64,000 nucleotides of DNA from Cognataquiflexum nitidum (GTDB lineage Bacteria > Bacteroidota > Bacteroidia > Cytophagales > Cyclobacteriaceae): contig NZ_JAKZAM010000015.1 of NCBI RefSeq assembly GCF_022538055.1, forward strand, positions 2,501 through 66,500. The letters are read 5' to 3'. The notes below the pieces were generated by a model. It did not search any database, was not told the DNA's origin, and worked only from the letters and a program-made list of their open reading frames with translations. Positions within the stretch are counted from its first letter, which is position 1. The number at the start of each line of letters is the position of its first letter. Of the stretch, positions 1 through 64,000 are shown one piece after another. A program made the translations under genes and the position numbers.

Positions 1-2040
<2,040 letters not shown>

Positions 2041-2079
2041 TCAGGTCAGCCCTGTTGCATTCTCTGCAAGACATATCAT

Positions 2080-2095
2080 CCCGATAGCTATCGGG
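2080..2095. repeat. 16-bp perfect palindrome in the 23S-5S spacer
   Basis: CCCGATAGCTATCGGG is its own reverse complement. It sits in the 185-base spacer between 23S and 5S. The same 16 bases recur at 29521-29536 inside a broken tRNA-Lys copy, and a decayed form occurs near 2798-2811. The rest of the spacer has short repeats: the word AAGTACGAAGG occurs twice at about 2098-2131, and an AGGATGAA/TTCATCCT inverted pair lies at about 2173-2200. No tRNA gene is seen between 23S and 5S. Confidence 0.8.
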
Positions 2096-2226
2096 ACAAG
2101 TACGAAGGCCATAGGCTGAAGTACGAAGGAAAGAACATAAGAAATCAAGGGTAAAAGGCAAAAGAGACGTGCAGGATGAAAAACAATACTTCATCCTTCC
2201 TCCCTCCGCCTTCATCCTTCACAGTC

Positions 2227-2336
2227 TAGGCGGCCTTGCGCAGGGGTCCCACCTCTTCCCATCCCGAACAGAGAAGTTAAGCCCTGCAGCGCCGATGGTA
2301 CTGGGGTTACACCCGGGAGAGTAGGCCGCCGCCACA
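2227..2336 (+). rRNA. rrf: 5S ribosomal RNA
   Basis: This is a 5S rRNA of about 110 bases. Its 5' strand GGCGGCC pairs with the 3' strand GGCCGCC. The conserved internal text CCCATCCCGAACAGAGAAGTTAAG (only its core is diagnostic) lies at about 2257-2281. It closes the rRNA operon started by the 23S gene, and a strong terminator follows directly. Confidence 0.95.
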
Positions 2337-2343
2337 TTATTCA

Positions 2344-2372
2344 AAAAGCCAGCCCATAAAGCTGGCTTTTGG
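2344..2372 (+). terminator. Intrinsic terminator of the rRNA operon
   Basis: AAAAAGCCAGC and GCTGGCTTTTT form an 11-bp stem around a 7-base loop, ending in a T run. It starts about 8 bases after the 5S 3' end. Confidence 0.9.
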
Positions 2373-2465
2373 CGTTTTTGGAGGATTCCATTACTGTAAT
2401 GATATCAGTCCGCCTCTTGCTGCCCCGATCCGCAGGGGCGGATAAGCCCCGCCAAAGCCGGGCAG

Positions 2466-2530
2466 GCCCGCAGCGCAGGTGGTACCGGTACGCCACGGCG
2501 CACGGGAGAGTAGGCCGCCGCCACATTATT
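2466..2530 (+). pseudogene. Degraded 3' end of a second 5S rRNA
   Basis: Positions 2503-2530 repeat exactly the 28 bases at 2314-2341, which are the 3' arm of the real 5S plus its first downstream bases. Upstream, 2466-2502 keeps only scattered identity to the 5S middle (GCAGCGC, TGGTAC) and the 5' half is absent. It is followed by its own terminator hairpin. This looks like a relic of a second 5S gene or a recombination scar rather than a working gene. Confidence 0.7.
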
Positions 2531-2534
2531 GAGA

Positions 2535-2561
2535 GCCTTTGGAGAAATCCAAAGGCTTTTT
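2535..2561 (+). terminator. Intrinsic terminator after the 5S relic
   Basis: GCCTTTGGA and TCCAAAGGC form a 9-bp stem with a GAAA loop, followed by five T. It is positioned like the terminator behind the real 5S but has an unrelated stem sequence, so the duplicated block was not a simple copy of 5S plus terminator. Confidence 0.8.
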
Positions 2562-2694
2562 GCGTTTATGATCACCCAACAGACCACAAAATTTTTCTGA
2601 ACAACAAAGAAACAAAGAACCAAAGACTTCAAAGACGGCATTATAGTCGCCTCCACCTACGATCGCTATCTATGTTTAAAATGGAGCTGGCACT

Positions 2695-2721
2695 AGGTGT
2701 AGATACATTCTACACCTTTTT
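2695..2721 (+). terminator. Hairpin with T run in the debris region
   Basis: AGGTGTAGA and TCTACACCT form a perfect 9-bp stem with a 5-base loop, followed by a T stretch. No gene that it could end is intact upstream. The stretch 2562-2694 holds no feature I can recognise. Confidence 0.55.
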
Positions 2722-2786
2722 GTTTAGTAGAATTTGTAATTCAAATAGCCAAGAATTACCTTTCGTTTGAGCGTTTGGATAAATAG

Positions 2787-2963
2787 TCCAATTTCATCCC
2801 GATTGCTATCGTTGACGGATTTTATAGTAAAGATGAATCACAATTTCCACACAGTCCTAGCATCAAAAAGTTCTACTATGCCCATAAGAATAGAGTGAGA
2901 AATGGCGAAAATGCAAGAATTTGGAACAAACAAATAATAATCAAAAACCATCAATACAAATAA
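2787..2963 (+). pseudogene. Possible protein C-terminal fragment (58 codons, no start)
   Basis: An open frame runs from just after a TAG at 2784 to TAA at 2961 with no usable ATG. Its sequence has the texture of a real protein end, rich in aromatic and charged residues, with segments FPHSPSIKKFYYAHKNRVRN and ARIWNKQIIIKNHQYK. A decayed copy of the palindromic repeat lies in its first codons, where the original gene may have been cut. It ends 12 bases before an in-frame ATG of the next gene, so it could be the tail of a displaced toxin or other protein whose partner survives downstream. I do not recognise the family. Confidence 0.3.
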
Positions 2964-3637
2964 AACTAATTGAAATGCTTAATCAGATCACTTTAGCATG
3001 TTATACGCAAGGACATAAAAATCAATCAATTAATTCAGAAGCATGGTCGGTTCCTGAGTTATATTGTTCTTTTCTAAAAGAATTAGAATCTGGCAAAGTA
3101 GTAAAAGCAAATATCAATATTAGAGATGAATGGGGTGATTTGTTAGATTACTATGAAAACTATGGTGATGTAATTACTGTTAGGAACCATTTTGACTTTT
3201 CTGTCTATTCAATTTTAAACAAGCAAGAAAAGAAAAAGATGCAGCTGGAAGCTGTCCATAAGGGTATGATGCAAATAGCAGAAAAGGAAGGGTGGTCAAT
3301 AGACTCACTTCTGGATGCCTATAACCAATGCTTGGAAAGGAACCTGGAATACCAATTTCAGGTTGGCAAGCCGAAATCATCACCTAATAGGAAGCACAAA
3401 ATCGGTCTCTGGTGCAATTGGGATTTGGATGTTTTTGAATTCTATTGGATTTTGTTTGACAAGCAAAACATGGAGTTGAAGCGTGAAAGGTTTGTATCTA
3501 AGTCTCCTTATGAAGGTGAGATCGTTTACTATGTGAAATGGAATTGGATAAGTGAATCAGCCGTGGTTTTCCAAGACAAATACAAGTACGGGAAAAACGA
3601 ATCTTGGAAGATTGATTTTTCGGATAAATTATTCTAA
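2921..3637 (+). CDS. Hypothetical protein (orphan, possibly immunity-like)
   Basis: This is a protein of 238 residues from a TTG start, or 220 residues from the first ATG at 2975. It is soluble, with no signal peptide or membrane segment, and rich in Trp, Tyr, Asp, Glu and Lys. No known domain is recognised. The ATG at 2975 falls 12 bases after the stop of the upstream fragment and would fit translational coupling. The predicted N-terminal helix seems to begin a few residues before that ATG, which favours the TTG. Neighbours are rRNA debris on the left and a convergent phosphatase-family gene on the right. Size, composition and position after a stray protein tail are like immunity proteins of polymorphic toxin loci, but that is inference only. 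Confidence 0.6.
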   Translation: MEQTNNNQKPSIQIKLIEMLNQITLACYTQGHKNQSINSEAWSVPELYCSFLKELESGKVVKANINIRDEWGDLLDYYENYGDVITVRNHFDFSVYSILNKQEKKKMQLEAVHKGMMQIAEKEGWSIDSLLDAYNQCLERNLEYQFQVGKPKSSPNRKHKIGLWCNWDLDVFEFYWILFDKQNMELKRERFVSKSPYEGEIVYYVKWNWISESAVVFQDKYKYGKNESWKIDFSDKLF

Positions 3638-3867
3638 ATCAACAAAGTGTAAGCCCCAAATTGGTGTAAAAAGGCCTCAATTTTAGGGGCAATTTGAAAC
3701 TATACCTAAATTTAAATTAGTTCTTGTATAGCTGTCGGGAAGCAATTTACATTATTAACAATTTTCGTCCGTTTGGACAGCGCCTAAAAAATAGATTAAG
3801 ATGAAATTTCAAACTGTAAGCCTTTTGTTATTTTTATTTTGGGAAGAAGCTCCCTCCACTAATGTTT

Positions 3868-4725
3868 TCACCAACTCACTTCCACCATCACCGGAAAATG
3901 GTCTGAAGGGTACTTCATTCCATAATTGTCTGTCAGGATTCCATGTCTGATTACGGTGATAGTTGGACTGACAAAAATATGGTCAATGATACCTTCGGGA
4001 AGCTTATCCCAATTGAAACCATTGAATGTTCCCTGATTTCCGATTGAAGGAATTTTTGAAATCAGCCTGCTGTCTTTCATATCAGAATTATTAAGAACAG
4101 TCTGATATGCCGGATTGTCGGGCATGACATTGAAATCTCCCATAAACAAAACAGGAAGGTTTTCTGTATTGATTTCTTTTATTTTTCTAATTACCAATTT
4201 ACTGCTCTCTTCTCTTGCCTTTTGACCGATATGGTCATAATGGATATTGAATACATAGAACTTTTTACCTTCCTTACTTTCAAATTTCACCCAGGTACAC
4301 ACCCTATTCAAAGCGGCGTCCCATCCTTTTGAGGGCTTGTCCGGGGTTTCGGACAGCCAAAATGTGCTTTGATCCAAAACTTTTAGCTTTTCTGGATTGT
4401 AGAAAACCGCACTGAATTCTCCTTCTTTCCCGCCTTTGTCCCTGCCGACACCTACATATGGATAGCCCAACCCATTTTTGATTTCTTCAAGTTGATGGTA
4501 CATCCCTTCTTGGGTTCCGATGATGTCCATTTTGTGAAATTTGATTTGATTAATCAAATGAGGCGCACGGTCTTTCCAGAGATTTCCTACGTCATTGGCA
4601 TTATCAAATCGGATATTGTAGGTAGCAATGTTCATGTTTTGGGCTAAGGAGAATGAAACCGGAAAAGAAAATGCAATGAAAAACAATACAACAAGAGAAT
4701 AAACGCGAATTGAGGAAGGTATCAT
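3868..4725 (-). CDS. Secreted endonuclease/exonuclease/phosphatase family protein
   Basis: This 285-residue protein has an N-terminal signal peptide (about residues 1-29, ending near LAQ). The EEP (DNase I-like) fold signatures follow: NIATYNIRFDN near residue 33, TQEGMYHQL with the metal-binding Glu near 73, NIHYDHIGQ near 160, GDFNVMPDNPAY near 196 and the C-terminal SDHFPVMVEV with the catalytic Asp-His pair. The family hydrolyses phosphodiester or phosphomonoester bonds in nucleic acids, lipids or inositol phosphates, and the substrate cannot be read here. The signal peptide places it outside the cytoplasm. It is a single gene, convergent with the orphan gene on its left. Confidence 0.9.
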   Translation of the reverse strand: MIPSSIRVYSLVVLFFIAFSFPVSFSLAQNMNIATYNIRFDNANDVGNLWKDRAPHLINQIKFHKMDIIGTQEGMYHQLEEIKNGLGYPYVGVGRDKGGKEGEFSAVFYNPEKLKVLDQSTFWLSETPDKPSKGWDAALNRVCTWVKFESKEGKKFYVFNIHYDHIGQKAREESSKLVIRKIKEINTENLPVLFMGDFNVMPDNPAYQTVLNNSDMKDSRLISKIPSIGNQGTFNGFNWDKLPEGIIDHIFVSPTITVIRHGILTDNYGMKYPSDHFPVMVEVSW

Positions 4726-4820
4726 GGTCTTTGTAATTTTTGATTTCTAAATTTAGCAATTAAATAAAGGCCTTACCGAACCGTTAATAGAAACCATTGT
4801 TATTATCTTAAAATTAAAAA

Positions 4821-5717
4821 ATGAAGACCATCAATCCCAAGGATGTTTCGATTGCCCAATTCCACAGTTACCTGCTAGGTGCTATAGCCCCGCGTCCGAT
4901 TGCATTTGCCAGTACGGTGGACAAGGAAGGCAGTGTCAATTTAAGTCCATTCAGTTTCTTCAATGTCTTTGGCACCAATCCTCCTGTGTTGGTTTTTTCA
5001 CCTTCCCGAAGAGTCAGGGACAATACGACTAAGCATAGCTTGGATAATGTCTTGGAAGTGCCTGAGGTAGTCATCAATATGGTCAGCTTCTCTATGGTCG
5101 AACAAATGTCTTTGGCAAGTACTGAATATGAAAAAGGAGTCAATGAATTTGTGAAATCCGGGTTTTCGGAAGCATCATCCATTTTAGTAAAACCCCCAAG
5201 AGTGAAAGAAGCTTCTGTGGCTTTCGAATGTAAAGTGCTGCAAATATTACCAATAGGTGAAGGAGGAGGGTCCGCCAATCTGGTGATCTGTGAGGTTTTG
5301 CTCGCGCATATTTCCGAAGAGGTTTTGGATGAAAACGGGCAGATTTCCCCACAAAAATTGGACGCTGTGGCCAGAATGGGAGGGGATTGGTATTGTAGGG
5401 CAAATGGGGAAGCCTTATTTGAAATCGCCAAACCAATCAGGAATAAAGGCATTGGCGTTGATAACATTCCTCCGAACATCAGGAACAGTTCTGTATTGAC
5501 CGGAAATAACCTTGGGAGGTTAGGCAATTGCGAAAAACTTCCCGAACCCATAGAAATACACCAATATTCTCAGGATGAAACGATTCAAGAAATGAAGTTA
5601 AGATTTAAAAATGACAGGGAGAGTTTTGATTTTCACTTGCACGAATATGCCAAAGAAGTGTTGGAATCAGGGGATGTGCAAACTGCTTGGAAGATTTTGC
5701 TTCAAGAACAAGGATAA
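4821..5717 (+). CDS. Flavin reductase family protein (FMN-binding split barrel)
   Basis: This 298-residue protein has the N-terminal flavin reductase-like domain (about residues 10-190). Signatures include GAIAPRPIAFASTVD, NLSPFSFFNVFGTNPPVLVF and an ARMGGDWYCR segment near 188, which is typical of the long flavoprotein members in Bacteroidota. The family binds FMN and reduces flavin or acts as an FMN-dependent oxidoreductase in the cytoplasm. The last about 80 residues form an extra helical tail. It is monocistronic, divergent from the EEP gene and convergent with sppA, with which it shares a bidirectional terminator. Confidence 0.85.
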   Translation: MKTINPKDVSIAQFHSYLLGAIAPRPIAFASTVDKEGSVNLSPFSFFNVFGTNPPVLVFSPSRRVRDNTTKHSLDNVLEVPEVVINMVSFSMVEQMSLASTEYEKGVNEFVKSGFSEASSILVKPPRVKEASVAFECKVLQILPIGEGGGSANLVICEVLLAHISEEVLDENGQISPQKLDAVARMGGDWYCRANGEALFEIAKPIRNKGIGVDNIPPNIRNSSVLTGNNLGRLGNCEKLPEPIEIHQYSQDETIQEMKLRFKNDRESFDFHLHEYAKEVLESGDVQTAWKILLQEQG

Positions 5718-5742
5718 AAAAAGGAGCGTTTAGCTCCTTTTT
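5714..5742. terminator. Bidirectional intrinsic terminator
   Basis: AAAAAAAGGAGC and GCTCCTTTTTTT flank a 5-base GTTTA loop between the convergent flavin reductase gene and sppA. A and T runs on both sides let it serve both strands. Confidence 0.92.
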
Positions 5743-5745
5743 TTG

Positions 5746-7509
5746 TTATCTGATCACTATGTCATACGGCATCCTGACCATCATACCTTCGTATTTTTTG
5801 ACACTTTCTACCTGTTTGTAAATCGGGTAAAATGTACCTAGCTGTTGCCTTTGATAGAATACCTGCACATCATTGCTAAATTCGCTCAAAAATCTTTCAA
5901 ACCAAGGCTTGGCCTGTGGGTAATATATCACGCGGTAATCGTCTGCAACTCCGGCTTTTTCAGCAGCGATTTTCACAGCATCGTCCAATCCCCCCAAAAC
6001 ATCCACCAAACCATTTGCCAAAGCCTGATTTCCTGACCAAACTCTTCCTGATGCTACTTTCATAATTTCCTCTTTGCTGCGGTTTCTACCGTCCGCAACT
6101 CTTGTCAAAAAGACATCATAACCTTCTTCTACCTGGGCCTGGAAAATACTCTTTTCCATTTCAGAGATTTTTCGGGTTGGCGTAAGGAAATCAGAAAGTT
6201 CGCCGGTCTTGACCACATCGGTGGTAATTCCCATTTTGTTGTTAAGAAGGCCTTGGGCATTAAACCACAGGGCGAAAATCCCGATAGAACCAGTTATGGT
6301 ATTGGGTTGTGCCACTATGGTATCTGCAGCAGCAGCAATGTAATATCCCCCGGATGCGGCAACTTCTCCCATGGAAGCGATGACGGGCTTTTCTTTGCTG
6401 GCAAGATCAAGTTCTCTCCAGATTACCTCAGATGCCAATGCGGATCCGCCGGGAGAATTTACTCTCAATACTATAGCTTTTACGTCTTTGTTTTTTCTGG
6501 CCTTTTTGATTTCTTCTTTGAAAGTGTCTGAAGCAATAGAGCCTTCGGATTTACCACTGACAATGTCTCCTTCGGCGACAATGACCGCAATCCTGTTTTT
6601 AGAGGTAAGGTTTTTGGTTTTAGAAGACCTGTTGATACCGGTCATGGTGATGGTATTGATATTATCCTCCTCACCCAATCCAAGTTTTTCTTTCATCAGG
6701 TCAATCACCTGATCTTCGTACCAGAGTCCGTCAATGAGTTTGTATTCCAAAGCATCGCTAAGTTTTCTCACCAACATTTTATTATTGATTTCGGTGATCG
6801 AATCCAAGGAAATGCCCCTGCTTTCGCTGATTTCATTCAAAGCAAAATTATTGAGGTCATTCAGAAAAGAGGCCGTCTGCATTCTGCTCGAATCACTCAT
6901 TTTATCCAAAATAAAAGGTTCTACGGCACTTTTGAAATCTCCTACACGGAAAACCTGCGGCTCTATTTCAAGCTTTTCAAACATTCCTTTGAAGAATACC
7001 ACCTCTGAAGCAAAGCCGTTGAATTCCATCAGACCGGAAGGGTTGATGTAAATTTCATCCGAAATAGAACTCAGAAAATATCCTCCTTCGGTGTAATACT
7101 CTCCATAGCTCACAATGAATTTTCCAGAAGATTTGAAATCCTTAAGTGCATCTCTCAGTTCCTTGATTCCTGCCTGTCCGGCTGAAAATGTTCCGGCTTT
7201 GATAAAAATCCCTTTTACATTTTCATTTTCTTTTGCTGTTTCAATTGCTCTTTTTAAGGAAGTCAAACCAACCGTCGAAACACCTCCAAAAACGTTGAAA
7301 GATGAAAAATCAGGATCATCCTCGCTGCTTCTTTCGACAAGTTGTCTTCCTTCAAGATTTAACAAGAGAACAGTGTTTTCTTTTACATTTACATCACTGT
7401 CCGCGGAAGAGGAAATGACCGCAATGATACCTGCGAAGATAAAAAAGCTCATTACCGAAAATATTAGCAATCCCACAATGACTGCCAAAACGTTACCAAG
7501 AAATCTCAT
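5746..7509 (-). CDS. sppA: Signal peptide peptidase SppA, 67K type
   Basis: This 587-residue, membrane-anchored serine/lysine peptidase cleaves leftover signal peptides. The N-terminal membrane segment spans about residues 5-32. Two tandem Clp/crotonase-like S49 domains follow, as in the long 67K form. The catalytic Lys lies in VGDFKSAVEPF (about residue 206). The catalytic Ser lies in the second domain at GEVAASGGYYIA (about residue 387), followed by the conserved NTITGSIGIF. The length matches E. coli SppA (618) rather than the half-length archaeal or Bacillus form. It is a single gene, divergent from folK with a gap of about 70 bases. Confidence 0.96.
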   Translation of the reverse strand: MRFLGNVLAVIVGLLIFSVMSFFIFAGIIAVISSSADSDVNVKENTVLLLNLEGRQLVERSSEDDPDFSSFNVFGGVSTVGLTSLKRAIETAKENENVKGIFIKAGTFSAGQAGIKELRDALKDFKSSGKFIVSYGEYYTEGGYFLSSISDEIYINPSGLMEFNGFASEVVFFKGMFEKLEIEPQVFRVGDFKSAVEPFILDKMSDSSRMQTASFLNDLNNFALNEISESRGISLDSITEINNKMLVRKLSDALEYKLIDGLWYEDQVIDLMKEKLGLGEEDNINTITMTGINRSSKTKNLTSKNRIAVIVAEGDIVSGKSEGSIASDTFKEEIKKARKNKDVKAIVLRVNSPGGSALASEVIWRELDLASKEKPVIASMGEVAASGGYYIAAAADTIVAQPNTITGSIGIFALWFNAQGLLNNKMGITTDVVKTGELSDFLTPTRKISEMEKSIFQAQVEEGYDVFLTRVADGRNRSKEEIMKVASGRVWSGNQALANGLVDVLGGLDDAVKIAAEKAGVADDYRVIYYPQAKPWFERFLSEFSNDVQVFYQRQQLGTFYPIYKQVESVKKYEGMMVRMPYDIVIR

Positions 7510-7581
7510 AATATTTAATTTTGATGGCTAAATTACTTCTTTTTTATTTAAGTTTATCCCAATACAAACCTTAACAGCGGA

Positions 7582-8067
7582 ATGAATCAAGTGGTTTTTA
7601 TATTAGGGGGGAATCTTGGTGACAGGTTAAGATTAATAGAGGGGAGTGTTGATTTGATGGTCTCGCATTTTGGCTCCATAATCCGCAAATCTTCCATTTT
7701 TGAAACCGCAGCCTGGGGTGGAAAATCTAACGGGAATTACCTCAATCAGGTTCTTGTGTTCAACACTTCATTTTTCCCTGAAGAGATTTTAGATGTTATT
7801 TTGGAAATAGAGTTAAAAATGGGTAGAACAAGAGGAGAGAAGTGGGGTGACCGGACGATGGATATTGATATCCTTTACTTCGGAAATGAAAAGTTCCAAT
7901 CAGAAAGACTTACTATTCCACATCCATTTCTACAGGAAAGAAGATTTGTTTTGAAACCTTTGGCAGAGATTCTCCCTGATTTCGTGCATCCCGTTTTATA
8001 TAAAACTCACCAAGAACTTTTAGAGAATTGTTTGGATAAATCAAGTGTGATGCGCTTTAAAAATTGA
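7582..8067 (+). CDS. folK: 2-amino-4-hydroxy-6-hydroxymethyldihydropteridine pyrophosphokinase
   Basis: This 161-residue protein transfers pyrophosphate from ATP to 6-hydroxymethyl-dihydropterin in folate synthesis. Family signatures are LGGNLGDR near residue 8, the pterin-loop region SSIFETAAWGG near 38, and the signature GDRTMDIDILYFG near 91 containing the Mg-binding Asp pair. IPHPFLQERRFVLKPLAEI follows near 112. The length is normal for single-domain HPPK. It is followed by an imperfect hairpin with a T run. Confidence 0.96.
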   Translation: MNQVVFILGGNLGDRLRLIEGSVDLMVSHFGSIIRKSSIFETAAWGGKSNGNYLNQVLVFNTSFFPEEILDVILEIELKMGRTRGEKWGDRTMDIDILYFGNEKFQSERLTIPHPFLQERRFVLKPLAEILPDFVHPVLYKTHQELLENCLDKSSVMRFKN

Positions 8068-8108
8068 AGAAGCCATCCCAAACGTTGGAATGGCTTCCCA
8101 TTTTTTCT
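8068..8108 (+). terminator. Intrinsic terminator after folK
   Basis: GAAGCCATCCC and GGAATGGCTTC form an imperfect stem followed by a T-rich run. It also precedes the convergent fabD end, so it may act in both directions. Confidence 0.75.
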
Positions 8109-8147
8109 TTCTATTTCAATTAGTTCAATTCAGTTTCTTGAGAATTC

Positions 8148-8182
8148 AATTAACCAATTAACCAATTAACCAATTAACCATT
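8148..8182. repeat. Short tandem repeat, unit AATTAACC
   Basis: Four perfect AATTAACC units plus a partial one lie between the 3' ends of folK and fabD. It is a simple sequence with no spacers. Confidence 0.9.
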
Positions 8183-8190
8183 CCCCGACT

Positions 8191-9066
8191 CTAAATGCTA
8201 CTGACTTCCGCTTCTTTGTGGATTTTTTTTACCAAACCCTGAAGTACTTTTCCCGGACCACATTCCACAAAATGGGTAGCACCATCGGCCACCATATTTT
8301 GAACAGACTGTGTCCATTTGACTGGTGCGGTCAGTTGGGCAATCAGGTTTTTTTTGATTTCTTCTATGTCACTCACTCCTTTTGTGCTTACGTTTTGGTA
8401 AATAGGACAGCTTGGTTGGTGAAATGTGGTTGACTCAATGGCTTTTTGCAGTTTCACTCCGGCAGGTCCCATAAGTGGGGAGTGGAAAGCACCTCCAACA
8501 GGCAAAGGCAAAGCTCTTTTTGCTCCGGCTTCCTTCATTTTTTCACAGGTGATTTCAATTCCTTTATTTGTGCCTGAGATGACCAATTGTCCGGGACAAT
8601 TGTAGTTGGCAGGAACGACAATTTCCTCTTTGACCGAAGCGCAGATTTCCTCTACTTTTTCATCTTCAAGGCCCAAGATGGCAGCCATTCCGGATGGGTT
8701 GATTTCACAGGCTTCCTGCATGGCAAGTGCCCGCTGGTAGACTAATTTTAGACCATCCTCAAAGGCTAGAGTTTCATTGGCTACCAAAGCAGAAAATTCA
8801 CCTAAAGAGTGACCTGCTACCATATCTGGGTTGAAATCTGGAGATGTTTTGGCGAGTATTACCGAATGCAAAAAGATGGCCGGCTGGGTTACTTTAGTTT
8901 GTTTCAATTCCTCATCCGAACCTTCAAACATGATATCAGAAATTCGGAACCCCAAGATTTCATTGGCTTTTTCGAAAAGCTTTTTTGCATCTTTATTGCT
9001 TTCATAAAGGTCTTTTCCCATACCTGAAAACTGTGCACCCTGTCCCGGAAAAACGTATGCTTTCAT
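8191..9066 (-). CDS. fabD: Malonyl-CoA:ACP transacylase
   Basis: This 291-residue enzyme moves malonyl from CoA to acyl carrier protein to start fatty acid elongation. It begins with FPGQGAQFSGMG, has the nucleophile in GHSLGEFSAL (Ser near residue 92), an Arg in YQRALAMQEA, and the catalytic His in GGAFHSPLM near 195. The C-terminal VECGPGKVLQGL is typical. It is a soluble cytoplasmic single gene whose upstream region carries a TATATTTG promoter element. Confidence 0.97.
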   Translation of the reverse strand: MKAYVFPGQGAQFSGMGKDLYESNKDAKKLFEKANEILGFRISDIMFEGSDEELKQTKVTQPAIFLHSVILAKTSPDFNPDMVAGHSLGEFSALVANETLAFEDGLKLVYQRALAMQEACEINPSGMAAILGLEDEKVEEICASVKEEIVVPANYNCPGQLVISGTNKGIEITCEKMKEAGAKRALPLPVGGAFHSPLMGPAGVKLQKAIESTTFHQPSCPIYQNVSTKGVSDIEEIKKNLIAQLTAPVKWTQSVQNMVADGATHFVECGPGKVLQGLVKKIHKEAEVSSI

Positions 9067-9097
9067 AATTTGTGATTTAATTTTTATTTATGACCTG

Positions 9098-9105
9098 CAA
9101 ATATA
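9098..9105 (-). promoter_or_regulatory. Bacteroidota-type -7 element upstream of fabD
   Basis: TATATTTG on the - strand matches the TAnnTTTG consensus and lies 32 bases before the fabD ATG. No clear TTG -33 element is seen at the usual distance. Confidence 0.5.
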
Positions 9106-9165
9106 CCAAAAAAAAAAGTGGCCTATGTTTAGGTCACTTTTTCACCGTCATGATTTATCATCTTT

Positions 9166-9819
9166 TCAGGTATTAACTTCGGAGTGATGGAAATCACCAA
9201 GATTATAAATTTCCATGATATCTTTTAAAATTCCCTGAAAATCAATGTTTAGGTCAATTAATTTCCCGGTTTGGATGTCAAAAACCCATCCATGAACTTT
9301 CATATCCCTTTCTTTAATGGCTTTTTGGACCGCTGCAGTTTTTATAAGGTTGACACACTGTTCCTGTACATTCAGTTCCACAAGCCTGTTGTATTTTTCG
9401 TTTTCATCAATAATGGCATTCAATTCTTTTCTATGTATCCTGTAAACATCCCTGATATTTCTCAGCCAAGGGTTGAGTAATCCAAGATCTGCCGCGTTCA
9501 TTGCTGCCTTTACTCCGCCACAAAAATAGTGTCCACACACCACCACATGGTTCACACCTAGATTTTGTACTGCATAGTTCAATACCGACATCACATTGAG
9601 GTCAATGCTGATAACCATATTTGCAATATTTCTATGTACAAAAACTTCTCCGGGTTGTACTCCCATTAATTCTTCTGCGGTGACTCTACTGTCAGAACAG
9701 CCAATATATAAAATATCAGGTTTTTGGCCCTTGGACAAATTTTCAAAATAATTTGGATCAATCTCAAGTTTAGAGGTTATCCAGTTTTGGTTGTTTTCAA
9801 AAACTCTGTTTATATCCAT
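9166..9819 (-). CDS. Beta-class carbonic anhydrase
   Basis: This 217-residue zinc enzyme interconverts CO2 and bicarbonate. Zinc ligands are visible as CSDSRVT (Cys near residue 42, Asp-Arg dyad next to it) and CGHYFCGGVKAA (His and Cys near 98-101). HRNIANMV is the family's conserved loop. There is no signal peptide, so it is cytoplasmic, probably supplying bicarbonate to carboxylases. It is a stand-alone gene between fabD and the DCC gene. A short stretch at 9820-9918 holds nothing recognised. Confidence 0.95.
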   Translation of the reverse strand: MDINRVFENNQNWITSKLEIDPNYFENLSKGQKPDILYIGCSDSRVTAEELMGVQPGEVFVHRNIANMVISIDLNVMSVLNYAVQNLGVNHVVVCGHYFCGGVKAAMNAADLGLLNPWLRNIRDVYRIHRKELNAIIDENEKYNRLVELNVQEQCVNLIKTAAVQKAIKERDMKVHGWVFDIQTGKLIDLNIDFQGILKDIMEIYNLGDFHHSEVNT

Positions 9820-9918
9820 ATCATTAAATAATTACAATTGTTGAGCTTTTGAAGATAAAAAGAAAAGCCAAAATCAGAAGGGGTTTTTATACCAATAGCT
9901 AAATTATCCATTCATTCT

Positions 9919-10326
9919 TTATAAAAATTTTTGTTTTTCTTTTGTAGAGGGAATCCTGCAAGTTTCTTTTTTCCCAAACCACTTATACCTGTTTCTCGCA
10001 ATCCAGTCATAAATCGGATCTCTAATAAAGGCAGGCACGACATTAAAAATATACATGGCGGGCCAAGGGCTTTCCAAATTTCTTGCGATTTCAAGGGCCG
10101 CTTTACTTTTGTAAAACACCAAGTCACCTCTGATCAAAATGATAGAATCAATATAATCTTGGTTAATTTTATACTCCTTTAGAATAATTTTAGTGGCATT
10201 GTCCTGAAGAGCTCCAAATTTGAAGCAGTCGTTTTTATCCCTTCGGATAATAAAATCGACGGCGTTGTTGCACAAATTGCAGACGCCGTCGAAAAGGATA
10301 ATATCATACTTGTCTTGGATTCTCAT
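9919..10326 (-). CDS. Thiol-disulfide oxidoreductase, DCC family (DUF393)
   Basis: This 135-residue protein has the defining motif FDGVCNLCN near residue 14, giving the family its name (D-x-x-C-x-x-C). The middle part has the typical WPAMYIFNVVPAFIRDPIYD segment and a basic C-terminus. The family is thought to act in thiol-disulfide chemistry, with substrate unknown. Its start overlaps the stop of the upstream 925-residue gene by four bases (ATGA), so the two are probably cotranscribed. Confidence 0.92.
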   Translation of the reverse strand: MRIQDKYDIILFDGVCNLCNNAVDFIIRRDKNDCFKFGALQDNATKIILKEYKINQDYIDSIILIRGDLVFYKSKAALEIARNLESPWPAMYIFNVVPAFIRDPIYDWIARNRYKWFGKKETCRIPSTKEKQKFL

Positions 10327-13100
10327 CGGATGATCTGAACAGTCCCTTTGAGTTTTTGTTCTTGCTTTGTAGGATCCAAGACATCAAATTTTACTGTTGC
10401 AGTATAGAAATAAGTGCCCGAAGGCAATTCATTACCTTTTTTATCAGTACCATCCCATCTAATGTAGACGTCATTTTCTGTAGAAGATAGACTGTTGTAA
10501 TTGAAAACTTCCACACCCCATCTATTGACAATAAATATTTCTACTCCCAACACAAAACGTGGACATTTGGCGAATGGATTGTCAAAAGCCATAAAAGTCT
10601 CATTGATGCCGTCCCCGTTTGGGGTGAATGCGTTAGGCAAGAAATAGCTTGGGCAATTGTCTACACAGACAGTGTTGCTTGGTTCGCTTTCATTCCCCGA
10701 TCTGTCTACTGCTGTGATATAATAACATCCCCTGTAATTAGGAAGGTCTTTGATAAGGGCATCCCTTTCAAATGCAGAGTAAGTTTCGACCAATACAAAT
10801 TGACCTTCTTCGCCTTCTGAAGTGAAATACAGCCTGAAAGCACTCAATTCATCATCACAAACACCACTGAAATTGGGTTCCCAGCTAAGTTCATGCTCAA
10901 AGGTGTTGTTGCCACAGCCTTTTTCAGACAAGTATTCGGTACACTCAGGTCCTTCAAAAACCAATACAGGTGGACAAGGCAATCTGTCATCATCGGGTCT
11001 GGCACAGATGATTTGAGATTTGTTTTCCAAAGGATATTCAATTTGATCTATATTATATGCACCCTTTGTGATCACAAAATAGCAATATTCAATGTCCTTT
11101 TTTAGTGTGACACCATTGTGTCTGCCATCATCGAAATAAGTAAATCCTGTAACAGTGGGGTCAACTTCAGCAATAAGCTCAAAATTGTTTTCATCCAAAG
11201 CATCAGTATCATTTCTATTTCGATATACTTCGTGCTTGTATTGGGAAATCGTGTTGTTCCAAGGAGTGGTGAATTGCCATTTCAACTCAATAGCCTCATT
11301 GATGATGACCAAATCCAACCTTACAGAGGAGGCGGAACTTGAACTGTCAATAGTAGTTGTATTTTGCTTTAAAATTACCTTATAATTATACACCAGATTT
11401 TCAGTGTTCAATCCTGTATCAGTAAATGATGTATCGGAAGTACTGACAACAGACACTCTGTTTTGGCTTCCCGTAAAACCATTATTTCTTAAAAGTTCAT
11501 ATGTAAAAGGACCCGGGAATTGGGTTCTATCTATATCATAAGGAGGGGTCCATTTCACAAAAATCTGACCTGATTCAGTATCTGTTGCTTCTATGCTGAC
11601 ATTGGTTATCAATGGTACATCCACATCTATAGTAATGCAGATTTCTTCCGAGACAATACTTTCACCTGATCTCGGACTTGGGAATCCTGCCACCAACCTA
11701 TAGCAGTAGGTATTTCCGGGGGCTAAACCTTCGCCCATATTGGTGTCCAAGAAATCAAAAGTGGCCATATCTGTGGTTCCTACTAGCTCGTAGCCTGCCC
11801 TTATCCCGGTTTCACAGGAATCAGGCTCATAAGGATCGGAATTAATCTTTCTCCATACCTGCATGGTTTGCGCTGAACTCCCGCAGGAATAAGGGGCCCA
11901 TTGGACATTGACAGACCTACCTTGCCCCTGTTCTACATTCTCAAGAACGGGAGGTGGACCGATTACTTTAATATTCCAAGTCTTTATGTCTACAAGTGCA
12001 GGGCCTGATCTTGGTTGGTCGGTGATCCTAATTCTTACTTGATATTCTCTTTCACGGACGTGGCTACAAATGGTCTGCCATGAAAAATTAATCACTCCAG
12101 GTGTTATTTGGAATACTGACTCGGGAGTGTAGGTAGCAGGAGAGCTAAGAATTTCAATAGGGTCTCCAAAAACTTCAATTTTGATGGGGTCTCCGTCTGG
12201 GTCAGAACCCTGGATTATTTCCTCTATTTTTGTTCCTGCAACCACACAGAGGTCATCAGGAAGGATTAGTACAGGTCTATTGTTGTTGGAGTTTTCGATA
12301 ATAATCTGCATATCCCTCACCACATAGCCGATTAGTTGCCATTCTCCCGCGATTCTTCTGTATTCATTTATCCTGAATGCCACATTATATTGTCCGGCCA
12401 GACCAGGTGCATCCCAGACAAGGTCACCTGTCAAAGGGTCCACGGTCAAAAAAGGATTGGGAGATCCGTCTTCTCTATTGAAACTAAACTCAGGACTAGC
12501 GGGGCTACGGTAATTATTTACGGGTCTTTGAAAATTCTGCTTTGGAATGTCTAAACTGTAGGATAAACTGTCCCCGTCAGGATCAAAGGCTCCGGGATTG
12601 TGAATAAATCTCCTGTTTACAGCACCATTGTCTACCGGAGGAATCGTCAAAACAGGAGAATTGTTGACTCCAATAAATGGATCGATGATGATCTGAGTCT
12701 CCACATAAAACGGAGTTTCAACAGAATTATCCATATTTAGGGTAAGGTCATTCCTGTTGAATTCCCTAAACCAGATAGTATATCTTCCTGGCCCCTGAAA
12801 TGTGTGTTCAATGACAAATGTATTTTTTTCGATTTGGTTGCCTAAAGCTTCTACAAGTTGAAAGTCGCTTTCGGTATTAAGGCTGACTTCTCTGCCATCA
12901 CCAAAATTGATAAATCCAGGACCAAACTCAACACTTGATCTGGTATCAGTATAACCAACTACTGTTATCTTATAAGTCAATGTCTGTATCGAAACCCGCT
13001 CTGCTGTGATCTCCCCAGCACGGATGTGCGTGGCAAATGCCTGGGAAACAGAAAGGATCAAAATACAAAAGGAAATTAAAAATGAATATCGTAATCTCAT
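10323..13100 (-). CDS. Large secreted protein with type IX (gliding-motility type) C-terminal sorting domain
   Basis: This 925-residue protein has a signal peptide (about residues 1-23, ending AFA). Ig/cadherin-like segments with calcium-binding style FDPDGDSLSYSL and GSDPDGDPIKIEV follow near residues 172 and 297. Several fibronectin type III-like domains follow (about 385-820). The C-terminal about 95 residues form a canonical type-B CTD: YFLPNAFTPNGDGINETF, VEIFIVNRWGVEVFNY, WDGTDKKG, LPSGTYFYTATV and a final KGTVQIIR. Such CTDs direct export through the type IX system. The role is probably surface adhesion or gliding, inferred from the architecture. It is coupled to the DCC gene. Confidence 0.9.
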   Translation of the reverse strand: MRLRYSFLISFCILILSVSQAFATHIRAGEITAERVSIQTLTYKITVVGYTDTRSSVEFGPGFINFGDGREVSLNTESDFQLVEALGNQIEKNTFVIEHTFQGPGRYTIWFREFNRNDLTLNMDNSVETPFYVETQIIIDPFIGVNNSPVLTIPPVDNGAVNRRFIHNPGAFDPDGDSLSYSLDIPKQNFQRPVNNYRSPASPEFSFNREDGSPNPFLTVDPLTGDLVWDAPGLAGQYNVAFRINEYRRIAGEWQLIGYVVRDMQIIIENSNNNRPVLILPDDLCVVAGTKIEEIIQGSDPDGDPIKIEVFGDPIEILSSPATYTPESVFQITPGVINFSWQTICSHVREREYQVRIRITDQPRSGPALVDIKTWNIKVIGPPPVLENVEQGQGRSVNVQWAPYSCGSSAQTMQVWRKINSDPYEPDSCETGIRAGYELVGTTDMATFDFLDTNMGEGLAPGNTYCYRLVAGFPSPRSGESIVSEEICITIDVDVPLITNVSIEATDTESGQIFVKWTPPYDIDRTQFPGPFTYELLRNNGFTGSQNRVSVVSTSDTSFTDTGLNTENLVYNYKVILKQNTTTIDSSSSASSVRLDLVIINEAIELKWQFTTPWNNTISQYKHEVYRNRNDTDALDENNFELIAEVDPTVTGFTYFDDGRHNGVTLKKDIEYCYFVITKGAYNIDQIEYPLENKSQIICARPDDDRLPCPPVLVFEGPECTEYLSEKGCGNNTFEHELSWEPNFSGVCDDELSAFRLYFTSEGEEGQFVLVETYSAFERDALIKDLPNYRGCYYITAVDRSGNESEPSNTVCVDNCPSYFLPNAFTPNGDGINETFMAFDNPFAKCPRFVLGVEIFIVNRWGVEVFNYNSLSSTENDVYIRWDGTDKKGNELPSGTYFYTATVKFDVLDPTKQEQKLKGTVQIIR

Positions 13101-13280
13101 GCAGGTAGAATTTGATCATCAAGATATACGAAAATAAATAAATCAGGATGAAATTTTGTACTTAAATCAAACAATAAAAATAAACAGATGGTTAGCAGTA
13201 AATTAAAAAGAAGTGAAAATAACCTCTTAATAAAGGCTATTTAGAATAATTTAAAATAAGTTCATTCGATTGCTCTTGGA

Positions 13281-13311
13281 TTGTTTACTAACCTTTCCAA
13301 ATGTAAATTTG
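13281..13311 (+). promoter_or_regulatory. Predicted promoter of sdhCAB
   Basis: TTG at 13281-13283 and TAAATTTG at 13304-13311 are separated by 20 bases, matching the Bacteroidota sigma factor pattern (TTG, 19-23 bases, TAnnTTTG). The sdhC ATG is 50 bases further on. The rest of the 261-base gap is AT-rich with no gene. Confidence 0.65.
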
Positions 13312-13361
13312 GCCTCTAAGTTTAAAAACCTATTTTCAATCGAACACTTAAGAAAAAACAT

Positions 13362-14045
13362 ATGAGTTGGGTATCAAAAACCTTAAGCAGCACCTTGGGC
13401 AAAAAACTACTAATGGCCCTTACAGGATTGTTTTTAATATTATTCTTGGTCATCCATTTGATTGGTAACCTTCAGCTTTTATTTCCCGATAACGGTGAGT
13501 CTTTTAACCTTTATGCAGACAGCATGGCCAACAATCCACTCATCAGGATAGTCTCTATCGGTAACTTTGCTTTTATCCTTCTTCATGTTCTCTATTCTAT
13601 TATGTTATCAAGACATAATAATATTTCTAGGCCGATAGATTATGCGGTAAACAAAGCTTCCACAAACAGTTCTTGGTCTTCACGAAATATGGGGATTCTT
13701 GGTACAATTATCTTAATATTTCTCTTGGTACATTTAAAGGGGTTTTATTACGAAATCAAATTTGGCGAAATGCCTACGGTGGATTACGCGGGAGTGACTT
13801 ACAAAAACGTATTTGCAATTGTTGCGGCAGCGTATTCCAATGTGCTATATGTCGCATTTTATGTTGTCGCTATGGGGTTCTTGGGTTTTCACCTTTCCCA
13901 TGGATTTGCAAGTGCCTTTCAGACCCTTGGTCTAAATCACGTGAAATATTCTCCTTTGATCCAGAAAGTCGGTTTTGGCTTTTCTATCATAGTTCCGGCT
14001 CTTTTTGCCCTGATTCCTATTGTGATGTACATCCAGTCGCTTTGA
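13362..14045 (+). CDS. sdhC: Succinate dehydrogenase/fumarate reductase cytochrome b subunit
   Basis: This 227-residue integral membrane protein of the class B (single large anchor, five-helix) succinate:quinone oxidoreductases has membrane segments near residues 20-40, 63-83, 112-130, 155-178 and 200-222. Likely haem-ligand histidines lie in LVIHLIGN, LLHVLYS, LLVHLKG and GFHLSHGFASAFQTLG. It anchors the flavoprotein and iron-sulfur subunits and passes electrons to menaquinone. It is the first gene of the sdhCAB operon, 44 bases before sdhA. Confidence 0.94.
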   Translation: MSWVSKTLSSTLGKKLLMALTGLFLILFLVIHLIGNLQLLFPDNGESFNLYADSMANNPLIRIVSIGNFAFILLHVLYSIMLSRHNNISRPIDYAVNKASTNSSWSSRNMGILGTIILIFLLVHLKGFYYEIKFGEMPTVDYAGVTYKNVFAIVAAAYSNVLYVAFYVVAMGFLGFHLSHGFASAFQTLGLNHVKYSPLIQKVGFGFSIIVPALFALIPIVMYIQSL

Positions 14046-14089
14046 ATGGATTGATTAAAAATGAATGTAGAAAATTAAATCTGACCTAG

Positions 14090-16024
14090 ATGATACTAGA
14101 TTCTAAAATACCTGAAGGCCCATTGGCAGAAAAATGGACCAAACATAAATTTAACGTGAAGTTGGTCAACCCGGCCAATAAAAGGAAATATGATGTCATT
14201 GTCGTTGGGACAGGACTTGCAGGTGCTTCAGCAGCAGCTTCTCTGGCAGAGTTGGGGTACAATGTAAAAGCGTTTTGTTTCCAAGACAGCCCACGAAGGG
14301 CGCATTCTATTGCAGCTCAGGGAGGAATTAATGCAGCTAAAAACTACCAAAACGACGGGGATTCAGTGTACAGGTTGTTTTATGACACCATAAAGGGAGG
14401 TGACTACAGGGCAAGAGAGTCCAATGTCTACCGCTTAGCAGAGGTGTCTGTAAAGATCATTGACCAATGTGTGGCCCAAGGCGTTCCTTTTGCCCGTGAG
14501 TATGGAGGCTTGTTGGCCAACCGGTCTTTTGGAGGGGCGCAAGTTTCACGTACTTTTTACGCGAGAGGCCAGACAGGCCAGCAATTACTTCTAGGCGCTT
14601 ATTCAGCATTGAGCCGTCAGGTTGCCAATGGTAAAGTGAAATTGTACCCACGTACTGAGATGATGGATGTGGTGACTATTGATGGGAAAGCAAAGGGAAT
14701 CATAACAAGGAATCTGATTACAGGTGCTATAGAATCTCACGCTGCACATGCAGTTTTGCTTTGCACAGGCGGTTATGGTAATGTATTCTTTCTGTCTACC
14801 AATGCCATGGGATCTAATGTGACGGCAGCATGGAGGGCGCATAAAAAAGGCGCCTTGATGGCAAATCCGTGCTTTACACAGATTCACCCTACATGTATTC
14901 CGGTGTCAGGAGACCATCAGTCCAAATTGACGCTTATGTCCGAATCTTTGAGAAACGACGGTAGGGTATGGGTACCTGCCACTGTTGCTACTGCAGAAAA
15001 ACTTAGAAAAGGCCAAATCAAAGCCAACGATATCAAAGAGGAAGACAGGGATTATTTCTTAGAAAGAAAATATCCTTCCTTCGGTAACCTTGTGCCAAGA
15101 GATGTTGCATCAAGAAATGCAAAATATGTTTGTGATGAAGGCAGGGGAGTAAATGAAACAGGAGAAGCTGTTTTCTTGGATTTTAGAGATGCTATCAAAA
15201 GAGACGGAAAAGATATCATCAGTGCCAAGTATGGCAACTTGTTTGACATGTATCAGCAGATTACAGGTGAAAATCCTTATGAAATGCCAATGATGATATA
15301 CCCTGCAGTCCACTACACAATGGGCGGGCTTTGGGTGGATTACAACCTGATGACCAATGTCCCCGGCTTGTATGCATTGGGTGAAGCCAACTTTTCTGAC
15401 CATGGTGCCAATAGGTTGGGTGCCTCTGCGTTGATGCAGGGACTTGCAGATGGATATTTCGTGATTCCTTATACCATAGGGGATTATTTGGCGCAAAATC
15501 CTGCCGGAAAAATCGGGACCGACCATCCGGAATTCCAAAAGGCCGAAAAAGAGGTAAAAGAGAGGATTCAAAAACTTCTCGGCATCAAAGGAGAAAAGAC
15601 CATTGACCATTTCCATAAGAGATTGGGAAAGATCATGTGGGATTATTGCGGAATGGCTAGAACAGAAGAAGGTCTAAAAAAAGCAAAAGCTATGATCAAA
15701 GAACTGAAATCGGAGTTTTGGTCAAGCGTTAATGTACTTGGAGACAACGAAGAACTCAACCAATCTCTCGAAAAAGCGCATAGAGTTGCAGACTTTATTG
15801 AGTTGGGAGAGCTGATGGTCGATGATGCTTTGAACAGAAATGAATCCTGTGGGGGTCATTTCAGGGAAGAATACCAGACTCCTGAAGGAGAAGCCCTAAG
15901 AGACGATGAAAATTTCGCCTACGTGGCAGCTTGGAAATACCTTGGAGAAGGTCAGGAAGAGGAATTGGTCAAAGAACCGTTGATATTTGAAAACGTCAAA
16001 CTGACCCAAAGAAGTTACAAGTAA
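14090..16024 (+). CDS. sdhA: Succinate dehydrogenase/fumarate reductase flavoprotein subunit
   Basis: This 644-residue subunit oxidises succinate to fumarate with covalently bound FAD. The FAD-binding [18 protein letters not shown] lies near residue 41. The histidyl-FAD region [17 protein letters not shown] lies near 73, and active-site text [12 protein letters not shown] with SESLRNDGR near 265-290. [11 protein letters not shown] and [22 protein letters not shown] follow near 410-450. The length is that of class B enzymes. It is the second gene of sdhCAB, 27 bases before sdhB. Confidence 0.97.
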
Positions 16025-16051
16025 ACCAGACGCATTTAACTCGTTAGAGAT

Positions 16052-16801
16052 ATGAATTTAACTTTGAAAATCTGGAGACAGAAAAACAACTCCGACAAGG
16101 GGGGATTTAAAGATTATAAATTGGGGGGAGTATCCAAGGATATGTCCTTTCTGGAAATGCTTGATGTACTCAATGAAGAACTTGCAGCCAAAGGCGAAGA
16201 TCCGGTACATTTCGACCATGACTGTAGAGAAGGAATCTGCGGAATGTGCTCTCTTTATATTAATGGAAAGCCTCATGGCCCTCAGCAAACTACCACCTGC
16301 CAGTTGCACATGCGTTCGTTCAATGATGGGGAGACCATTACCATTGAACCTTGGAGAGCAAAAGCATTTCCTGTATTAAAGGATTTGGTGACTGACAGGT
16401 CTGCTTTCGATAGGATAATCCAAGCAGGAGGTTATGTTTCTGTCAATACAGGAGGCGTCCCTGATGCCAACGAAATCCCTATTCCAAAAACTATCGCCGA
16501 TATGGCTATGGATGCAGCACAGTGTATCGGATGCGGTGCCTGTGTAGCCGCCTGCAAAAATGCCTCAGCCATGTTGTTTACTTCTGCCAAAGTTTCTCAG
16601 TTGGCATTGCTGCCCCAAGGTCAGGTAGAAAGAAAAACACGAGCAGAGAAAATGGTAGCCCAAATGGACGCCGAGGGTTTTGGTGCCTGTACCAATACCG
16701 GTGCCTGTGAAGCGGAATGTCCAAAAGGAATCAGCATCACGAATATTGCCCGTATGAACAGGGAATATTTTTCAGCTGTTGTCAGCAGTCAAAACGTCTG
16801 A
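16052..16801 (+). CDS. sdhB: Succinate dehydrogenase/fumarate reductase iron-sulfur subunit
   Basis: This 249-residue electron-transfer subunit carries three clusters. The 2Fe-2S ligands are in CREGICGMC near residue 58 with a further Cys in TTCQLH near 79. The 4Fe-4S and 3Fe-4S clusters lie in [13 protein letters not shown] near 158 and [15 protein letters not shown] near 212. It joins SdhA to the membrane anchor SdhC. It is the last gene of the operon and is followed by a strong terminator. Confidence 0.97.
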
Positions 16802-16821
16802 TTCCAAATATAATAGAATAG

Positions 16822-16849
16822 AAAAAGCCGGCTTGTCCGGCTTTTTTTT
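16822..16849 (+). terminator. Intrinsic terminator of sdhCAB
   Basis: AAAAAGCCGG and CCGGCTTTTTTTT form the stem around a CTTGT-centred loop, 21 bases after the sdhB stop. Confidence 0.93.
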
Positions 16850-16960
16850 GACCAAACCACACCTTACATCGGTGAAATTATATTAATTCTTTCTTTTGGC
16901 CTAAAGTAATTATTCATATCTTTGAAAAATCATTTTAAATAGATTTTTTATTAGGTAAAG

Positions 16961-16989
16961 GAAAGTGCACATGTACTTTCTCTTTTTTT
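16961..16989 (+). terminator. Hairpin with T run upstream of the GNAT gene (possible attenuator)
   Basis: GAAAGT and ACTTTC flank GCACATGT, followed by TCTTTTTTT. It lies 112 bases after the sdh terminator and 140 bases before the GNAT gene, too far from sdhB to be needed as its terminator. It may belong to a short leader transcript. Confidence 0.4.
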
Positions 16990-17128
16990 GCTTGTAAATC
17001 CCATAAGTTTCTGTAAAAGGAATTCATTGATTTTGTGAAAGGCACATATTCAACAGATGAATAGCCTTACTCCGGATTATTAAAGTCTAGCCATGTCTTT
17101 GGCGGCTTATTTGCTTATTTTCTGATTT

Positions 17129-17602
17129 ATGAAAACCAAGAATCAAATCCACTTAGGACCTATGCTTAAAATAGAAACCTTAGCCCCCAAGAATCAAGCT
17201 ACTATCCTGCAGAAAAAAGAAATAGCTGAGTTTCTATTTGTCCAGCTAGAACAATATGGAGATCCAATAGGCCATATATTGAAATGTTTGGATTATGCTT
17301 TAAATCAAGCTGAAGACAAGGGCGGATTTGTAGTCATGGCTAGACAAATTGATGAGATAGTCGGTGCAGTAGTGGTAAACAAAACTGGAATGTCTGGATA
17401 TATCCCTGAAAATATACTTGTATATATCGCTGTTGATGCCTCCCAGCGCGGCAAAGGTTTAGGAAAAACTTTGATGAAAACAGCCATTGATTTGGCACAT
17501 GGAGATATAGCATTGCATGTAGAACCGGATAATCCGGCCAAAAAGCTCTACGAGAAACTGGGGTTTTCCAATAAGTACTTAGAAATGAGGTTAAATAAAT
17601 AA
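17129..17602 (+). CDS. GNAT family N-acetyltransferase
   Basis: This 157-residue protein has the GNAT acetyl-CoA-binding fold. The pyrophosphate loop appears as QRGKGLGKTLM near residue 109, preceded by the beta strand ILVYIAVDAS and followed by NPAKKLYEKLGF near 139. A second ATG at 17162 would remove 11 residues. The stop is one base from the ATG of the ornithine-racemase-like gene, so the two form an operon. The acyl acceptor is unknown, but the partner suggests an amino acid or D-amino acid substrate. Confidence 0.88.
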   Translation: MKTKNQIHLGPMLKIETLAPKNQATILQKKEIAEFLFVQLEQYGDPIGHILKCLDYALNQAEDKGGFVVMARQIDEIVGAVVVNKTGMSGYIPENILVYIAVDASQRGKGLGKTLMKTAIDLAHGDIALHVEPDNPAKKLYEKLGFSNKYLEMRLNK

Positions 17603-17603
17603 G

Positions 17604-18677
17604 ATGGCATTTTTGACTTTAAACAGAATCAAACTCCAAGAGAATTTCTACTACCTTAAAAAAAACTTTGAAGAGAATGATATCTCTTGGGGGGTTGTAT
17701 CCAAAATGCTCTGCGGAAACAGGAGTTTTCTAAAGGAATTAATAGATCTTGGAGTAACCGAAATCCATGATTCACGGATCAGCAATCTTGCCAAAGTAAA
17801 AGAAATAGCTTCCTCTATTCAGACAGTTTATATAAAGCCAGTCTCGAAAAGGAATATTCCAAAAATGGTCAAATACGCAGATGTCAGCCTAAACAGCGAA
17901 TTGAATACGATCAGATGGATTTCGGAAGAGGCAAAAAAACAATCAAAGAACCATAAGATCATCATCATGGTCGAAACAGGAGATCTCAGAGAAGGTGTTG
18001 TCGGTGACCTAATTGTAGATTTTTATGAACAGATATTTGAACTCCCTAATATCGAAATTATTGGATTAGGTACCAATCTTAACTGTCTCAATGGGGTGAT
18101 GCCTTCCTCCGATAAATTGATTCAGCTTTCGCTTTATAAGCAGATTATCGAACTCAAATTCAATAAAAAAATCCCTTGGGTATCGGCAGGCACTTCGGTG
18201 ACCATTCCCTTACTCAAGACTCATCAGCTTCCTAAAGGCATTAACCATTTTAGAGTAGGTGAGACACTTTACTTCGGGGTAGATCTATTTGAGAATAATA
18301 TTATACCGGGAATGCATGGTGATGTCTTTGAGCTTAATGCCGAAATCATTGAAATGCAGGAAAAATCCCTGTTGTCTTCAGGGACGCTTGCTGCTAATCC
18401 ACAGGGAGAGGTCATGGAAATCGATAGTAGTCTATACGGCAGGACTTCTTTCAGGGCAATTTTGGATATTGGGCTATTGGATATTGACCCAAGATACCTC
18501 ATTCCTAAAGATGATAAATTTGAGATATTGGGGGCTAGTTCAGACATGTTGATTCTGAATCTCGGCCGTAATCCCCATGAATATAAGGTTGGTGATTTAG
18601 TCAAATTCAACCTAAAATATATGGGAGCCCTGGGGATAATGAATTCTAGTTATGTCGATAAGGTGATTATCAATTAA
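17604..18677 (+). CDS. Alanine/ornithine racemase family PLP-dependent enzyme
   Basis: This 357-residue protein has a PLP-dependent alanine-racemase-type TIM barrel followed by a C-terminal beta domain. The likely PLP lysine lies in WGVVSKMLCGN (near residue 34), the position used by the ornithine racemase group. HDSRISNLAKV, VSLNSELNTI, MVETGDLREG (near 132) and HFRVGETLYFG with the C-terminal FEILGASSDMLIL match what I recall of clostridial ornithine racemase in order and spacing. Expected activity is racemisation of ornithine or another basic amino acid. It is cytoplasmic and forms an operon with the GNAT gene one base upstream. Confidence 0.85.
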   Translation: MAFLTLNRIKLQENFYYLKKNFEENDISWGVVSKMLCGNRSFLKELIDLGVTEIHDSRISNLAKVKEIASSIQTVYIKPVSKRNIPKMVKYADVSLNSELNTIRWISEEAKKQSKNHKIIIMVETGDLREGVVGDLIVDFYEQIFELPNIEIIGLGTNLNCLNGVMPSSDKLIQLSLYKQIIELKFNKKIPWVSAGTSVTIPLLKTHQLPKGINHFRVGETLYFGVDLFENNIIPGMHGDVFELNAEIIEMQEKSLLSSGTLAANPQGEVMEIDSSLYGRTSFRAILDIGLLDIDPRYLIPKDDKFEILGASSDMLILNLGRNPHEYKVGDLVKFNLKYMGALGIMNSSYVDKVIIN

Positions 18678-18772
18678 AAATAAAGGATTGGCTATCATAC
18701 AATTTTTATGAATACTCCGTAATAGTGCTTTTTGATTTTTTTAGTTAAAAAATAATCCATACTTATATTGGA

Positions 18773-19222
18773 TTAGTACTCATCATTGATTTCAATCCAA
18801 TAGCCATCTGGATCCTGAACATAGATCTGCTTTATGCCATCAGGACGGATATTGATTTTATTTTTATTTCCCGGCCAGTCTTCGTATTCCACACCGTTTT
18901 CTTTCAGGTTAGCAATGATCAAATCCATATTGGAGACGCTGAAGCAGATATGGTTAATTTTGTTGACAGTTATAGGTTGCCAAGGTGCTTCGATGAGATG
19001 GAGCGATAGGTTATTTCCAATATTCAGCCAAGCGTGTAGGCCATCTTTAAAAGGTTCATCAATTTCAGGAAACTCGAAGATATTTTTATAAAAATCACTG
19101 CTTCTCTTCAATTCCTTAACATATACAGCAATATGGGTAATTTTAGATTGTTGTGCCATAAGGTTAGTGGGGATCAGAGGCAAGATAAAAATAATCAATG
19201 CAATTAGAACCTGCTTTTTCAT
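18773..19222 (-). CDS. Secreted VOC (glyoxalase/bleomycin resistance/dioxygenase) superfamily protein
   Basis: This 149-residue protein has a signal peptide (about residues 1-24, ending LMAQ) followed by one complete VOC domain. KITHIAVYVKELKRSSDFY lies at its start, ISLHL/HICFSVSNMDLI in the middle, and the metal-site-like IYVQDPDGYWIEIND at the end. VOC enzymes bind a divalent metal, and many are lyases or isomerases. Export of a single VOC domain is less usual. It is a single gene, and its substrate is not readable. Confidence 0.85.
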   Translation of the reverse strand: MKKQVLIALIIFILPLIPTNLMAQQSKITHIAVYVKELKRSSDFYKNIFEFPEIDEPFKDGLHAWLNIGNNLSLHLIEAPWQPITVNKINHICFSVSNMDLIIANLKENGVEYEDWPGNKNKINIRPDGIKQIYVQDPDGYWIEINDEY

Positions 19223-19300
19223 GTTACTTGGGGTTTTGTATTTTTGAAGTTACAGTTTTTATCAGAATTTTCCGAAATAACAGGTAGTCTTGATTTTTTG

Positions 19301-19335
19301 AAGAAAAAAAAGGGGGATGTTTATCCCCCTTTTTT
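19301..19335. terminator. Intrinsic terminator after ctpA
   Basis: AGGGGGAT and ATCCCCCT form an 8-bp stem with a GTTT loop flanked by A and T runs. It ends ctpA on the - strand 12 bases past its stop. Confidence 0.92.
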
Positions 19336-19346
19336 ATTTCTTTCTG

Positions 19347-20996
19347 CTACTCTAATTCTTCCTGTTTAACTTTAGAAGAGAAGGCAAGTTTTTCTGCTTC
19401 ATCAAAAAGCCCCAAAGCCTGCAGGTAAACCTCGTTGATGTCATTGATTACCATGTAAAAGGCATTGTCATCGTATATCTGTCTTCCCATATGTGCTTTC
19501 AAAAGAACTTTAAGATAATCTTTTGATTTATTGAAATCTTTTTCATCAAACTTCACCTTATTTCTTTCTCCTACTTTGACCAATGCCTGCAACATTTCTT
19601 CAGAGATTTGATATTTTTTATAATATTCTTCGAAGCTCATTCCATCGAATTTCTTCTTGTTTTTATCTAGGTAATCCAGGATAAATTCTCTCGAGGAGTC
19701 CGAATTGAAAAGCCTGTTTACATAGGCACTCGCCATCGTGGTGTCAAGTGGTACAAAGAAATCCGGCATGATACCCCCACCTCCAAATACAGACCTGCCG
19801 GATACAGTTTCATATTTTAAGCTGTCATTGAATTTGATACTATCTGCTGAGAAGAACTCTCCATGCTCAAATCTATTTGAAAAATCCCTACTGTAATCTT
19901 CATCTGATCCATATGGTTTTTGGATAGACCTGCCGGAGGGAGTATAATATCTTGCTATCGTAAGTCTCAACTCTGCACCATCTGAAAGGTCAATCGGCAT
20001 CTGTACTAATCCTTTTCCAAATGACCTTCTTCCCACAATCAAACCACGGTCATTATCCTGCAAAGCACCCGCGACGATTTCTGATGCAGAGGCACTTCCT
20101 TCATTGATCAATACAATCACGGATCCATCTTCAAACAAGCCAGGTTTGACAGCATAGGCTTTTTGGTTATACCTGTTCAATTTTCCTTTTTGGGATACGA
20201 TGAGAGAATTGGAATTCAGGATTTCATCAGCAATGTTGATGGCAGCACCCATATATCCACCTGGGTTGTTTTGAAGGTCAAGGATGAGCTTTTTCATTCC
20301 TTTTTCTTTCAGTTCCGTTACGGATTTTTTGAATTCTTCATGTGTAGTGGCACCGAATCTCGTCACTTTGATATAGCCGACCTCTTCATTTACCATGTAG
20401 GAAGCATTGATACTGTATTGGGGGATTTTGTCCCGGATTATATCATACCTGATCAGATCTTTTTGGTTTTTTCTTTTTATATCCACTTCTACTTTACTTC
20501 CTCGAGGCCCTCTCAAAAGATCGAAAACATCCCTGTTGGTGATGCCTGTGCCTGCCACGGTTTTGCCATCCACGATGATGATTTGATCTCCAGATTGGAT
20601 TCCAAGTTTTTCTGAAGGTCCACCCGTCAGTGGTGCAACGACATAAATGGTGTCCCTAATTATACCAAACTCAACTCCGATACCGTCAAATTCTCCGTCC
20701 AATTCTGATTTCGCAAGGGTTGCGTCTCTAGCAGGAATGTAGGTAGAGTGAGGATCAAGTTTTTCAAGCATCTTTTCAATTCCAAATTCAACAAGTTCAT
20801 TGGTGTTGACACTATCTACGTAATCCCTATTGATGTAGGTGATTATTTCTTGAAGCTTGTAAATTGCTGCTTTGAGGTCGTTGGTGTCACTTTTTGGCTC
20901 TGCAAATGTGGCCCCGATCCAGATGCCGGCAGATATAGCCAAAGCCAAAATAATTGGCAACCTGATTTGCTGTTTTGTATTTTTGATTTCGCTCAC
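19347..20996 (-). CDS. ctpA: S41 family C-terminal processing peptidase
   Basis: This 549-residue periplasmic or membrane-anchored protease recognises protein C-termini. An N-terminal membrane segment (about residues 12-30) is followed by a PDZ domain (about 95-180, with GIGVEFGI and IQSGDQIIIVDGKTV). The S41 domain has the nucleophile in NEGSASASEIVAGAL (near 306) and the Lys in GRRSFGKGLVQ (near 331). The start is GTG at 20996, supported by a strong Shine-Dalgarno GGAGG five bases upstream, which is rare in this window. A TATATTTG element lies about 50 bases upstream. Confidence 0.94.
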   Translation of the reverse strand: MSEIKNTKQQIRLPIILALAISAGIWIGATFAEPKSDTNDLKAAIYKLQEIITYINRDYVDSVNTNELVEFGIEKMLEKLDPHSTYIPARDATLAKSELDGEFDGIGVEFGIIRDTIYVVAPLTGGPSEKLGIQSGDQIIIVDGKTVAGTGITNRDVFDLLRGPRGSKVEVDIKRKNQKDLIRYDIIRDKIPQYSINASYMVNEEVGYIKVTRFGATTHEEFKKSVTELKEKGMKKLILDLQNNPGGYMGAAINIADEILNSNSLIVSQKGKLNRYNQKAYAVKPGLFEDGSVIVLINEGSASASEIVAGALQDNDRGLIVGRRSFGKGLVQMPIDLSDGAELRLTIARYYTPSGRSIQKPYGSDEDYSRDFSNRFEHGEFFSADSIKFNDSLKYETVSGRSVFGGGGIMPDFFVPLDTTMASAYVNRLFNSDSSREFILDYLDKNKKKFDGMSFEEYYKKYQISEEMLQALVKVGERNKVKFDEKDFNKSKDYLKVLLKAHMGRQIYDDNAFYMVINDINEVYLQALGLFDEAEKLAFSSKVKQEELE

Positions 20997-21046
20997 GATA
21001 TCCTCCGGTTAATAAATTTTTGTTTTATTAAATAATGAAATTAAAT

Positions 21047-21054
21047 CAAATATA
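21047..21054 (-). promoter_or_regulatory. Bacteroidota-type -7 element upstream of ctpA
   Basis: TATATTTG on the - strand matches TAnnTTTG and is 51 bases before the ctpA GTG. No convincing -33 TTG is visible. Confidence 0.45.
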
Positions 21055-21158
21055 ACATTTAACTGAAATTTGAGTCATTTCGTTTATATAAATGCAATAA
21101 ATTGAATTTTGATGAATAGTCTAAGTGTAATTGGTTAAATTACCTTAATTTTACAAAT

Positions 21159-21920
21159 ATGTTTGATTCCAAAGATATCGAAAAAAGCCCCATCAAAGAA
21201 CTCGTTTCTGAGAATTATGTCTTTGCTGCGGTTCTTCATTATTTTGGCATCAGTTTTTTTCAATACGAACATAATTCGCTTTTTGAGGTCTGTAAAAAAT
21301 ATAAAATCAATTCCCAACAACTGATCGATGAACTCGAATCTTGGGCAAAGGTAAAAGAACCTACCTCCGAGGAATTATACCTGCATCCGATAGAAGTTCT
21401 CGTTTCTTACCTAAAAAGAAAGCATTATTTTTTTGTCAGACAGGAGTTGCCTTTTTTATCCAATATGATTTCGGGTATAAAAGTCAAAGAGGATATTTAT
21501 GCAGGGATATTGGCTGACTTAAAGATCATGTTTCCTCTTTTTGTAGATGATTTTATCCATCACATTCATGAGGAAGAAAGTCGGTTGTTTAAAAGGATTA
21601 AATTGTTGCATCAAATCGAAGCTGATGAATACCGGCTCAATGATGCCTTACAAATCTTAGAAAAAAGCCCTGTAACATTACTCTCGGAAGCACACGATGC
21701 CCATGATGATGAGATGGAAGGAATCAGAAAACTGACAAAGGATTATTTTTTACCTGAGGATGCACCTATCAGTATGAAAGTTCTCTATAATGAATTGCAG
21801 GTTTTTGAAAAGGAATTGAGTATCCATGCCCAAATTGAAGATTGCTTGCTTTTTCCCAAGGCCATAGAGCTGGAGAAGGAAGTGCTTAGAAAAGTAAAAA
21901 AGAAAATCCGTAACAACTGA
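21159..21920 (+). CDS. Hemerythrin-domain protein (RIC/ScdA-like di-iron protein)
   Basis: This 253-residue protein has an N-terminal DUF542-like segment (about 1-60, LVSENYVFAAVLHYFGISFF) followed by a hemerythrin-like four-helix bundle. Putative di-iron ligands are YLKRKHYFF (near 90), FIHHIHEEESRLF (near 130), SEAHDAHDDEM (near 180) and SIHAQIEDCLLFP (near 230). Proteins of this form repair iron-sulfur centres after nitrosative or oxidative stress. The classical CxxC of ScdA/YtfE is not present at the N-terminus. Its TGA overlaps the ruvX ATG (TGATG), so both are translated together. Confidence 0.85.
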   Translation: MFDSKDIEKSPIKELVSENYVFAAVLHYFGISFFQYEHNSLFEVCKKYKINSQQLIDELESWAKVKEPTSEELYLHPIEVLVSYLKRKHYFFVRQELPFLSNMISGIKVKEDIYAGILADLKIMFPLFVDDFIHHIHEEESRLFKRIKLLHQIEADEYRLNDALQILEKSPVTLLSEAHDAHDDEMEGIRKLTKDYFLPEDAPISMKVLYNELQVFEKELSIHAQIEDCLLFPKAIELEKEVLRKVKKKIRNN

Positions 21921-22333
21921 TGGGCAGAATTATAGCCATTGATTTGGGAACCAAAAGAACAGGTGTTGCAGTTACAGATCCGCTCAAGATGCTCGCCAAT
22001 CCTCTTGAGATGGTCGAAACACACAGGCTCCTCGATTTTCTTACATCCTATTTCAAAAAAGAAGAAGTTGAAACCATTGTCTTGGGTTATCCGCGACACC
22101 TTGACGGTAATCCAAATGAAATGACACCTAGAGTCCTTAGTTTTAAAGATAGACTTTCAAAATTGTATCCTGATAAGAAACTCGTTCTAGTTGACGAACG
22201 TTTCACCTCCAAAATGGCCATGCAAACCATGATTACCATGGGGAGCAAGAAAAAAGACAGAAAAGAAAAGGCAGGTAACCTTGATAAAGTAAGCGCTGCC
22301 ATCATCCTACAATCTTACTTAGAACAAATATGA
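21920..22333 (+). CDS. ruvX: Putative Holliday junction resolvase / pre-16S rRNA nuclease
   Basis: This 137-residue RNase H-fold YqgF family protein has the catalytic Asp in IIAIDLGTKRTGVAVTDP at the start, the second acidic site in LVDERFTS near residue 92 and a C-terminal LDKVSAAIILQSYL containing the third Asp. The length is standard. It overlaps the hemerythrin gene upstream by one base and def downstream by four bases (ATGA), forming a tight operon. Confidence 0.95.
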   Translation: MGRIIAIDLGTKRTGVAVTDPLKMLANPLEMVETHRLLDFLTSYFKKEEVETIVLGYPRHLDGNPNEMTPRVLSFKDRLSKLYPDKKLVLVDERFTSKMAMQTMITMGSKKKDRKEKAGNLDKVSAAIILQSYLEQI

Positions 22334-22884
22334 TTTACCCAATTGTCGCTTATGGAAATCCCATACTCAAAAAAGAGGCAGAAGAAATCCATGAAGGTGA
22401 AAATATCAATGAATTGATACAGGACATGTTCTTTACCATGGACAATGCCAGTGGAGTAGGCCTAGCCGCTCCTCAAATTAACAAAGGGATAAGGCTCTTT
22501 GTAATTGACAGTACCTTGATGCTCGATGAAAAAGACGAGGAAAAAGGGATCAGAAGGGTTTTTATTAATCCCATTATTTTGGATGAATATGGGGATAATT
22601 ACGGTTTTGAAGAAGGTTGTCTAAGTATACCTGATATCAGGGCAGAGATTATCCGTCCGGAAAAACTCACTCTGGAATATTTTGATGAGAACTGGAACCT
22701 GAAGGAAGAAGAATTTTCGGGCATGACGGCAAGGGTAATTCAACATGAATATGACCATTTGGAAGGTATTCTTTTTATCGATTACCTCAAGGGTCTCAAA
22801 AAAAGAATGGTCCAAAGCAAACTTATAGATATAAGCAAGGGAAAAGTTTCCACAGATTATAGAATGGTTTACCCTCTGAAATAA
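22330..22884 (+). CDS. def: Peptide deformylase
   Basis: This 184-residue metalloenzyme removes the formyl group from nascent proteins. All three motifs are present: GVGLAAPQI near residue 38, EEGCLSIP near 97 with the metal-binding Cys, and QHEYDHLEG near 139 carrying the HExxH-type ligands. It is cytoplasmic and overlaps ruvX by four bases. It is followed after 23 bases by the amidase gene. Confidence 0.97.
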   Translation: MIYPIVAYGNPILKKEAEEIHEGENINELIQDMFFTMDNASGVGLAAPQINKGIRLFVIDSTLMLDEKDEEKGIRRVFINPIILDEYGDNYGFEEGCLSIPDIRAEIIRPEKLTLEYFDENWNLKEEEFSGMTARVIQHEYDHLEGILFIDYLKGLKKRMVQSKLIDISKGKVSTDYRMVYPLK

Positions 22885-22907
22885 AAATATAATTATCAAA
22901 ACCTCAC

Positions 22908-23702
22908 ATGAATTCAGCCTCTCTAAAAATAGCATTGGTTCAGACTGACCTTTATTGGAAAGACAAAACCGCAAACATGGCGATGTTGGAAGAGAGGCTT
23001 ATGAATTTGGAGGCAAAGGTGGATATGGTCATTCTGCCCGAAATGTTCACGACGGGTTTTACAATGGATGCTAAAGAGGTAGCTGAACCCATGAACTTCA
23101 CCACCACCAAATGGATGAAGCAAATGGCCGCTCAAACACAGGCCATTGTGACAGGGAGCTTTGTTGTGGAGGAAAAGGGGGATTTTTACAATCGCTTACT
23201 CTGGGTCAGTCCGGATGGGAAAATTGACTTTTATGATAAAAGACATCTTTTCAGAATGGCCGGTGAAGATGGACATTATGACATGGGTAAGGAAAGAAAA
23301 GTTTTTGAATGGAAGGGTTGGAAAATCATGCCGCAGATTTGCTACGATCTACGGTTTCCTGTTTGGACAAGAAACAGGCTTCAGGATAGTAAACTGGAAT
23401 ATGACCTTGTTTTTTATGTAGCAAGCTGGCCGAGTCCAAGAATCAGTGCTTGGGATATTTTGTTGAAAGCAAGGGCTGTAGAAAATCTTTCTTATTCCAT
23501 TGGGGTAAATAGGATCGGTCAGGACGGAAATGGCATCCCGTATTCCGGACATTCTGCGGCTTACAACTTCAAAGGGGAGACTTTGGGTTTCATTGAAAGT
23601 AAAGAAGATATTCTTTTTATTGATCTTGATCTTGATTCTTTGCAGGAATATAGGCAGAAGTTTCCGGCTTGGCTCGATGCAGATAGATTTGATTTGCGGT
23701 GA
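22908..23702 (+). CDS. Nitrilase superfamily omega-amidase (YafV/Nit2-like)
   Basis: This 264-residue carbon-nitrogen hydrolase has the catalytic triad Glu in VILPEMFTTGF (near residue 43), Lys in YDKRHLFRM (near 107) and Cys in PQICYDLRFPVW (near 144). The RHLF after the Lys is typical of omega-amidases, which hydrolyse 2-oxoglutaramate or 2-oxosuccinamate from transaminase reactions. It is the last gene of the hemerythrin-ruvX-def run, 23 bases from def. The gap to icd is 235 bases with no gene seen. Confidence 0.9.
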   Translation: MNSASLKIALVQTDLYWKDKTANMAMLEERLMNLEAKVDMVILPEMFTTGFTMDAKEVAEPMNFTTTKWMKQMAAQTQAIVTGSFVVEEKGDFYNRLLWVSPDGKIDFYDKRHLFRMAGEDGHYDMGKERKVFEWKGWKIMPQICYDLRFPVWTRNRLQDSKLEYDLVFYVASWPSPRISAWDILLKARAVENLSYSIGVNRIGQDGNGIPYSGHSAAYNFKGETLGFIESKEDILFIDLDLDSLQEYRQKFPAWLDADRFDLR

Positions 23703-23865
23703 TTTTTTAATGCTACAGCATAGAATTTTGGTGGCAGTTCACTTAATTTCCCTTTTTTACTTGTCGATTTTCCCTTGGCATAATCCCTCTTTGAAACCGT
23801 AATAATTTGCTTAATTTAGCCGAAATTTTGAAAATGGGCCGAGATGTTTTGTGAATAATTCGTGA

Positions 23866-26166
<2,301 letters not shown>

Positions 26167-26184
26167 TTGGTTTTTTCAATATTC

Positions 26185-26217
26185 AAAAAAAATAGCGGCT
26201 TCGGTCGCTATTTTTTT
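26185..26217 (+). terminator. Intrinsic terminator after icd
   Basis: AAATAGCG and CGCTATTT flank a GCTTCGGT loop with an A run before and seven T after. It lies 19 bases past the stop. Confidence 0.92.
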
Positions 26218-27511
<1,294 letters not shown>

Positions 27512-27534
27512 TCGGGAAATGTTTTGCAAAAACG

Positions 27535-27565
27535 GGCTGTCTCAGATTTGGGACAGCCTTTTTTG
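27535..27565 (+). terminator. Intrinsic terminator after gap
   Basis: GGCTGTC and GACAGCC form the stem with a 10-base loop, followed by TTTTTT. Confidence 0.9.
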
Positions 27566-27660
27566 TTGGTAATCCTCATTAAGTTTTAATTCCTATCCTT
27601 AATTTAGGGTAGATGTTAAGTAAAAAATAACCAAACCCTATCTGGGCTGTTACTATTCAT

Positions 27661-28287
27661 ATGGACTATCAAATCCCTTTATTTCCTTTAAAGCTTGTTG
27701 CTTTTCCGGGCGAGCAATTGAACCTACATATTTTCGAACCGAGATATAAACAGCTCATTGAGGATACCCTGTCTACAAAAGGCACTTTTGGAATCGCAGT
27801 TTATTTGGATACGCTGATGTCTTTTGGTACAGAAGTGGAGTTGGAAGAGGTATATAAAGTATATGAAGATGGGAGGATGGATATCAAGACTCGGGGGAAA
27901 AGGACATTTGAGATTATTTCATTTCAAAATCCCTTGAAAGACAAGTTATATGCAGCAGGCAAAGTTTTTTTTCATGACAATGACCCAAGGGTAGGAGAAA
28001 ATCAATATGCCGAATTTATTTTTTACCTCAAGGAGCTTTTTAGACTGATGGAATACCAAGCAGAGATAATTCCACTCCGGCTTAATTCCTTCACTTATGC
28101 GCATAAGTTGGGATTGAAGTTGTCAGAAGAATATGAACTGCTACTGATGTCTAAAGAATCAGATAGGATCAAATTCCTTATCAATCATATGATGAAGGTC
28201 ATTCCAATAATGAGAGAAATTGAAATCGCAAAAAAGAAAATCCAGATGAATGGCCATTTCAAAAACCTTGAACCTTTGGATTTTTAG
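27661..28287 (+). CDS. LON peptidase substrate-binding (LON-N) domain protein
   Basis: This 208-residue stand-alone LON N-terminal domain opens with IPLFPLKLVAFPGEQLNLHIFEPRYKQL (only its core is diagnostic). The expected beta-rich half (to about residue 110) is followed by a helical half. The ATPase and protease parts of Lon are absent, as is normal for this family. It probably binds unfolded protein or an adaptor, with function unproven. The 3' end is three bases from the convergent TPR/SH3 gene, with no terminator between. Confidence 0.88.
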   Translation: MDYQIPLFPLKLVAFPGEQLNLHIFEPRYKQLIEDTLSTKGTFGIAVYLDTLMSFGTEVELEEVYKVYEDGRMDIKTRGKRTFEIISFQNPLKDKLYAAGKVFFHDNDPRVGENQYAEFIFYLKELFRLMEYQAEIIPLRLNSFTYAHKLGLKLSEEYELLLMSKESDRIKFLINHMMKVIPIMREIEIAKKKIQMNGHFKNLEPLDF

Positions 28288-28290
28288 GTA

Positions 28291-29019
28291 CTATAGCCTA
28301 GTGATATTGTCTTTCTTCACAAAAGCTACCTTTTCTCCCCAAATTACCTCATACCATACATCTTTTGTAGATTTGATGATGACCCTATGTCCCGGTTCTA
28401 CCAGCTCAATTAATTTTCCACCTGCTGTTGGTTGGTCCATAATCAGTGTGGGACTTCCTGTTACGATTCCTGTTTTTGGTTCTGACAGAAAATTGTTGAT
28501 GATAAAAACCAAAATAATCAATACAGCTGTGGGAAGGTAATACCTCGGTTTATCGGCCTTGGTCCTAAACACAAACAATAGAATCAGAGAAAGAAAGAGT
28601 AAGAGCGAAAATGTACTTGAAAGCTCTGTTTGGAAATCAGATACAAATTTGAAAAGTCTGTCACTGTCATCAAGGTCATAACCTATCAAATTGACCTGTT
28701 CGGTCAATGATTTGATTTTCGTGATTACCCTCTGGTTGGGATTTTGGTCATAATATTTGGCCAAAAAGAAACTTGCGCTTGAATAATCACCCTTTCCTTC
28801 AGATATAAATGCCATCTTCAAAAGCATTGCAGGAGAGAAAGTTTCTTCATTGTTGAGCAAGTTTTCATAAACTAACATTGCTTCTTGGTAATTCTTGGTA
28901 GAAAACAAAGAATCTGCTTTTTGGAGCTTTGATATATTGGCCTGACAATTAAAGCTTTGTAAAAAAGCCAATAAAAATATTATAAATTTTGTAAGAAAGA
29001 TTCGGTTTAGGTTTGGCAT
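28291..29019 (-). CDS. BatE-like membrane protein with TPR and SH3 domains
   Basis: This 242-residue protein has a signal peptide or membrane segment (about 1-27). TPR-like helices follow at about 28-100 (LQKADSLFSTKNYQEAMLVYE), then two membrane segments at about 136-150 and 160-175. The C-terminal SH3-like domain spans about 185-242 (GSPTLIMDQPTAGGKLIELVEPGHRVIIKS, only the core matters). The TPR-TM-TM-SH3 order resembles BatE of the aerotolerance operon, but no other bat genes are near, so the name is only by architecture. Confidence 0.75.
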   Translation of the reverse strand: MPNLNRIFLTKFIIFLLAFLQSFNCQANISKLQKADSLFSTKNYQEAMLVYENLLNNEETFSPAMLLKMAFISEGKGDYSSASFFLAKYYDQNPNQRVITKIKSLTEQVNLIGYDLDDSDRLFKFVSDFQTELSSTFSLLLFLSLILLFVFRTKADKPRYYLPTAVLIILVFIINNFLSEPKTGIVTGSPTLIMDQPTAGGKLIELVEPGHRVIIKSTKDVWYEVIWGEKVAFVKKDNITRL

Positions 29020-29136
29020 TTTAAATTCAGAGGCTTAAATTTGCACTCCAATTACGGGAATGATTTAAAAAAAAACAAATCAATTCGTAACTGATTATCC
29101 TTCCTGATAACGATCAGAAAGATAAAAAAACAACAT

Positions 29137-29209
29137 GATTCCGTAGCTCAGCTGGTAGAGCAATACACTTTTAATGTATGGGTCCTGGGTTCGAATCCCA
29201 GCGGGATCA
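29137..29209 (+). tRNA. tRNA-Lys (TTT), copy 1
   Basis: This 73-base cloverleaf has acceptor GATTCCG paired with CGGGATC. The anticodon stem ATACA/TGTAT encloses CTTTTAA with anticodon TTT. GGTTCGAATCCC forms the T arm. CCA is not encoded. It is identical to copy 2 at 29556. Confidence 0.95.
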
Positions 29210-29250
29210 CTGAGAAATCAAAGGGTTTTTCAAAAAAGTTTGAATAAGTT

Positions 29251-29324
29251 CGGGGTGTAGCGTAGCCCGGTATCGCGCCACATTTGGGATGTGGAGGTCG
29301 TAGGTTCGAATCCTGCCACCCCGA
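29251..29324 (+). tRNA. tRNA-Pro (TGG)
   Basis: This 74-base cloverleaf has acceptor CGGGGTG paired with CACCCCG. The anticodon stem CCACA/TGTGG encloses TTTGGGA, giving anticodon TGG. The T arm contains GGTTCGAATCC. Confidence 0.95.
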
Positions 29325-29334
29325 CTATTTTACC

Positions 29335-29408
29335 GGTCCTGTAGCTCAATTGGATAGAGCAACTGCCTTCTAAGCAGTAGGTTTCAGGTTCGATTCCTGA
29401 CAGGATCA
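29335..29408 (+). tRNA. tRNA-Arg (TCT)
   Basis: This 74-base cloverleaf has acceptor GGTCCTG paired with CAGGATC. The anticodon stem ACTGC/GCAGT encloses CTTCTAA, giving anticodon TCT. The T arm contains GGTTCGATTCC. A GAGCATC/GATGCTC hairpin follows at about 29417-29441. Confidence 0.95.
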
Positions 29409-29508
29409 CATCAAGACTTCAAGAGCATCTCTCCAGAGGGATGCTCAATTTATTAATATGAGTTCCTGTTCATTCTTCCAGCAGAATGATATAGGTATAG
29501 CAAAGAAA

Positions 29509-29548
29509 ATGATTCCGTAACCCGATAGCTATCGGGATGGTAGAGCAA
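29509..29548 (+). pseudogene. Broken tRNA-Lys 5' end with palindromic element in its D arm
   Basis: The text reads ATGATTCCGTA, then the palindrome-containing segment 29520-29538, then GGTAGAGCAA. The outer parts match the first bases and the right side of the D arm of the two tRNA-Lys copies, including the base pair AT just upstream. The middle GCTCAGCT is replaced by the palindrome CCCGATAGCTATCGGG plus flanks. The anticodon and T arms are missing, and an intact tRNA-Lys begins eight bases later. Confidence 0.75.
29521..29536. repeat. 16-bp perfect palindrome, second copy
   Basis: CCCGATAGCTATCGGG is identical to the copy at 2080-2095 in the rRNA spacer. Its presence inside a tRNA fragment suggests a small mobile or recombinogenic repeat rather than a gene-specific control site. 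Confidence 0.8.
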
Positions 29549-29555
29549 AATAAAT

Positions 29556-29628
29556 GATTCCGTAGCTCAGCTGGTAGAGCAATACACTTTTAATGTATGG
29601 GTCCTGGGTTCGAATCCCAGCGGGATCA
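29556..29628 (+). tRNA. tRNA-Lys (TTT), copy 2
   Basis: This 73-base tRNA-Lys is identical in sequence to copy 1, with the same anticodon TTT and arms. It is the last of the cluster, and a terminator follows at once. Confidence 0.95.
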
Positions 29629-29629
29629 C

Positions 29630-29660
29630 AAAAACCTCCCCTAAAATGGAGGTTTTTTGT
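29630..29660 (+). terminator. Intrinsic terminator of the tRNA cluster
   Basis: AAAAACCTCC and GGAGGTTTTTT form the stem around CCTAAAAT directly after tRNA-Lys copy 2. Confidence 0.9.
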
Positions 29661-29782
29661 TTTAATGACCTGGCTATTTCTTGTGGCATTTTTTTTAAAA
29701 ATCAAAAAACCTCAGGATTTTTAGGTTATTTGGATCTAAAAAATTTAATTCGGTTTAGATTTCTGTAACAAACCCTTCTATA

Positions 29783-29811
29783 TTGAGTACAATCATTTTG
29801 GTGTAGCTTTG
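29783..29811 (+). promoter_or_regulatory. Predicted promoter of the 4HB sensor-like gene
   Basis: TTG at 29783-29785 and TAGCTTTG at 29804-29811 are separated by 18 bases, close to the Bacteroidota TTG/TAnnTTTG pattern. They lie 26 bases before the next ATG. Confidence 0.55.
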
Positions 29812-29837
29812 AACCTACTCCATAACCTACCCAAATT

Positions 29838-30491
29838 ATGTCTAGAACCATTACCCAACAACGGAAATTAAAAGTTGCCATTATTCTGACGGTTTTAATT
29901 GTCATGATTTTTGGAAAAAATATCCTTGAAAGAAAAAATTTCAATGAGCTTGGCAATTCCTTCGTGTCGTTTTATGAGGACAGGTTGGTGGTCGAAAGTT
30001 ATATATTCTCAATATCAGAAAAACTGTTTAGAATAAAGCTTTTGGTGAACCATTGTCAGTTTGAAAGTGACTACAGTCATGTGGTAGAGGACATCAGTGG
30101 CTATGAAACCGATATTTTAAACCTCGTCAAAGAATTTGAGGATACCAAATTGACGATTGCTGAAGCAGGATTTTTGACAGACTTCAAAAAGATTATTCAG
30201 GAAAATTTGAGAATAGCTGATTACCAGTCGCTTTATTCTGAAGAATCCGGAATAAATGCAGATAAGGTTAAAGAATACAATTCCTATATTGAAAGGGCGA
30301 TTTTGGACTTGGAGAAGCTTTCTTTGATCCAGATTGAGGAAGGAAAAAAATTGGCGACTAATTCTGAAAAAGTGGTCAATAGATCAAAAATTTGGGCTCA
30401 ATTTGAAGTGGCAGCCTTAGTGATATTAATTGTAATTATCTATTTATTGATTTATACCTCAAGATCCATCAAATCCGATTTTGTAGAATAA
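29838..30491 (+). CDS. Membrane protein with MCP-type four-helix-bundle sensor domain
   Basis: This 217-residue protein has membrane segment 1 (about 12-27), then an extracytoplasmic helical domain (about 30-190) that resembles the 4HB_MCP ligand-binding bundle of chemoreceptors. Membrane segment 2 follows at about 190-208, with a short cytoplasmic tail of about 10 residues (SRSIKSDFVE). There is no HAMP, signalling or kinase domain, so it lacks an output module. It may be a truncated receptor or act through a partner. It is a single gene with its own promoter. Confidence 0.75.
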   Translation: MSRTITQQRKLKVAIILTVLIVMIFGKNILERKNFNELGNSFVSFYEDRLVVESYIFSISEKLFRIKLLVNHCQFESDYSHVVEDISGYETDILNLVKEFEDTKLTIAEAGFLTDFKKIIQENLRIADYQSLYSEESGINADKVKEYNSYIERAILDLEKLSLIQIEEGKKLATNSEKVVNRSKIWAQFEVAALVILIVIIYLLIYTSRSIKSDFVE

Positions 30492-30642
30492 ACTATATGT
30501 TTTTACGCAAAGATGCCACAAGATTGGATAAATATATTAAATCTCGTCCGCAGACCGAAATGCCTGGTACTTCGGCCTTCCGTCAAGCTAGAAGAAAAAC
30601 AAAGTGTTACTGGCAAAGAAGCGGATAACCATAATAAATTAT
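30492..30642. other. Intergenic stretch without gene
   Basis: This 151-base stretch separates the sensor-like gene from the bidirectional terminator. It contains short repeat-like text around CCGCAGACCGAAATGCCTGG, but no frame or RNA that I can support. Confidence 0.5.
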
Positions 30643-30671
30643 AAAGGCCTGCATCAAATATGCAGGCCTTT
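30643..30671. terminator. Intrinsic terminator at the end of the left sugar-oxidation arm
   Basis: AAAGGCCTGCAT and ATGCAGGCCTTT form a 12-bp perfect stem with a CAAAT loop. It lies just past the 3' end of the leftmost - strand gene of the locus. Confidence 0.93.
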
Positions 30672-30677
30672 ATTGTA

Positions 30678-31577
30678 TTAGAATACTAAGGACTTCATAA
30701 ATGTGGCATTTTTTTCAGCTGCTTCCATAGGGTTTGTTCCGTCAAACCTTTCTTGCTCCACAATAAAATATTTCATTCCGTTATCCATACCGGCTCTAAG
30801 AATAGAAGGGAAATCCATGATACCTGAACCGATTAGGGTTGACCCGTTGGGTTCTGAGAATTCCAAGTCAGCAGATTTGTCCTTCACATGACCTAGCGTA
30901 AACCTATTGGGGTACTTTTTGATATATTCTATCGGGTCTTTTCCTGCGGTATACACCCAATAGGTATCCATTTCGAATTCCACCAAAGTAGGGTCTGTAT
31001 TTGCCAAAAGATAGTCGTGTGGGATTTGGCCGTCGAGGTCTACAAAAGTATAACCATGATTATGATAGGCAAATTTGATCCCGTGCTGTTTGCAAATTTC
31101 CCCCTGCTTGTTAAAATCATCATTGATTCTCTTGAAGTCATCCATGGATTTTTGAGGACCTACCCAAGGATTGATCAGGTATTTCATTCCGATGGCGGCA
31201 GCCTCCTCTGCTTGTTTCTCAAGATTTTCATAGGTATTGGCATGCGAGGCGATAAAGTCAAGGCCCAAGTCGCTTGTCAGGCTTTTGAATTCAGTATTTT
31301 TCATTCCCCAAAATATACCTTTTCCTCCATCAAATCCTTCGATCTGTGTATAACCAAAGCCTGCAACGGCCTTTATTGTTGCCACGGGGTCTTCTGCCAT
31401 GTTCTCTTTGACCGAATATAGCTGTATACCAAAGTTGTCCAAAATTCCTACAGAAGCGCTTAAAACTGCTTCTGAGAGGCTGTCACCTTCTTTTTTTGGC
31501 GAGCAAAATTGCAAGGGCAGGAATGCTCCCATTCCCATTGCGGTGCTTAGCTTGATAAAATTTCTTCTATTTTTCAT
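30678..31577 (-). CDS. Exported sugar phosphate isomerase/epimerase-like TIM-barrel protein (Tat lipoprotein)
   Basis: This 299-residue protein has an N-terminal twin-arginine motif RRNFIK followed by a lipobox-like LQFC near residue 25, suggesting Tat export and lipid anchoring. The AP-endonuclease-2-like TIM barrel follows. Metal-site segments are IASHANTYE (near 112), KYLINPWVG, FAYHNHGYTF (near 172), VEFEMDTYWVYTAGKDP (near 205), TLGHVKDKS and YFIVEQERF near 275. This group acts on sugars, often keto-sugars. It is the last gene of the left arm, 61 bases after the subunit-3 gene, with a GAGACTGTC/GACAGCCTC hairpin in the gap. Confidence 0.85.
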   Translation of the reverse strand: MKNRRNFIKLSTAMGMGAFLPLQFCSPKKEGDSLSEAVLSASVGILDNFGIQLYSVKENMAEDPVATIKAVAGFGYTQIEGFDGGKGIFWGMKNTEFKSLTSDLGLDFIASHANTYENLEKQAEEAAAIGMKYLINPWVGPQKSMDDFKRINDDFNKQGEICKQHGIKFAYHNHGYTFVDLDGQIPHDYLLANTDPTLVEFEMDTYWVYTAGKDPIEYIKKYPNRFTLGHVKDKSADLEFSEPNGSTLIGSGIMDFPSILRAGMDNGMKYFIVEQERFDGTNPMEAAEKNATFMKSLVF

Positions 31578-31638
31578 GTTGGGCTTTTTTTAATAGAGAA
31601 GAGACTGTCCAAAGACAGCCTCTTATTTTTATACTAAG

Positions 31639-32199
31639 TTAAATGGCATAAGCTTTATCTCCCGGCTTATATTCAATGCAAGGGTCATATTTACCCGGTA
31701 CTTCGTAATACCTTAGTTGCTGTGTTGCCCCCACCTCAGAAGTAAAGTACCCCAAAACCGTCAAATCCTGAAGCATTTTTATCACGCCTGCATTTTTGTC
31801 TTCTGCATCTGCATTTGATTTTGCTTTGAGTTCGTTGAGGTAGGCGGTGCGTTCTTCTAAAGTAGCTGCCATGAAATCACTTCCTATGCTTGTTTTGAAA
31901 TCCTTCCTAATGAAATTCAAACCTTCCACGAAGGAGGTTTGCTGCTCTGCATTGTAGGTGTCTTTTACCATCATTACCATAAATCCTCCAATACCAACAG
32001 CTTTGGCACCCGGAGTATCAGTAGTTGGTATGATTGCTTCACCGATCTCGTCGAGAAACGCAATGTCTTTTGGCGAAAACTCCAAGCCTACTATTTGGTC
32101 TTCCGGGGCACAACCGGTCAGGATCACATTGGCACCGACCATTGTTCCTCCCATCATCAAAACGACACTTTTCAAAGCATCTCTTCTATTCATTGCCAT
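31639..32199 (-). CDS. Gluconate 2-dehydrogenase subunit 3 family protein (Tat)
   Basis: This 186-residue protein has the Tat signal MNRRDALKSVVLMMGG with a lipobox ILTGC (Cys near residue 30). The subunit-3 domain follows (FSPKDIAFLDEIGEAIIPTT near 42, PGAKAVGIGGFMVMMVKDTY near 62, LGYFTSEVGATQQLRYYEVPG near 150; only short cores are diagnostic). These small subunits carry the Tat signal for the leaderless GMC flavoprotein and help it fold and cross the membrane. It is 18 bases downstream of its GMC partner on the same strand. Confidence 0.92.
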   Translation of the reverse strand: MAMNRRDALKSVVLMMGGTMVGANVILTGCAPEDQIVGLEFSPKDIAFLDEIGEAIIPTTDTPGAKAVGIGGFMVMMVKDTYNAEQQTSFVEGLNFIRKDFKTSIGSDFMAATLEERTAYLNELKAKSNADAEDKNAGVIKMLQDLTVLGYFTSEVGATQQLRYYEVPGKYDPCIEYKPGDKAYAI

Positions 32200-32217
32200 G
32201 ATTCAATTCTTTTAAGA

Positions 32218-33897
32218 TTATAAATTTCCTTTCTTAAATTCACTTACAGCAAAGTCTACCGCCCGAGCTGTCAAAGCCATGTAGGTCAAGGATGGATTTT
32301 GTGCTGCTGCAGAAGTCATACATGCTCCATCTGTGACAAAGACATTTTTGGCATCCCACACTTGGTTGTTTTCGTTTAGAACCGAAGTTTTAGGGTCCCT
32401 GCCCATCCTGGCAGTCCCCATTTCGTGGATTCCTTGACCAAAAGTATAACCGGCATCAAAGGTCTTGACATTTTTCAATCCTGCAGCTTCCAGCATTTCG
32501 GCTGCATCATTCATCATATCCACCCTCATTTTCTTTTCGTTCTCTTTGATTTCGGCATCCATTTCCAAAATTGAAATACCCCATTTGTCGACCTTGTCTT
32601 TACTGAGTTTGATGGTGTTTTCATGGTAGGGAAGGATTTCCCCGAAGGCAGTGATCCCCATACTCCATGGCCCTGGTTCGCTCAAGGCCTCCTTCATAGG
32701 TGCGCCAAAGTTCATCTCCGCTACATTCCTATTCCATCCTGACCTTGAAGCTGCGCCTTGATAGCCAAAGCCTCTTAAGTAGTCTCTCTTGTCTCCATCG
32801 ATATTTCTGAATCTCGGGATATAAACCCCATTTGGCCTTCTTCCAAAATAATACTTATCCTCATATCCTTCGGCTACTCCATTGGCGCCCAATCTGAAAT
32901 GATGGTCCATCACATTATGGCCCAACTCTCCCGAACTGCTACCCAATCCTTCCGGCCAAATATCGGTCGCTGATCTCATCAGGATAGAAGTCGAATTGAA
33001 GGCAGATGCACACAGGAAAATGATCTTGGCATTGAATTCATATGTCTGATTTGTCTCGCCGTCAATGATTTCAACACCAGTGGCTTTTTTGCTGTCTTTG
33101 TCATATATCAATTTGGTAACAATTGACCAAGGTCTCAAAGTCAGGTTACCTGTCTTTACAGCTGCTGGTAAGGTTGACGCTTGCGTTGAAAAATAACCGC
33201 CAAAAGGACATCCCAAAGAGCATTTGTTTCTAAACTGACATTGTGATCTTCCTTCCAAAGGTTGGGTCAGGTTGGCAACTCTTCCGATAGTGACGAGTCT
33301 TCTTCCGTCAAAGGCCTTCTTTACCCTTTCTGCTACATCTTTTTCCACGCAGTTGAGTGGCATAGGCGGCTGAAAATCACCGTCAGGAAGCTGTGCCAGT
33401 CCATCTTTGTTTCCTGATATCCCGGCAAATTTTTCCACATAACTGTACCAAGGGGCCAAGTCTTTGTATCTGATTGGCCAATCCACGGCAATGCCTTCTT
33501 TGAGGTTTGCTTCAAAATCAAGATCACTTAACCTATAGCTTTGTCTTCCCCAAAGTAAGGATCTTCCTCCGACCTGATATCCCCGAAACCAGGTGAATGG
33601 TTTGGTTTCGATATAAGGTGACTCGGATTCGTGTGCCCACCAGTCAAGGTTAAGCTCATTCAGTACATAATCTCTCTTTAAATTGGGATGCGCATCCAGC
33701 ATCTCTGTAGTTCTCCTACCCCTGTGTGGGACCTCCCAAGGGGCAAGGGTGGCTGTTTTGTAATCTGTTTTGTGTACTACATTTGGTCCTCTTTCGAGCA
33801 TAAGGACTTTAAGCCCTTTTTCTGTCAACTCTTTCGCGGCCCAGCCTCCGCTGATTCCCGAACCGACCACGATAGCGTCATACGTATTGTCTGCCAT
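32218..33897 (-). CDS. GMC oxidoreductase (glycoside/sugar dehydrogenase catalytic subunit)
   Basis: This 559-residue FAD enzyme has the FAD motif IVVGSGISGGWAAKEL near residue 9 and the GMC substrate-loop text RGYQVGGRSLLWGRQSYR near 104. Three cysteines in C-x5-C-x3-C (CQFRNKCSLGC, near 221) resemble the 3Fe-4S binding region of FAD glucose and gluconate dehydrogenases. The catalytic end has IHEMGTARMG near 493 and QNPSLTYMAL near 535. It has no signal of its own, so export would depend on the adjacent Tat subunit. Likely reaction: oxidation of a sugar or glycoside hydroxyl, probably at C3, with electrons to cytochrome c. Confidence 0.93.
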   Translation of the reverse strand: MADNTYDAIVVGSGISGGWAAKELTEKGLKVLMLERGPNVVHKTDYKTATLAPWEVPHRGRRTTEMLDAHPNLKRDYVLNELNLDWWAHESESPYIETKPFTWFRGYQVGGRSLLWGRQSYRLSDLDFEANLKEGIAVDWPIRYKDLAPWYSYVEKFAGISGNKDGLAQLPDGDFQPPMPLNCVEKDVAERVKKAFDGRRLVTIGRVANLTQPLEGRSQCQFRNKCSLGCPFGGYFSTQASTLPAAVKTGNLTLRPWSIVTKLIYDKDSKKATGVEIIDGETNQTYEFNAKIIFLCASAFNSTSILMRSATDIWPEGLGSSSGELGHNVMDHHFRLGANGVAEGYEDKYYFGRRPNGVYIPRFRNIDGDKRDYLRGFGYQGAASRSGWNRNVAEMNFGAPMKEALSEPGPWSMGITAFGEILPYHENTIKLSKDKVDKWGISILEMDAEIKENEKKMRVDMMNDAAEMLEAAGLKNVKTFDAGYTFGQGIHEMGTARMGRDPKTSVLNENNQVWDAKNVFVTDGACMTSAAAQNPSLTYMALTARAVDFAVSEFKKGNL

Positions 33898-33920
33898 AAT
33901 AATTATATAATTGAGTTTAC

Positions 33921-34793
33921 TTATAAATCACAAATTTTGATTGCTTCGGCAAGTGAAGCCATTTTGTCTGCCTTCTTTGGAACGAATTCCTGACAGAAAT
34001 ATCCTTTGTATCCTGTCTCCAGTATAGCTTTTACAATCGGAGGATAATAGATTTCTTGGGACTCGTCTATTTCATTCCTTCCGGGATTGCCTGCCGTATG
34101 GTAATGCCCAAAGTATTGATGGTCTCTTTTGATCGTCCTGATGATGTCACCCTCCATGATCTGCATGTGGTAGATGTCGTAGAGCAGTTTGAGGTTTGGA
34201 GAACCAACCATTTTGCAGAGTTCTATGCCCCAAGCGCTTTTGTCGCACATATAATCAGCATGGTCTACTTTGCTGTTGAGTAGTTCCATGATGATCATGA
34301 CATTGTGTTTTTCGGCAGTAGCCATGATTTTTTTGAGACCTTCGGCAGAATTCTTCAACCCCGTCTCATCATCCATGCCATTTCTGTTACCACTGAAAGC
34401 TATCAAATTTTTATAACCGGCCTTTTCTACCAACGGAATCACTTCCTCATAGCCTTTGATCAATTGTTCGTGGTTTTTGGGGTCATTCCATCCTTTGACT
34501 ATACCCATATCTGCACCGTTGCATAGGGAGCAAACTACTCCGTGTTTTTGGAGAATGTGCCAGTTTTTTGGGCCTATCAAGTCAATGGCATTGAATCCGA
34601 TTTTTTTGATTTCGATGCATAGCTCTTCGATTGTCATCGGATTAAAGGGCCAATGACAGACAGCATGGTTCACATTGCCTTTGAGCTGATACGGAAGGCT
34701 TTCAGCATGAGAGCTTACGAGGGGAAGGCCTGTGGCGGCCACTGTCCCCACTAACATTTTTTTTAGACTGTTTCTTCGGCTGAGTTGGGTCAT
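33921..34793 (-). CDS. Exported hydroxypyruvate isomerase-like TIM-barrel protein (Tat)
   Basis: This 290-residue protein has the Tat signal SRRNSLKKMLVGTVAATG, cleaved near SHA. The Hyi/AP-endonuclease-2 TIM barrel follows, with the metal site recognisable as MIIMELLNSKVDH (near 157), LLYDIYHMQIMEGD (near 198), FGHYHTAGNPGRNEID (near 220) and YFCQEFVPKKAD (near 265). Cytoplasmic Hyi isomerises hydroxypyruvate. This exported version more probably handles a keto-sugar made by the neighbouring GMC enzyme. It overlaps the MFS gene by four bases (ATGA) and lies 23 bases before the GMC gene. Confidence 0.87.
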   Translation of the reverse strand: MTQLSRRNSLKKMLVGTVAATGLPLVSSHAESLPYQLKGNVNHAVCHWPFNPMTIEELCIEIKKIGFNAIDLIGPKNWHILQKHGVVCSLCNGADMGIVKGWNDPKNHEQLIKGYEEVIPLVEKAGYKNLIAFSGNRNGMDDETGLKNSAEGLKKIMATAEKHNVMIIMELLNSKVDHADYMCDKSAWGIELCKMVGSPNLKLLYDIYHMQIMEGDIIRTIKRDHQYFGHYHTAGNPGRNEIDESQEIYYPPIVKAILETGYKGYFCQEFVPKKADKMASLAEAIKICDL

Positions 34794-36040
34794 GATTCAA
34801 TAGGTTTGATTTCGGGTTTTTTGTTCATTGTTTCATTTTTAAAGAAGATTAGGAATATCAATACCACCAATATAGCAATACCGGAGGGAATCATCCAGAT
34901 GGATTTCCAATCATGTGTACCATCTGCATTCAAATATAAATCAGTGACTTGTCCGGCGACAGCAAATCCTATCAGCATTCCCAGACCATAGGTTGCCAGG
35001 GTAATAAGGCCTTGAGCTGAAGATTGAAATTTCTCTCCGGCCTTCGAATCGGTATAGATTTGACCGGAGACAAAGAAGAAATCATAGCAAATGCCATGAA
35101 GTGCTATTCCGAGGATCAATAAATAAAGTCCGTTACCTGCATCTCCAATAGAAAACAAGGCATACCGTATCACCCAGGCTAGCATTCCTACCAACATGGT
35201 CATTTTAAATCCAAATCTTTTGAAGAAAAATGGAAGCAATAGAAGGAATAACGCTTCGGAAACCTGTCCGATAGTCATTTTTCCGGTAGGGTCTGATACG
35301 CCGATTTCAGCTAGGAACGGATTTGCGTTTTGATAATAAAAAGCCAAAGGAATGCAGATTAAAATTGAAGATAAAAAGAAGATAGCGTAGTTTTTGTCTT
35401 TCAATAATTTCAAGGCGTCCAGTCCGATCAGATCGCCCATATTTACTTTTTTGGTTTTATTGGCTCGGGGAGGAGTTTTTGGAAGGGTAAATGAAAACAA
35501 ACCAAGAACCAAAGAGGATATGGAGGCCATCAGAAAAGTGTTTTTGAGAAAGCCATTCGACATGTTTGCGGCTTCATCCCACAAGAAGACATAACTGATC
35601 GAAAGCCCTGCTGCGATCCAACCGATTGTTCCCCATACCCGGATCGGCGAAAATTCTTTTTCGGGATCTTTCATCTGTCTAAAAGAAACAGAATTGACCA
35701 AAGCCAAAGTAGGCATGTAGAGAACCATGTACCCAAATATGAACGGATAAAACAATTCAAAACTTGTAGCCTGATAGCATAAATACAATAATACAGCACC
35801 AATCAGATGAAGGAAGCCCAAGATTTTTTCTGCATTGAAATACCTGTCTGCAATCAATCCGATGATAAACGGAGCGATAATGGCGCCAAATGACTGCGTG
35901 GAAAAGGCAGCGGCTATTTGGGTATAGCTAGCACCAAGATTGGTAACCAAAAAAGTGCCCATGGTCACATACCATGAACCCCAAACGAAAAATTCCAAGA
36001 ACATCATAAAAGAAAGTTGGGCTCGGGTTCCGGAATGCAT
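34790..36040 (-). CDS. MFS transporter, nucleoside:H+ symporter (NupG/XapB) family
   Basis: This 416-residue protein has about 12 predicted membrane segments. The start MHSGTRAQLSFMMFLEFFVWGSWYVTMGTF (core FFVWGSWYVT) and FGAIIAPFIIGLIADRYF near 50 are typical of the NHS branch of MFS often found in sugar loci of Bacteroidota. It probably imports the sugar or keto-sugar produced in the periplasm. It is the first gene of the left arm, coupled to the Hyi-like gene, and the divergent promoter region is upstream. Confidence 0.9.
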   Translation of the reverse strand: MHSGTRAQLSFMMFLEFFVWGSWYVTMGTFLVTNLGASYTQIAAAFSTQSFGAIIAPFIIGLIADRYFNAEKILGFLHLIGAVLLYLCYQATSFELFYPFIFGYMVLYMPTLALVNSVSFRQMKDPEKEFSPIRVWGTIGWIAAGLSISYVFLWDEAANMSNGFLKNTFLMASISSLVLGLFSFTLPKTPPRANKTKKVNMGDLIGLDALKLLKDKNYAIFFLSSILICIPLAFYYQNANPFLAEIGVSDPTGKMTIGQVSEALFLLLLPFFFKRFGFKMTMLVGMLAWVIRYALFSIGDAGNGLYLLILGIALHGICYDFFFVSGQIYTDSKAGEKFQSSAQGLITLATYGLGMLIGFAVAGQVTDLYLNADGTHDWKSIWMIPSGIAILVVLIFLIFFKNETMNKKPEIKPIES

Positions 36041-36313
36041 AATTATCGTGGTTGATTGGTTAAAATCGGAGATAACGAAGCTGTAAAGTATTAATTTTAT
36101 GTTTAAAATTCAGGTATTTTGCCTTAATTTTAGTTTTTCCGAAAGACCAAATGAAATAAGTCAATAAGCGGTTCAAAACTTTACCACTCATAACATCTTA
36201 CTGCAATTGGTCATTTATTTCATTTCGTGTTTATGGGAAAACAAATCATAAATTATCTTACAAGAAATTTAATCCAAAATATTTAACCCTGAAAACCAAT
36301 AATCCAATATAAT
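36041..36313. promoter_or_regulatory. Divergent promoter region with inverted repeat of AAATGAAATAA
   Basis: These 273 bases separate the two arms of the sugar-oxidation locus. AAATGAAATAA at 36149-36159 and its reverse complement at 36215-36225 form a spaced inverted pair. Their flanks are also related (AAATGAAATAAGTCA and AAATGAAATAAATGA), which suits binding of one regulator at two sites. GACCAAAT and TTGGTC lie at the outer and inner edges. No regulator gene is in the window. Confidence 0.45.
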
Positions 36314-37480
36314 ATGGCAGCACAGAAAAAACTCAAAATGGGAATGGTTGGCGGAGGTCCAGGTGCATTTATCGGTGCAATCCACCGGAGTGCGGCGTTG
36401 ATGGACGGTTTGATAGAAATCACAGCAGGTTCTTTTAGCAGCAATCCTGAAAAAACCAAGCAGGCCGGTGAGGAACTCATGCTTGACCCATCCCGGGTTT
36501 ATTCATCCTATGACGAAATGATCCAAAAGGAACTGGCATTGCCTGAATCCGAAAGGATAGACATCATCAGCATCGTCACACCCAACAATGTACACTTTGA
36601 TCCAACAAAGAAAGCTTTAGAGGCAGGATTCCATGTGGTCCTCGACAAGCCGATGACCCTAACCTATACAGAAGCAAAAGAATTATACAAGATTATCAAA
36701 AAGAGTGACAAGCTTTTTTGCCTGACACATACCTATACCGGATATCCGATGATCAAGCAGATGAAGCAAATGATTGCAGAAGGGGTGATCGGAGAAGTCA
36801 GAAAAGTCTATGTGGAATATCCTCAGGGATGGTTGCATAAGCTGCTAGAGTATGAAAACAAACAGGCGGAATGGAGAACAGATCCTGCCAGAAATGGGAA
36901 AGCCGGTTGCTTTGGCGATATTGGGACACATGCCTTCAACCTCGCTGAATATGTGTCCGGAATCAAAGTCGCTAAAATCTGTGCAGACCTTGATATCAAA
37001 GTAGCAGGTCGCCCTATCGATGACGATGGAGCAGTTTTGATGCGATTCGAAAATAATGCCTCCGGAATACTGACTGCATCCCAAATAGACGCAGGATGTG
37101 AAAATAACCTCAAAATCCGTGTTTATGGAGAAAAAGGAGGGTTGGAATGGATGCAGGAAGATAATAATTCCCTAAGACTAAGATGGTCTGACAGACCGGA
37201 TGAAATATATCGGGCAGGAAACGGCTATCTAGGCTCAATGGCCAATGAAAATACCAGAACTCCCGCTGGTCATCCGGAAGGATATATTGAAGCTTTTGCC
37301 AATATTTACCGAAACTTCGCAAGGTGCATTTGTGCCTTGAGAAAAGGGGAGGAGCCCAAAGCTGAATGGTGGGACTTCCCAGGTGCAGAAGATGGAATCC
37401 GCGGCATGGCCTTTATCGAAAATGTCTTGGCAAGCTCGGCTTCCGATCAGAAATGGACACCGTTTACAGTAGAATATTAA
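36314..37480 (+). CDS. Gfo/Idh/MocA family oxidoreductase
   Basis: This 388-residue NAD(P)-dependent sugar dehydrogenase has the Rossmann motif MVGGGPGAFIGAIHRSA near residue 10, the DKP motif VVLDKPMTLTYTEAKEL near 112 and the catalytic region GCFGDIGTHAFNLAEYVSG near 200. There is no signal peptide, so it is cytoplasmic. In the proposed pathway it would reduce an imported 3-keto-sugar or oxidise its product. It is the first gene of the right arm, 197 bases before the TIM-barrel gene. Confidence 0.93.
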   Translation: MAAQKKLKMGMVGGGPGAFIGAIHRSAALMDGLIEITAGSFSSNPEKTKQAGEELMLDPSRVYSSYDEMIQKELALPESERIDIISIVTPNNVHFDPTKKALEAGFHVVLDKPMTLTYTEAKELYKIIKKSDKLFCLTHTYTGYPMIKQMKQMIAEGVIGEVRKVYVEYPQGWLHKLLEYENKQAEWRTDPARNGKAGCFGDIGTHAFNLAEYVSGIKVAKICADLDIKVAGRPIDDDGAVLMRFENNASGILTASQIDAGCENNLKIRVYGEKGGLEWMQEDNNSLRLRWSDRPDEIYRAGNGYLGSMANENTRTPAGHPEGYIEAFANIYRNFARCICALRKGEEPKAEWWDFPGAEDGIRGMAFIENVLASSASDQKWTPFTVEY

Positions 37481-37677
37481 AAATAGAAGCGAGAGGCGAG
37501 AACCGAGAGACAAGAAAAAAGTACTATGTACTAAGTATCAAGTACCAAGTCCTGAATTCTTTTAAAATATCGGACAAACCTTAACCAACTTTAAAACCTT
37601 CTAATCTTTTAACATTTAAACCATTTCAATTTTCCAATTTTGCAATTTTCCAATCTTAAAATCAAAAAAATAAACCT
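37481..37677. repeat. Intergenic low-complexity repeats
   Basis: The gap holds short near-repeats: GCGAGAGGCGAGAACCGAGAG, the TACTATGTACTAAGTATCAA block, and the CAATTTTCCAATTTTGCAAT block at about 37626-37655. The last type recurs inverted at 48666-48720. No gene or terminator is seen, so the right arm may be one transcript. Confidence 0.55.
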
Positions 37678-38730
37678 ATGAAAACCATAAAAGGACCCGC
37701 AGTTTTTTTGGCACAGTTTGCCGATGACAAAGCACCGTTCAATAGCCTTAAAAGTATTTGCGAGTGGATGTCTGCTGCCGGATACAAAGGTGTACAGATT
37801 CCATCTTGGGACGGAAGATTGATCGACCTCCAAAAAGCCGCCGAAAGCAAAACCTACGCCGATGAAATCAAAGGCATCGTCAATGCCACAGGCATGCAAA
37901 TCACCGAACTTTCGACCCACCTTCAGGGTCAGTTAGTGGCGACCCATCCTGCTTACAACGAGCTTTTCGATGGTTTTGCTCCTGCAAACCTTGCCGGAAA
38001 TCTCAAAGCAAAATCTGAATGGGCAACCCAACAGCTAAAATTTGCGGCCAAAGCCTCTGCCAATCTTGGACTAAATGCACACGCCACCTTTTCCGGAGCA
38101 CTGATGTGGCAGACAGTATATCCTTGGCCACAGCGTCCGGCAGGTTTGGTGGATACCGGATTTACCGAATTGGCAAAAAGATGGATGCCTATCTTGGATA
38201 CTTTTGAAGAATATGGCGTCGATGTATGCTATGAACTCCATCCCGGAGAAGATTTGCATGATGGTATTACTTTCGAAATGTTTTTGGAGAAAGTAAACCA
38301 CCATAAGCGAGCAAATATCCTGTATGATCCAAGCCACTTTGTATTACAGTGCCTTGACTACCTCCAATTCATTGATTTCTATCACGAAAGAATCAAGATG
38401 TTCCATGTCAAAGATGCGGAGTTTAATCCAACAGGCAAGCAGGGCGTCTATGGAGGATACCAAGGATGGGTGCAGCGTGCAGGAAGATTCCGCTCCTTGG
38501 GAGATGGCCAAGTAGATTTTAGTGGTATCTTTAGCAAACTTTCGCAGTACGACTACTCAGGATGGGCGGTACTCGAATGGGAATGTGCCATCAAACATCC
38601 TGAGCAAGGAGCACTTGAAGGCGCTCCATTTATTGCAGAACATATCATCAGAGTCACAGAAAAAGCCTTTGATGATTTTGCTTCGGCAGGAGCTGACGAG
38701 GCTTTCAACAAAAAAATCCTAGGAATTTAA
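37678..38730 (+). CDS. Cytoplasmic sugar phosphate isomerase/epimerase (TIM barrel)
   Basis: This 350-residue protein has the AP-endonuclease-2-like barrel with metal-ligand segments VCYELHPGEDLHDG (near 183), ANILYDPSHFVLQ (near 215), KMFHVKDAEFNPTG (near 240) and GWAVLEWECAIKHP (near 296). No signal peptide is present, in contrast to the two Tat-borne TIM-barrel proteins of the left arm, so this is the cytoplasmic member of the trio. Expected to isomerise or epimerise the imported keto-sugar. It is followed 21 bases later by the cytochrome gene. Confidence 0.92.
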   Translation: MKTIKGPAVFLAQFADDKAPFNSLKSICEWMSAAGYKGVQIPSWDGRLIDLQKAAESKTYADEIKGIVNATGMQITELSTHLQGQLVATHPAYNELFDGFAPANLAGNLKAKSEWATQQLKFAAKASANLGLNAHATFSGALMWQTVYPWPQRPAGLVDTGFTELAKRWMPILDTFEEYGVDVCYELHPGEDLHDGITFEMFLEKVNHHKRANILYDPSHFVLQCLDYLQFIDFYHERIKMFHVKDAEFNPTGKQGVYGGYQGWVQRAGRFRSLGDGQVDFSGIFSKLSQYDYSGWAVLEWECAIKHPEQGALEGAPFIAEHIIRVTEKAFDDFASAGADEAFNKKILGI

Positions 38731-38751
38731 ATTACCGTTAACCTATATTTT

Positions 38752-39177
38752 ATGAAACTGATTAAATCTTTGACACTTGGCTTGATAGCCGTATCCGCCT
38801 TGACTTACTCCTGTGGAGGAGGTTCTACTTCCGAAACTGCCACTACGGAGACCGAGGTCACCACTCCCCCTCCTGCTGCTCCCGTTAGTTTGGAAGATAA
38901 ATACAAAGACAACCCGCTCTTTATCGCAGGTCAAGCAAAAACAAAAGAAGCGGGCTGTACAGCCTGTCATATGGTGGAGAGAAAAATCGTAGGGCCATCT
39001 TACGCGGATGTAGCAGCCAAATATGAAAGCACTCCTGAGAACATCGCCTTGCTTACCAAGCACGTGATAGAAGGACACGTAGGAACATGGGGTGAAATCA
39101 TGATGCCTTCTCACCCACAACTTGCACCTGCAGATGTAGAAGAAATGGTGAAATATGTTCTCCTTTTGAAGAAATAA
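38752..39177 (+). CDS. Class I cytochrome c lipoprotein
   Basis: This 141-residue protein has a lipoprotein signal ending ALTYSC (Cys 21), then a Thr/Glu/Pro linker to about residue 45. A single haem c domain follows with CTACH at 69-73 and the distal Met in GEIMMPSHPQ near 125. It probably accepts electrons from the GMC dehydrogenase of the left arm and passes them to the respiratory chain. It lies two bases before the DUF1080 gene. Confidence 0.95.
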   Translation: MKLIKSLTLGLIAVSALTYSCGGGSTSETATTETEVTTPPPAAPVSLEDKYKDNPLFIAGQAKTKEAGCTACHMVERKIVGPSYADVAAKYESTPENIALLTKHVIEGHVGTWGEIMMPSHPQLAPADVEEMVKYVLLLKK

Positions 39178-39179
39178 TA

Positions 39180-39926
39180 ATGAAAAAACAAGCATTTATA
39201 TTCCTGATTTCAGCATCCTTGGCATTTGCCTGTGGAGGAAATCAAGAAGCAACTGAGGAAACTGAAGTTGCAGAGGTAGCTGAAACTGTTGCTCCTGAAT
39301 CTGAATGGATCAGCCTATTTGATGGGACTTCATTTAACGGATGGTCCAAATATGGTGGAGGTGAAGTCGGTAAAGCCTGGAAAGTTCAGGATGGTGCCAT
39401 TTACCTTGATGCTACCAACAAGGCCGGCTGGCAAACTGGTGACGGTGGTGACATCGTGACCAATGAGGAGTTTGACAACTACCACCTACAAGTCGAGTGG
39501 AAAATAGCTCCAAACGGAAACAGTGGTATTATCTTCTTTGTGCATGAAGCACCCGAATACACCTATCCTTGGAATACCGGCATGGAAATGCAGGTTCTAG
39601 ACAATGATGGACATCCTGATGCCAAGATTGTAAGCCACCGTGCTGGTGATTTGTACGACCTGATCGTCAGCAGTGAAGAGACGGTCAAGCCTGTTGGAGA
39701 ATGGAATCTTGCTGAGATCATCGCCAAAGACGGTAACCTTGAACTTCACCTTAACGGTGTCATGATCGTGTCTACCACACTTTGGACTCCTGAGTGGGAA
39801 GCTTTGATCGCCAAAAGCAAATTCAAAGACATGCCGGGCTTCGGTACTTTTAAGAAAGGCAAGATCGCACTTCAAGACCATGGTGATGAAGTTTGGTTTA
39901 AAAACATCAGAATCAAGAAGCTGTAG
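39180..39926 (+). CDS. DUF1080 (3-keto-disaccharide hydrolase family) lipoprotein
   Basis: This 248-residue lipoprotein has a signal ending LAFAC (Cys 18). The DUF1080 concanavalin-like beta-sandwich begins with SLFDGTSFNGWSKYGG near residue 42 and includes DIVTNEEFDNYHLQVEWKI (near 90), GNSGIIFFVHE near 113, TGMEMQVLDNDGHPD near 131 and IALQDHGDEVWFKNIRIK at the end. Pfam now names this family 3-keto-disaccharide hydrolase. It would cleave the glycosidic bond of the 3-keto-glycoside in the periplasm. It is the last gene of the right arm, two bases after the cytochrome. Confidence 0.95.
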   Translation: MKKQAFIFLISASLAFACGGNQEATEETEVAEVAETVAPESEWISLFDGTSFNGWSKYGGGEVGKAWKVQDGAIYLDATNKAGWQTGDGGDIVTNEEFDNYHLQVEWKIAPNGNSGIIFFVHEAPEYTYPWNTGMEMQVLDNDGHPDAKIVSHRAGDLYDLIVSSEETVKPVGEWNLAEIIAKDGNLELHLNGVMIVSTTLWTPEWEALIAKSKFKDMPGFGTFKKGKIALQDHGDEVWFKNIRIKKL

Positions 39927-39952
39927 ATTTCTGAAAATTCATTGAAAAAAAG

Positions 39953-39976
39953 AAACCCGAGCCTTGGCTCGGGTTT
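39953..39976. terminator. Intrinsic terminator between the DUF1080 gene and the beta-barrel gene
   Basis: AAACCCGAGC and GCTCGGGTTT form a 10-bp stem with a CTTG loop, serving two convergent genes. Confidence 0.93.
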
Positions 39977-39999
39977 TGTCGTTTACAAGGGAAAGTAAT

Positions 40000-40656
40000 T
40001 TATTTTCCAGGAAGCCTAAAAACCAAACCTCCATCAAATCCAAACTGATACATGGTGGAAAAAGTCGAAACTCCTGCACCCAATCCACCTGTGCCAAAAT
40101 ACAATCCCCCGCCCAGTGATTGAACAGCTGAGAACAAAGATGCCTGAATTCTGATCGCTATATTGTCAGCTACCCAGAAGTTGGATCCACCCCTGATATT
40201 CCATGCAAATTTTGTCCCGTTGTTGGTGTTTCCGTTGTCCGGATTTCTTACATTAAAAATCCCCATACCTAGACCTCCTCCAAAAAAAGGTTCGACAGTT
40301 TCATTGAGCGGAATATAATTGGTGAAATTCAACATGACCCAGTTAATTCCTAACTCAAAATTTGACCTTTTCAGCCCACCCCCGCCTATGCTTGGATCCC
40401 TGAAGGTCGTCGGGGCAAATGTGTCCTGCCTTTTATATTGAATTTCAATGGCACGGTTGCCGGGAATGGCATATTCCAATCCCAAACCCCATCTGAACCC
40501 ATCTTGGATTTGCCCTTCGGCATAAGAATTTGCCGAATAGAAATTGTTAAATCTATCAGGAAAAACATATCCCGCGTAGGTATTTACTCGAAGTTCCTGA
40601 GCAAATCCTAAGCCACTCAATACCATCAATAGGATTACAATAATTGATTTTTTCAT
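40000..40656 (-). CDS. Outer membrane beta-barrel protein
   Basis: This 218-residue protein starts from the ATG at 40656, chosen because MKKSIIVILLMVLSGLGFAQ is a clean signal peptide. An upstream ATG at 40692 would put 12 polar residues before it. The mature part alternates aromatic and polar residues in beta strands, has FFGGGLGMGIFNV near the middle and ends VFRLPGK, typical of OmpA-like or OprF-like barrels of about 8 strands. Function is unknown. Single gene. Confidence 0.8.
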   Translation of the reverse strand: MKKSIIVILLMVLSGLGFAQELRVNTYAGYVFPDRFNNFYSANSYAEGQIQDGFRWGLGLEYAIPGNRAIEIQYKRQDTFAPTTFRDPSIGGGGLKRSNFELGINWVMLNFTNYIPLNETVEPFFGGGLGMGIFNVRNPDNGNTNNGTKFAWNIRGGSNFWVADNIAIRIQASLFSAVQSLGGGLYFGTGGLGAGVSTFSTMYQFGFDGGLVFRLPGK

Positions 40657-40909
40657 TTTATTAGGGTTTATAAAGTTGTTTTTATTCTTCAATCAAAAAT
40701 TCAGAAAACATAGTTTCCAGTCCAAATTTCTTTATCTGCTTAATGGAATTATTTTACTCGCAGAAGTAAATTTTCTATAATGAACGGGTAATGATGATTG
40801 TTTCTTGCAACCATGATCATTATCAGGATATAATTCTCAAATATTTTTTTCTTTAAAATATGAATCGATCAACAATATATAGGATTAAAAGATGGTGTAA
40901 TAAACCACA

Positions 40910-41272
40910 TTACTCTTTCTTTTTTCCGGTAAAGGTTCCCTCAGCCATTGTTCCCAATTTCACTTTCCCCTTCATTTCATTTCCGGTCACTGTACCGTTA
41001 TATTCGATGATTTCTCCACTAATGCTAAACTCTAGGTAAATGATATTGCCATTTAGGGTTCCTTTTACTTCGAAATCTCCCAACTGACCGGTGTAGGTTC
41101 CCTTGAGGTTGGTGGAGTCCACATGCTCAAGGACAAAAGTAGGTGAACCGCTCCCCGCTGAGGTTTCGACATTCATAATCCAAGTTCCATTTACATTTGT
41201 GGCGGTTTGAGCCAATAGAAAATCGGTTTTTACCACAAAGAATAAGATGAGAATAAAGGCTAATTTTTTCAT
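40910..41272 (-). CDS. Small secreted beta-rich protein, function unknown
   Basis: This 120-residue protein has signal peptide MKKLAFILILFFVVKTDFLLAQ. The mature part has a repetitive pattern of short strands with G-T-(W/Y/F) motifs (NGTWIMNVET, LKGTYTGQ, VKGTLNGN, YNGTVTGNEMKGKV, AEGTFTGKK), like lipocalin-type or secreted DUF domains of Bacteroidota. I do not recognise a named family. The 217-base gap before it holds nothing. Confidence 0.7.
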   Translation of the reverse strand: MKKLAFILILFFVVKTDFLLAQTATNVNGTWIMNVETSAGSGSPTFVLEHVDSTNLKGTYTGQLGDFEVKGTLNGNIIYLEFSISGEIIEYNGTVTGNEMKGKVKLGTMAEGTFTGKKKE

Positions 41273-41460
41273 TTCGATTGATTTAAGTAAAAGTCGAATT
41301 TAAGAAAATTCTGAAATTATTTTATTTCACTTTTTATGCTCATCGGGAAAGTTTCTGATTTCTGCCTTTGGTTTTTAATTTCAGATTTGAAATTCCTCCT
41401 ATGGAAAAATCCCATTGGTGGTGTTTTGAGCAACTACCTGAAGAAATTGAATTGAAGGAT

Positions 41461-42786
41461 TTAAGCTATAGCAGCCTTTTCCTGCTTTTCTAATTTTCTG
41501 ACTACCATCAGTAGAATCAGCCCTATGGAAAACCAAATGGCCAAAGCAATGATCGAATTGCGCATGCTGCCGGTGAGGTTGTCCATAAATCCCCACATGA
41601 CGAGTCCGCACATCATGGCCAACTTTTCGCAGACATCAAAGAAGCTGAAGTAACCTGCGTTGTTTTCTGTTTTGGGGATAAACTTCGCATAAGTCGACCG
41701 GGACAGAGACTGTATTCCTCCCATCACCATCCCGATAAAGAAACCTGCTATGTAAAAGTGAAAAGCAGTCTGTATAAAATAGCTGCCGATGCACACGAAA
41801 ATCCAAATAGTCACCGCAATAGTCAGAGCCTGAAGGTTTCCCGTCTTTTTGGAAATCCAAGCAAACAGGAAAGCACCGATAATACCTACATATTCCAATA
41901 AAAGGATGGTTATGATCAACTCTGTCATACCCATTCCCACTTCCTTTTCTCCAAATGATGCAGCCATGAACATTACCGTCTGTACACCCATGATATAGAA
42001 GAAAAAACTCATGAGGTACATCTTTAATTTTGGTTCGGTATTAAGTCTCTCCCAGATCTTGGCCAATTCCCGGTATCCATTGAGGAGAAACTTCCTCTCT
42101 GTCCTGGTTTTGGAATAGATTCCTTTGGGAAGCTTTCGGAAAGTAACCTGAGCAAATCCAAACCACCATATCCCTGTGAGGAGAAATGAAATTCTGGGGA
42201 GTAGCGAACCATCTTCTATGCCTAGGGCTTCCTGATTGAGGATGGCGGCAAGATTGAGGAGTAGTAGGGTCGTAGAACCGATATACCCAAATGCGTAACC
42301 CCGGGCGCTGACTTTGTCTTGTTGGTCTTCGGTGGCGATAGCCGGGAGATATGAATTATAAAAAACAATGCTGCCCGAATAGCCAATCGTGGCCAACATC
42401 ATGAAGGCCAATCCGAAGTGAACCATTTCGGGTCCATCAAAAAAGAATAGAGAAGAACAGCCGATCGCTCCCAGGTAGCAAAAGAACTGCATAAACCTTT
42501 TTTGATTGCTGTAATAATCCGATATCGAAGACAGGAGTGGAGAGACGAGGGCAATGATTCCAAAAGCAATACCGAGGTTGATGGAGTAAGCTGCTGTATT
42601 TTCGATCTCCAATCCAAAAACCGTGATTTTGCTGCCGGCATCGGTGGTAGTAATCGAATTGTAATAAGCCGGGAAAATCGCCGAGGCGATCACCAAAGAA
42701 TAAGCGGAATTGGACCAATCATACATGGCCCAAGCACGAATCGTTTTTCGGTCATTCTTTGCGATGACCTGACTGTCTTCTTTCAT
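41461..42786 (-). CDS. MFS transporter, UMF1 (Atg22-like) family
   Basis: This 441-residue protein has about 12 membrane segments and opens with the family signature RAWAMYDWSNSAYSLVIASA near residue 17. GFFIGMVMGGIQSLSRSTYAKFIP (core GGIQSLSRS) near 350 is also typical. Members are related to yeast vacuolar amino acid exporter Atg22. The bacterial substrate is unknown. Single gene upstream of the pyrophosphatase end. Confidence 0.92.
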   Translation of the reverse strand: MKEDSQVIAKNDRKTIRAWAMYDWSNSAYSLVIASAIFPAYYNSITTTDAGSKITVFGLEIENTAAYSINLGIAFGIIALVSPLLSSISDYYSNQKRFMQFFCYLGAIGCSSLFFFDGPEMVHFGLAFMMLATIGYSGSIVFYNSYLPAIATEDQQDKVSARGYAFGYIGSTTLLLLNLAAILNQEALGIEDGSLLPRISFLLTGIWWFGFAQVTFRKLPKGIYSKTRTERKFLLNGYRELAKIWERLNTEPKLKMYLMSFFFYIMGVQTVMFMAASFGEKEVGMGMTELIITILLLEYVGIIGAFLFAWISKKTGNLQALTIAVTIWIFVCIGSYFIQTAFHFYIAGFFIGMVMGGIQSLSRSTYAKFIPKTENNAGYFSFFDVCEKLAMMCGLVMWGFMDNLTGSMRNSIIALAIWFSIGLILLMVVRKLEKQEKAAIA

Positions 42787-42852
42787 CTGATTTGGTTATT
42801 GGGCTAGTGGTACCCAATGAAGATAAAAAGAATTTTGTCCAATAAATAGCTG

Positions 42853-43539
42853 TCAATTATTCATATTCTTTTGATACGCCGCAATGGCTTCCTGTAGGAC
42901 TTGGAATGCCTCTTCTTTTTCACTTATTGATTTGATTTTTACTTGACCTTTTCCTTTGTAATTTTCAAACCAGATAGTCAATATTTCAATCATCCCCGGA
43001 TAATCATCCTCTAGGTTTTTCATAGTGCGAATATTTTCAAGGTATCCTTTTGCCGGCAATCCGATCAATTTGTCATCCAATTCGCCATTATCAAGCATTC
43101 TGATAATCCCAATGACACGACATTCTACGAGGCTTCCTCGGGTTAGGGGCGGTCCCAAAATCAGAATATCAAGAGGATCTCCATCTCCGCCTTTTGCCGG
43201 ATCCTGCAGGGATTGGGGTATCATCCCATAGTTTCCCGGATACCCTAGGTAGTCCACCACCCGTCTGATTCCATCTATTTCAGGCAATTCAAGGTGACCG
43301 TTCTCCTTATTGACTTCCCATTTTTCCAAAGTTCCTGTCGGAATTTCGACCACCACGTTGATTAGGGAATCTCCAACCATCGCAGGATAACCGTGAAGAA
43401 AATGAACTGAATCCTTTATCGAATGTTCCTCAACTTGAGGCAATGGTGGCAAAACAGTTACAGAACTTTCATTCCTCTTTTGACAGGAAAACAAAACAAT
43501 TCCCAAAAACAAAATGAATCTAACAGTTACCTTATTCAT
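42853..43539 (-). CDS. ppa: Family I inorganic pyrophosphatase, lipoprotein form
   Basis: This 228-residue protein has a lipoprotein signal ending VLFSC (Cys 19). The family I pyrophosphatase domain has VVEIPTGTLEKWEVNK near 66, DYLGYPGNYGMIPQS near 95 and the metal site GGDGDPLDILILG near 117, with the three Asp conserved. The family hydrolyses pyrophosphate and is normally a soluble cytoplasmic enzyme. The signal here points to the cell envelope. Single gene. Confidence 0.92.
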   Translation of the reverse strand: MNKVTVRFILFLGIVLFSCQKRNESSVTVLPPLPQVEEHSIKDSVHFLHGYPAMVGDSLINVVVEIPTGTLEKWEVNKENGHLELPEIDGIRRVVDYLGYPGNYGMIPQSLQDPAKGGDGDPLDILILGPPLTRGSLVECRVIGIIRMLDNGELDDKLIGLPAKGYLENIRTMKNLEDDYPGMIEILTIWFENYKGKGQVKIKSISEKEEAFQVLQEAIAAYQKNMNN

Positions 43540-43728
43540 AAATCATTATAAAATATTGGAGGTATAAATTATATTTTTACACTTGATGAGGATACTTTTT
43601 AAAGAGTTTGGGTTTATTGAATTCATTATTTTTTTGAATTTATCACCATGTTTTTTTAACTAAAACTGGGTTCCGACAATTCCAATCAAGCAAAGCAAAA
43701 ATAAAAGATATCCAATTCTGACTAACCA

Positions 43729-44226
43729 CTACATAAATTTCCTGTCTTCTGCGTAACTGCCACGCCCTTCCCTTTTGCTTATTGTTCTTTCAAATGCCAA
43801 AGAAAATGCTCTCCTTGAAAATTCTAGAGGTGCTTGAGTTAATGTTAACGGAATAAACTCTTTTGAATATTTTATCCAAAAAATGATTCTTACGGCCTGA
43901 TATAAGGCAAAACTACTTAATGGTAAATATGATATCGATGTGCCTGCCCATAGGAATGAGAAACATAAAATCAGCCATGTGATAAAAAAATAGATATTTC
44001 TGAATCGTAATCCAATAGGTCTTGTAATAGTAATTGCCAAAGTGGCAATCCCTATAAAAAGTAGGCTAAAATGTTTGAAATTCGGCAAATACTGGACGAG
44101 TAAAAAATGAGACAAAATGCAAATCGAAAAGGTTAAGAGGATTAATAAATCCGAATTGTCAAGTTTTCTAAATTCTAATTTCAGATATGTAAATTTTCTT
44201 TCATTGGGAATTCCACTTTTCTTCAT
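43729..44226 (-). CDS. Hypothetical membrane protein
   Basis: This 165-residue protein has about four hydrophobic segments (near residues 28-46, 52-68, 76-96, 100-116) between a basic N-terminus and a basic, soluble C-terminal tail of about 45 residues. No family is recognised. Around it, 43540-43728 and 44227-44502 are AT-rich and hold no gene that I can support. Confidence 0.55.
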   Translation of the reverse strand: MKKSGIPNERKFTYLKLEFRKLDNSDLLILLTFSICILSHFLLVQYLPNFKHFSLLFIGIATLAITITRPIGLRFRNIYFFITWLILCFSFLWAGTSISYLPLSSFALYQAVRIIFWIKYSKEFIPLTLTQAPLEFSRRAFSLAFERTISKREGRGSYAEDRKFM

Positions 44227-44502
44227 TTCGAAATATGTGCTAGTAGATTGGTATCTAATTTGATTTTATGTAGATAGTGATTATACAATAATATTTTTCT
44301 GATATAAATATTGATGAGTGTAAGGTTATTTATTCCTTTTAAAACTAACCCTTCTCCTTTTATTTTCCTATAAAATCACTTCCTTTCCCCCATCCTCCAC
44401 CGATCACTTTCATTTTCCATTGGTAGATTTTGGAGTTTTCGGACTGTTATTTTAAAGGTCAATACCCTATATTACAGCAGTATTGCATTCCGAAATCACT
44501 TT

Positions 44503-45060
44503 ATGGACAGAAGAAAATCGCTTAAAATCCTTGGAGGTACCGCAGTGGGTATCGCAGGGTTGGTTCTTGTGGACTGGAAATGGCAGCTCGTCGACCAGTT
44601 GACACACAAAGGTTTTTTCTCTTTCAAGGAAGAGCAATTGATCACCGCCATCGCGGACACGATCATTCCTGCAGGATTGCCAACCAAAGTCCCTACCCCG
44701 GATGCCCAACCTATCGGTGCACTGAGTACCGGCACGGACAAATATCTGATCAGGCTTTTTGAGCATTGCTACGAAAAGGAAGATCAGGATATGATCAAAT
44801 CCCAATTGTCATCACTTGCAGCAAAGTCAAAGACAACACTAGGTAAATCTTTTGAAAAAGGTACTCAAGAGGAACGTGAAGGGCTTTTACTTTCATTTTC
44901 TGCTTCCGAAAATGAGGAGGAGAAGAAGTTTTTTGACCTTATAAAATCACAGACCATCACGGGATTCACCACCGTCAAGGAGGTGATGGCAGATTATCGA
45001 GGCTACAAAGTGGCACCGGGCTATTTCCATGGATGCATCGATGTACCTTCCCAAGCTTAA
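44503..45060 (+). CDS. Gluconate 2-dehydrogenase subunit 3 family protein (Tat), second locus
   Basis: This 185-residue protein has the Tat signal MDRRKSLKILGGTAVGIAGL followed by the subunit-3 domain (FSFKEEQLITAIADTIIPAG near 44, DKYLIRLFEHCYEKEDQDM near 83, PGYFHGCIDVP at the end). It lacks the lipobox cysteine of its counterpart at 31639, so it would be released or stay attached through the uncleaved signal. It is 12 bases upstream of its GMC partner, in the opposite gene order to the first locus. Confidence 0.9.
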   Translation: MDRRKSLKILGGTAVGIAGLVLVDWKWQLVDQLTHKGFFSFKEEQLITAIADTIIPAGLPTKVPTPDAQPIGALSTGTDKYLIRLFEHCYEKEDQDMIKSQLSSLAAKSKTTLGKSFEKGTQEEREGLLLSFSASENEEEKKFFDLIKSQTITGFTTVKEVMADYRGYKVAPGYFHGCIDVPSQA

Positions 45061-45072
45061 ACCCAAGACGAC

Positions 45073-46767
45073 ATGTTACAGGATTCAAAAGATAAGCGCA
45101 CCTATGATGCGATCGTGATTGGTTCAGGCGCCAGCGGAGGATGGGCTGCCAAGGAACTCACAGAAAAAGGATTGAAGACCCTAGTCCTCGAAAGGGGCAG
45201 GATGGTCCGGCACATAGAAGATTACCCCACCGCTTCCAAAGCACCTTGGGAGTTTGAGTTCCGTGGTGCGGTTCCTGTAGATAAGCGATCAGGTATCGGT
45301 GCAGCCAGGTGGGCGAGAGAAGAGACCATGCATTGGGCTTTGGCCGAAGATGAGCAGCCGATCATTGAAGAAAAGCCATTTCGTTGGTTTAGGGGATACC
45401 ATGTCGGAGGCAAGTCATTGCTTTGGGCTAGGGCAACGCAGCGTTGGTCTGATTATGATTTTGAAGGTCCGGCGCGGGATGGCTTTGCGGTGGATTGGCC
45501 GGTGAGGTATAAAGACTTAGAGCCTTGGCTGGATTATGTAGAGACATTTGCAGGAATCGCCGGAGGAAGGGACGGATTGCCTGAGTTGCCGGATTCCATC
45601 GTGCAGCCGGGATTTGAGTTGAGTTGCATCGAGCAATATTATAAAGAACAGCTCAAGCAGAATTATGGCGATCGACACCTCATCCAAGGAAGGTGTGCAC
45701 ACCTAACTGATCCTCAGCAAATACATAGAGAACAAGGACGGAATAAGTGCCAAAACCAAGGTATGTGTAACCGAGGCTGCGTGTACGGAGGTTATTTTTC
45801 TGCCAATGCTTCTACTTTGCCATGGGCAGAAAAGACAGGAAATCTTACTATCAGACCCGATTCTGTGGTGGAATCTATCATCTATGACGAATCAAAAGGA
45901 AAAGCTTCAGGTGTGAGGATAATTGACAGGAATACAGGGGAGGCAATGGAATTTTATGCGAAGATTATCTTTGTGAATGCGTCGACCATTGCGACAAATG
46001 CCATATTACTCAATTCCAAATCATCCCGATTCCCCAATGGCATCGGCAATGACAACGGTTTGATGGGCAAATTCCTTGCCTGTCATAATTACCGTGGAAA
46101 AGGAAGCGCGAGCTATGAGGGATTTGCTGACAAGGCCACCGACGGCAGGCATGCAGGACACGCCTATGTGCCGAGGTTCAGGAATGTATTCCGTCAGGAC
46201 ACAGACTTTTTACGCGGCTATTCGATCGGGATGGCAGGAGGAAGAGGTCTTGGCTCGGACACAAGTGGCATCGGGCATGACCTTCGTGACAGCCTACTCA
46301 ACCAAAAATATGGTACTTGGCGCATGTCTGCTTGGATGCAGGGAGAAACCATTCCCATCGAAACCAATCATATCCGACTCAGCACAGAAGAAAAGGATAA
46401 ATACGGAATCCCAAAGATTATCCTTTCGGTCGAATGGACTGAGAATGACGATAAGATGACAGCAGATTTCCTGCAGCAGCAACAGGAGATGTTCGAAAAA
46501 GCGGGTTTTACAGATATCAAAGTCGAAGACAGCAAAGCACCTCCGGGATCAGATATCCACGAGATGGGAGGCGTCCGAATGGGAAAAGATCCAAAAACCT
46601 CCCTGCTGAATGAATGGAATCAGTTGCATACCTGCAAAAATGTTTTCGTCTCGGATGGGGCGAGCTTTACGAGTACAAGTACCCAAAATCCTACACTGAT
46701 GTTTATGGCTTTTACTGCCCGTGCAGCAAACCACGCGGTGGAGGAATTAAACAAGGGAAATTTGTAG
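45073..46767 (+). CDS. GMC oxidoreductase, second locus
   Basis: This 564-residue protein has the FAD motif IVIGSGASGGWAAKEL near residue 15, RGYHVGGKSLLWARATQR near 110, the cysteine motif C-x5-C-x3-C in CQNQGMCNRGC near 226, and IHEMGGVRMG near 496 with QNPTLMFMAFTARAANHA near 538. It is a paralogue of the enzyme at 32218 and has no signal peptide. No isomerase, DUF1080 or cytochrome gene accompanies this pair, so it may share the first locus's downstream enzymes or have another substrate. Confidence 0.92.
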   Translation: MLQDSKDKRTYDAIVIGSGASGGWAAKELTEKGLKTLVLERGRMVRHIEDYPTASKAPWEFEFRGAVPVDKRSGIGAARWAREETMHWALAEDEQPIIEEKPFRWFRGYHVGGKSLLWARATQRWSDYDFEGPARDGFAVDWPVRYKDLEPWLDYVETFAGIAGGRDGLPELPDSIVQPGFELSCIEQYYKEQLKQNYGDRHLIQGRCAHLTDPQQIHREQGRNKCQNQGMCNRGCVYGGYFSANASTLPWAEKTGNLTIRPDSVVESIIYDESKGKASGVRIIDRNTGEAMEFYAKIIFVNASTIATNAILLNSKSSRFPNGIGNDNGLMGKFLACHNYRGKGSASYEGFADKATDGRHAGHAYVPRFRNVFRQDTDFLRGYSIGMAGGRGLGSDTSGIGHDLRDSLLNQKYGTWRMSAWMQGETIPIETNHIRLSTEEKDKYGIPKIILSVEWTENDDKMTADFLQQQQEMFEKAGFTDIKVEDSKAPPGSDIHEMGGVRMGKDPKTSLLNEWNQLHTCKNVFVSDGASFTSTSTQNPTLMFMAFTARAANHAVEELNKGNL

Positions 46768-47210
46768 CTATTGTGGAATAAAACCATTCGGAAAGAGAAA
46801 AGCCTAAAAGTGGTTGAGAATTGCCTCTTGATTTTGTTGATGTAAAAGTAACAAAAAAAACCTCAGTGATGAGGCTGACGGTTTTTGGGCTAGAAAGAAT
46901 CGACGATCAGTATATGTCCTTTTTGTCTATCGTTCTATCGATTGAACTAGCTGCACTAACCTAACAAAAAGTAAAATATAGTAAGTACTATGAAGGTGCT
47001 GACACAGCCACCATCTAATTTTTTTGCGCCGTAGTCTGCAATCAATGTTCTGAACAGGTTGTTCAAACTTTTTAGGTGATTTTTGAATCTTGGTTTCTAA
47101 CCTTCCCAATCAAATTGCTGTAGTTGCAGAGGGAATACCAATGCTGTTTTGGTATTTTGGAAAAACACCCCTCCTGAATACTCAGAAGAGGTTGATTTCG
47201 AGTTCGATTT
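46768..47210. other. Gene-poor 443-base stretch
   Basis: No gene is supported. A CCTCA/TGAGG hairpin lies at about 46862-46880, set between an A run (46852-46860) and a T run, and may terminate the GMC gene. AATACCAA and TTTGGTATT form a hairpin at about 47137-47157. Confidence 0.45.
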
Positions 47211-47552
47211 TTATTTTTCAGAAAGTGTCCGGTTTGGTTGGGGTTGATTCCTCATCGTTCCGGTCTTTTCTCTGCGGTTTTCATTCTCTGCATTTACATT
47301 TGGATCTTCATTCCTTGGAAGGGACTTGTTCTTGTTTTGTTTATCCAAATCTTTATTTTTTGAGGGATCAACAGTTTTGGAAGTCACCTTTAATTTTCTT
47401 TCCTTTTCCTCATCAAGGTCAAATTCACGATCAGTTTTTCTTTCACCTTGGTCAGTAGGATTCAAGTCATTTCTGCCTCTTTCTTGGTTTGTTCTTTGAT
47501 TTGAATTTTTTCCATCCTGAGGATTGCGGTTTTCATTTTTTTGTTTGTTCAT
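47211..47552 (-). CDS. Small hydrophilic low-complexity protein
   Basis: This 113-residue protein is made almost only of Asn, Gln, Lys, Arg, Glu, Asp, Pro and Thr, with no hydrophobic core, signal or cysteine. It is probably disordered. Starts such as MNKQKNENRNPQDGKN resemble small hydrophilic proteins common in Bacteroidota, whose role is not known. An opposite-strand frame overlaps it. The ATG, complete stop and codon pattern favour this strand, but its reality is moderate. Confidence 0.45.
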   Translation of the reverse strand: MNKQKNENRNPQDGKNSNQRTNQERGRNDLNPTDQGERKTDREFDLDEEKERKLKVTSKTVDPSKNKDLDKQNKNKSLPRNEDPNVNAENENRREKTGTMRNQPQPNRTLSEK

Positions 47553-47702
47553 GATTTCGTGGGTTTATGTTGGTAAATTATTGACTCTCAAAGTTACATC
47601 ACCCAATAAATCAATGTTTTACATGAATTTTTAAAATAGATGCAAAATTCACAGCAAGAAAAATCTCTATAAAAAAATAGAGTTGACGGGAGATTTAAAA
47701 AT

Positions 47703-47731
47703 AATGGTCTAGAAAGGATTCCTAGACCATT
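47703..47731 (-). terminator. Hairpin downstream of the phytanoyl-CoA dioxygenase-like gene
   Basis: AATGGTCTAG and CTAGACCATT form a 10-bp stem with a 9-base loop, 30 bases past the stop of the - strand gene. Confidence 0.7.
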
Positions 47732-47762
47732 TAATTTCTTTTAAAAATCAATTTTTACATAC

Positions 47763-48626
47763 TCAATTCAGCAAGGGAAAAAACTGCCCTTCCATTTTGT
47801 GTCCTTTTTCTATGATTGGCACACCTTTGAGCAATTCGTCATCCGTATTGGAGATGGTTCCGTCGGCAAAAACATTTAGGACAAAAGCCCTCCGGCTTCT
47901 TGGGGAGCGGTTTTCGTAACTTCCATGCACCATCAGTGGATGGTGGAAAGTTCCATATCCGGCTTTGAGTTCGATGGCCACCGGTTTGAATGCTGCTTTT
48001 TGTTCTTCTGTCATGAACTCCATCAATCCGTCCATTTTGCCTGCAAGGGATGGTTTTTCTAATAGTCCCCATTTGTGGCTGCCGGGGATATAGTAAAGGC
48101 AGCCGTTTTCCGTAGTTGCATCATCGAGTCCACACCAACAGGTGAGGTGTTGCATCTTGATCGTGCGGGTCCAATAGGAATAATCCTGATGCCAAGCCAC
48201 CACACCGCCATGATGGGCAGGCTTGCAGAATAATTGGTCATGCCAAAACCGGACTTTTTGATCACCAAGAAGCTGACTTGCCGCCATAACAAAAGCCGGA
48301 TTCCAAATCACATCATGAAAGGCTTTGGAAATCCTCCAATGACCTAGGGAATGGAACAAGACAGTATTCGGATCATCCGATTCATTGCTGTGAAACTCAT
48401 GGAAAAGATGGTGGAAAGGATGCTTTGGATCTGCAACTTCATCCAATTCTTTTTTGAGGATTTCTATCTGATTTTCGTCAAGGAGTTTGATGCCGCTGAG
48501 GTATCCTTGCTCATGAAAAAAATCAACCTGTTCTTGGCTTAATCTGTACGGTTCCCAATCTTCTTGGGTTTTTGGATAAGGGAATAGCCCTGTGATAGGT
48601 TTGTGAATGAGGGATAAGTCTTGCAT
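47763..48626 (-). CDS. Phytanoyl-CoA dioxygenase family protein
   Basis: This 287-residue Fe(II)/2-oxoglutarate oxygenase of the PhyH family has its first iron ligands in VVAWHQDYSYW (His and Asp of HxD near residue 140), and the distal His near 230 in YGTFHHPLMVHGSYENRS. The 2-oxoglutarate-binding Arg lies in SPRSRRAFVLN. Family members hydroxylate lipids, sugars or small molecules, and the substrate is unknown. Cytoplasmic single gene. Confidence 0.92.
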   Translation of the reverse strand: MQDLSLIHKPITGLFPYPKTQEDWEPYRLSQEQVDFFHEQGYLSGIKLLDENQIEILKKELDEVADPKHPFHHLFHEFHSNESDDPNTVLFHSLGHWRISKAFHDVIWNPAFVMAASQLLGDQKVRFWHDQLFCKPAHHGGVVAWHQDYSYWTRTIKMQHLTCWCGLDDATTENGCLYYIPGSHKWGLLEKPSLAGKMDGLMEFMTEEQKAAFKPVAIELKAGYGTFHHPLMVHGSYENRSPRSRRAFVLNVFADGTISNTDDELLKGVPIIEKGHKMEGQFFPLLN

Positions 48627-48659
48627 GGGATTGGTATTTTGGGAATAGCCTTGAAGTTA

Positions 48660-48720
48660 AAAGAAAGATTGGAGAATTGGAAGATTACAAAATTGAAAAA
48701 TTGGAAGATTGGAAAATTAA
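48660..48720. repeat. Low-complexity repeat of ATTGGAAGATT type
   Basis: ATTGGAGAATTGG, ATTGGAAGATT and ATTGGAAAATT units follow one another. The complementary form (CAATTTTCCAATCTT) occurs at about 37626-37660 next to the right sugar arm. A shared short repeat family seems likely. Confidence 0.6.
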
Positions 48721-48804
48721 ATCTATCGGTAGAGAGGTTTCAGAAAAGAAACAATGTGGCTCTAAAAATATGACGCATCATCGGTCATCGGACAATCAAC
48801 ATCT

Positions 48805-50037
48805 CTACTTCTCCAGCCTTTCCAATCTTTCAAGCAGGGGAGGATGGCTGTAATTGAAATAAACATACCAAGGATGTGGGTTGATATTGCTTAGGCTATT
48901 GACCGATAAGGTTTTCAATGCTTCAGCAAGAGGTTTGCCATCATAAGTTTCCTTGGCAAAAGCATCTGCCTCAAATTCGTTTTTGCGGCTCATCAAATTC
49001 ATCCCAATGCCCAATATGCTGGAAATGGGAGAAAAAAGGATTGTAAACCCAATGATATTCAGATGGATAGCCATCTCTGTGCCGCCAAGAGCAAGACTCA
49101 TCTGCTCGCTGTGAATAAACTGGGCAAGGATAAAAAGCAGGATTCCGACCTGTAGGACAGAGGTGACCATGCTCCATAAGATGTGCTTTTTCTTGTAATG
49201 TCCGATTTCATGGGCGAGAACTGCCACCAATTCGTCGGGAGTATGTTGGTCGATAAGCGTATCAAAAAGGACTACTTTTTTCCTTTTACCAAAACCTGAA
49301 AAGAAAGCATTGGCTTTTGCGGAGCGTTTACTGCCGTCCATCACCAGAATATTGTCCAAAGGAAAATCAACAGACCGCGCATACCTGACGATACTGTTTT
49401 TGAGTTCACCCTCTTCAAGTGGAGTAAGTTTATTGAAGAGAGGCAAGAACCAAGCAGTATAGAACATATTGACAATGACCATGAAAACACCTGAAACTAA
49501 CCAAAACTGCCACCAAAAGTCTTTACCCATCTGATGGATGAGCCAAAGCAGCGTTCCAAGCAATAGTCCACCGACGACAATAGATATAATATATCCTTTG
49601 ATTTTGTCTGAGAAATAAGTTTTTTTGGTGGATTTGTTGAATCCAAATTTCTCTTCAATCACAAAAGTCTGGTAGTAATCGAATGGAATGGAAATAATGT
49701 CAGAACCGATAAACACCACTGCAAAATAACCCAAAGACAAGAGAATGGGGTGGCTGATGTATTCTTTGAGGAAAAGGTCCAGCCATCCAAATACTCCAAA
49801 ATAGATAAAGGCAATAGTTAAAATGAAGACCGTTGTACTGGTAAGCAAACCAAAGCGAAAATTTGCCCACTGATAAGATTTTGATTCTAGCAGTTTTTGT
49901 TGGCTGATGTATTGGTCAAGGGTTTTTGGAATGGCAGGAACTGGTCTATTGATATTAAGGAAGCTAAGGGATTTTTCGGCTATAAAACCTAAAATAAGAA
50001 CCCCCAAAATTAGGTACTTGATCTCTTCAGCCTCCAT
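48805..50037 (-). CDS. M48 family metallopeptidase (Ste24/CAAX protease-like)
   Basis: This 410-residue membrane protease has about seven membrane segments, the zinc motif LAHEIGHYKKKH near residue 277 and the third ligand in NEFEADAFAKE near 356. SKRSANAFFSGFGKRKKVVL before the zinc motif is typical of Ste24-like members. The ATG at 50037 (MEAEEIKYLILG) gives the usual length. Longer frames to 50154 run into the porP 3' end and are rejected. The start overlaps the 3' untranslated end of porP, so cotranscription is likely. Confidence 0.93.
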   Translation of the reverse strand: MEAEEIKYLILGVLILGFIAEKSLSFLNINRPVPAIPKTLDQYISQQKLLESKSYQWANFRFGLLTSTTVFILTIAFIYFGVFGWLDLFLKEYISHPILLSLGYFAVVFIGSDIISIPFDYYQTFVIEEKFGFNKSTKKTYFSDKIKGYIISIVVGGLLLGTLLWLIHQMGKDFWWQFWLVSGVFMVIVNMFYTAWFLPLFNKLTPLEEGELKNSIVRYARSVDFPLDNILVMDGSKRSAKANAFFSGFGKRKKVVLFDTLIDQHTPDELVAVLAHEIGHYKKKHILWSMVTSVLQVGILLFILAQFIHSEQMSLALGGTEMAIHLNIIGFTILFSPISSILGIGMNLMSRKNEFEADAFAKETYDGKPLAEALKTLSVNSLSNINPHPWYVYFNYSHPPLLERLERLEK

Positions 50038-50041
50038 CAGC

Positions 50042-51088
50042 CTAAAACTTTGGACAAGGTAAGAGTGTATCCCTTTTTCGTGTTCTTCCTTGGTTTTTGT
50101 CAGCCAAAAGGAACGAAATACTGACCTCATGGGCACCACCTGATTGAATGCCAAGCTGAGATACCGTGTAATCGAAACTATATCCCATACTCATTCCTGT
50201 CGGAAGGTTAAAACCGATCATCATGACGATGGCGTCACGGTTATTTTGATTTTCTACAGGTTTGTAAGGGAGCCCACGGTACCATATTCCGAGATTCAAG
50301 GGCTCCATATGGAGGTAAGCGCCTATATCGAGTTGCTCAAAAGGGCCCTGACGTTTGTAATTCAAGGTAGGAAGGAGATATCTTTGCTTTCTTTGATGCG
50401 TAAAATCAGAGCGGTAACTACCGGAACCCAAGGAGATTCTGTATCCGGTATGAATGGAAAATTTTGCAGGTAATGGACTTACTCCTTCTAAGAAAGATTG
50501 GTTTGGTTCATTGATATGGTGTGCAGAGAGACCAAACCAGAATTTGTCAGTAAAAAAAAGTCCACCAAAAGAAAGGGATAATAAATTTACAGGGTCACCT
50601 GACCCGGGAAGATCCGTACTAGGTAAAGTAGGCCCCAAGGGGTCAGCCGGATTAATCTGGTTGGCAAAAATGAGGTTTTCAAAAAAACCGATGTCCCTCC
50701 GGATGTAAGCAGCCTGAACACCCGGACGGAAGTAGGCGTTTTCGCCTACTCTGAGTTCATATGAATACAATCCGGCAACAGTAGTAGATCTTAATTTTGC
50801 ACCGCCTTCTACATCATTCATAACCATAAAACCAATTCCGCTGTTATAATCATCAAGATAGGTATCATAGTATGCTGAGAAAGTAGTAAACTGTGCCTGA
50901 AGCCCGGGCCATTGGTTTCTGTAGTTCGCGCCGATGCGGGGCAACATTTCGGATCCCGTAAAGGCAGGATTAAGATATAGAGGCGCTGCATAGTACTGAC
51001 TGAATTGCGGGTCCTGTGCCTGCAATGTCATTGTTCCCATAAAAATAAAGGAAACGAAAAAAAGACGGTGGATAAAAGACCTTTGCAA
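50042..51088 (-). CDS. PorP/SprF family type IX secretion membrane protein
   Basis: This 348-residue outer membrane beta-barrel starts from a TTG at 51088. QRSFIHRLFFVSFIFMGTMT there is a proper signal peptide, cleaved before QDPQFSQYYAAPLYLNPAFT, the family hallmark. Upstream ATG codons would run through the divergent gene's promoter and coding start. The barrel has repeated aromatic strand ends and MVMNDVEGG and GIGFMVMN-like segments. PorP/SprF proteins are needed for export of type-B CTD cargo encoded nearby. Here the cargo is the large gene cluster divergent from it. Confidence 0.88.
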   Translation of the reverse strand: MQRSFIHRLFFVSFIFMGTMTLQAQDPQFSQYYAAPLYLNPAFTGSEMLPRIGANYRNQWPGLQAQFTTFSAYYDTYLDDYNSGIGFMVMNDVEGGAKLRSTTVAGLYSYELRVGENAYFRPGVQAAYIRRDIGFFENLIFANQINPADPLGPTLPSTDLPGSGDPVNLLSLSFGGLFFTDKFWFGLSAHHINEPNQSFLEGVSPLPAKFSIHTGYRISLGSGSYRSDFTHQRKQRYLLPTLNYKRQGPFEQLDIGAYLHMEPLNLGIWYRGLPYKPVENQNNRDAIVMMIGFNLPTGMSMGYSFDYTVSQLGIQSGGAHEVSISFLLADKNQGRTRKRDTLLPCPKF

Positions 51089-51170
51089 GTTGTAATTCGT
51101 TATGTTAGCAATTAGATTCACCTTTGCAACGTCCAAAACGTTTTGTTGTTTTAAACGCAACGTGTAAATT
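51089..51170. promoter_or_regulatory. Compact divergent control region with palindrome and direct repeats
   Basis: Only 82 bases separate the porP TTG from the ATG of the 1831-residue gene. CAAAACGTTTTG at 51134-51145 is a perfect 12-bp palindrome. GCAACGT occurs on both sides of it at 51126-51132 and 51157-51163. A TAAATTATG overlaps the ATG of the large gene. No full TTG/TAnnTTTG promoter is evident. Confidence 0.45.
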
Positions 51171-54100
51171 ATGAAAAGCCTAAGTAATTCCATAAAAATT
51201 TCCTTTTTTTTTAGTGCGCTAATAATTTTGAACTTTGTATTCAATGCCGCACCCCTATACGCCCAAGGTTTTAACAATAATGAATGGATATTTGGCGATT
51301 GTGGAACAGGCCAAAACAACATTCTTTCATTTGGAAAAGGTGAAGAACCAATAGTAAGGAATCTTCCAAGCGGGGTGATTATTGGACAAAATAACAACGC
51401 TGTTGCCATTGATCCAATTTCTGGGAACATTATTTTTTATTCCAATGGAGTTTTGGTCTATGACGCTAACAATCAGGTGCTCGAAGGTGTAGCTCCGGGC
51501 ATTGACGGGAACATCAACGGACAGCAAGAATTGGCCATTGGTGTATTGAGTTATGATCCTCAGGGAGATAGGTTGTATTATATTTTTTACGTAAACCCCG
51601 TAGGAGATTTGCAATATGCCCTGATTGACATGAATGCACCGGGCCAGGCAGTTGGGAATGAACCTCCCTTGGGTGAGATCATAGAGAAAGACCAAGTCAT
51701 CGTGGGTGCTGTCTCAGGACCAATCATGGTCGTAAAGACCCCTCAATCTCCATCTTACCTGATTAGTATCGAAGGAGGTTCGATTGTGTCCAGAAGGATA
51801 GGAGCCAATCCCGGTGAATTTATACTCAATTCAAATGCGGCGGTACCATTTACACCAAAGTTTATGGTTTTTGATGAAGCTTCCCAAAAAATCATATTAA
51901 TACCCGAAGATCCTAACGAAGATATCGTGGTTGTGGATTTTGATGTTGCCACTGGATCTTTTGGTGCCCTTGAGCCTATCACCCAGTCAAGCAATGCCAA
52001 TGATTTTGGAGGAGCCTCCTTTTCCCCTGATGGAGATTATATTTATTTCTCCAGAGGAGACGAGTTGTTGCGTGTACCCTTGAGTGACTTGACGGCAATT
52101 CCCGAGGTAATCCCGCTTGAAAACGATGTTTTTCAGATTTATGACGTCAAAATTGGACCTGATGGCAGGCTTTACTATATCTACGAGGAGGTCGCAGGCG
52201 GCCCGCAGCTGATAGGCAGAGTAGAAAATCCCGATGTAGTCGACCTCGCTGAAATCGAATTGGAAGAAGATCTATTTGACGGAACTGATTTTTGCGGGAG
52301 GATTTTCCCTCAGTTTGCCCCAAATCAAAATATCAATGCCACAGTGGATTTTGAATGGAACCCGGATGAACCTTGCTCTAACAATCCAATACAGTTGACA
52401 AGTCTGATTACTCCTGAGAACTTCCGACCTGTAAGTTTTGAGTGGACTTTTAATCCACCGTTGACAGATGAAGATGGAGCACCTGTAGATATTGATTTTA
52501 CCCAGGAACATTTGTTGATCCCCGAGGAAGCTACTTCCAACGAGAGCATAGATGTTACCCTGACCGTAACATTTGCAGACGGAACCACACAGACAGTAAA
52601 CAAAACCATCACTTTGTTGCCCAACGAATTACAGGTTCAATTCAGCGCGCAGGATACCACAGTTTGTGAAGGGGCATGTGTGGACATTGGATCAATGCTT
52701 GAAGTTCAAGCTGGTGATGGCCAAGGTGGCGGGGGAGGCGGAGGTGGAACTTATGAATATTTCTGGTCCAATATCCGGGAATGGAGACCAACCAAAGATA
52801 ATTGTGTTGATTTGCCGGGTTTGTATTGGGTATTGGTGAGAGAACCTGGTTCTGAATGCTATGCTTATGGTAGTGTCAGGGTTAGAATTTGGGATTTAAA
52901 TGACCAAAGCAATAACATTTGGTATTTTGGTGATGGTGCCGGATTGGATTTTAATCCTGATCCCAATGATCCCAACGGACCTACACCTAGAGCAGTCAGC
53001 CATAATCAGAACATTCCCGCCGGTACCACCACGATTTCAGATGAAACTGGGCAGGTTTTGTTTTTTACAGACGGAGAGACTGTGTGGGATCTTAATGGCA
53101 ATGTCATGGAAAACGGAGATAGCATAGGTGGAAGTAACCTTTCTTCCCAAAGTGTATTGGCTATACCTGTTCCTCAAGACGAGACCATCTTTTACCTCTT
53201 TACTACTCAAACTGCAGCAGACGGCAGCAATCAGGTAAAGTTTTCAGTTGTTGATATCAAGGTCGAAAACCCCAACGGGGTAGGTAATGTAGTAAGCAAA
53301 GATAATTTTCTTTTCAGTCCAAGCACGGAGCATTCAGCGGCCCTTGCAGCTGGAGATACCACATGGGTTTTATTTCACGAACTCGGTAACAATACCTTTA
53401 GGGCATATCCGGTTTCCATATTTGGTATAGGTAGCCCGGTATTTAGTTCTGTTGGATCCAATCATGGTTTCAATACAGGAGTGGGTACTATGAAATTCAG
53501 CCCTGATGGGACCAAGGTCGCTGTTACTATTCAAGATGGGGCTTGTAGCCGATTGGAAATATTTGACTTCGATCCTGAGAATGGAGAAATGACAGAGTAT
53601 GCTTTATTGGATTTGGGTTGCAATGGAGAGGATATTTACGGAATGGAATTTTCTCCTGATGGCAGTCGGGCTTATGTCTCCTTTCTAGGTGGCGGGGGGA
53701 AAGTGGAGGAGTTTTTGATCCAGGCTCCAGAGCAAACTGGTACCACACCTTTGGCATGTGCGGCTTGTTTTGATAATGCCAATACAAGGCCACAAAGAGA
53801 AGCATGTATTTTGAATTCACCGGTAAGGGGAGTTTTAAGTACATCGGGTCCATTTGGTGCGCTACAGATAGGTCCGGATGGACAAATTTATGTAGCACGT
53901 CCAGGTCAAAACATGTTGGGATCAATCAATGCCGGTTCAGATTGTAACGTAAGTATTTATAATGAAATGGGTTCTCCTCCATTGACCGGAACAAGCAACC
54001 TTGGATTACCGTCTTTTGTACAACAGTCAGGAAGTAGTATTCCGGATCCGTTGCTTTCAGGAACCCCTCAGTTATGTCTTGATCCACAAAATGGGGTAAT

Positions 54101-56666
54101 AGGACAGTTTCAAGGTGCCGGCGAATCCGATATTGACAGTTACTTCTGGACAATAACCCATGAGGACGGTACCGTGGAGTTAAATAACTTTGGAGGACCT
54201 GGTGAGCAGTTTCAAATTTATGAACATCAATTTACCAGACCTGGTTTTTATACTGTTGATCTTAGGGTAGACCGCTGTGGCGATCCTGATTTTTATGAAG
54301 GAAGGCTTGATGTTTTAGTCATAGCTCCGCCTACTCTCACTTTGCCTGAAGCCGTTACTTTGTGTTTGGGAACTCCGATAAGCCTTACTGCCATAGATGG
54401 TTATGATCCTGCTGAGGGTCTTTATGATTTCGAATGGAGGAACGCTGCAGGGCAGTTATTTGGAGACCAAAACTCAAATACCATCATAGTCAATGAAGAA
54501 AGTATTTTCACTGTAACAGTCTCTCATAGACCGGGTGCAGGCGTAGATCCGGCCTTTTTTGACCCCTGCCCTTCTGAAGCTTCGGTTTTTGTTGGGCCTG
54601 CCTTCGAATTTGACCTGACCCAAACAGCAGAGCAGGTTTGTTACGATGAAAACCTAGTTGTTTTCGCACCCAACACTCCCATCTCCGGACAATGGTTTTA
54701 TCAAGTTCAAGGGACAGTAAACAGGATTCCTCTAGGTGAATTTTTTGAGCTGAACTTGATTCCAAATACCCTGCCTTCTCCTGGGGTTTATGACATCATA
54801 TTTATAACAGAAGATCCAATCTTAGAAGGATGTATTATCGAAAAGCAATTGGAATTGATTGTTTTTCCGATCCCTGTATTTGAAGTTGTCGTTTTGACTG
54901 ATGCGGATGATTGTGTCGCGGCAAATGGAAGTTTTGAAATAACCATGTTGGCTGATGCGGATGAAGTCAGGATTGTTGAAACAGGTCAAACCTTTACAAA
55001 TGTTAGTTCGGGAGATGTGTTGCCGGTGGTTACCGGACTTGAGCCGGGAGTTTATACACTGGTAGCTACAAGTGATTCAGGTTGTGAGTTTTTACTCCCT
55101 GTAGTTGTCAGGAACCTAAATCCACCTGTGGGGATTTCTGATTACGAAATCACAGCCAACCCTGAGACTTGTTCGGCAACTGGAGTGGACTTTGGATCAA
55201 TGGATATTGTTTTTAACCTGGGTCCACAATCAGGTTCTTACCAATTAATCCGACAAGAGGATGGTCAGCAGTTTACAGGAACTTTCACTGGTGTAACTAC
55301 TATCAATGTCCCACTACCGGATGGAACCTATAATCTGACTCTGATAGATGATGTCGATTGTGCTTTTCCTGATCCGGTTTCTTATATTATTGATAATGCC
55401 GACCAAGTTGAGTTTTCGGTTCCTACCAATGTCACAGCTTGCGCCCTTTATGTATTGGTACCTATCTCTCAGAATAATCTAAACTATGAGGTAAGGGGTC
55501 CAAATGGACAGTTGATCAGTCCTGACCAAGACGGTGGTTTTACTTTTGAGTTTACAGGTGTTTACACAGTCCGTGGCATCGATCCAAGTGGGGTTTTGTG
55601 TCCAAGCGAATTGAGCCTGATTCAAGCAGTAATAAACAGTCCAATTGATTTCTCCTTGAGTGACCCAATTGTAGACTGTGATTTGGGAATTTCCTATCAG
55701 GCAGTTCTTTTTGGCTTCAATCCAAACAATGCTAATTTTTATTGGAGAGATTCTAATGGAAACATTGTAGGTAGAAATCAGGTCTTTTTCCCGGCAAGTC
55801 CGGGAGTTTATTCTGTTGAAGTACAGCCAAGAAGTGGTGGATTGTGCCCGGAAAGAACAATAGAATTTGAGGTTGAGGAATTCTTGGAAAATCTAGAAGT
55901 CAATTTGGTGGCCCAACAATTTTGTGAGGGAGATACATTCGCTAACATCAATATAGAAGCTGATTTCACCAATGTTGATGAAATTCTATGGTTTAGTGTC
56001 CTCGGTTCAGTAAGGACACCTTTACCCGGGTTTACGGATCAACAAACCATTACCGTATTTGACACAGGAGTATTTGAAGCTGTGCTCAACAGTGTTTTTG
56101 GCTGTGAATTGGCAAGAGAGCAAGTTCAGATCTCGAGGTCGGTTATCGTTCCTCCAGTATTGGCGCCTAGCTACACCATTTGTGCAATTGAAAATGTGAC
56201 TGTACAGCTTCGTCCCGGTACATATGACTTCTATTCATGGAAACTTGAAGGCAATGAAGTTTCTACGGATTCTGTATTTGTGCCTACACTGCCCGGCAAT
56301 TACCTATTGACCGTATCGGATCTCCTTGGTTGTGATTACACTATAAGCTTTGAAGTTGTGGAAGACTGTGCATTAAGGGTAATTTTCCCTGATGCCATCG
56401 TTCCAAGCAGGCCTGATAGGCATTTCTTGGTTTATGCCAACGACTTTGTTGATGAATTGGAAGTGTTTATTTTCAACCGATGGGGAGAGCTGATTTTCTA
56501 TTGCGAGCAAAAAAACATTAATAGTGATACTTTTGTTTGTAGTTGGGATGGATCAGTAAATGGAACTTATGTCCCCATCGGTGTGTATCCAGTAGTAGTT
56601 AATTACAAGAGCAATAATCAAAACGTCACCAACAAAATCACCAAATCTATTTTAGTCATTGAGTAA
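51171..56666 (+). CDS. Giant secreted adhesin-like protein 1, variant type-B CTD
   Basis: This 1831-residue protein has a signal peptide (about 1-31, LYAQ). Two beta-propeller-like modules begin NNEWIFGDCGTGQNN (near 37) and NNIWYFGDGAGLDFN (near 580). Between them lies a PKD-like segment and a Gly-rich linker with eight Gly in a row. A second PKD-like domain (near 980) and Ig-like repeats follow, then a module near 1400-1650 shared with the next two giants. The variant CTD at about 1735-1831 has VFIFNRWGELIFYC, WDGSVNG and PIGVYPVVV, but the canonical FPNAFTPNGDG text is replaced by IFPDAIVPSRPDRHF. The pair Cys-x11-Cys replaces it in part. Exported through type IX with porP nearby is inferred. 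Confidence 0.9.
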   Translation: MKSLSNSIKISFFFSALIILNFVFNAAPLYAQGFNNNEWIFGDCGTGQNNILSFGKGEEPIVRNLPSGVIIGQNNNAVAIDPISGNIIFYSNGVLVYDANNQVLEGVAPGIDGNINGQQELAIGVLSYDPQGDRLYYIFYVNPVGDLQYALIDMNAPGQAVGNEPPLGEIIEKDQVIVGAVSGPIMVVKTPQSPSYLISIEGGSIVSRRIGANPGEFILNSNAAVPFTPKFMVFDEASQKIILIPEDPNEDIVVVDFDVATGSFGALEPITQSSNANDFGGASFSPDGDYIYFSRGDELLRVPLSDLTAIPEVIPLENDVFQIYDVKIGPDGRLYYIYEEVAGGPQLIGRVENPDVVDLAEIELEEDLFDGTDFCGRIFPQFAPNQNINATVDFEWNPDEPCSNNPIQLTSLITPENFRPVSFEWTFNPPLTDEDGAPVDIDFTQEHLLIPEEATSNESIDVTLTVTFADGTTQTVNKTITLLPNELQVQFSAQDTTVCEGACVDIGSMLEVQAGDGQGGGGGGGGTYEYFWSNIREWRPTKDNCVDLPGLYWVLVREPGSECYAYGSVRVRIWDLNDQSNNIWYFGDGAGLDFNPDPNDPNGPTPRAVSHNQNIPAGTTTISDETGQVLFFTDGETVWDLNGNVMENGDSIGGSNLSSQSVLAIPVPQDETIFYLFTTQTAADGSNQVKFSVVDIKVENPNGVGNVVSKDNFLFSPSTEHSAALAAGDTTWVLFHELGNNTFRAYPVSIFGIGSPVFSSVGSNHGFNTGVGTMKFSPDGTKVAVTIQDGACSRLEIFDFDPENGEMTEYALLDLGCNGEDIYGMEFSPDGSRAYVSFLGGGGKVEEFLIQAPEQTGTTPLACAACFDNANTRPQREACILNSPVRGVLSTSGPFGALQIGPDGQIYVARPGQNMLGSINAGSDCNVSIYNEMGSPPLTGTSNLGLPSFVQQSGSSIPDPLLSGTPQLCLDPQNGVIGQFQGAGESDIDSYFWTITHEDGTVELNNFGGPGEQFQIYEHQFTRPGFYTVDLRVDRCGDPDFYEGRLDVLVIAPPTLTLPEAVTLCLGTPISLTAIDGYDPAEGLYDFEWRNAAGQLFGDQNSNTIIVNEESIFTVTVSHRPGAGVDPAFFDPCPSEASVFVGPAFEFDLTQTAEQVCYDENLVVFAPNTPISGQWFYQVQGTVNRIPLGEFFELNLIPNTLPSPGVYDIIFITEDPILEGCIIEKQLELIVFPIPVFEVVVLTDADDCVAANGSFEITMLADADEVRIVETGQTFTNVSSGDVLPVVTGLEPGVYTLVATSDSGCEFLLPVVVRNLNPPVGISDYEITANPETCSATGVDFGSMDIVFNLGPQSGSYQLIRQEDGQQFTGTFTGVTTINVPLPDGTYNLTLIDDVDCAFPDPVSYIIDNADQVEFSVPTNVTACALYVLVPISQNNLNYEVRGPNGQLISPDQDGGFTFEFTGVYTVRGIDPSGVLCPSELSLIQAVINSPIDFSLSDPIVDCDLGISYQAVLFGFNPNNANFYWRDSNGNIVGRNQVFFPASPGVYSVEVQPRSGGLCPERTIEFEVEEFLENLEVNLVAQQFCEGDTFANINIEADFTNVDEILWFSVLGSVRTPLPGFTDQQTITVFDTGVFEAVLNSVFGCELAREQVQISRSVIVPPVLAPSYTICAIENVTVQLRPGTYDFYSWKLEGNEVSTDSVFVPTLPGNYLLTVSDLLGCDYTISFEVVEDCALRVIFPDAIVPSRPDRHFLVYANDFVDELEVFIFNRWGELIFYCEQKNINSDTFVCSWDGSVNGTYVPIGVYPVVVNYKSNNQNVTNKITKSILVIE

Positions 56667-56680
56667 ACTTCAAATACAGC

Positions 56681-57430
56681 ATGATTACCCTTATTTCCCC
56701 TGCCAAAACACTTGATTTAAGTACCTCAGAATTCCCGGTATATTCATTGCCTGACTTTCAAAAGGAAACTTTTGAGCTTGTCAGAATAATGCAGAAAAAA
56801 TCCATACAGGATCTACAAAATTTAATGGGTATCAGTGAAAACCTAGCAGTCCTGAATAAGCAGCGCTTTGTGGATTTCCAAAAAAAATTTGAAATCCAAA
56901 ATTCAAAACAATCACTTTTGGCTTTCAAAGGAGATGTCTACATGCAAATTGATGTCGAGAATTACTCAAAAGAAGATTTTGAATTTGCCCAGGAAAGACT
57001 CAGGATTCTTTCTGGATTGTATGGTATGTTAAAGCCTCTGGACTTGATTCAGCCTTATCGTTTGGAAATGGGGATTCGTTTGGAGAATAAAAATGGGAAA
57101 AATCTTTACGAGTTTTGGGGTACAAGGATCGCCAAAGCCATTAATGAAGTTGCTAAAGGGGAAACTTTAGTGAATCTTGCTTCCCATGAATACTTCAAAG
57201 CAGTGGATCAAAAAATATTGGAACCGAAAGTCATCACGCCTATTTTTCAGGAATACAGAAACGGTAAATATGAAATTATCGGTCTATTTGCCAAAAAAGC
57301 GCGTGGAATGATGGTCAATCACATCATTAAAAATAGAATTAATGACCCAGAATTACTCAAAACATTCAATGAGTCAAATTACGAATGGGTGGGAGAGGAT
57401 GCTGATGGGATTTGGAGGTTTGTAAGATAA
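56681..57430 (+). CDS. yaaA: Peroxide stress protein YaaA (DUF328)
   Basis: This 249-residue cytoplasmic protein of the YaaA family limits intracellular free iron under peroxide stress. The family begins ITLISPAKTLDL and has the conserved LYGMLKPLDLIQPYRLEMG near 122, NLASHEYFKAVD near 165 and AKKARGMMVNHIIKNRI near 202. It is 14 bases after the giant 1 stop and 138 bases before giant 2, an unusual housekeeping gene inside a surface protein run. The AT-rich gap 57431-57592 shows no gene. Confidence 0.95.
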   Translation: MITLISPAKTLDLSTSEFPVYSLPDFQKETFELVRIMQKKSIQDLQNLMGISENLAVLNKQRFVDFQKKFEIQNSKQSLLAFKGDVYMQIDVENYSKEDFEFAQERLRILSGLYGMLKPLDLIQPYRLEMGIRLENKNGKNLYEFWGTRIAKAINEVAKGETLVNLASHEYFKAVDQKILEPKVITPIFQEYRNGKYEIIGLFAKKARGMMVNHIIKNRINDPELLKTFNESNYEWVGEDADGIWRFVR

Positions 57431-57592
57431 TTTTGATTAAATACCTCAAGGTTTTTTTGAGCAGATATTATACATATAAATGTTTTTTATATTTAAAATA
57501 ATGTATTTTAAATACATAAATATTTTTTTATATAATTAAAATACTGTAGTTTTGGGTCAAGGTTTCTTTTGAATCTTTATCCTATCTCGCAA

Positions 57593-60500
57593 ATGAAAAC
57601 TTTAAAAAATCACCTCATTGCAATTCTATTGCTTTTTTTGTCCCTGCAATCGGGAATTGCCTCTATAGAACCAGATTTGGATCATAAAAATCCGGGAGAA
57701 GTTTCTGCTATTTTATCTGGTACACTCAGCGACTTTGGAATAACAGGACCTGAAAAATTGTGTCTTTATCAAGGAAGTATAATAGGGGAATTTTTTGGTG
57801 GAGGTTTAGTTTCAGATGTATTTCGATGGAAAATTATCAAAACTGACGGAAGTGTTCTGATTGAAAGGGAAGGTGGATTTCAATCTTTCAGTCATACCTT
57901 TTCAGAACAAGGCGAATTTGAAATCCAACTGACCATAAGAAGAGGGGTAGAACAAGTATATTCCGGAACAAAAAAAATCATCATAAACAAAGAGGCAGAT
58001 TTAGTCATACAAAATTCATATCTGTTATGTAACGATGGTACAGCCACACTGACATTATTGGATCCAAACACACCTAACCTCAGTTCTTTTCAAATAGAAT
58101 GGTATGATGGAAACGGCCAACTTATTGGAACAGGTAACAGTATCCAAGTCAATAAAGAGGATAAGTATAATGTTGAATTTTTTACCCTGAATGAAATAGG
58201 AGGGCAAGTTTGTCCATTTTCAATTACTACCTACGTTTATAAACCTAAGGAGTACCAATTGACAATTAGTACAGATCAGGTCTGTGAAGGATCTCAATCT
58301 ACAATTGTTTCTGCAGGAAATTCGGTTTTCGGATCTTGGTTTTTTCAAAAAGAAGGTACTGATGACAAAGTATTTCTTGGAAAAGGCAATAAATGGCAGA
58401 TTGTTGGGGGTAGGGATTTGCAGGGCCCCGGCTTGTATAAGATAATTTTTGAAGTAGATAACAGTGCTTCCGAATATTGTAAAACTGAAGATTTTGTAAA
58501 TTTCACTGTAAACCAGCATAGCAATTTCAATATTAGCTTTGAAAAGGGTTCAGAAAATTGTGGTTCCAACGATGGGATTTTGGAAATCGTTGCTTTGACT
58601 GACTTGGATATCTTGAGGGTAAGAAGAGATGGGATTGTTTTTGCCACGTTCCGAAACCTTACCGAAGGTGAAGTAATAAAAATCCCAGGATTGTCACCGG
58701 GATTATATGCTGCTTCAGGTGCTTTGAATGGATGTTCACGATCAAAAGGAGCTATTTTGCCACTAACCAACCCCCCATCCAACCTTGAATACACCATAAA
58801 GGAAGTGGTCGGAGAATCCTGTAATATTTCCGGAAAAATTGATGGTCAAATCCACATCAAAATGCTTGAAGCAAATTTCTCGGGGACCTACAGACTTTTG
58901 ACAACAACAGGTGGAGTAGTGAAAAAAGGAGATTTAATTGATGTTGAAGAATTTTCGATTTTAGCTCCTGCAGGGAATTATTTTGTCGAAATCAGTGAAA
59001 CTACAGGCTGCGTCAATCCAAAAACTGAGAGAATTGTAATCGGTAGCAAACCTCAGGTTAGCTATTCAATAACTGATAGATTGAATGTTTGCGGGTATTT
59101 TGATTTAACCCCAACTACAAATCAAAATCTGTCATTTACTTTGACTTACCCAAACAATTCTAAGGTGACAAAATCCAAAGACGATGCTTTTAGAATTGAC
59201 CAATCCGGGGAATACATTTTATTGGGATTTGAAAGCGATTCTCAGGGAGGATTGTGTCCAAAAGAAACAACGCTATTTGTGACTGTTTCCAATCCTATCG
59301 ATTATCAACCTGAATTGATTTCAAGTGATTGTTTTGGTAATAAGCAGTATGTTGCTAATCTCTTTGGGGCCGATCCAAGCAGGTTTAATATTACTTGGTT
59401 CAATGAAAAAAATGAAATAGTCGGAACAGAAGAGTTTTTATTCCCAACTACTTTTGGAGAATTTAAACTTGAAGTGCAGCCTAAAAACTCGGAGGCATGC
59501 CCAACACCTCCAAAATCCTTTAAAATCGATCGTGAAGTTCTAGAGGTAGAGTTATCTCTTCAATCTTCAGCACTTTGTCCGGGAGGGATTTCCGAGATTA
59601 CTCTTTCAACAGATCAAGAGTCAGTTAAAACCATTTCTTGGTTGTACATAGATTTATTGGGGAAAATATCGTTTTTGGAACAATTCGAAAATGAAACCCG
59701 GATTTCTGTCAGCAGGCCGGGTAGCTATGAGGCGGTTGTATTCAATGATTTATCCTGTGAGATCGGCAGAGCACTTGTCAGCATAAAAGAAAGTGAGGAT
59801 TTGGCATTCTTTGAAGTGCCTGAACAGTTGGTTGTCTGCGAAACTTATGAACTTATTCCTACTACGGATTTGGATTTGAAATTCACAGTTATCAATCCGG
59901 ATGGAACCTCAAATACTTATGGGAAAGGTGAAAGTTTCTTAATATCAGAAAATGGGGAGTATTCCATAACAGGTGAAAGTGCCGACAGCAATATTGCCTT
60001 GTGTACTGTTACAAAAAAATTACAGGTAATAAAAAATATTTCAGTGGATTTTGAACCCGAAATTTTTGAACAAAACTGTGAAGGAAAACTTGTTTATTCA
60101 GCAAACTTGTTTGGCAAACCTGTTGCAGAAGTTGATTTTTTTTGGTACAATGAAGTCGGGGAGTTGGTCGGAACTGAAGAATTCATGAGCCCACAGAGTT
60201 TCGGTATTTTTGAGTTGGAAGTAAGACCAAAAGGAAGTTTTCCATGTCCTGGACCAAACAAAAAGAAGTTTGAAATAAGTAAGCCTGTACTTGAATTGGA
60301 AGGTAAACTTGTATCCTCGCCATACTGTCCGGATACAGAAAGCGTTTCTATTATATTAGAGGCCAATCTTTCCCCTTCAATCATTATCAATTGGTTTTTT
60401 ACAGATTTCAATGGGAATAGAGTCTCAATAGTAAATTTTTCAAATCAGAAAGAAATCGTGGTTTCTCAAGAAGGTACATACGAGGTGGAGATGAGAAACC

Positions 60501-61075
60501 ATCTGGGTTGTCTTTTAGGAAGTGACTTAATCCTCCTCATGAAAAGTATGGATGAAAATAGGCCTCAGGTCGAAGAAAGTTATATCATCTGTAATTCATT
60601 GGGAAATGCTGTATCTATCGATCCGGGTTCTTTCTTAAAGTATGAATGGTTTTTGAACGGAGTTTTGGTGAATGACAAACCTACATTTTCACCATCAGAG
60701 AAAGGAAGTTACAGATTGACCGTGACGAGTTTTGAAGGCTGTTTATTCACGACTTTCTTTGAAGTAAAGGAAGAATGCGTTTTTCAAGTCAGACATACCA
60801 CCGGAATGAGCACAAAGGATGTTTCAAGACCATTTAAGGTGTATTCCAATTCTTTGGTTGATCAAATTGAGGTTTATATCTTCAACAATTGGGGTCAGAT
60901 GGTTTTCCATTGTACCAAGCAAAATTTTGATTCTGGAATGGACTCTTGCGAATGGAATGGAGAATTTAATGGACAGTCAATTCAGCCTGGGAATTATTCC
61001 GTCAAGATCATTTATAAAAATAATTTTGAAAATATTTCTAAATCCATAATAAGCTCAGTTACAGTTGTTGATTGA
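57593..61075 (+). CDS. Giant secreted adhesin-like protein 2, variant type-B CTD, duplicated module
   Basis: This 1160-residue protein starts at ATG 57593, giving signal peptide MKTLKNHLIAILLLFLSLQS. Ig/PKD-like domains follow, the first with GPEKLCLYQGS near 52. A module of about 248 residues occurs twice in tandem: residues about 488-735 (YSITDRLNVCGYFDLTPTTN, SDCFGNKQYVANLFGADP) and 736-983 (FFEVPEQLVVCETYELIPTT, QNCEGKLVYSANLFGKPV). The variant CTD (about 1063-1160) has EVYIFNNWGQMVFHC, CEWNGEFNG and IQPGNYSVKI. The first Cys of the pair precedes the second by 12 residues. Paralogue of its neighbours. Confidence 0.9.
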   Translation: MKTLKNHLIAILLLFLSLQSGIASIEPDLDHKNPGEVSAILSGTLSDFGITGPEKLCLYQGSIIGEFFGGGLVSDVFRWKIIKTDGSVLIEREGGFQSFSHTFSEQGEFEIQLTIRRGVEQVYSGTKKIIINKEADLVIQNSYLLCNDGTATLTLLDPNTPNLSSFQIEWYDGNGQLIGTGNSIQVNKEDKYNVEFFTLNEIGGQVCPFSITTYVYKPKEYQLTISTDQVCEGSQSTIVSAGNSVFGSWFFQKEGTDDKVFLGKGNKWQIVGGRDLQGPGLYKIIFEVDNSASEYCKTEDFVNFTVNQHSNFNISFEKGSENCGSNDGILEIVALTDLDILRVRRDGIVFATFRNLTEGEVIKIPGLSPGLYAASGALNGCSRSKGAILPLTNPPSNLEYTIKEVVGESCNISGKIDGQIHIKMLEANFSGTYRLLTTTGGVVKKGDLIDVEEFSILAPAGNYFVEISETTGCVNPKTERIVIGSKPQVSYSITDRLNVCGYFDLTPTTNQNLSFTLTYPNNSKVTKSKDDAFRIDQSGEYILLGFESDSQGGLCPKETTLFVTVSNPIDYQPELISSDCFGNKQYVANLFGADPSRFNITWFNEKNEIVGTEEFLFPTTFGEFKLEVQPKNSEACPTPPKSFKIDREVLEVELSLQSSALCPGGISEITLSTDQESVKTISWLYIDLLGKISFLEQFENETRISVSRPGSYEAVVFNDLSCEIGRALVSIKESEDLAFFEVPEQLVVCETYELIPTTDLDLKFTVINPDGTSNTYGKGESFLISENGEYSITGESADSNIALCTVTKKLQVIKNISVDFEPEIFEQNCEGKLVYSANLFGKPVAEVDFFWYNEVGELVGTEEFMSPQSFGIFELEVRPKGSFPCPGPNKKKFEISKPVLELEGKLVSSPYCPDTESVSIILEANLSPSIIINWFFTDFNGNRVSIVNFSNQKEIVVSQEGTYEVEMRNHLGCLLGSDLILLMKSMDENRPQVEESYIICNSLGNAVSIDPGSFLKYEWFLNGVLVNDKPTFSPSEKGSYRLTVTSFEGCLFTTFFEVKEECVFQVRHTTGMSTKDVSRPFKVYSNSLVDQIEVYIFNNWGQMVFHCTKQNFDSGMDSCEWNGEFNGQSIQPGNYSVKIIYKNNFENISKSIISSVTVVD

Positions 61076-61336
61076 CCCATTCAGGATTTTGGGTATTTGA
61101 TTTTGAAGGTTGGATGGTTTTTTTTGTCATACAAACAATTTTAATTTTAAAAGTGTAGTTGCACCATATTTTCCATTGATAATAAGAACGTTAGACCGAT
61201 AATTTTGAGTTGTAATTTTTTGCAGAAGGATATTAATGGTATTGTTTTTGTGTTGTACATTGGGATGTTGGTTTTTGGATTTTTGGTCTTGAATCACACT
61301 ATCTCGCTGATATACCACCTATGTAATGATTGTTTT
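61076..61336. other. AT-rich intergenic region, no gene
   Basis: This 261-base gap between giants 2 and 3 has no supported gene, tRNA or clear terminator hairpin. A TTTTTTTTGT stretch at about 61117-61127 lies after the giant 2 stop. Giant 3 may have its own promoter here, but no convincing TTG/TAnnTTTG pair was found. Confidence 0.4.
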
Positions 61337-64000
61337 ATGAAAAAATGCTCCTACTTTTTAAGGCTGCGATTTATCTTGGGTCTGCTCTTTTTCTTTTCAG
61401 GAATTGAACAAATTTTTGGAAATGAGCCTGATCTTCCTGTAAATATGGCAGGCTTTTTTGTAGACCCTGTATTGTCAGGTCCCGATAATTTGTGTGTCAT
61501 TTTCGGCAGTGCCATAGCTGATTTTTCAGGAGGTGGTGAACCCACCACAGATGTGTATGATTGGGTGATTACAAATCCCTCAGGAGGAGAACATTTCACA
61601 AGAAATGGAGGCGCAACTTTCCAAAATATCAGTGTTCAGTTTTCCCAACTTGGGGTTTATACAGTCTCTTTAAGGGTAAGAAGGGGTAATGATATCATTT
61701 ACAGCGCATCAAAAACTCTTTCTGTAATCCAAGGCCCCCAAATTGTCCTCCAGCCTGATTATTTATTATGCGGAAGCGCACCAAGATTACTCACAGCCAT
61801 CAATCCTGCCACTCCGAATATCAATCAATACACTTTTGAGTGGACAAATTCCTCTGGAGATATTATTGGAAATCAAAATGAATTGAGTGTAGAGGATGAA
61901 GGGTTTTATTTTATATCACTGTTTTTGACAAATTCATTAGGAGGTACCGATTGTCAAATAAACGGTGGGACATACGTGGGGCAGCCAAGGGATTTTCGTT
62001 TGTTGATCAATAGTCCGGAGGTCTGTATGGGCGAAACCGTTGAGCTTGCGTTAGATACTCCTATCTCGGGCCAATGGTTGATTCAGAAAATCGGAGAAAC
62101 GGATTTGATTGAACTTGGGAATGCATTCTCTCTGAGTTTGGATTCAGAGGAGGATCTTTTTGGGCCGGGAAATTACAGGGCTGTTTTTAGAGCGCTTGAT
62201 AGCCAATACCCTGATTGTGTATCGGAAAGAGATATCAGTTTTTCTTTAAAAAACCAAGCTGAATTTACATATTCCAATATAGTGGCTGCTTCTGGTTGCA
62301 ATATGCAGGATGGAGGCTTTTTGTTTACAGCCCAATCGGACTTGGATTTTCTGAGAATCAATGAGCTTTCATTGTTGGAAGCGGATCTTTCTGCTGGAGA
62401 AACTCGGTCTTTTTCTAACCTTTACCCGGGAATTTATGTCGTAGAAACCCAATTAGATGGTTGTAACAGATCTGAAGTTATAATTATTCCGAATAATAAT
62501 CCTGTTCCCGACATGATGTTTGAGGTAGTCGAAATCGGAGAGTCATGTTCAGAAACAGGAAAAATAAATGGAATTATCAGGGTAAATTTACTGAATGGAC
62601 CCTATACAGGAGAATATAGAGTAGTAGAAGCATCCGGGGCTATATTTTTTTCAGGGGTAATATCCAATGTCAGTTCCTTTGATGTTTCTGTTCCGGGAAA
62701 TAATTATGCTATAGAAATAATTTCTCCTTCGGGATGCAAATTTCCTGAAAACAGAATTCTGGATATTCCGGTGAAAGAATTCGTGCCATTTACTATTCCT
62801 GAACAACTTACAATTTGTGGAGATTTTGATTTTATTCCTTCTACTGATCAGAATTTAGCATTTACCTTGATCAGCCCATCGGGTCAGACAGAGACCAAAA
62901 ACGCAGGTGAAGTGTTTGTTTTGAACCAATCAGGAAATTATACCTTGACAGGGACTAGCTTAGATCTAAATCCAGAATTTTGCCCCCGGACGATTCCTTT
63001 CTCTGTGGTGAATGTAGCTGTTCCTAATTTTGAACCTGTTTTGGAGAGTGAGGATTGCTTCGGTAATAAACTATACAAGGCAGAATTGTTTGGTGCAGAT
63101 CTTTCCACAGTGTCGATAAGGTGGTATGATGAAAATCTAAAGATCGTTGGAAGGGGAGAAATGTGGTATCCGACAGCTTATGGTAATTTTTCTTTGGATG
63201 TACAGCCTAGGGCTTCAAGTCTTTGTGGTTTCAATCCAAAACCTTTTGAAGTGAGACCCCCGGTTTTTGAAGTTGATATGACATTGACTGCGGGATTGAT
63301 CTGTGGCGAAGGACAATTGGCCACCGTTTTATTAGAATCAGATTTTGAAGAAGTCGATAGGATAGAGTGGATATTCATTGCAGCTGATGGGACGCAAGCT
63401 ATTTTGACACAGTTTGCAGACGAAAGAGAAATAGAAGTTGCTGAAGAAGGAACATATGAGGCTGTGGTTTACAATCGTATTGGCTGTGAGATAGGACGAG
63501 ATTTGATCCTCGTGTTGAAAAGTTATGATGAAACAAGACCTGACATAAAACCTTTTTATTCGATTTGCACGGAGTCCAACTATGGTGAGATTGTAAACCC
63601 CGGGATTTTTGACTCGTATGAGTGGTTTCTCGATGGTGAGTTTGTTTCGGATGAGCCAAAATTGAATCTCAGAAACGAAGGCAATTATACCTTATTCGTA
63701 ACCAATGCAGATGGTTGTGTTTTTGAGTCCTCTTTTTCTACTTTCGAAGATTGTACTTTCGAGGCCATCCTTACCACAGGGATGAACCTGAATGATGTCA
63801 ATAAGCATTTTGAAGTGTATGTAAATGATGCAGTTGAGAAAGCACAAATATGGATTCACAACCGAAATGGAGAACTGATCCATTTCTGTGAAAATAACGA
63901 AATACAATCAAGAGTGGCTTTTTGTCAGTGGGATGGTTTGGTAAGAGGTAAAGAAATACCAGTAGGTTCATATACAGTAACCTTGAGAATCATCAGCACG
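61337..64000 (+). CDS. Giant secreted adhesin-like protein 3, variant type-B CTD (3' end outside window)
   Basis: An open frame of 888 codons runs from ATG 61337 to the last base without a stop. It has the signal peptide MKKCSYFLRLRFILGLLFFF and the Ig/PKD-like start GPDNLCVIFGSAIADFSGGG, matching GPEKLCLYQGS of giant 2. The shared module appears only once (about 484-735, EDCFGNKLYKAELFGADLS). The variant CTD begins near residue 813 (AILTTGMNLNDVNKHFEVY) with NRNGELIHFC and CQWDGLVRG, and reaches PVGSYTVTLRIIST. By comparison with giant 2 about 20 residues are missing, so the complete protein is about 905-910 residues. Confidence 0.88.
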   Translation, partial: MKKCSYFLRLRFILGLLFFFSGIEQIFGNEPDLPVNMAGFFVDPVLSGPDNLCVIFGSAIADFSGGGEPTTDVYDWVITNPSGGEHFTRNGGATFQNISVQFSQLGVYTVSLRVRRGNDIIYSASKTLSVIQGPQIVLQPDYLLCGSAPRLLTAINPATPNINQYTFEWTNSSGDIIGNQNELSVEDEGFYFISLFLTNSLGGTDCQINGGTYVGQPRDFRLLINSPEVCMGETVELALDTPISGQWLIQKIGETDLIELGNAFSLSLDSEEDLFGPGNYRAVFRALDSQYPDCVSERDISFSLKNQAEFTYSNIVAASGCNMQDGGFLFTAQSDLDFLRINELSLLEADLSAGETRSFSNLYPGIYVVETQLDGCNRSEVIIIPNNNPVPDMMFEVVEIGESCSETGKINGIIRVNLLNGPYTGEYRVVEASGAIFFSGVISNVSSFDVSVPGNNYAIEIISPSGCKFPENRILDIPVKEFVPFTIPEQLTICGDFDFIPSTDQNLAFTLISPSGQTETKNAGEVFVLNQSGNYTLTGTSLDLNPEFCPRTIPFSVVNVAVPNFEPVLESEDCFGNKLYKAELFGADLSTVSIRWYDENLKIVGRGEMWYPTAYGNFSLDVQPRASSLCGFNPKPFEVRPPVFEVDMTLTAGLICGEGQLATVLLESDFEEVDRIEWIFIAADGTQAILTQFADEREIEVAEEGTYEAVVYNRIGCEIGRDLILVLKSYDETRPDIKPFYSICTESNYGEIVNPGIFDSYEWFLDGEFVSDEPKLNLRNEGNYTLFVTNADGCVFESSFSTFEDCTFEAILTTGMNLNDVNKHFEVYVNDAVEKAQIWIHNRNGELIHFCENNEIQSRVAFCQWDGLVRGKEIPVGSYTVTLRIIST

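Follow-up and report, generated by a model that had tools for sequence, protein, structure and literature searches.

Three giant genes (G1, G2 and G3) of an aquatic bacterium stand in tandem beside a divergent porP/sprF gene in the 64,000-nt stretch of DNA analyzed here (the window), which raises the question of whether their C-terminal domains (CTDs) make up a separate, porP-linked subtype of the type-B sorting signal. For Flavobacterium johnsoniae, the accessible part of PMC12618676 reports that the type-B cargo studied depends on cognate PorP/SprF shuttles, with three orphans sharing one, and that SprB secretion requires five CTD motifs, which are necessary but not sufficient for carrier specificity; binding of type-B cargo by PorP and SprF is described in the accessible part of PMC9143113. 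This lineage provides a natural test of how type-B cargo selects its carrier. We consider it quite probable that the giants are T9SS cargo with a derived, lineage-specific type-B CTD, which has a disulfide-closed loop and is carried by the adjacent PorP.

The features of the locus are collected in Table 1. The PorP scores lie above the family cut-offs (22.3 for PF11751 and 90.55 for TIGR03519), and a PDB sequence search with this protein gave no match. The porP open frame is too long, extending to 51430; the start is likely the TTG at 51088, which fits the 348- to 349-aa orthologues and the 81- to 85-bp spacing found in 27 of the 42 loci fetched for the clade described below. G1 is separated from G2 by yaaA, and its extra N-terminal half gave a PD40 propeller match slightly below the cut-off in a profile search. 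The stop codon of G3 lies 51 bases beyond the window end, and its in-frame ATG at 61334 would give a protein of about 905 aa. Alignment revealed that homology among the three giants spans about 870 aa, with G2 and G3 31–32% identical to G1, which rules out the idea that they share only their CTDs.

Table 1. Coordinates of the features of the porP-giant locus in the window
Feature	Position	Strand	Remarks
PorP/SprF-family outer-membrane carrier	50042..51088	-	PF11751 229.3 bits, TIGR03519 252.7 bits; probable TTG start 51088
Single C-tail cysteine codon of PorP (...LLPCPKF)	50054..50056	-	
Divergent intergenic gap porP/G1	51089..51170	.	82 bp given TTG start
G1, 1831-aa giant	51171..56666	+	Extra N-terminal half, PKD/Ig-like region, variant CTD
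Variant, type-B-like CTD region of G1 (final 105 aa)	56349..56663	+	Includes acidic-context Cys 56367-56369
G1 loop Cys1778 to Cys1790 (C-x11-C)	56502..56540	+	Immediately before W-D-G
yaaA (peroxide stress protein family)	56681..57430	+	PF03883 283.9 bits; 14 bp downstream of G1
G2, 1168-aa giant	57569..61075	+	In-frame ATG 57593; paralogue of G1 C-terminal half
G2 variant CTD region	60758..61072	+	Cys pair 60911-60913 and 60947-60949; acidic-context Cys 60776-60778
G3, giant paralogue, cut by window end	61205..64000	+	Fetched locus L001:3705-6551
G3 variant CTD region, incomplete in window	63734..64000	+	Cys pair 63887-63889 and 63923-63925; acidic-context Cys 63752-63754

The first-pass annotation had described a variant type-B-like CTD in all three giants, with two cysteines exactly 12 residues apart. 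Both descriptions proved accurate: the R-W-G segment, W-[DN]-G and P-x-G-x-Y were found at the extreme C-terminus, with N-W-G in G2 and R-N-G in G3 at the R-W-G segment and with W-D-G differing in a few alignment rows, and each CTD holds a C-x11-C pair. A search of PDB sequences with the G1 tail returned, at a best E of 0.01, unrelated viral glycoproteins.

Next, we asked how widely the cysteine pair is distributed. In a tree of 120 tails, 82 rows form a single clade (SH-aLRT 97), whose named members are Cyclobacteriaceae and in which both cysteines are present in 73 rows, neither in 8 and one in 1; the fewest changes that account for the pair number 6, whereas shuffling gives 37.3 on average. 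The tree was built in quick mode with SH-aLRT only and with loops removed beforehand, and it left out 15 hand-picked rows of the 135 unique tails (fragments, mis-framed pieces and distant type-B rows), two of which (L048 and L097) carry both cysteines. By text pattern, the Cys-flanked loop measures 14–20 residues in the clade and 9 in 33 of the 38 rows outside it (L063 and L108 read 32 by this pattern, while the alignment shows 9). Loops of 16, 17, 18 and 20 residues that bear the pair retain a cysteine at both ends, and the eight clade rows that have neither cysteine still possess a 14- to 16-residue loop. Across 395 genomes of the phylum, a DNA pattern for the pair occurred at 8 places in 4 genomes, all within giants, and CHU_C was matched in 208 of 395 genomes drawn the same way. 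This pattern demands W-G and therefore misses G3-type tails; it also missed one clade genome (G103), and its reversed control gave 1 place (G404). Among 63 further loci (L101–L163), 60 have no loop cysteine, two have one, and one has two (L155, C-x4-C); the background loci were the best 80 of a longer list picked by I-[FYH]-N-[RN]-x-G and include outgroup relatives of G1. Together, these three counts rule out the pair as a general type-B trait, and the Cys-pair subtype that had been proposed does exist as a single clade. The tag seems to have been gained once by one bacterial lineage. A literature search, with most subscription papers outside its reach, found no earlier account of a Cys pair in type-B CTDs. 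One paper that it returned concerns, in its accessible portion, the tails of SprF and PorG.

The same clade differs in other parts of the signal. The annotation had noted that N-A-F-T-P-N-G is missing from the tails, and it is absent from all three giants (the N-A-F-T-P-N-G-D-G-like motif was taken as worded there and not from a curated definition); the 925-aa protein at 10323, named as a canonical example, does score as type B (PF13585, 57.3 bits; TIGR04131, 35.6 bits). As a subtype trait, the missing motif holds in part: the N-A-F core, searched as P-[NTS]-[AVTG]-F, occurs in 0 of 82 clade rows versus 31 of 38 others, but the TPNG-like part is already scarce outside (10 of 38 rows). A basic residue (R or K) comes last in 6 clade rows of 82 and in 37 of 38 others, and clade tails end mostly in acidic or neutral residues.

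A full match to the canonical type-B model, combined with a Cys pair common there without linkage to porP, had been named as the result that would speak against a subtype; on the match itself, the two models divide. With CHU_C (PF13585, cut-off 27), hmmscan gave 29.7 for G1, 23.3 for G2 and 19.9 for G3 (27.1 for G2 and 23.7 for G3 in a six-frame search), and two other clade G1 tails reached 35.5 and 36.6, so that all three clade G1 tails tested pass. With the NCBIfam type-B model TIGR04131 (cut-off 35), however, the giants scored 20.2, 19.7 and 17.0, respectively, and the two further tails 28.3 and 25.2, so that all three clade G1 tails fail. Outgroup G1 tails passed CHU_C in 8 of 8 cases (41.8–71.8 bits) and TIGR04131 in 6 of 8; the extra tails were hand-picked (eight from among the 14 outgroup rows of alignment A4, plus the two clade G1 tails). 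The outgroup relatives of G1 that pass the type-B models lie at the same divergent PorP, indicating common descent with accepted type-B cargo. We regard the tails as a derived, lineage-specific form of the known type-B signal.

The claimed linkage of the subtype to PorP stands as an adjacency: porP and G1 lie head to head in all 42 fetched clade loci (39 distinct, three genomes having been fetched twice), and yaaA lies downstream of G1 in 42/42, whereas 5 of 37 outgroup loci have it at some downstream position. It does not stand as a subtype mark, which is ruled out by the 33 of 37 outgroup loci in which the same divergent PorP adjoins G1 relatives without the pair; nor do the three Cys-tagged orphans, chimeras that join a Cys-pair tail to an N-terminus from a different type-B cargo family, have a porP within the fetched 15–19 kb. 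Likewise, the further cysteine in an acidic context that had been reported before each CTD is present in G1, G2 and G3, but all 44 rows of alignment A4 have it, and its presence in the 14 outgroup rows among them rules it out as a subtype mark. Neither PorP adjacency nor this cysteine defines the subtype because both are ancestral. Exactly one cysteine lies within the last ~310 residues in 39/39 clade PorPs and in 32/33 outgroup PorPs. The clade PorPs are distinguished from those of the outgroup at six positions, and ordinary divergence may account for these. The giants are presumably exported by the adjacent PorP.

Several lines of evidence bear on whether the paired cysteines bond to each other. 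Both are present or both absent in 119 of 120 rows, and the mature protein has an even number of cysteines in 80 of the 82 clade rows, with totals ranging from 18 to 34. The odd rows are a G3 that has lost one cysteine of the pair (L053) and an orphan that has both (L206, total 21). With the three orphans (20, 21 and 20) grouped outside the clade, 78 of 79 rows are even; in outgroup G1, 21 counts are even and 14 odd. Parity depends on the cut by which the signal peptide is removed: these counts used a heuristic cut after the hydrophobic stretch, and a fixed 60-residue removal gave 75 odd counts out of 86 because it also removed cysteines that do belong to the mature protein, for example the one in FGDC of G1. 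Since the rows are related, neither the both-or-neither pattern nor parity is a set of independent events, and a test on independent pairs was suggestive only (5–6 of 6 pairs agree, 0 disagree; median p 0.0625). Joint presence or absence and even counts therefore make it likely, on sequence evidence, that the two CTD cysteines form an intramolecular disulfide closing the loop. This bond would be dispensable in some tails, since eight clade rows have neither cysteine. Bonding of the CTD cysteines to PorP is ruled out, as PorP has one cysteine only, in its tail.

These observations might also be explained by ordinary type-B CTDs that have drifted, in which the pair merely stabilizes a decorated loop without a role in carrier recognition and the motif changes reflect divergence. 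We give this explanation almost an even chance: the CHU_C passes, the scarcity of the TPNG part in outgroup rows, the eight clade tails lacking both cysteines and the PorP linkage shared by outgroups are all as it would predict, but 73 of the 82 clade rows, from G1, G2/G3 and orphans alike, have kept the pair, changes to the N-A-F core and to the basic C-terminal residue fall in the same clade, and the clade PorPs differ at the six positions noted above, although divergence may explain these as well. Drift of this kind is compatible with a disulfide.

It is quite unlikely, in our estimation, that the tails are not PorP cargo at all and belong to another sorting class (PorV/type A, or released), with PorP serving something else. 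G2 scores about equally on the type-A model TIGR04183 (19.9) and on type B (19.7), and the orphans have no porP nearby; however, the type-A cut-off of 23 is reached by none of the giants (the sole G3 match, 9.6 bits, lies outside the CTD, and none is listed for G1), G1 groups with PorP-linked type-B cargo both in the tree and by synteny, and the divergent PorP is retained in 42/42 clade loci. Very unlikely is a role of the CTD cysteines in intermolecular bonds, to another giant or a T9SS component, in place of closing their own loop. SprF-GldK and PorG-GldK disulfides do occur in this machinery (accessible part of PMC12635249), the orphan L206 has an odd count, and two such bonds per CTD would still fit parity, but the even counts in 80/82 rows and the joint presence or absence point the other way, as does the single cysteine of PorP, located in a tail whose counterpart in SprF is periplasmic.

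The derived, PorP-carried type-B signal that we favor probably arose as follows. In the ancestor of the Cyclobacteriaceae clade, the loop between R-W-G-E-L-[IV] and W-D-G, originally of 9 residues, would have expanded to about 16 and acquired a cysteine at either end. The same clade would have lost the F in the N-A-F core as well as the basic residue at the C-terminus. A single intramolecular disulfide between the two cysteines would most likely close the loop, and the adjacent divergent PorP would most likely take the giants from the SprA translocon and retain them at the cell surface. G2 and G3 would have arisen by copying and the orphan cargo with the same tail by fusion; more speculatively, the single C-tail cysteine of PorP may be attached to GldK. 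A bolder version appears rather doubtful to us, namely that the tag was re-coded, with the disulfide loop, altered N-A-F core and acidic end as a new signature and with one PorP co-adapted in its surface loops. The tag would then have spread by copying (G2 and G3) and fusion, the orphan family would have moved from a PorE-linked carrier to this PorP, and PorP may be bolted by its tail cysteine to the GldK ring or track; if so, disulfides would be at work on either side of the outer membrane.

The lineage offers matched natural sets, that is, the same gene pair with ordinary or altered tags and paralogues with or without the Cys pair, as well as naturally occurring chimeras that combine one cargo body with the other tag, so that carrier choice is testable with swaps taken from nature. 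Compared with the known type-B T9SS domain (TIGR04131; PF13585; SprB of F. johnsoniae), the variant domain is likewise C-terminal on giant PKD/Ig-like secreted proteins, has the R-W-G segment, W-[DN]-G, P-x-G-x-Y and a PorP/SprF neighbor, and belongs to proteins that share a tree and synteny with others passing the models; it differs in its altered N-A-F core, its Cys-flanked loop of 16–20 residues instead of 9, its last residue, which is mostly acidic or neutral where the known domain has a basic one, and its scores below the NCBIfam cut-off. The window PorP resembles SprF, whose tail cysteine bonds GldK (accessible part of PMC12635249), in having a C-tail cysteine, and a GldK that bears an R-G-C motif was found, but unlike SprF, the gliding carrier, and its close homologues with C-x-C, it has one tail cysteine (...LPCPKF). 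The clade orphans, tagged and without porP in the fetched stretch, parallel Fjoh_1123, Fjoh_1720 and Fjoh_4934, which are reported to share the carrier Fjoh_1677 in the accessible part of PMC12618676, and are set apart from these F. johnsoniae orphans in being chimeras, for which a shared carrier is presumed.

The three giant proteins lying in tandem beside the divergent porP gene (G1, G2 and G3) each end in a C-terminal domain (CTD) that shows an R-W-G-like segment, W-[DN]-G and x-x-G-x-Y, together with two cysteines exactly 12 residues apart, as the first-pass annotation had described. Their kinship extends beyond the CTD: G2 and G3 align with G1 at 31–32% identity over about 870 residues, and the three are therefore paralogous as whole proteins, with G1 alone having an extra N-terminal half. 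In the window genome, PF13585 matched at 20 places at E-values up to 10 (11 over the cut-off), and seven PorP genes exceeded the cut-off.

Features of the giant locus and related loci (L-numbers denote fetched genome stretches)
Feature	Location	Orientation	Details
porP		divergent to G1	PF11751, 229 bits
Codon of single PorP tail Cys	50054-50056		
G1		plus	1831 aa
yaaA	56681-57430		between G1 and G2, directly behind G1
G2		plus	1168 aa
G3	ends 51 bases past window end	plus	about 905-948 aa
GldK, window genome	L189:5885-6979		Cys237
DUF6089 protein, window genome	L246:1456-2208		
Orphan with Cys pair	L054:2460-6725		1421-1427 aa (all three orphans)
Orphan with Cys pair	L206:5789-10072		
Orphan with Cys pair	L207:7917-12194		
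Variant-CTD protein, window genome	L007:5612-8833		1047-1073 aa (both proteins)
Variant-CTD protein, window genome	L007:9101-12244		
Repeat-rich type-B protein	L003:932-13750		4272 aa

The Cys pair flanks a CTD loop, and its proposed status as a subtype was borne out. All pair-bearing rows of a 120-row CTD tree fell inside one 82-row clade (SH-aLRT 97); both cysteines occurred in 73 of the 120 distinct rows, neither in 46 and the second only in one. Six changes are enough to explain the distribution on the tree, in keeping with a single gain and five losses. Named clade genera are Mariniradius, Belliella, Indibacter, Cecembia, Echinicola, Algoriphagus and Cyclobacterium, joined by one Cyclobacteriaceae MAG, and the pair was present in 16/16 loci of named members (L084-L099). 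The clade CTD profile matched 77/295 family genomes at E below 1e-30 (table read by eye), a number set by profile E-value, with the cysteines themselves read in a minority of these genomes; the E-values left the interval between about 2e-32 and 4e-21 empty. The pair is rare elsewhere: a DNA pattern for it hit eight places in 4/395 phylum genomes, each inside already matched giants, compared with CHU_C matches in 208/395. Among 63 further loci from the best 80 matches listed, 60 had no loop Cys, two had one and one had two at shorter spacing, and the pair was not found in nine other type-B-like tails examined in the window genome. We judge the Cys-pair tag to be a genuine and clearly bounded variant of an established signal; a published description was not found in the literature searched, which does not prove its absence in print.

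Several other loci deserve mention. A Crocinitomicaceae type-B-like tail (L155) has a shorter pair (C-x4-C) in the same loop, possibly an independent gain. In Nitritalea halalkaliphila (L104) the loop is long and Cys-free, and porP and G1 are in several pieces; Algoriphagus antarcticus (L100) has no open host frame across the match; the giant locus looks broken in both, through assembly error or decay. The adjacent L007 proteins carry another variant CTD (MPTGFIP..., short loop, one common Cys), which an Algoriphagus protein (L135) resembles; no PorP match was found in the fetched stretch around them.

The two loop cysteines were jointly present or absent in 119/120 rows (independent-pairs test: 5–6 of 6 pairs concordant, median p 0.0625), and pair-bearing loops were 16 to 20 residues long with a Cys at either end throughout. 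Mature Cys counts, spanning 18 to 34, were even in 80/82 clade rows and odd in 14/35 outgroup G1 proteins. One odd clade row has lost a single pair Cys; orphan L206, the second odd row, totals 21 with its pair intact. An earlier, cruder count, mostly odd, was replaced because its fixed 60-residue cut had removed real mature cysteines. Co-presence, loop-end position and even parity agree in pointing to a disulfide, although kinship among rows weakens all three. The predicted disulfide loop probably serves either to make the tag stiffer when loaded or to help determine which carrier it uses.

Of the canonical type-B models, all three giants miss the cut-off of TIGR04131; that of CHU_C is passed by G1 and straddled or missed by G2 and G3. 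Two further clade G1 tails passed CHU_C (35.5, 36.6) and missed TIGR04131 (28.3, 25.2), while eight hand-picked outgroup G1 tails passed them in 8/8 and 6/8 cases, respectively. Outside versus inside the clade, P-[NTS]-[AVTG]-F occurred in 31/38 versus 0/82 rows, a TPNG-like pattern in 10/38 versus 4/82, and a final R or K in 37/38 versus 6/82. Tree and synteny indicate that the clade descends from proteins passing type-B models, the tag having changed stepwise, and its CTD is best called a derived variant of type-B rather than a standard member. The further cysteine in an acidic context ahead of each CTD (EDCAL, EECVF, EDCTF), noted previously, is present in all three giants and invariant in 44/44 aligned tails, 14 of them outgroup, and is therefore ancestral rather than a mark of the subtype.

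Linkage to PorP likewise held without defining the subtype: a head-to-head porP–G1 arrangement occurs in 42/42 clade loci (39 distinct), but also in 33/37 outgroup loci, and no porP was found in the stretches fetched around three orphans. The giant–PorP pairing is ordinary; the interest lies in the changed tag and the chimeras described below. yaaA lies behind G1 in 42/42 clade loci and downstream in 5/37 outgroup loci, and additional giants follow in at least 32/42 clade loci, some contigs ending early. Six PorP positions hold one residue in ≥90% of 39 clade rows and another in ≥80% of 33 outgroup rows; counting strands back from the periplasmic tail, we infer that they lie in surface loops. 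PorP has one Cys within its last ~310 residues (...LPCPKF), the DUF6089 protein, which we take to be PorG, has a single tail Cys (...KCYSY), and GldK has an R-G-C-L motif. Judged by sequence, the putative parts for single-Cys disulfide attachment (PorP, DUF6089, GldK R-G-C) are present in the window genome, and a PorP–GldK bond is a possible candidate. According to PMC12635249, the second tail Cys of F. johnsoniae SprF bonds GldK, a variant keeping that Cys alone leaves part of the pool bonded, P. gingivalis PorG functions with just one Cys in its tail, and PorK has its reactive Cys in an R-G-C-F motif.

The orphans form the first branch within the clade, the remaining 79 rows grouping with support 91, and no PorP was found within the fetched 15–19 kb around them (only 2.4 kb upstream covered for L054). 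Their N-terminal parts (to ~970–975 aa) match the window genome's type-B cargo C11 (1432 aa) and C14 (4272 aa), both without the pair, at 37–47% identity in main segments, and their last ~430 residues match the giants at 26–34%, again in main segments. They look like a natural tag swap, with another cargo family's N-terminus on a Cys-pair tail. In the window genome, that family adjoins a PorP and an OmpA-like gene, the latter PorE-type by resemblance only. The L003 protein, whose central part consists of numerous tandem repeats of ~102 aa, lies next to porP and an OmpA-like gene.

The giants would most likely exit SprA on PorP and remain PorP-bound outside the cell, the route proposed for type-B cargo in PMC9143113 and PMC12618676. 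The orphans are similar to the F. johnsoniae orphans that, according to PMC12618676, share one carrier.
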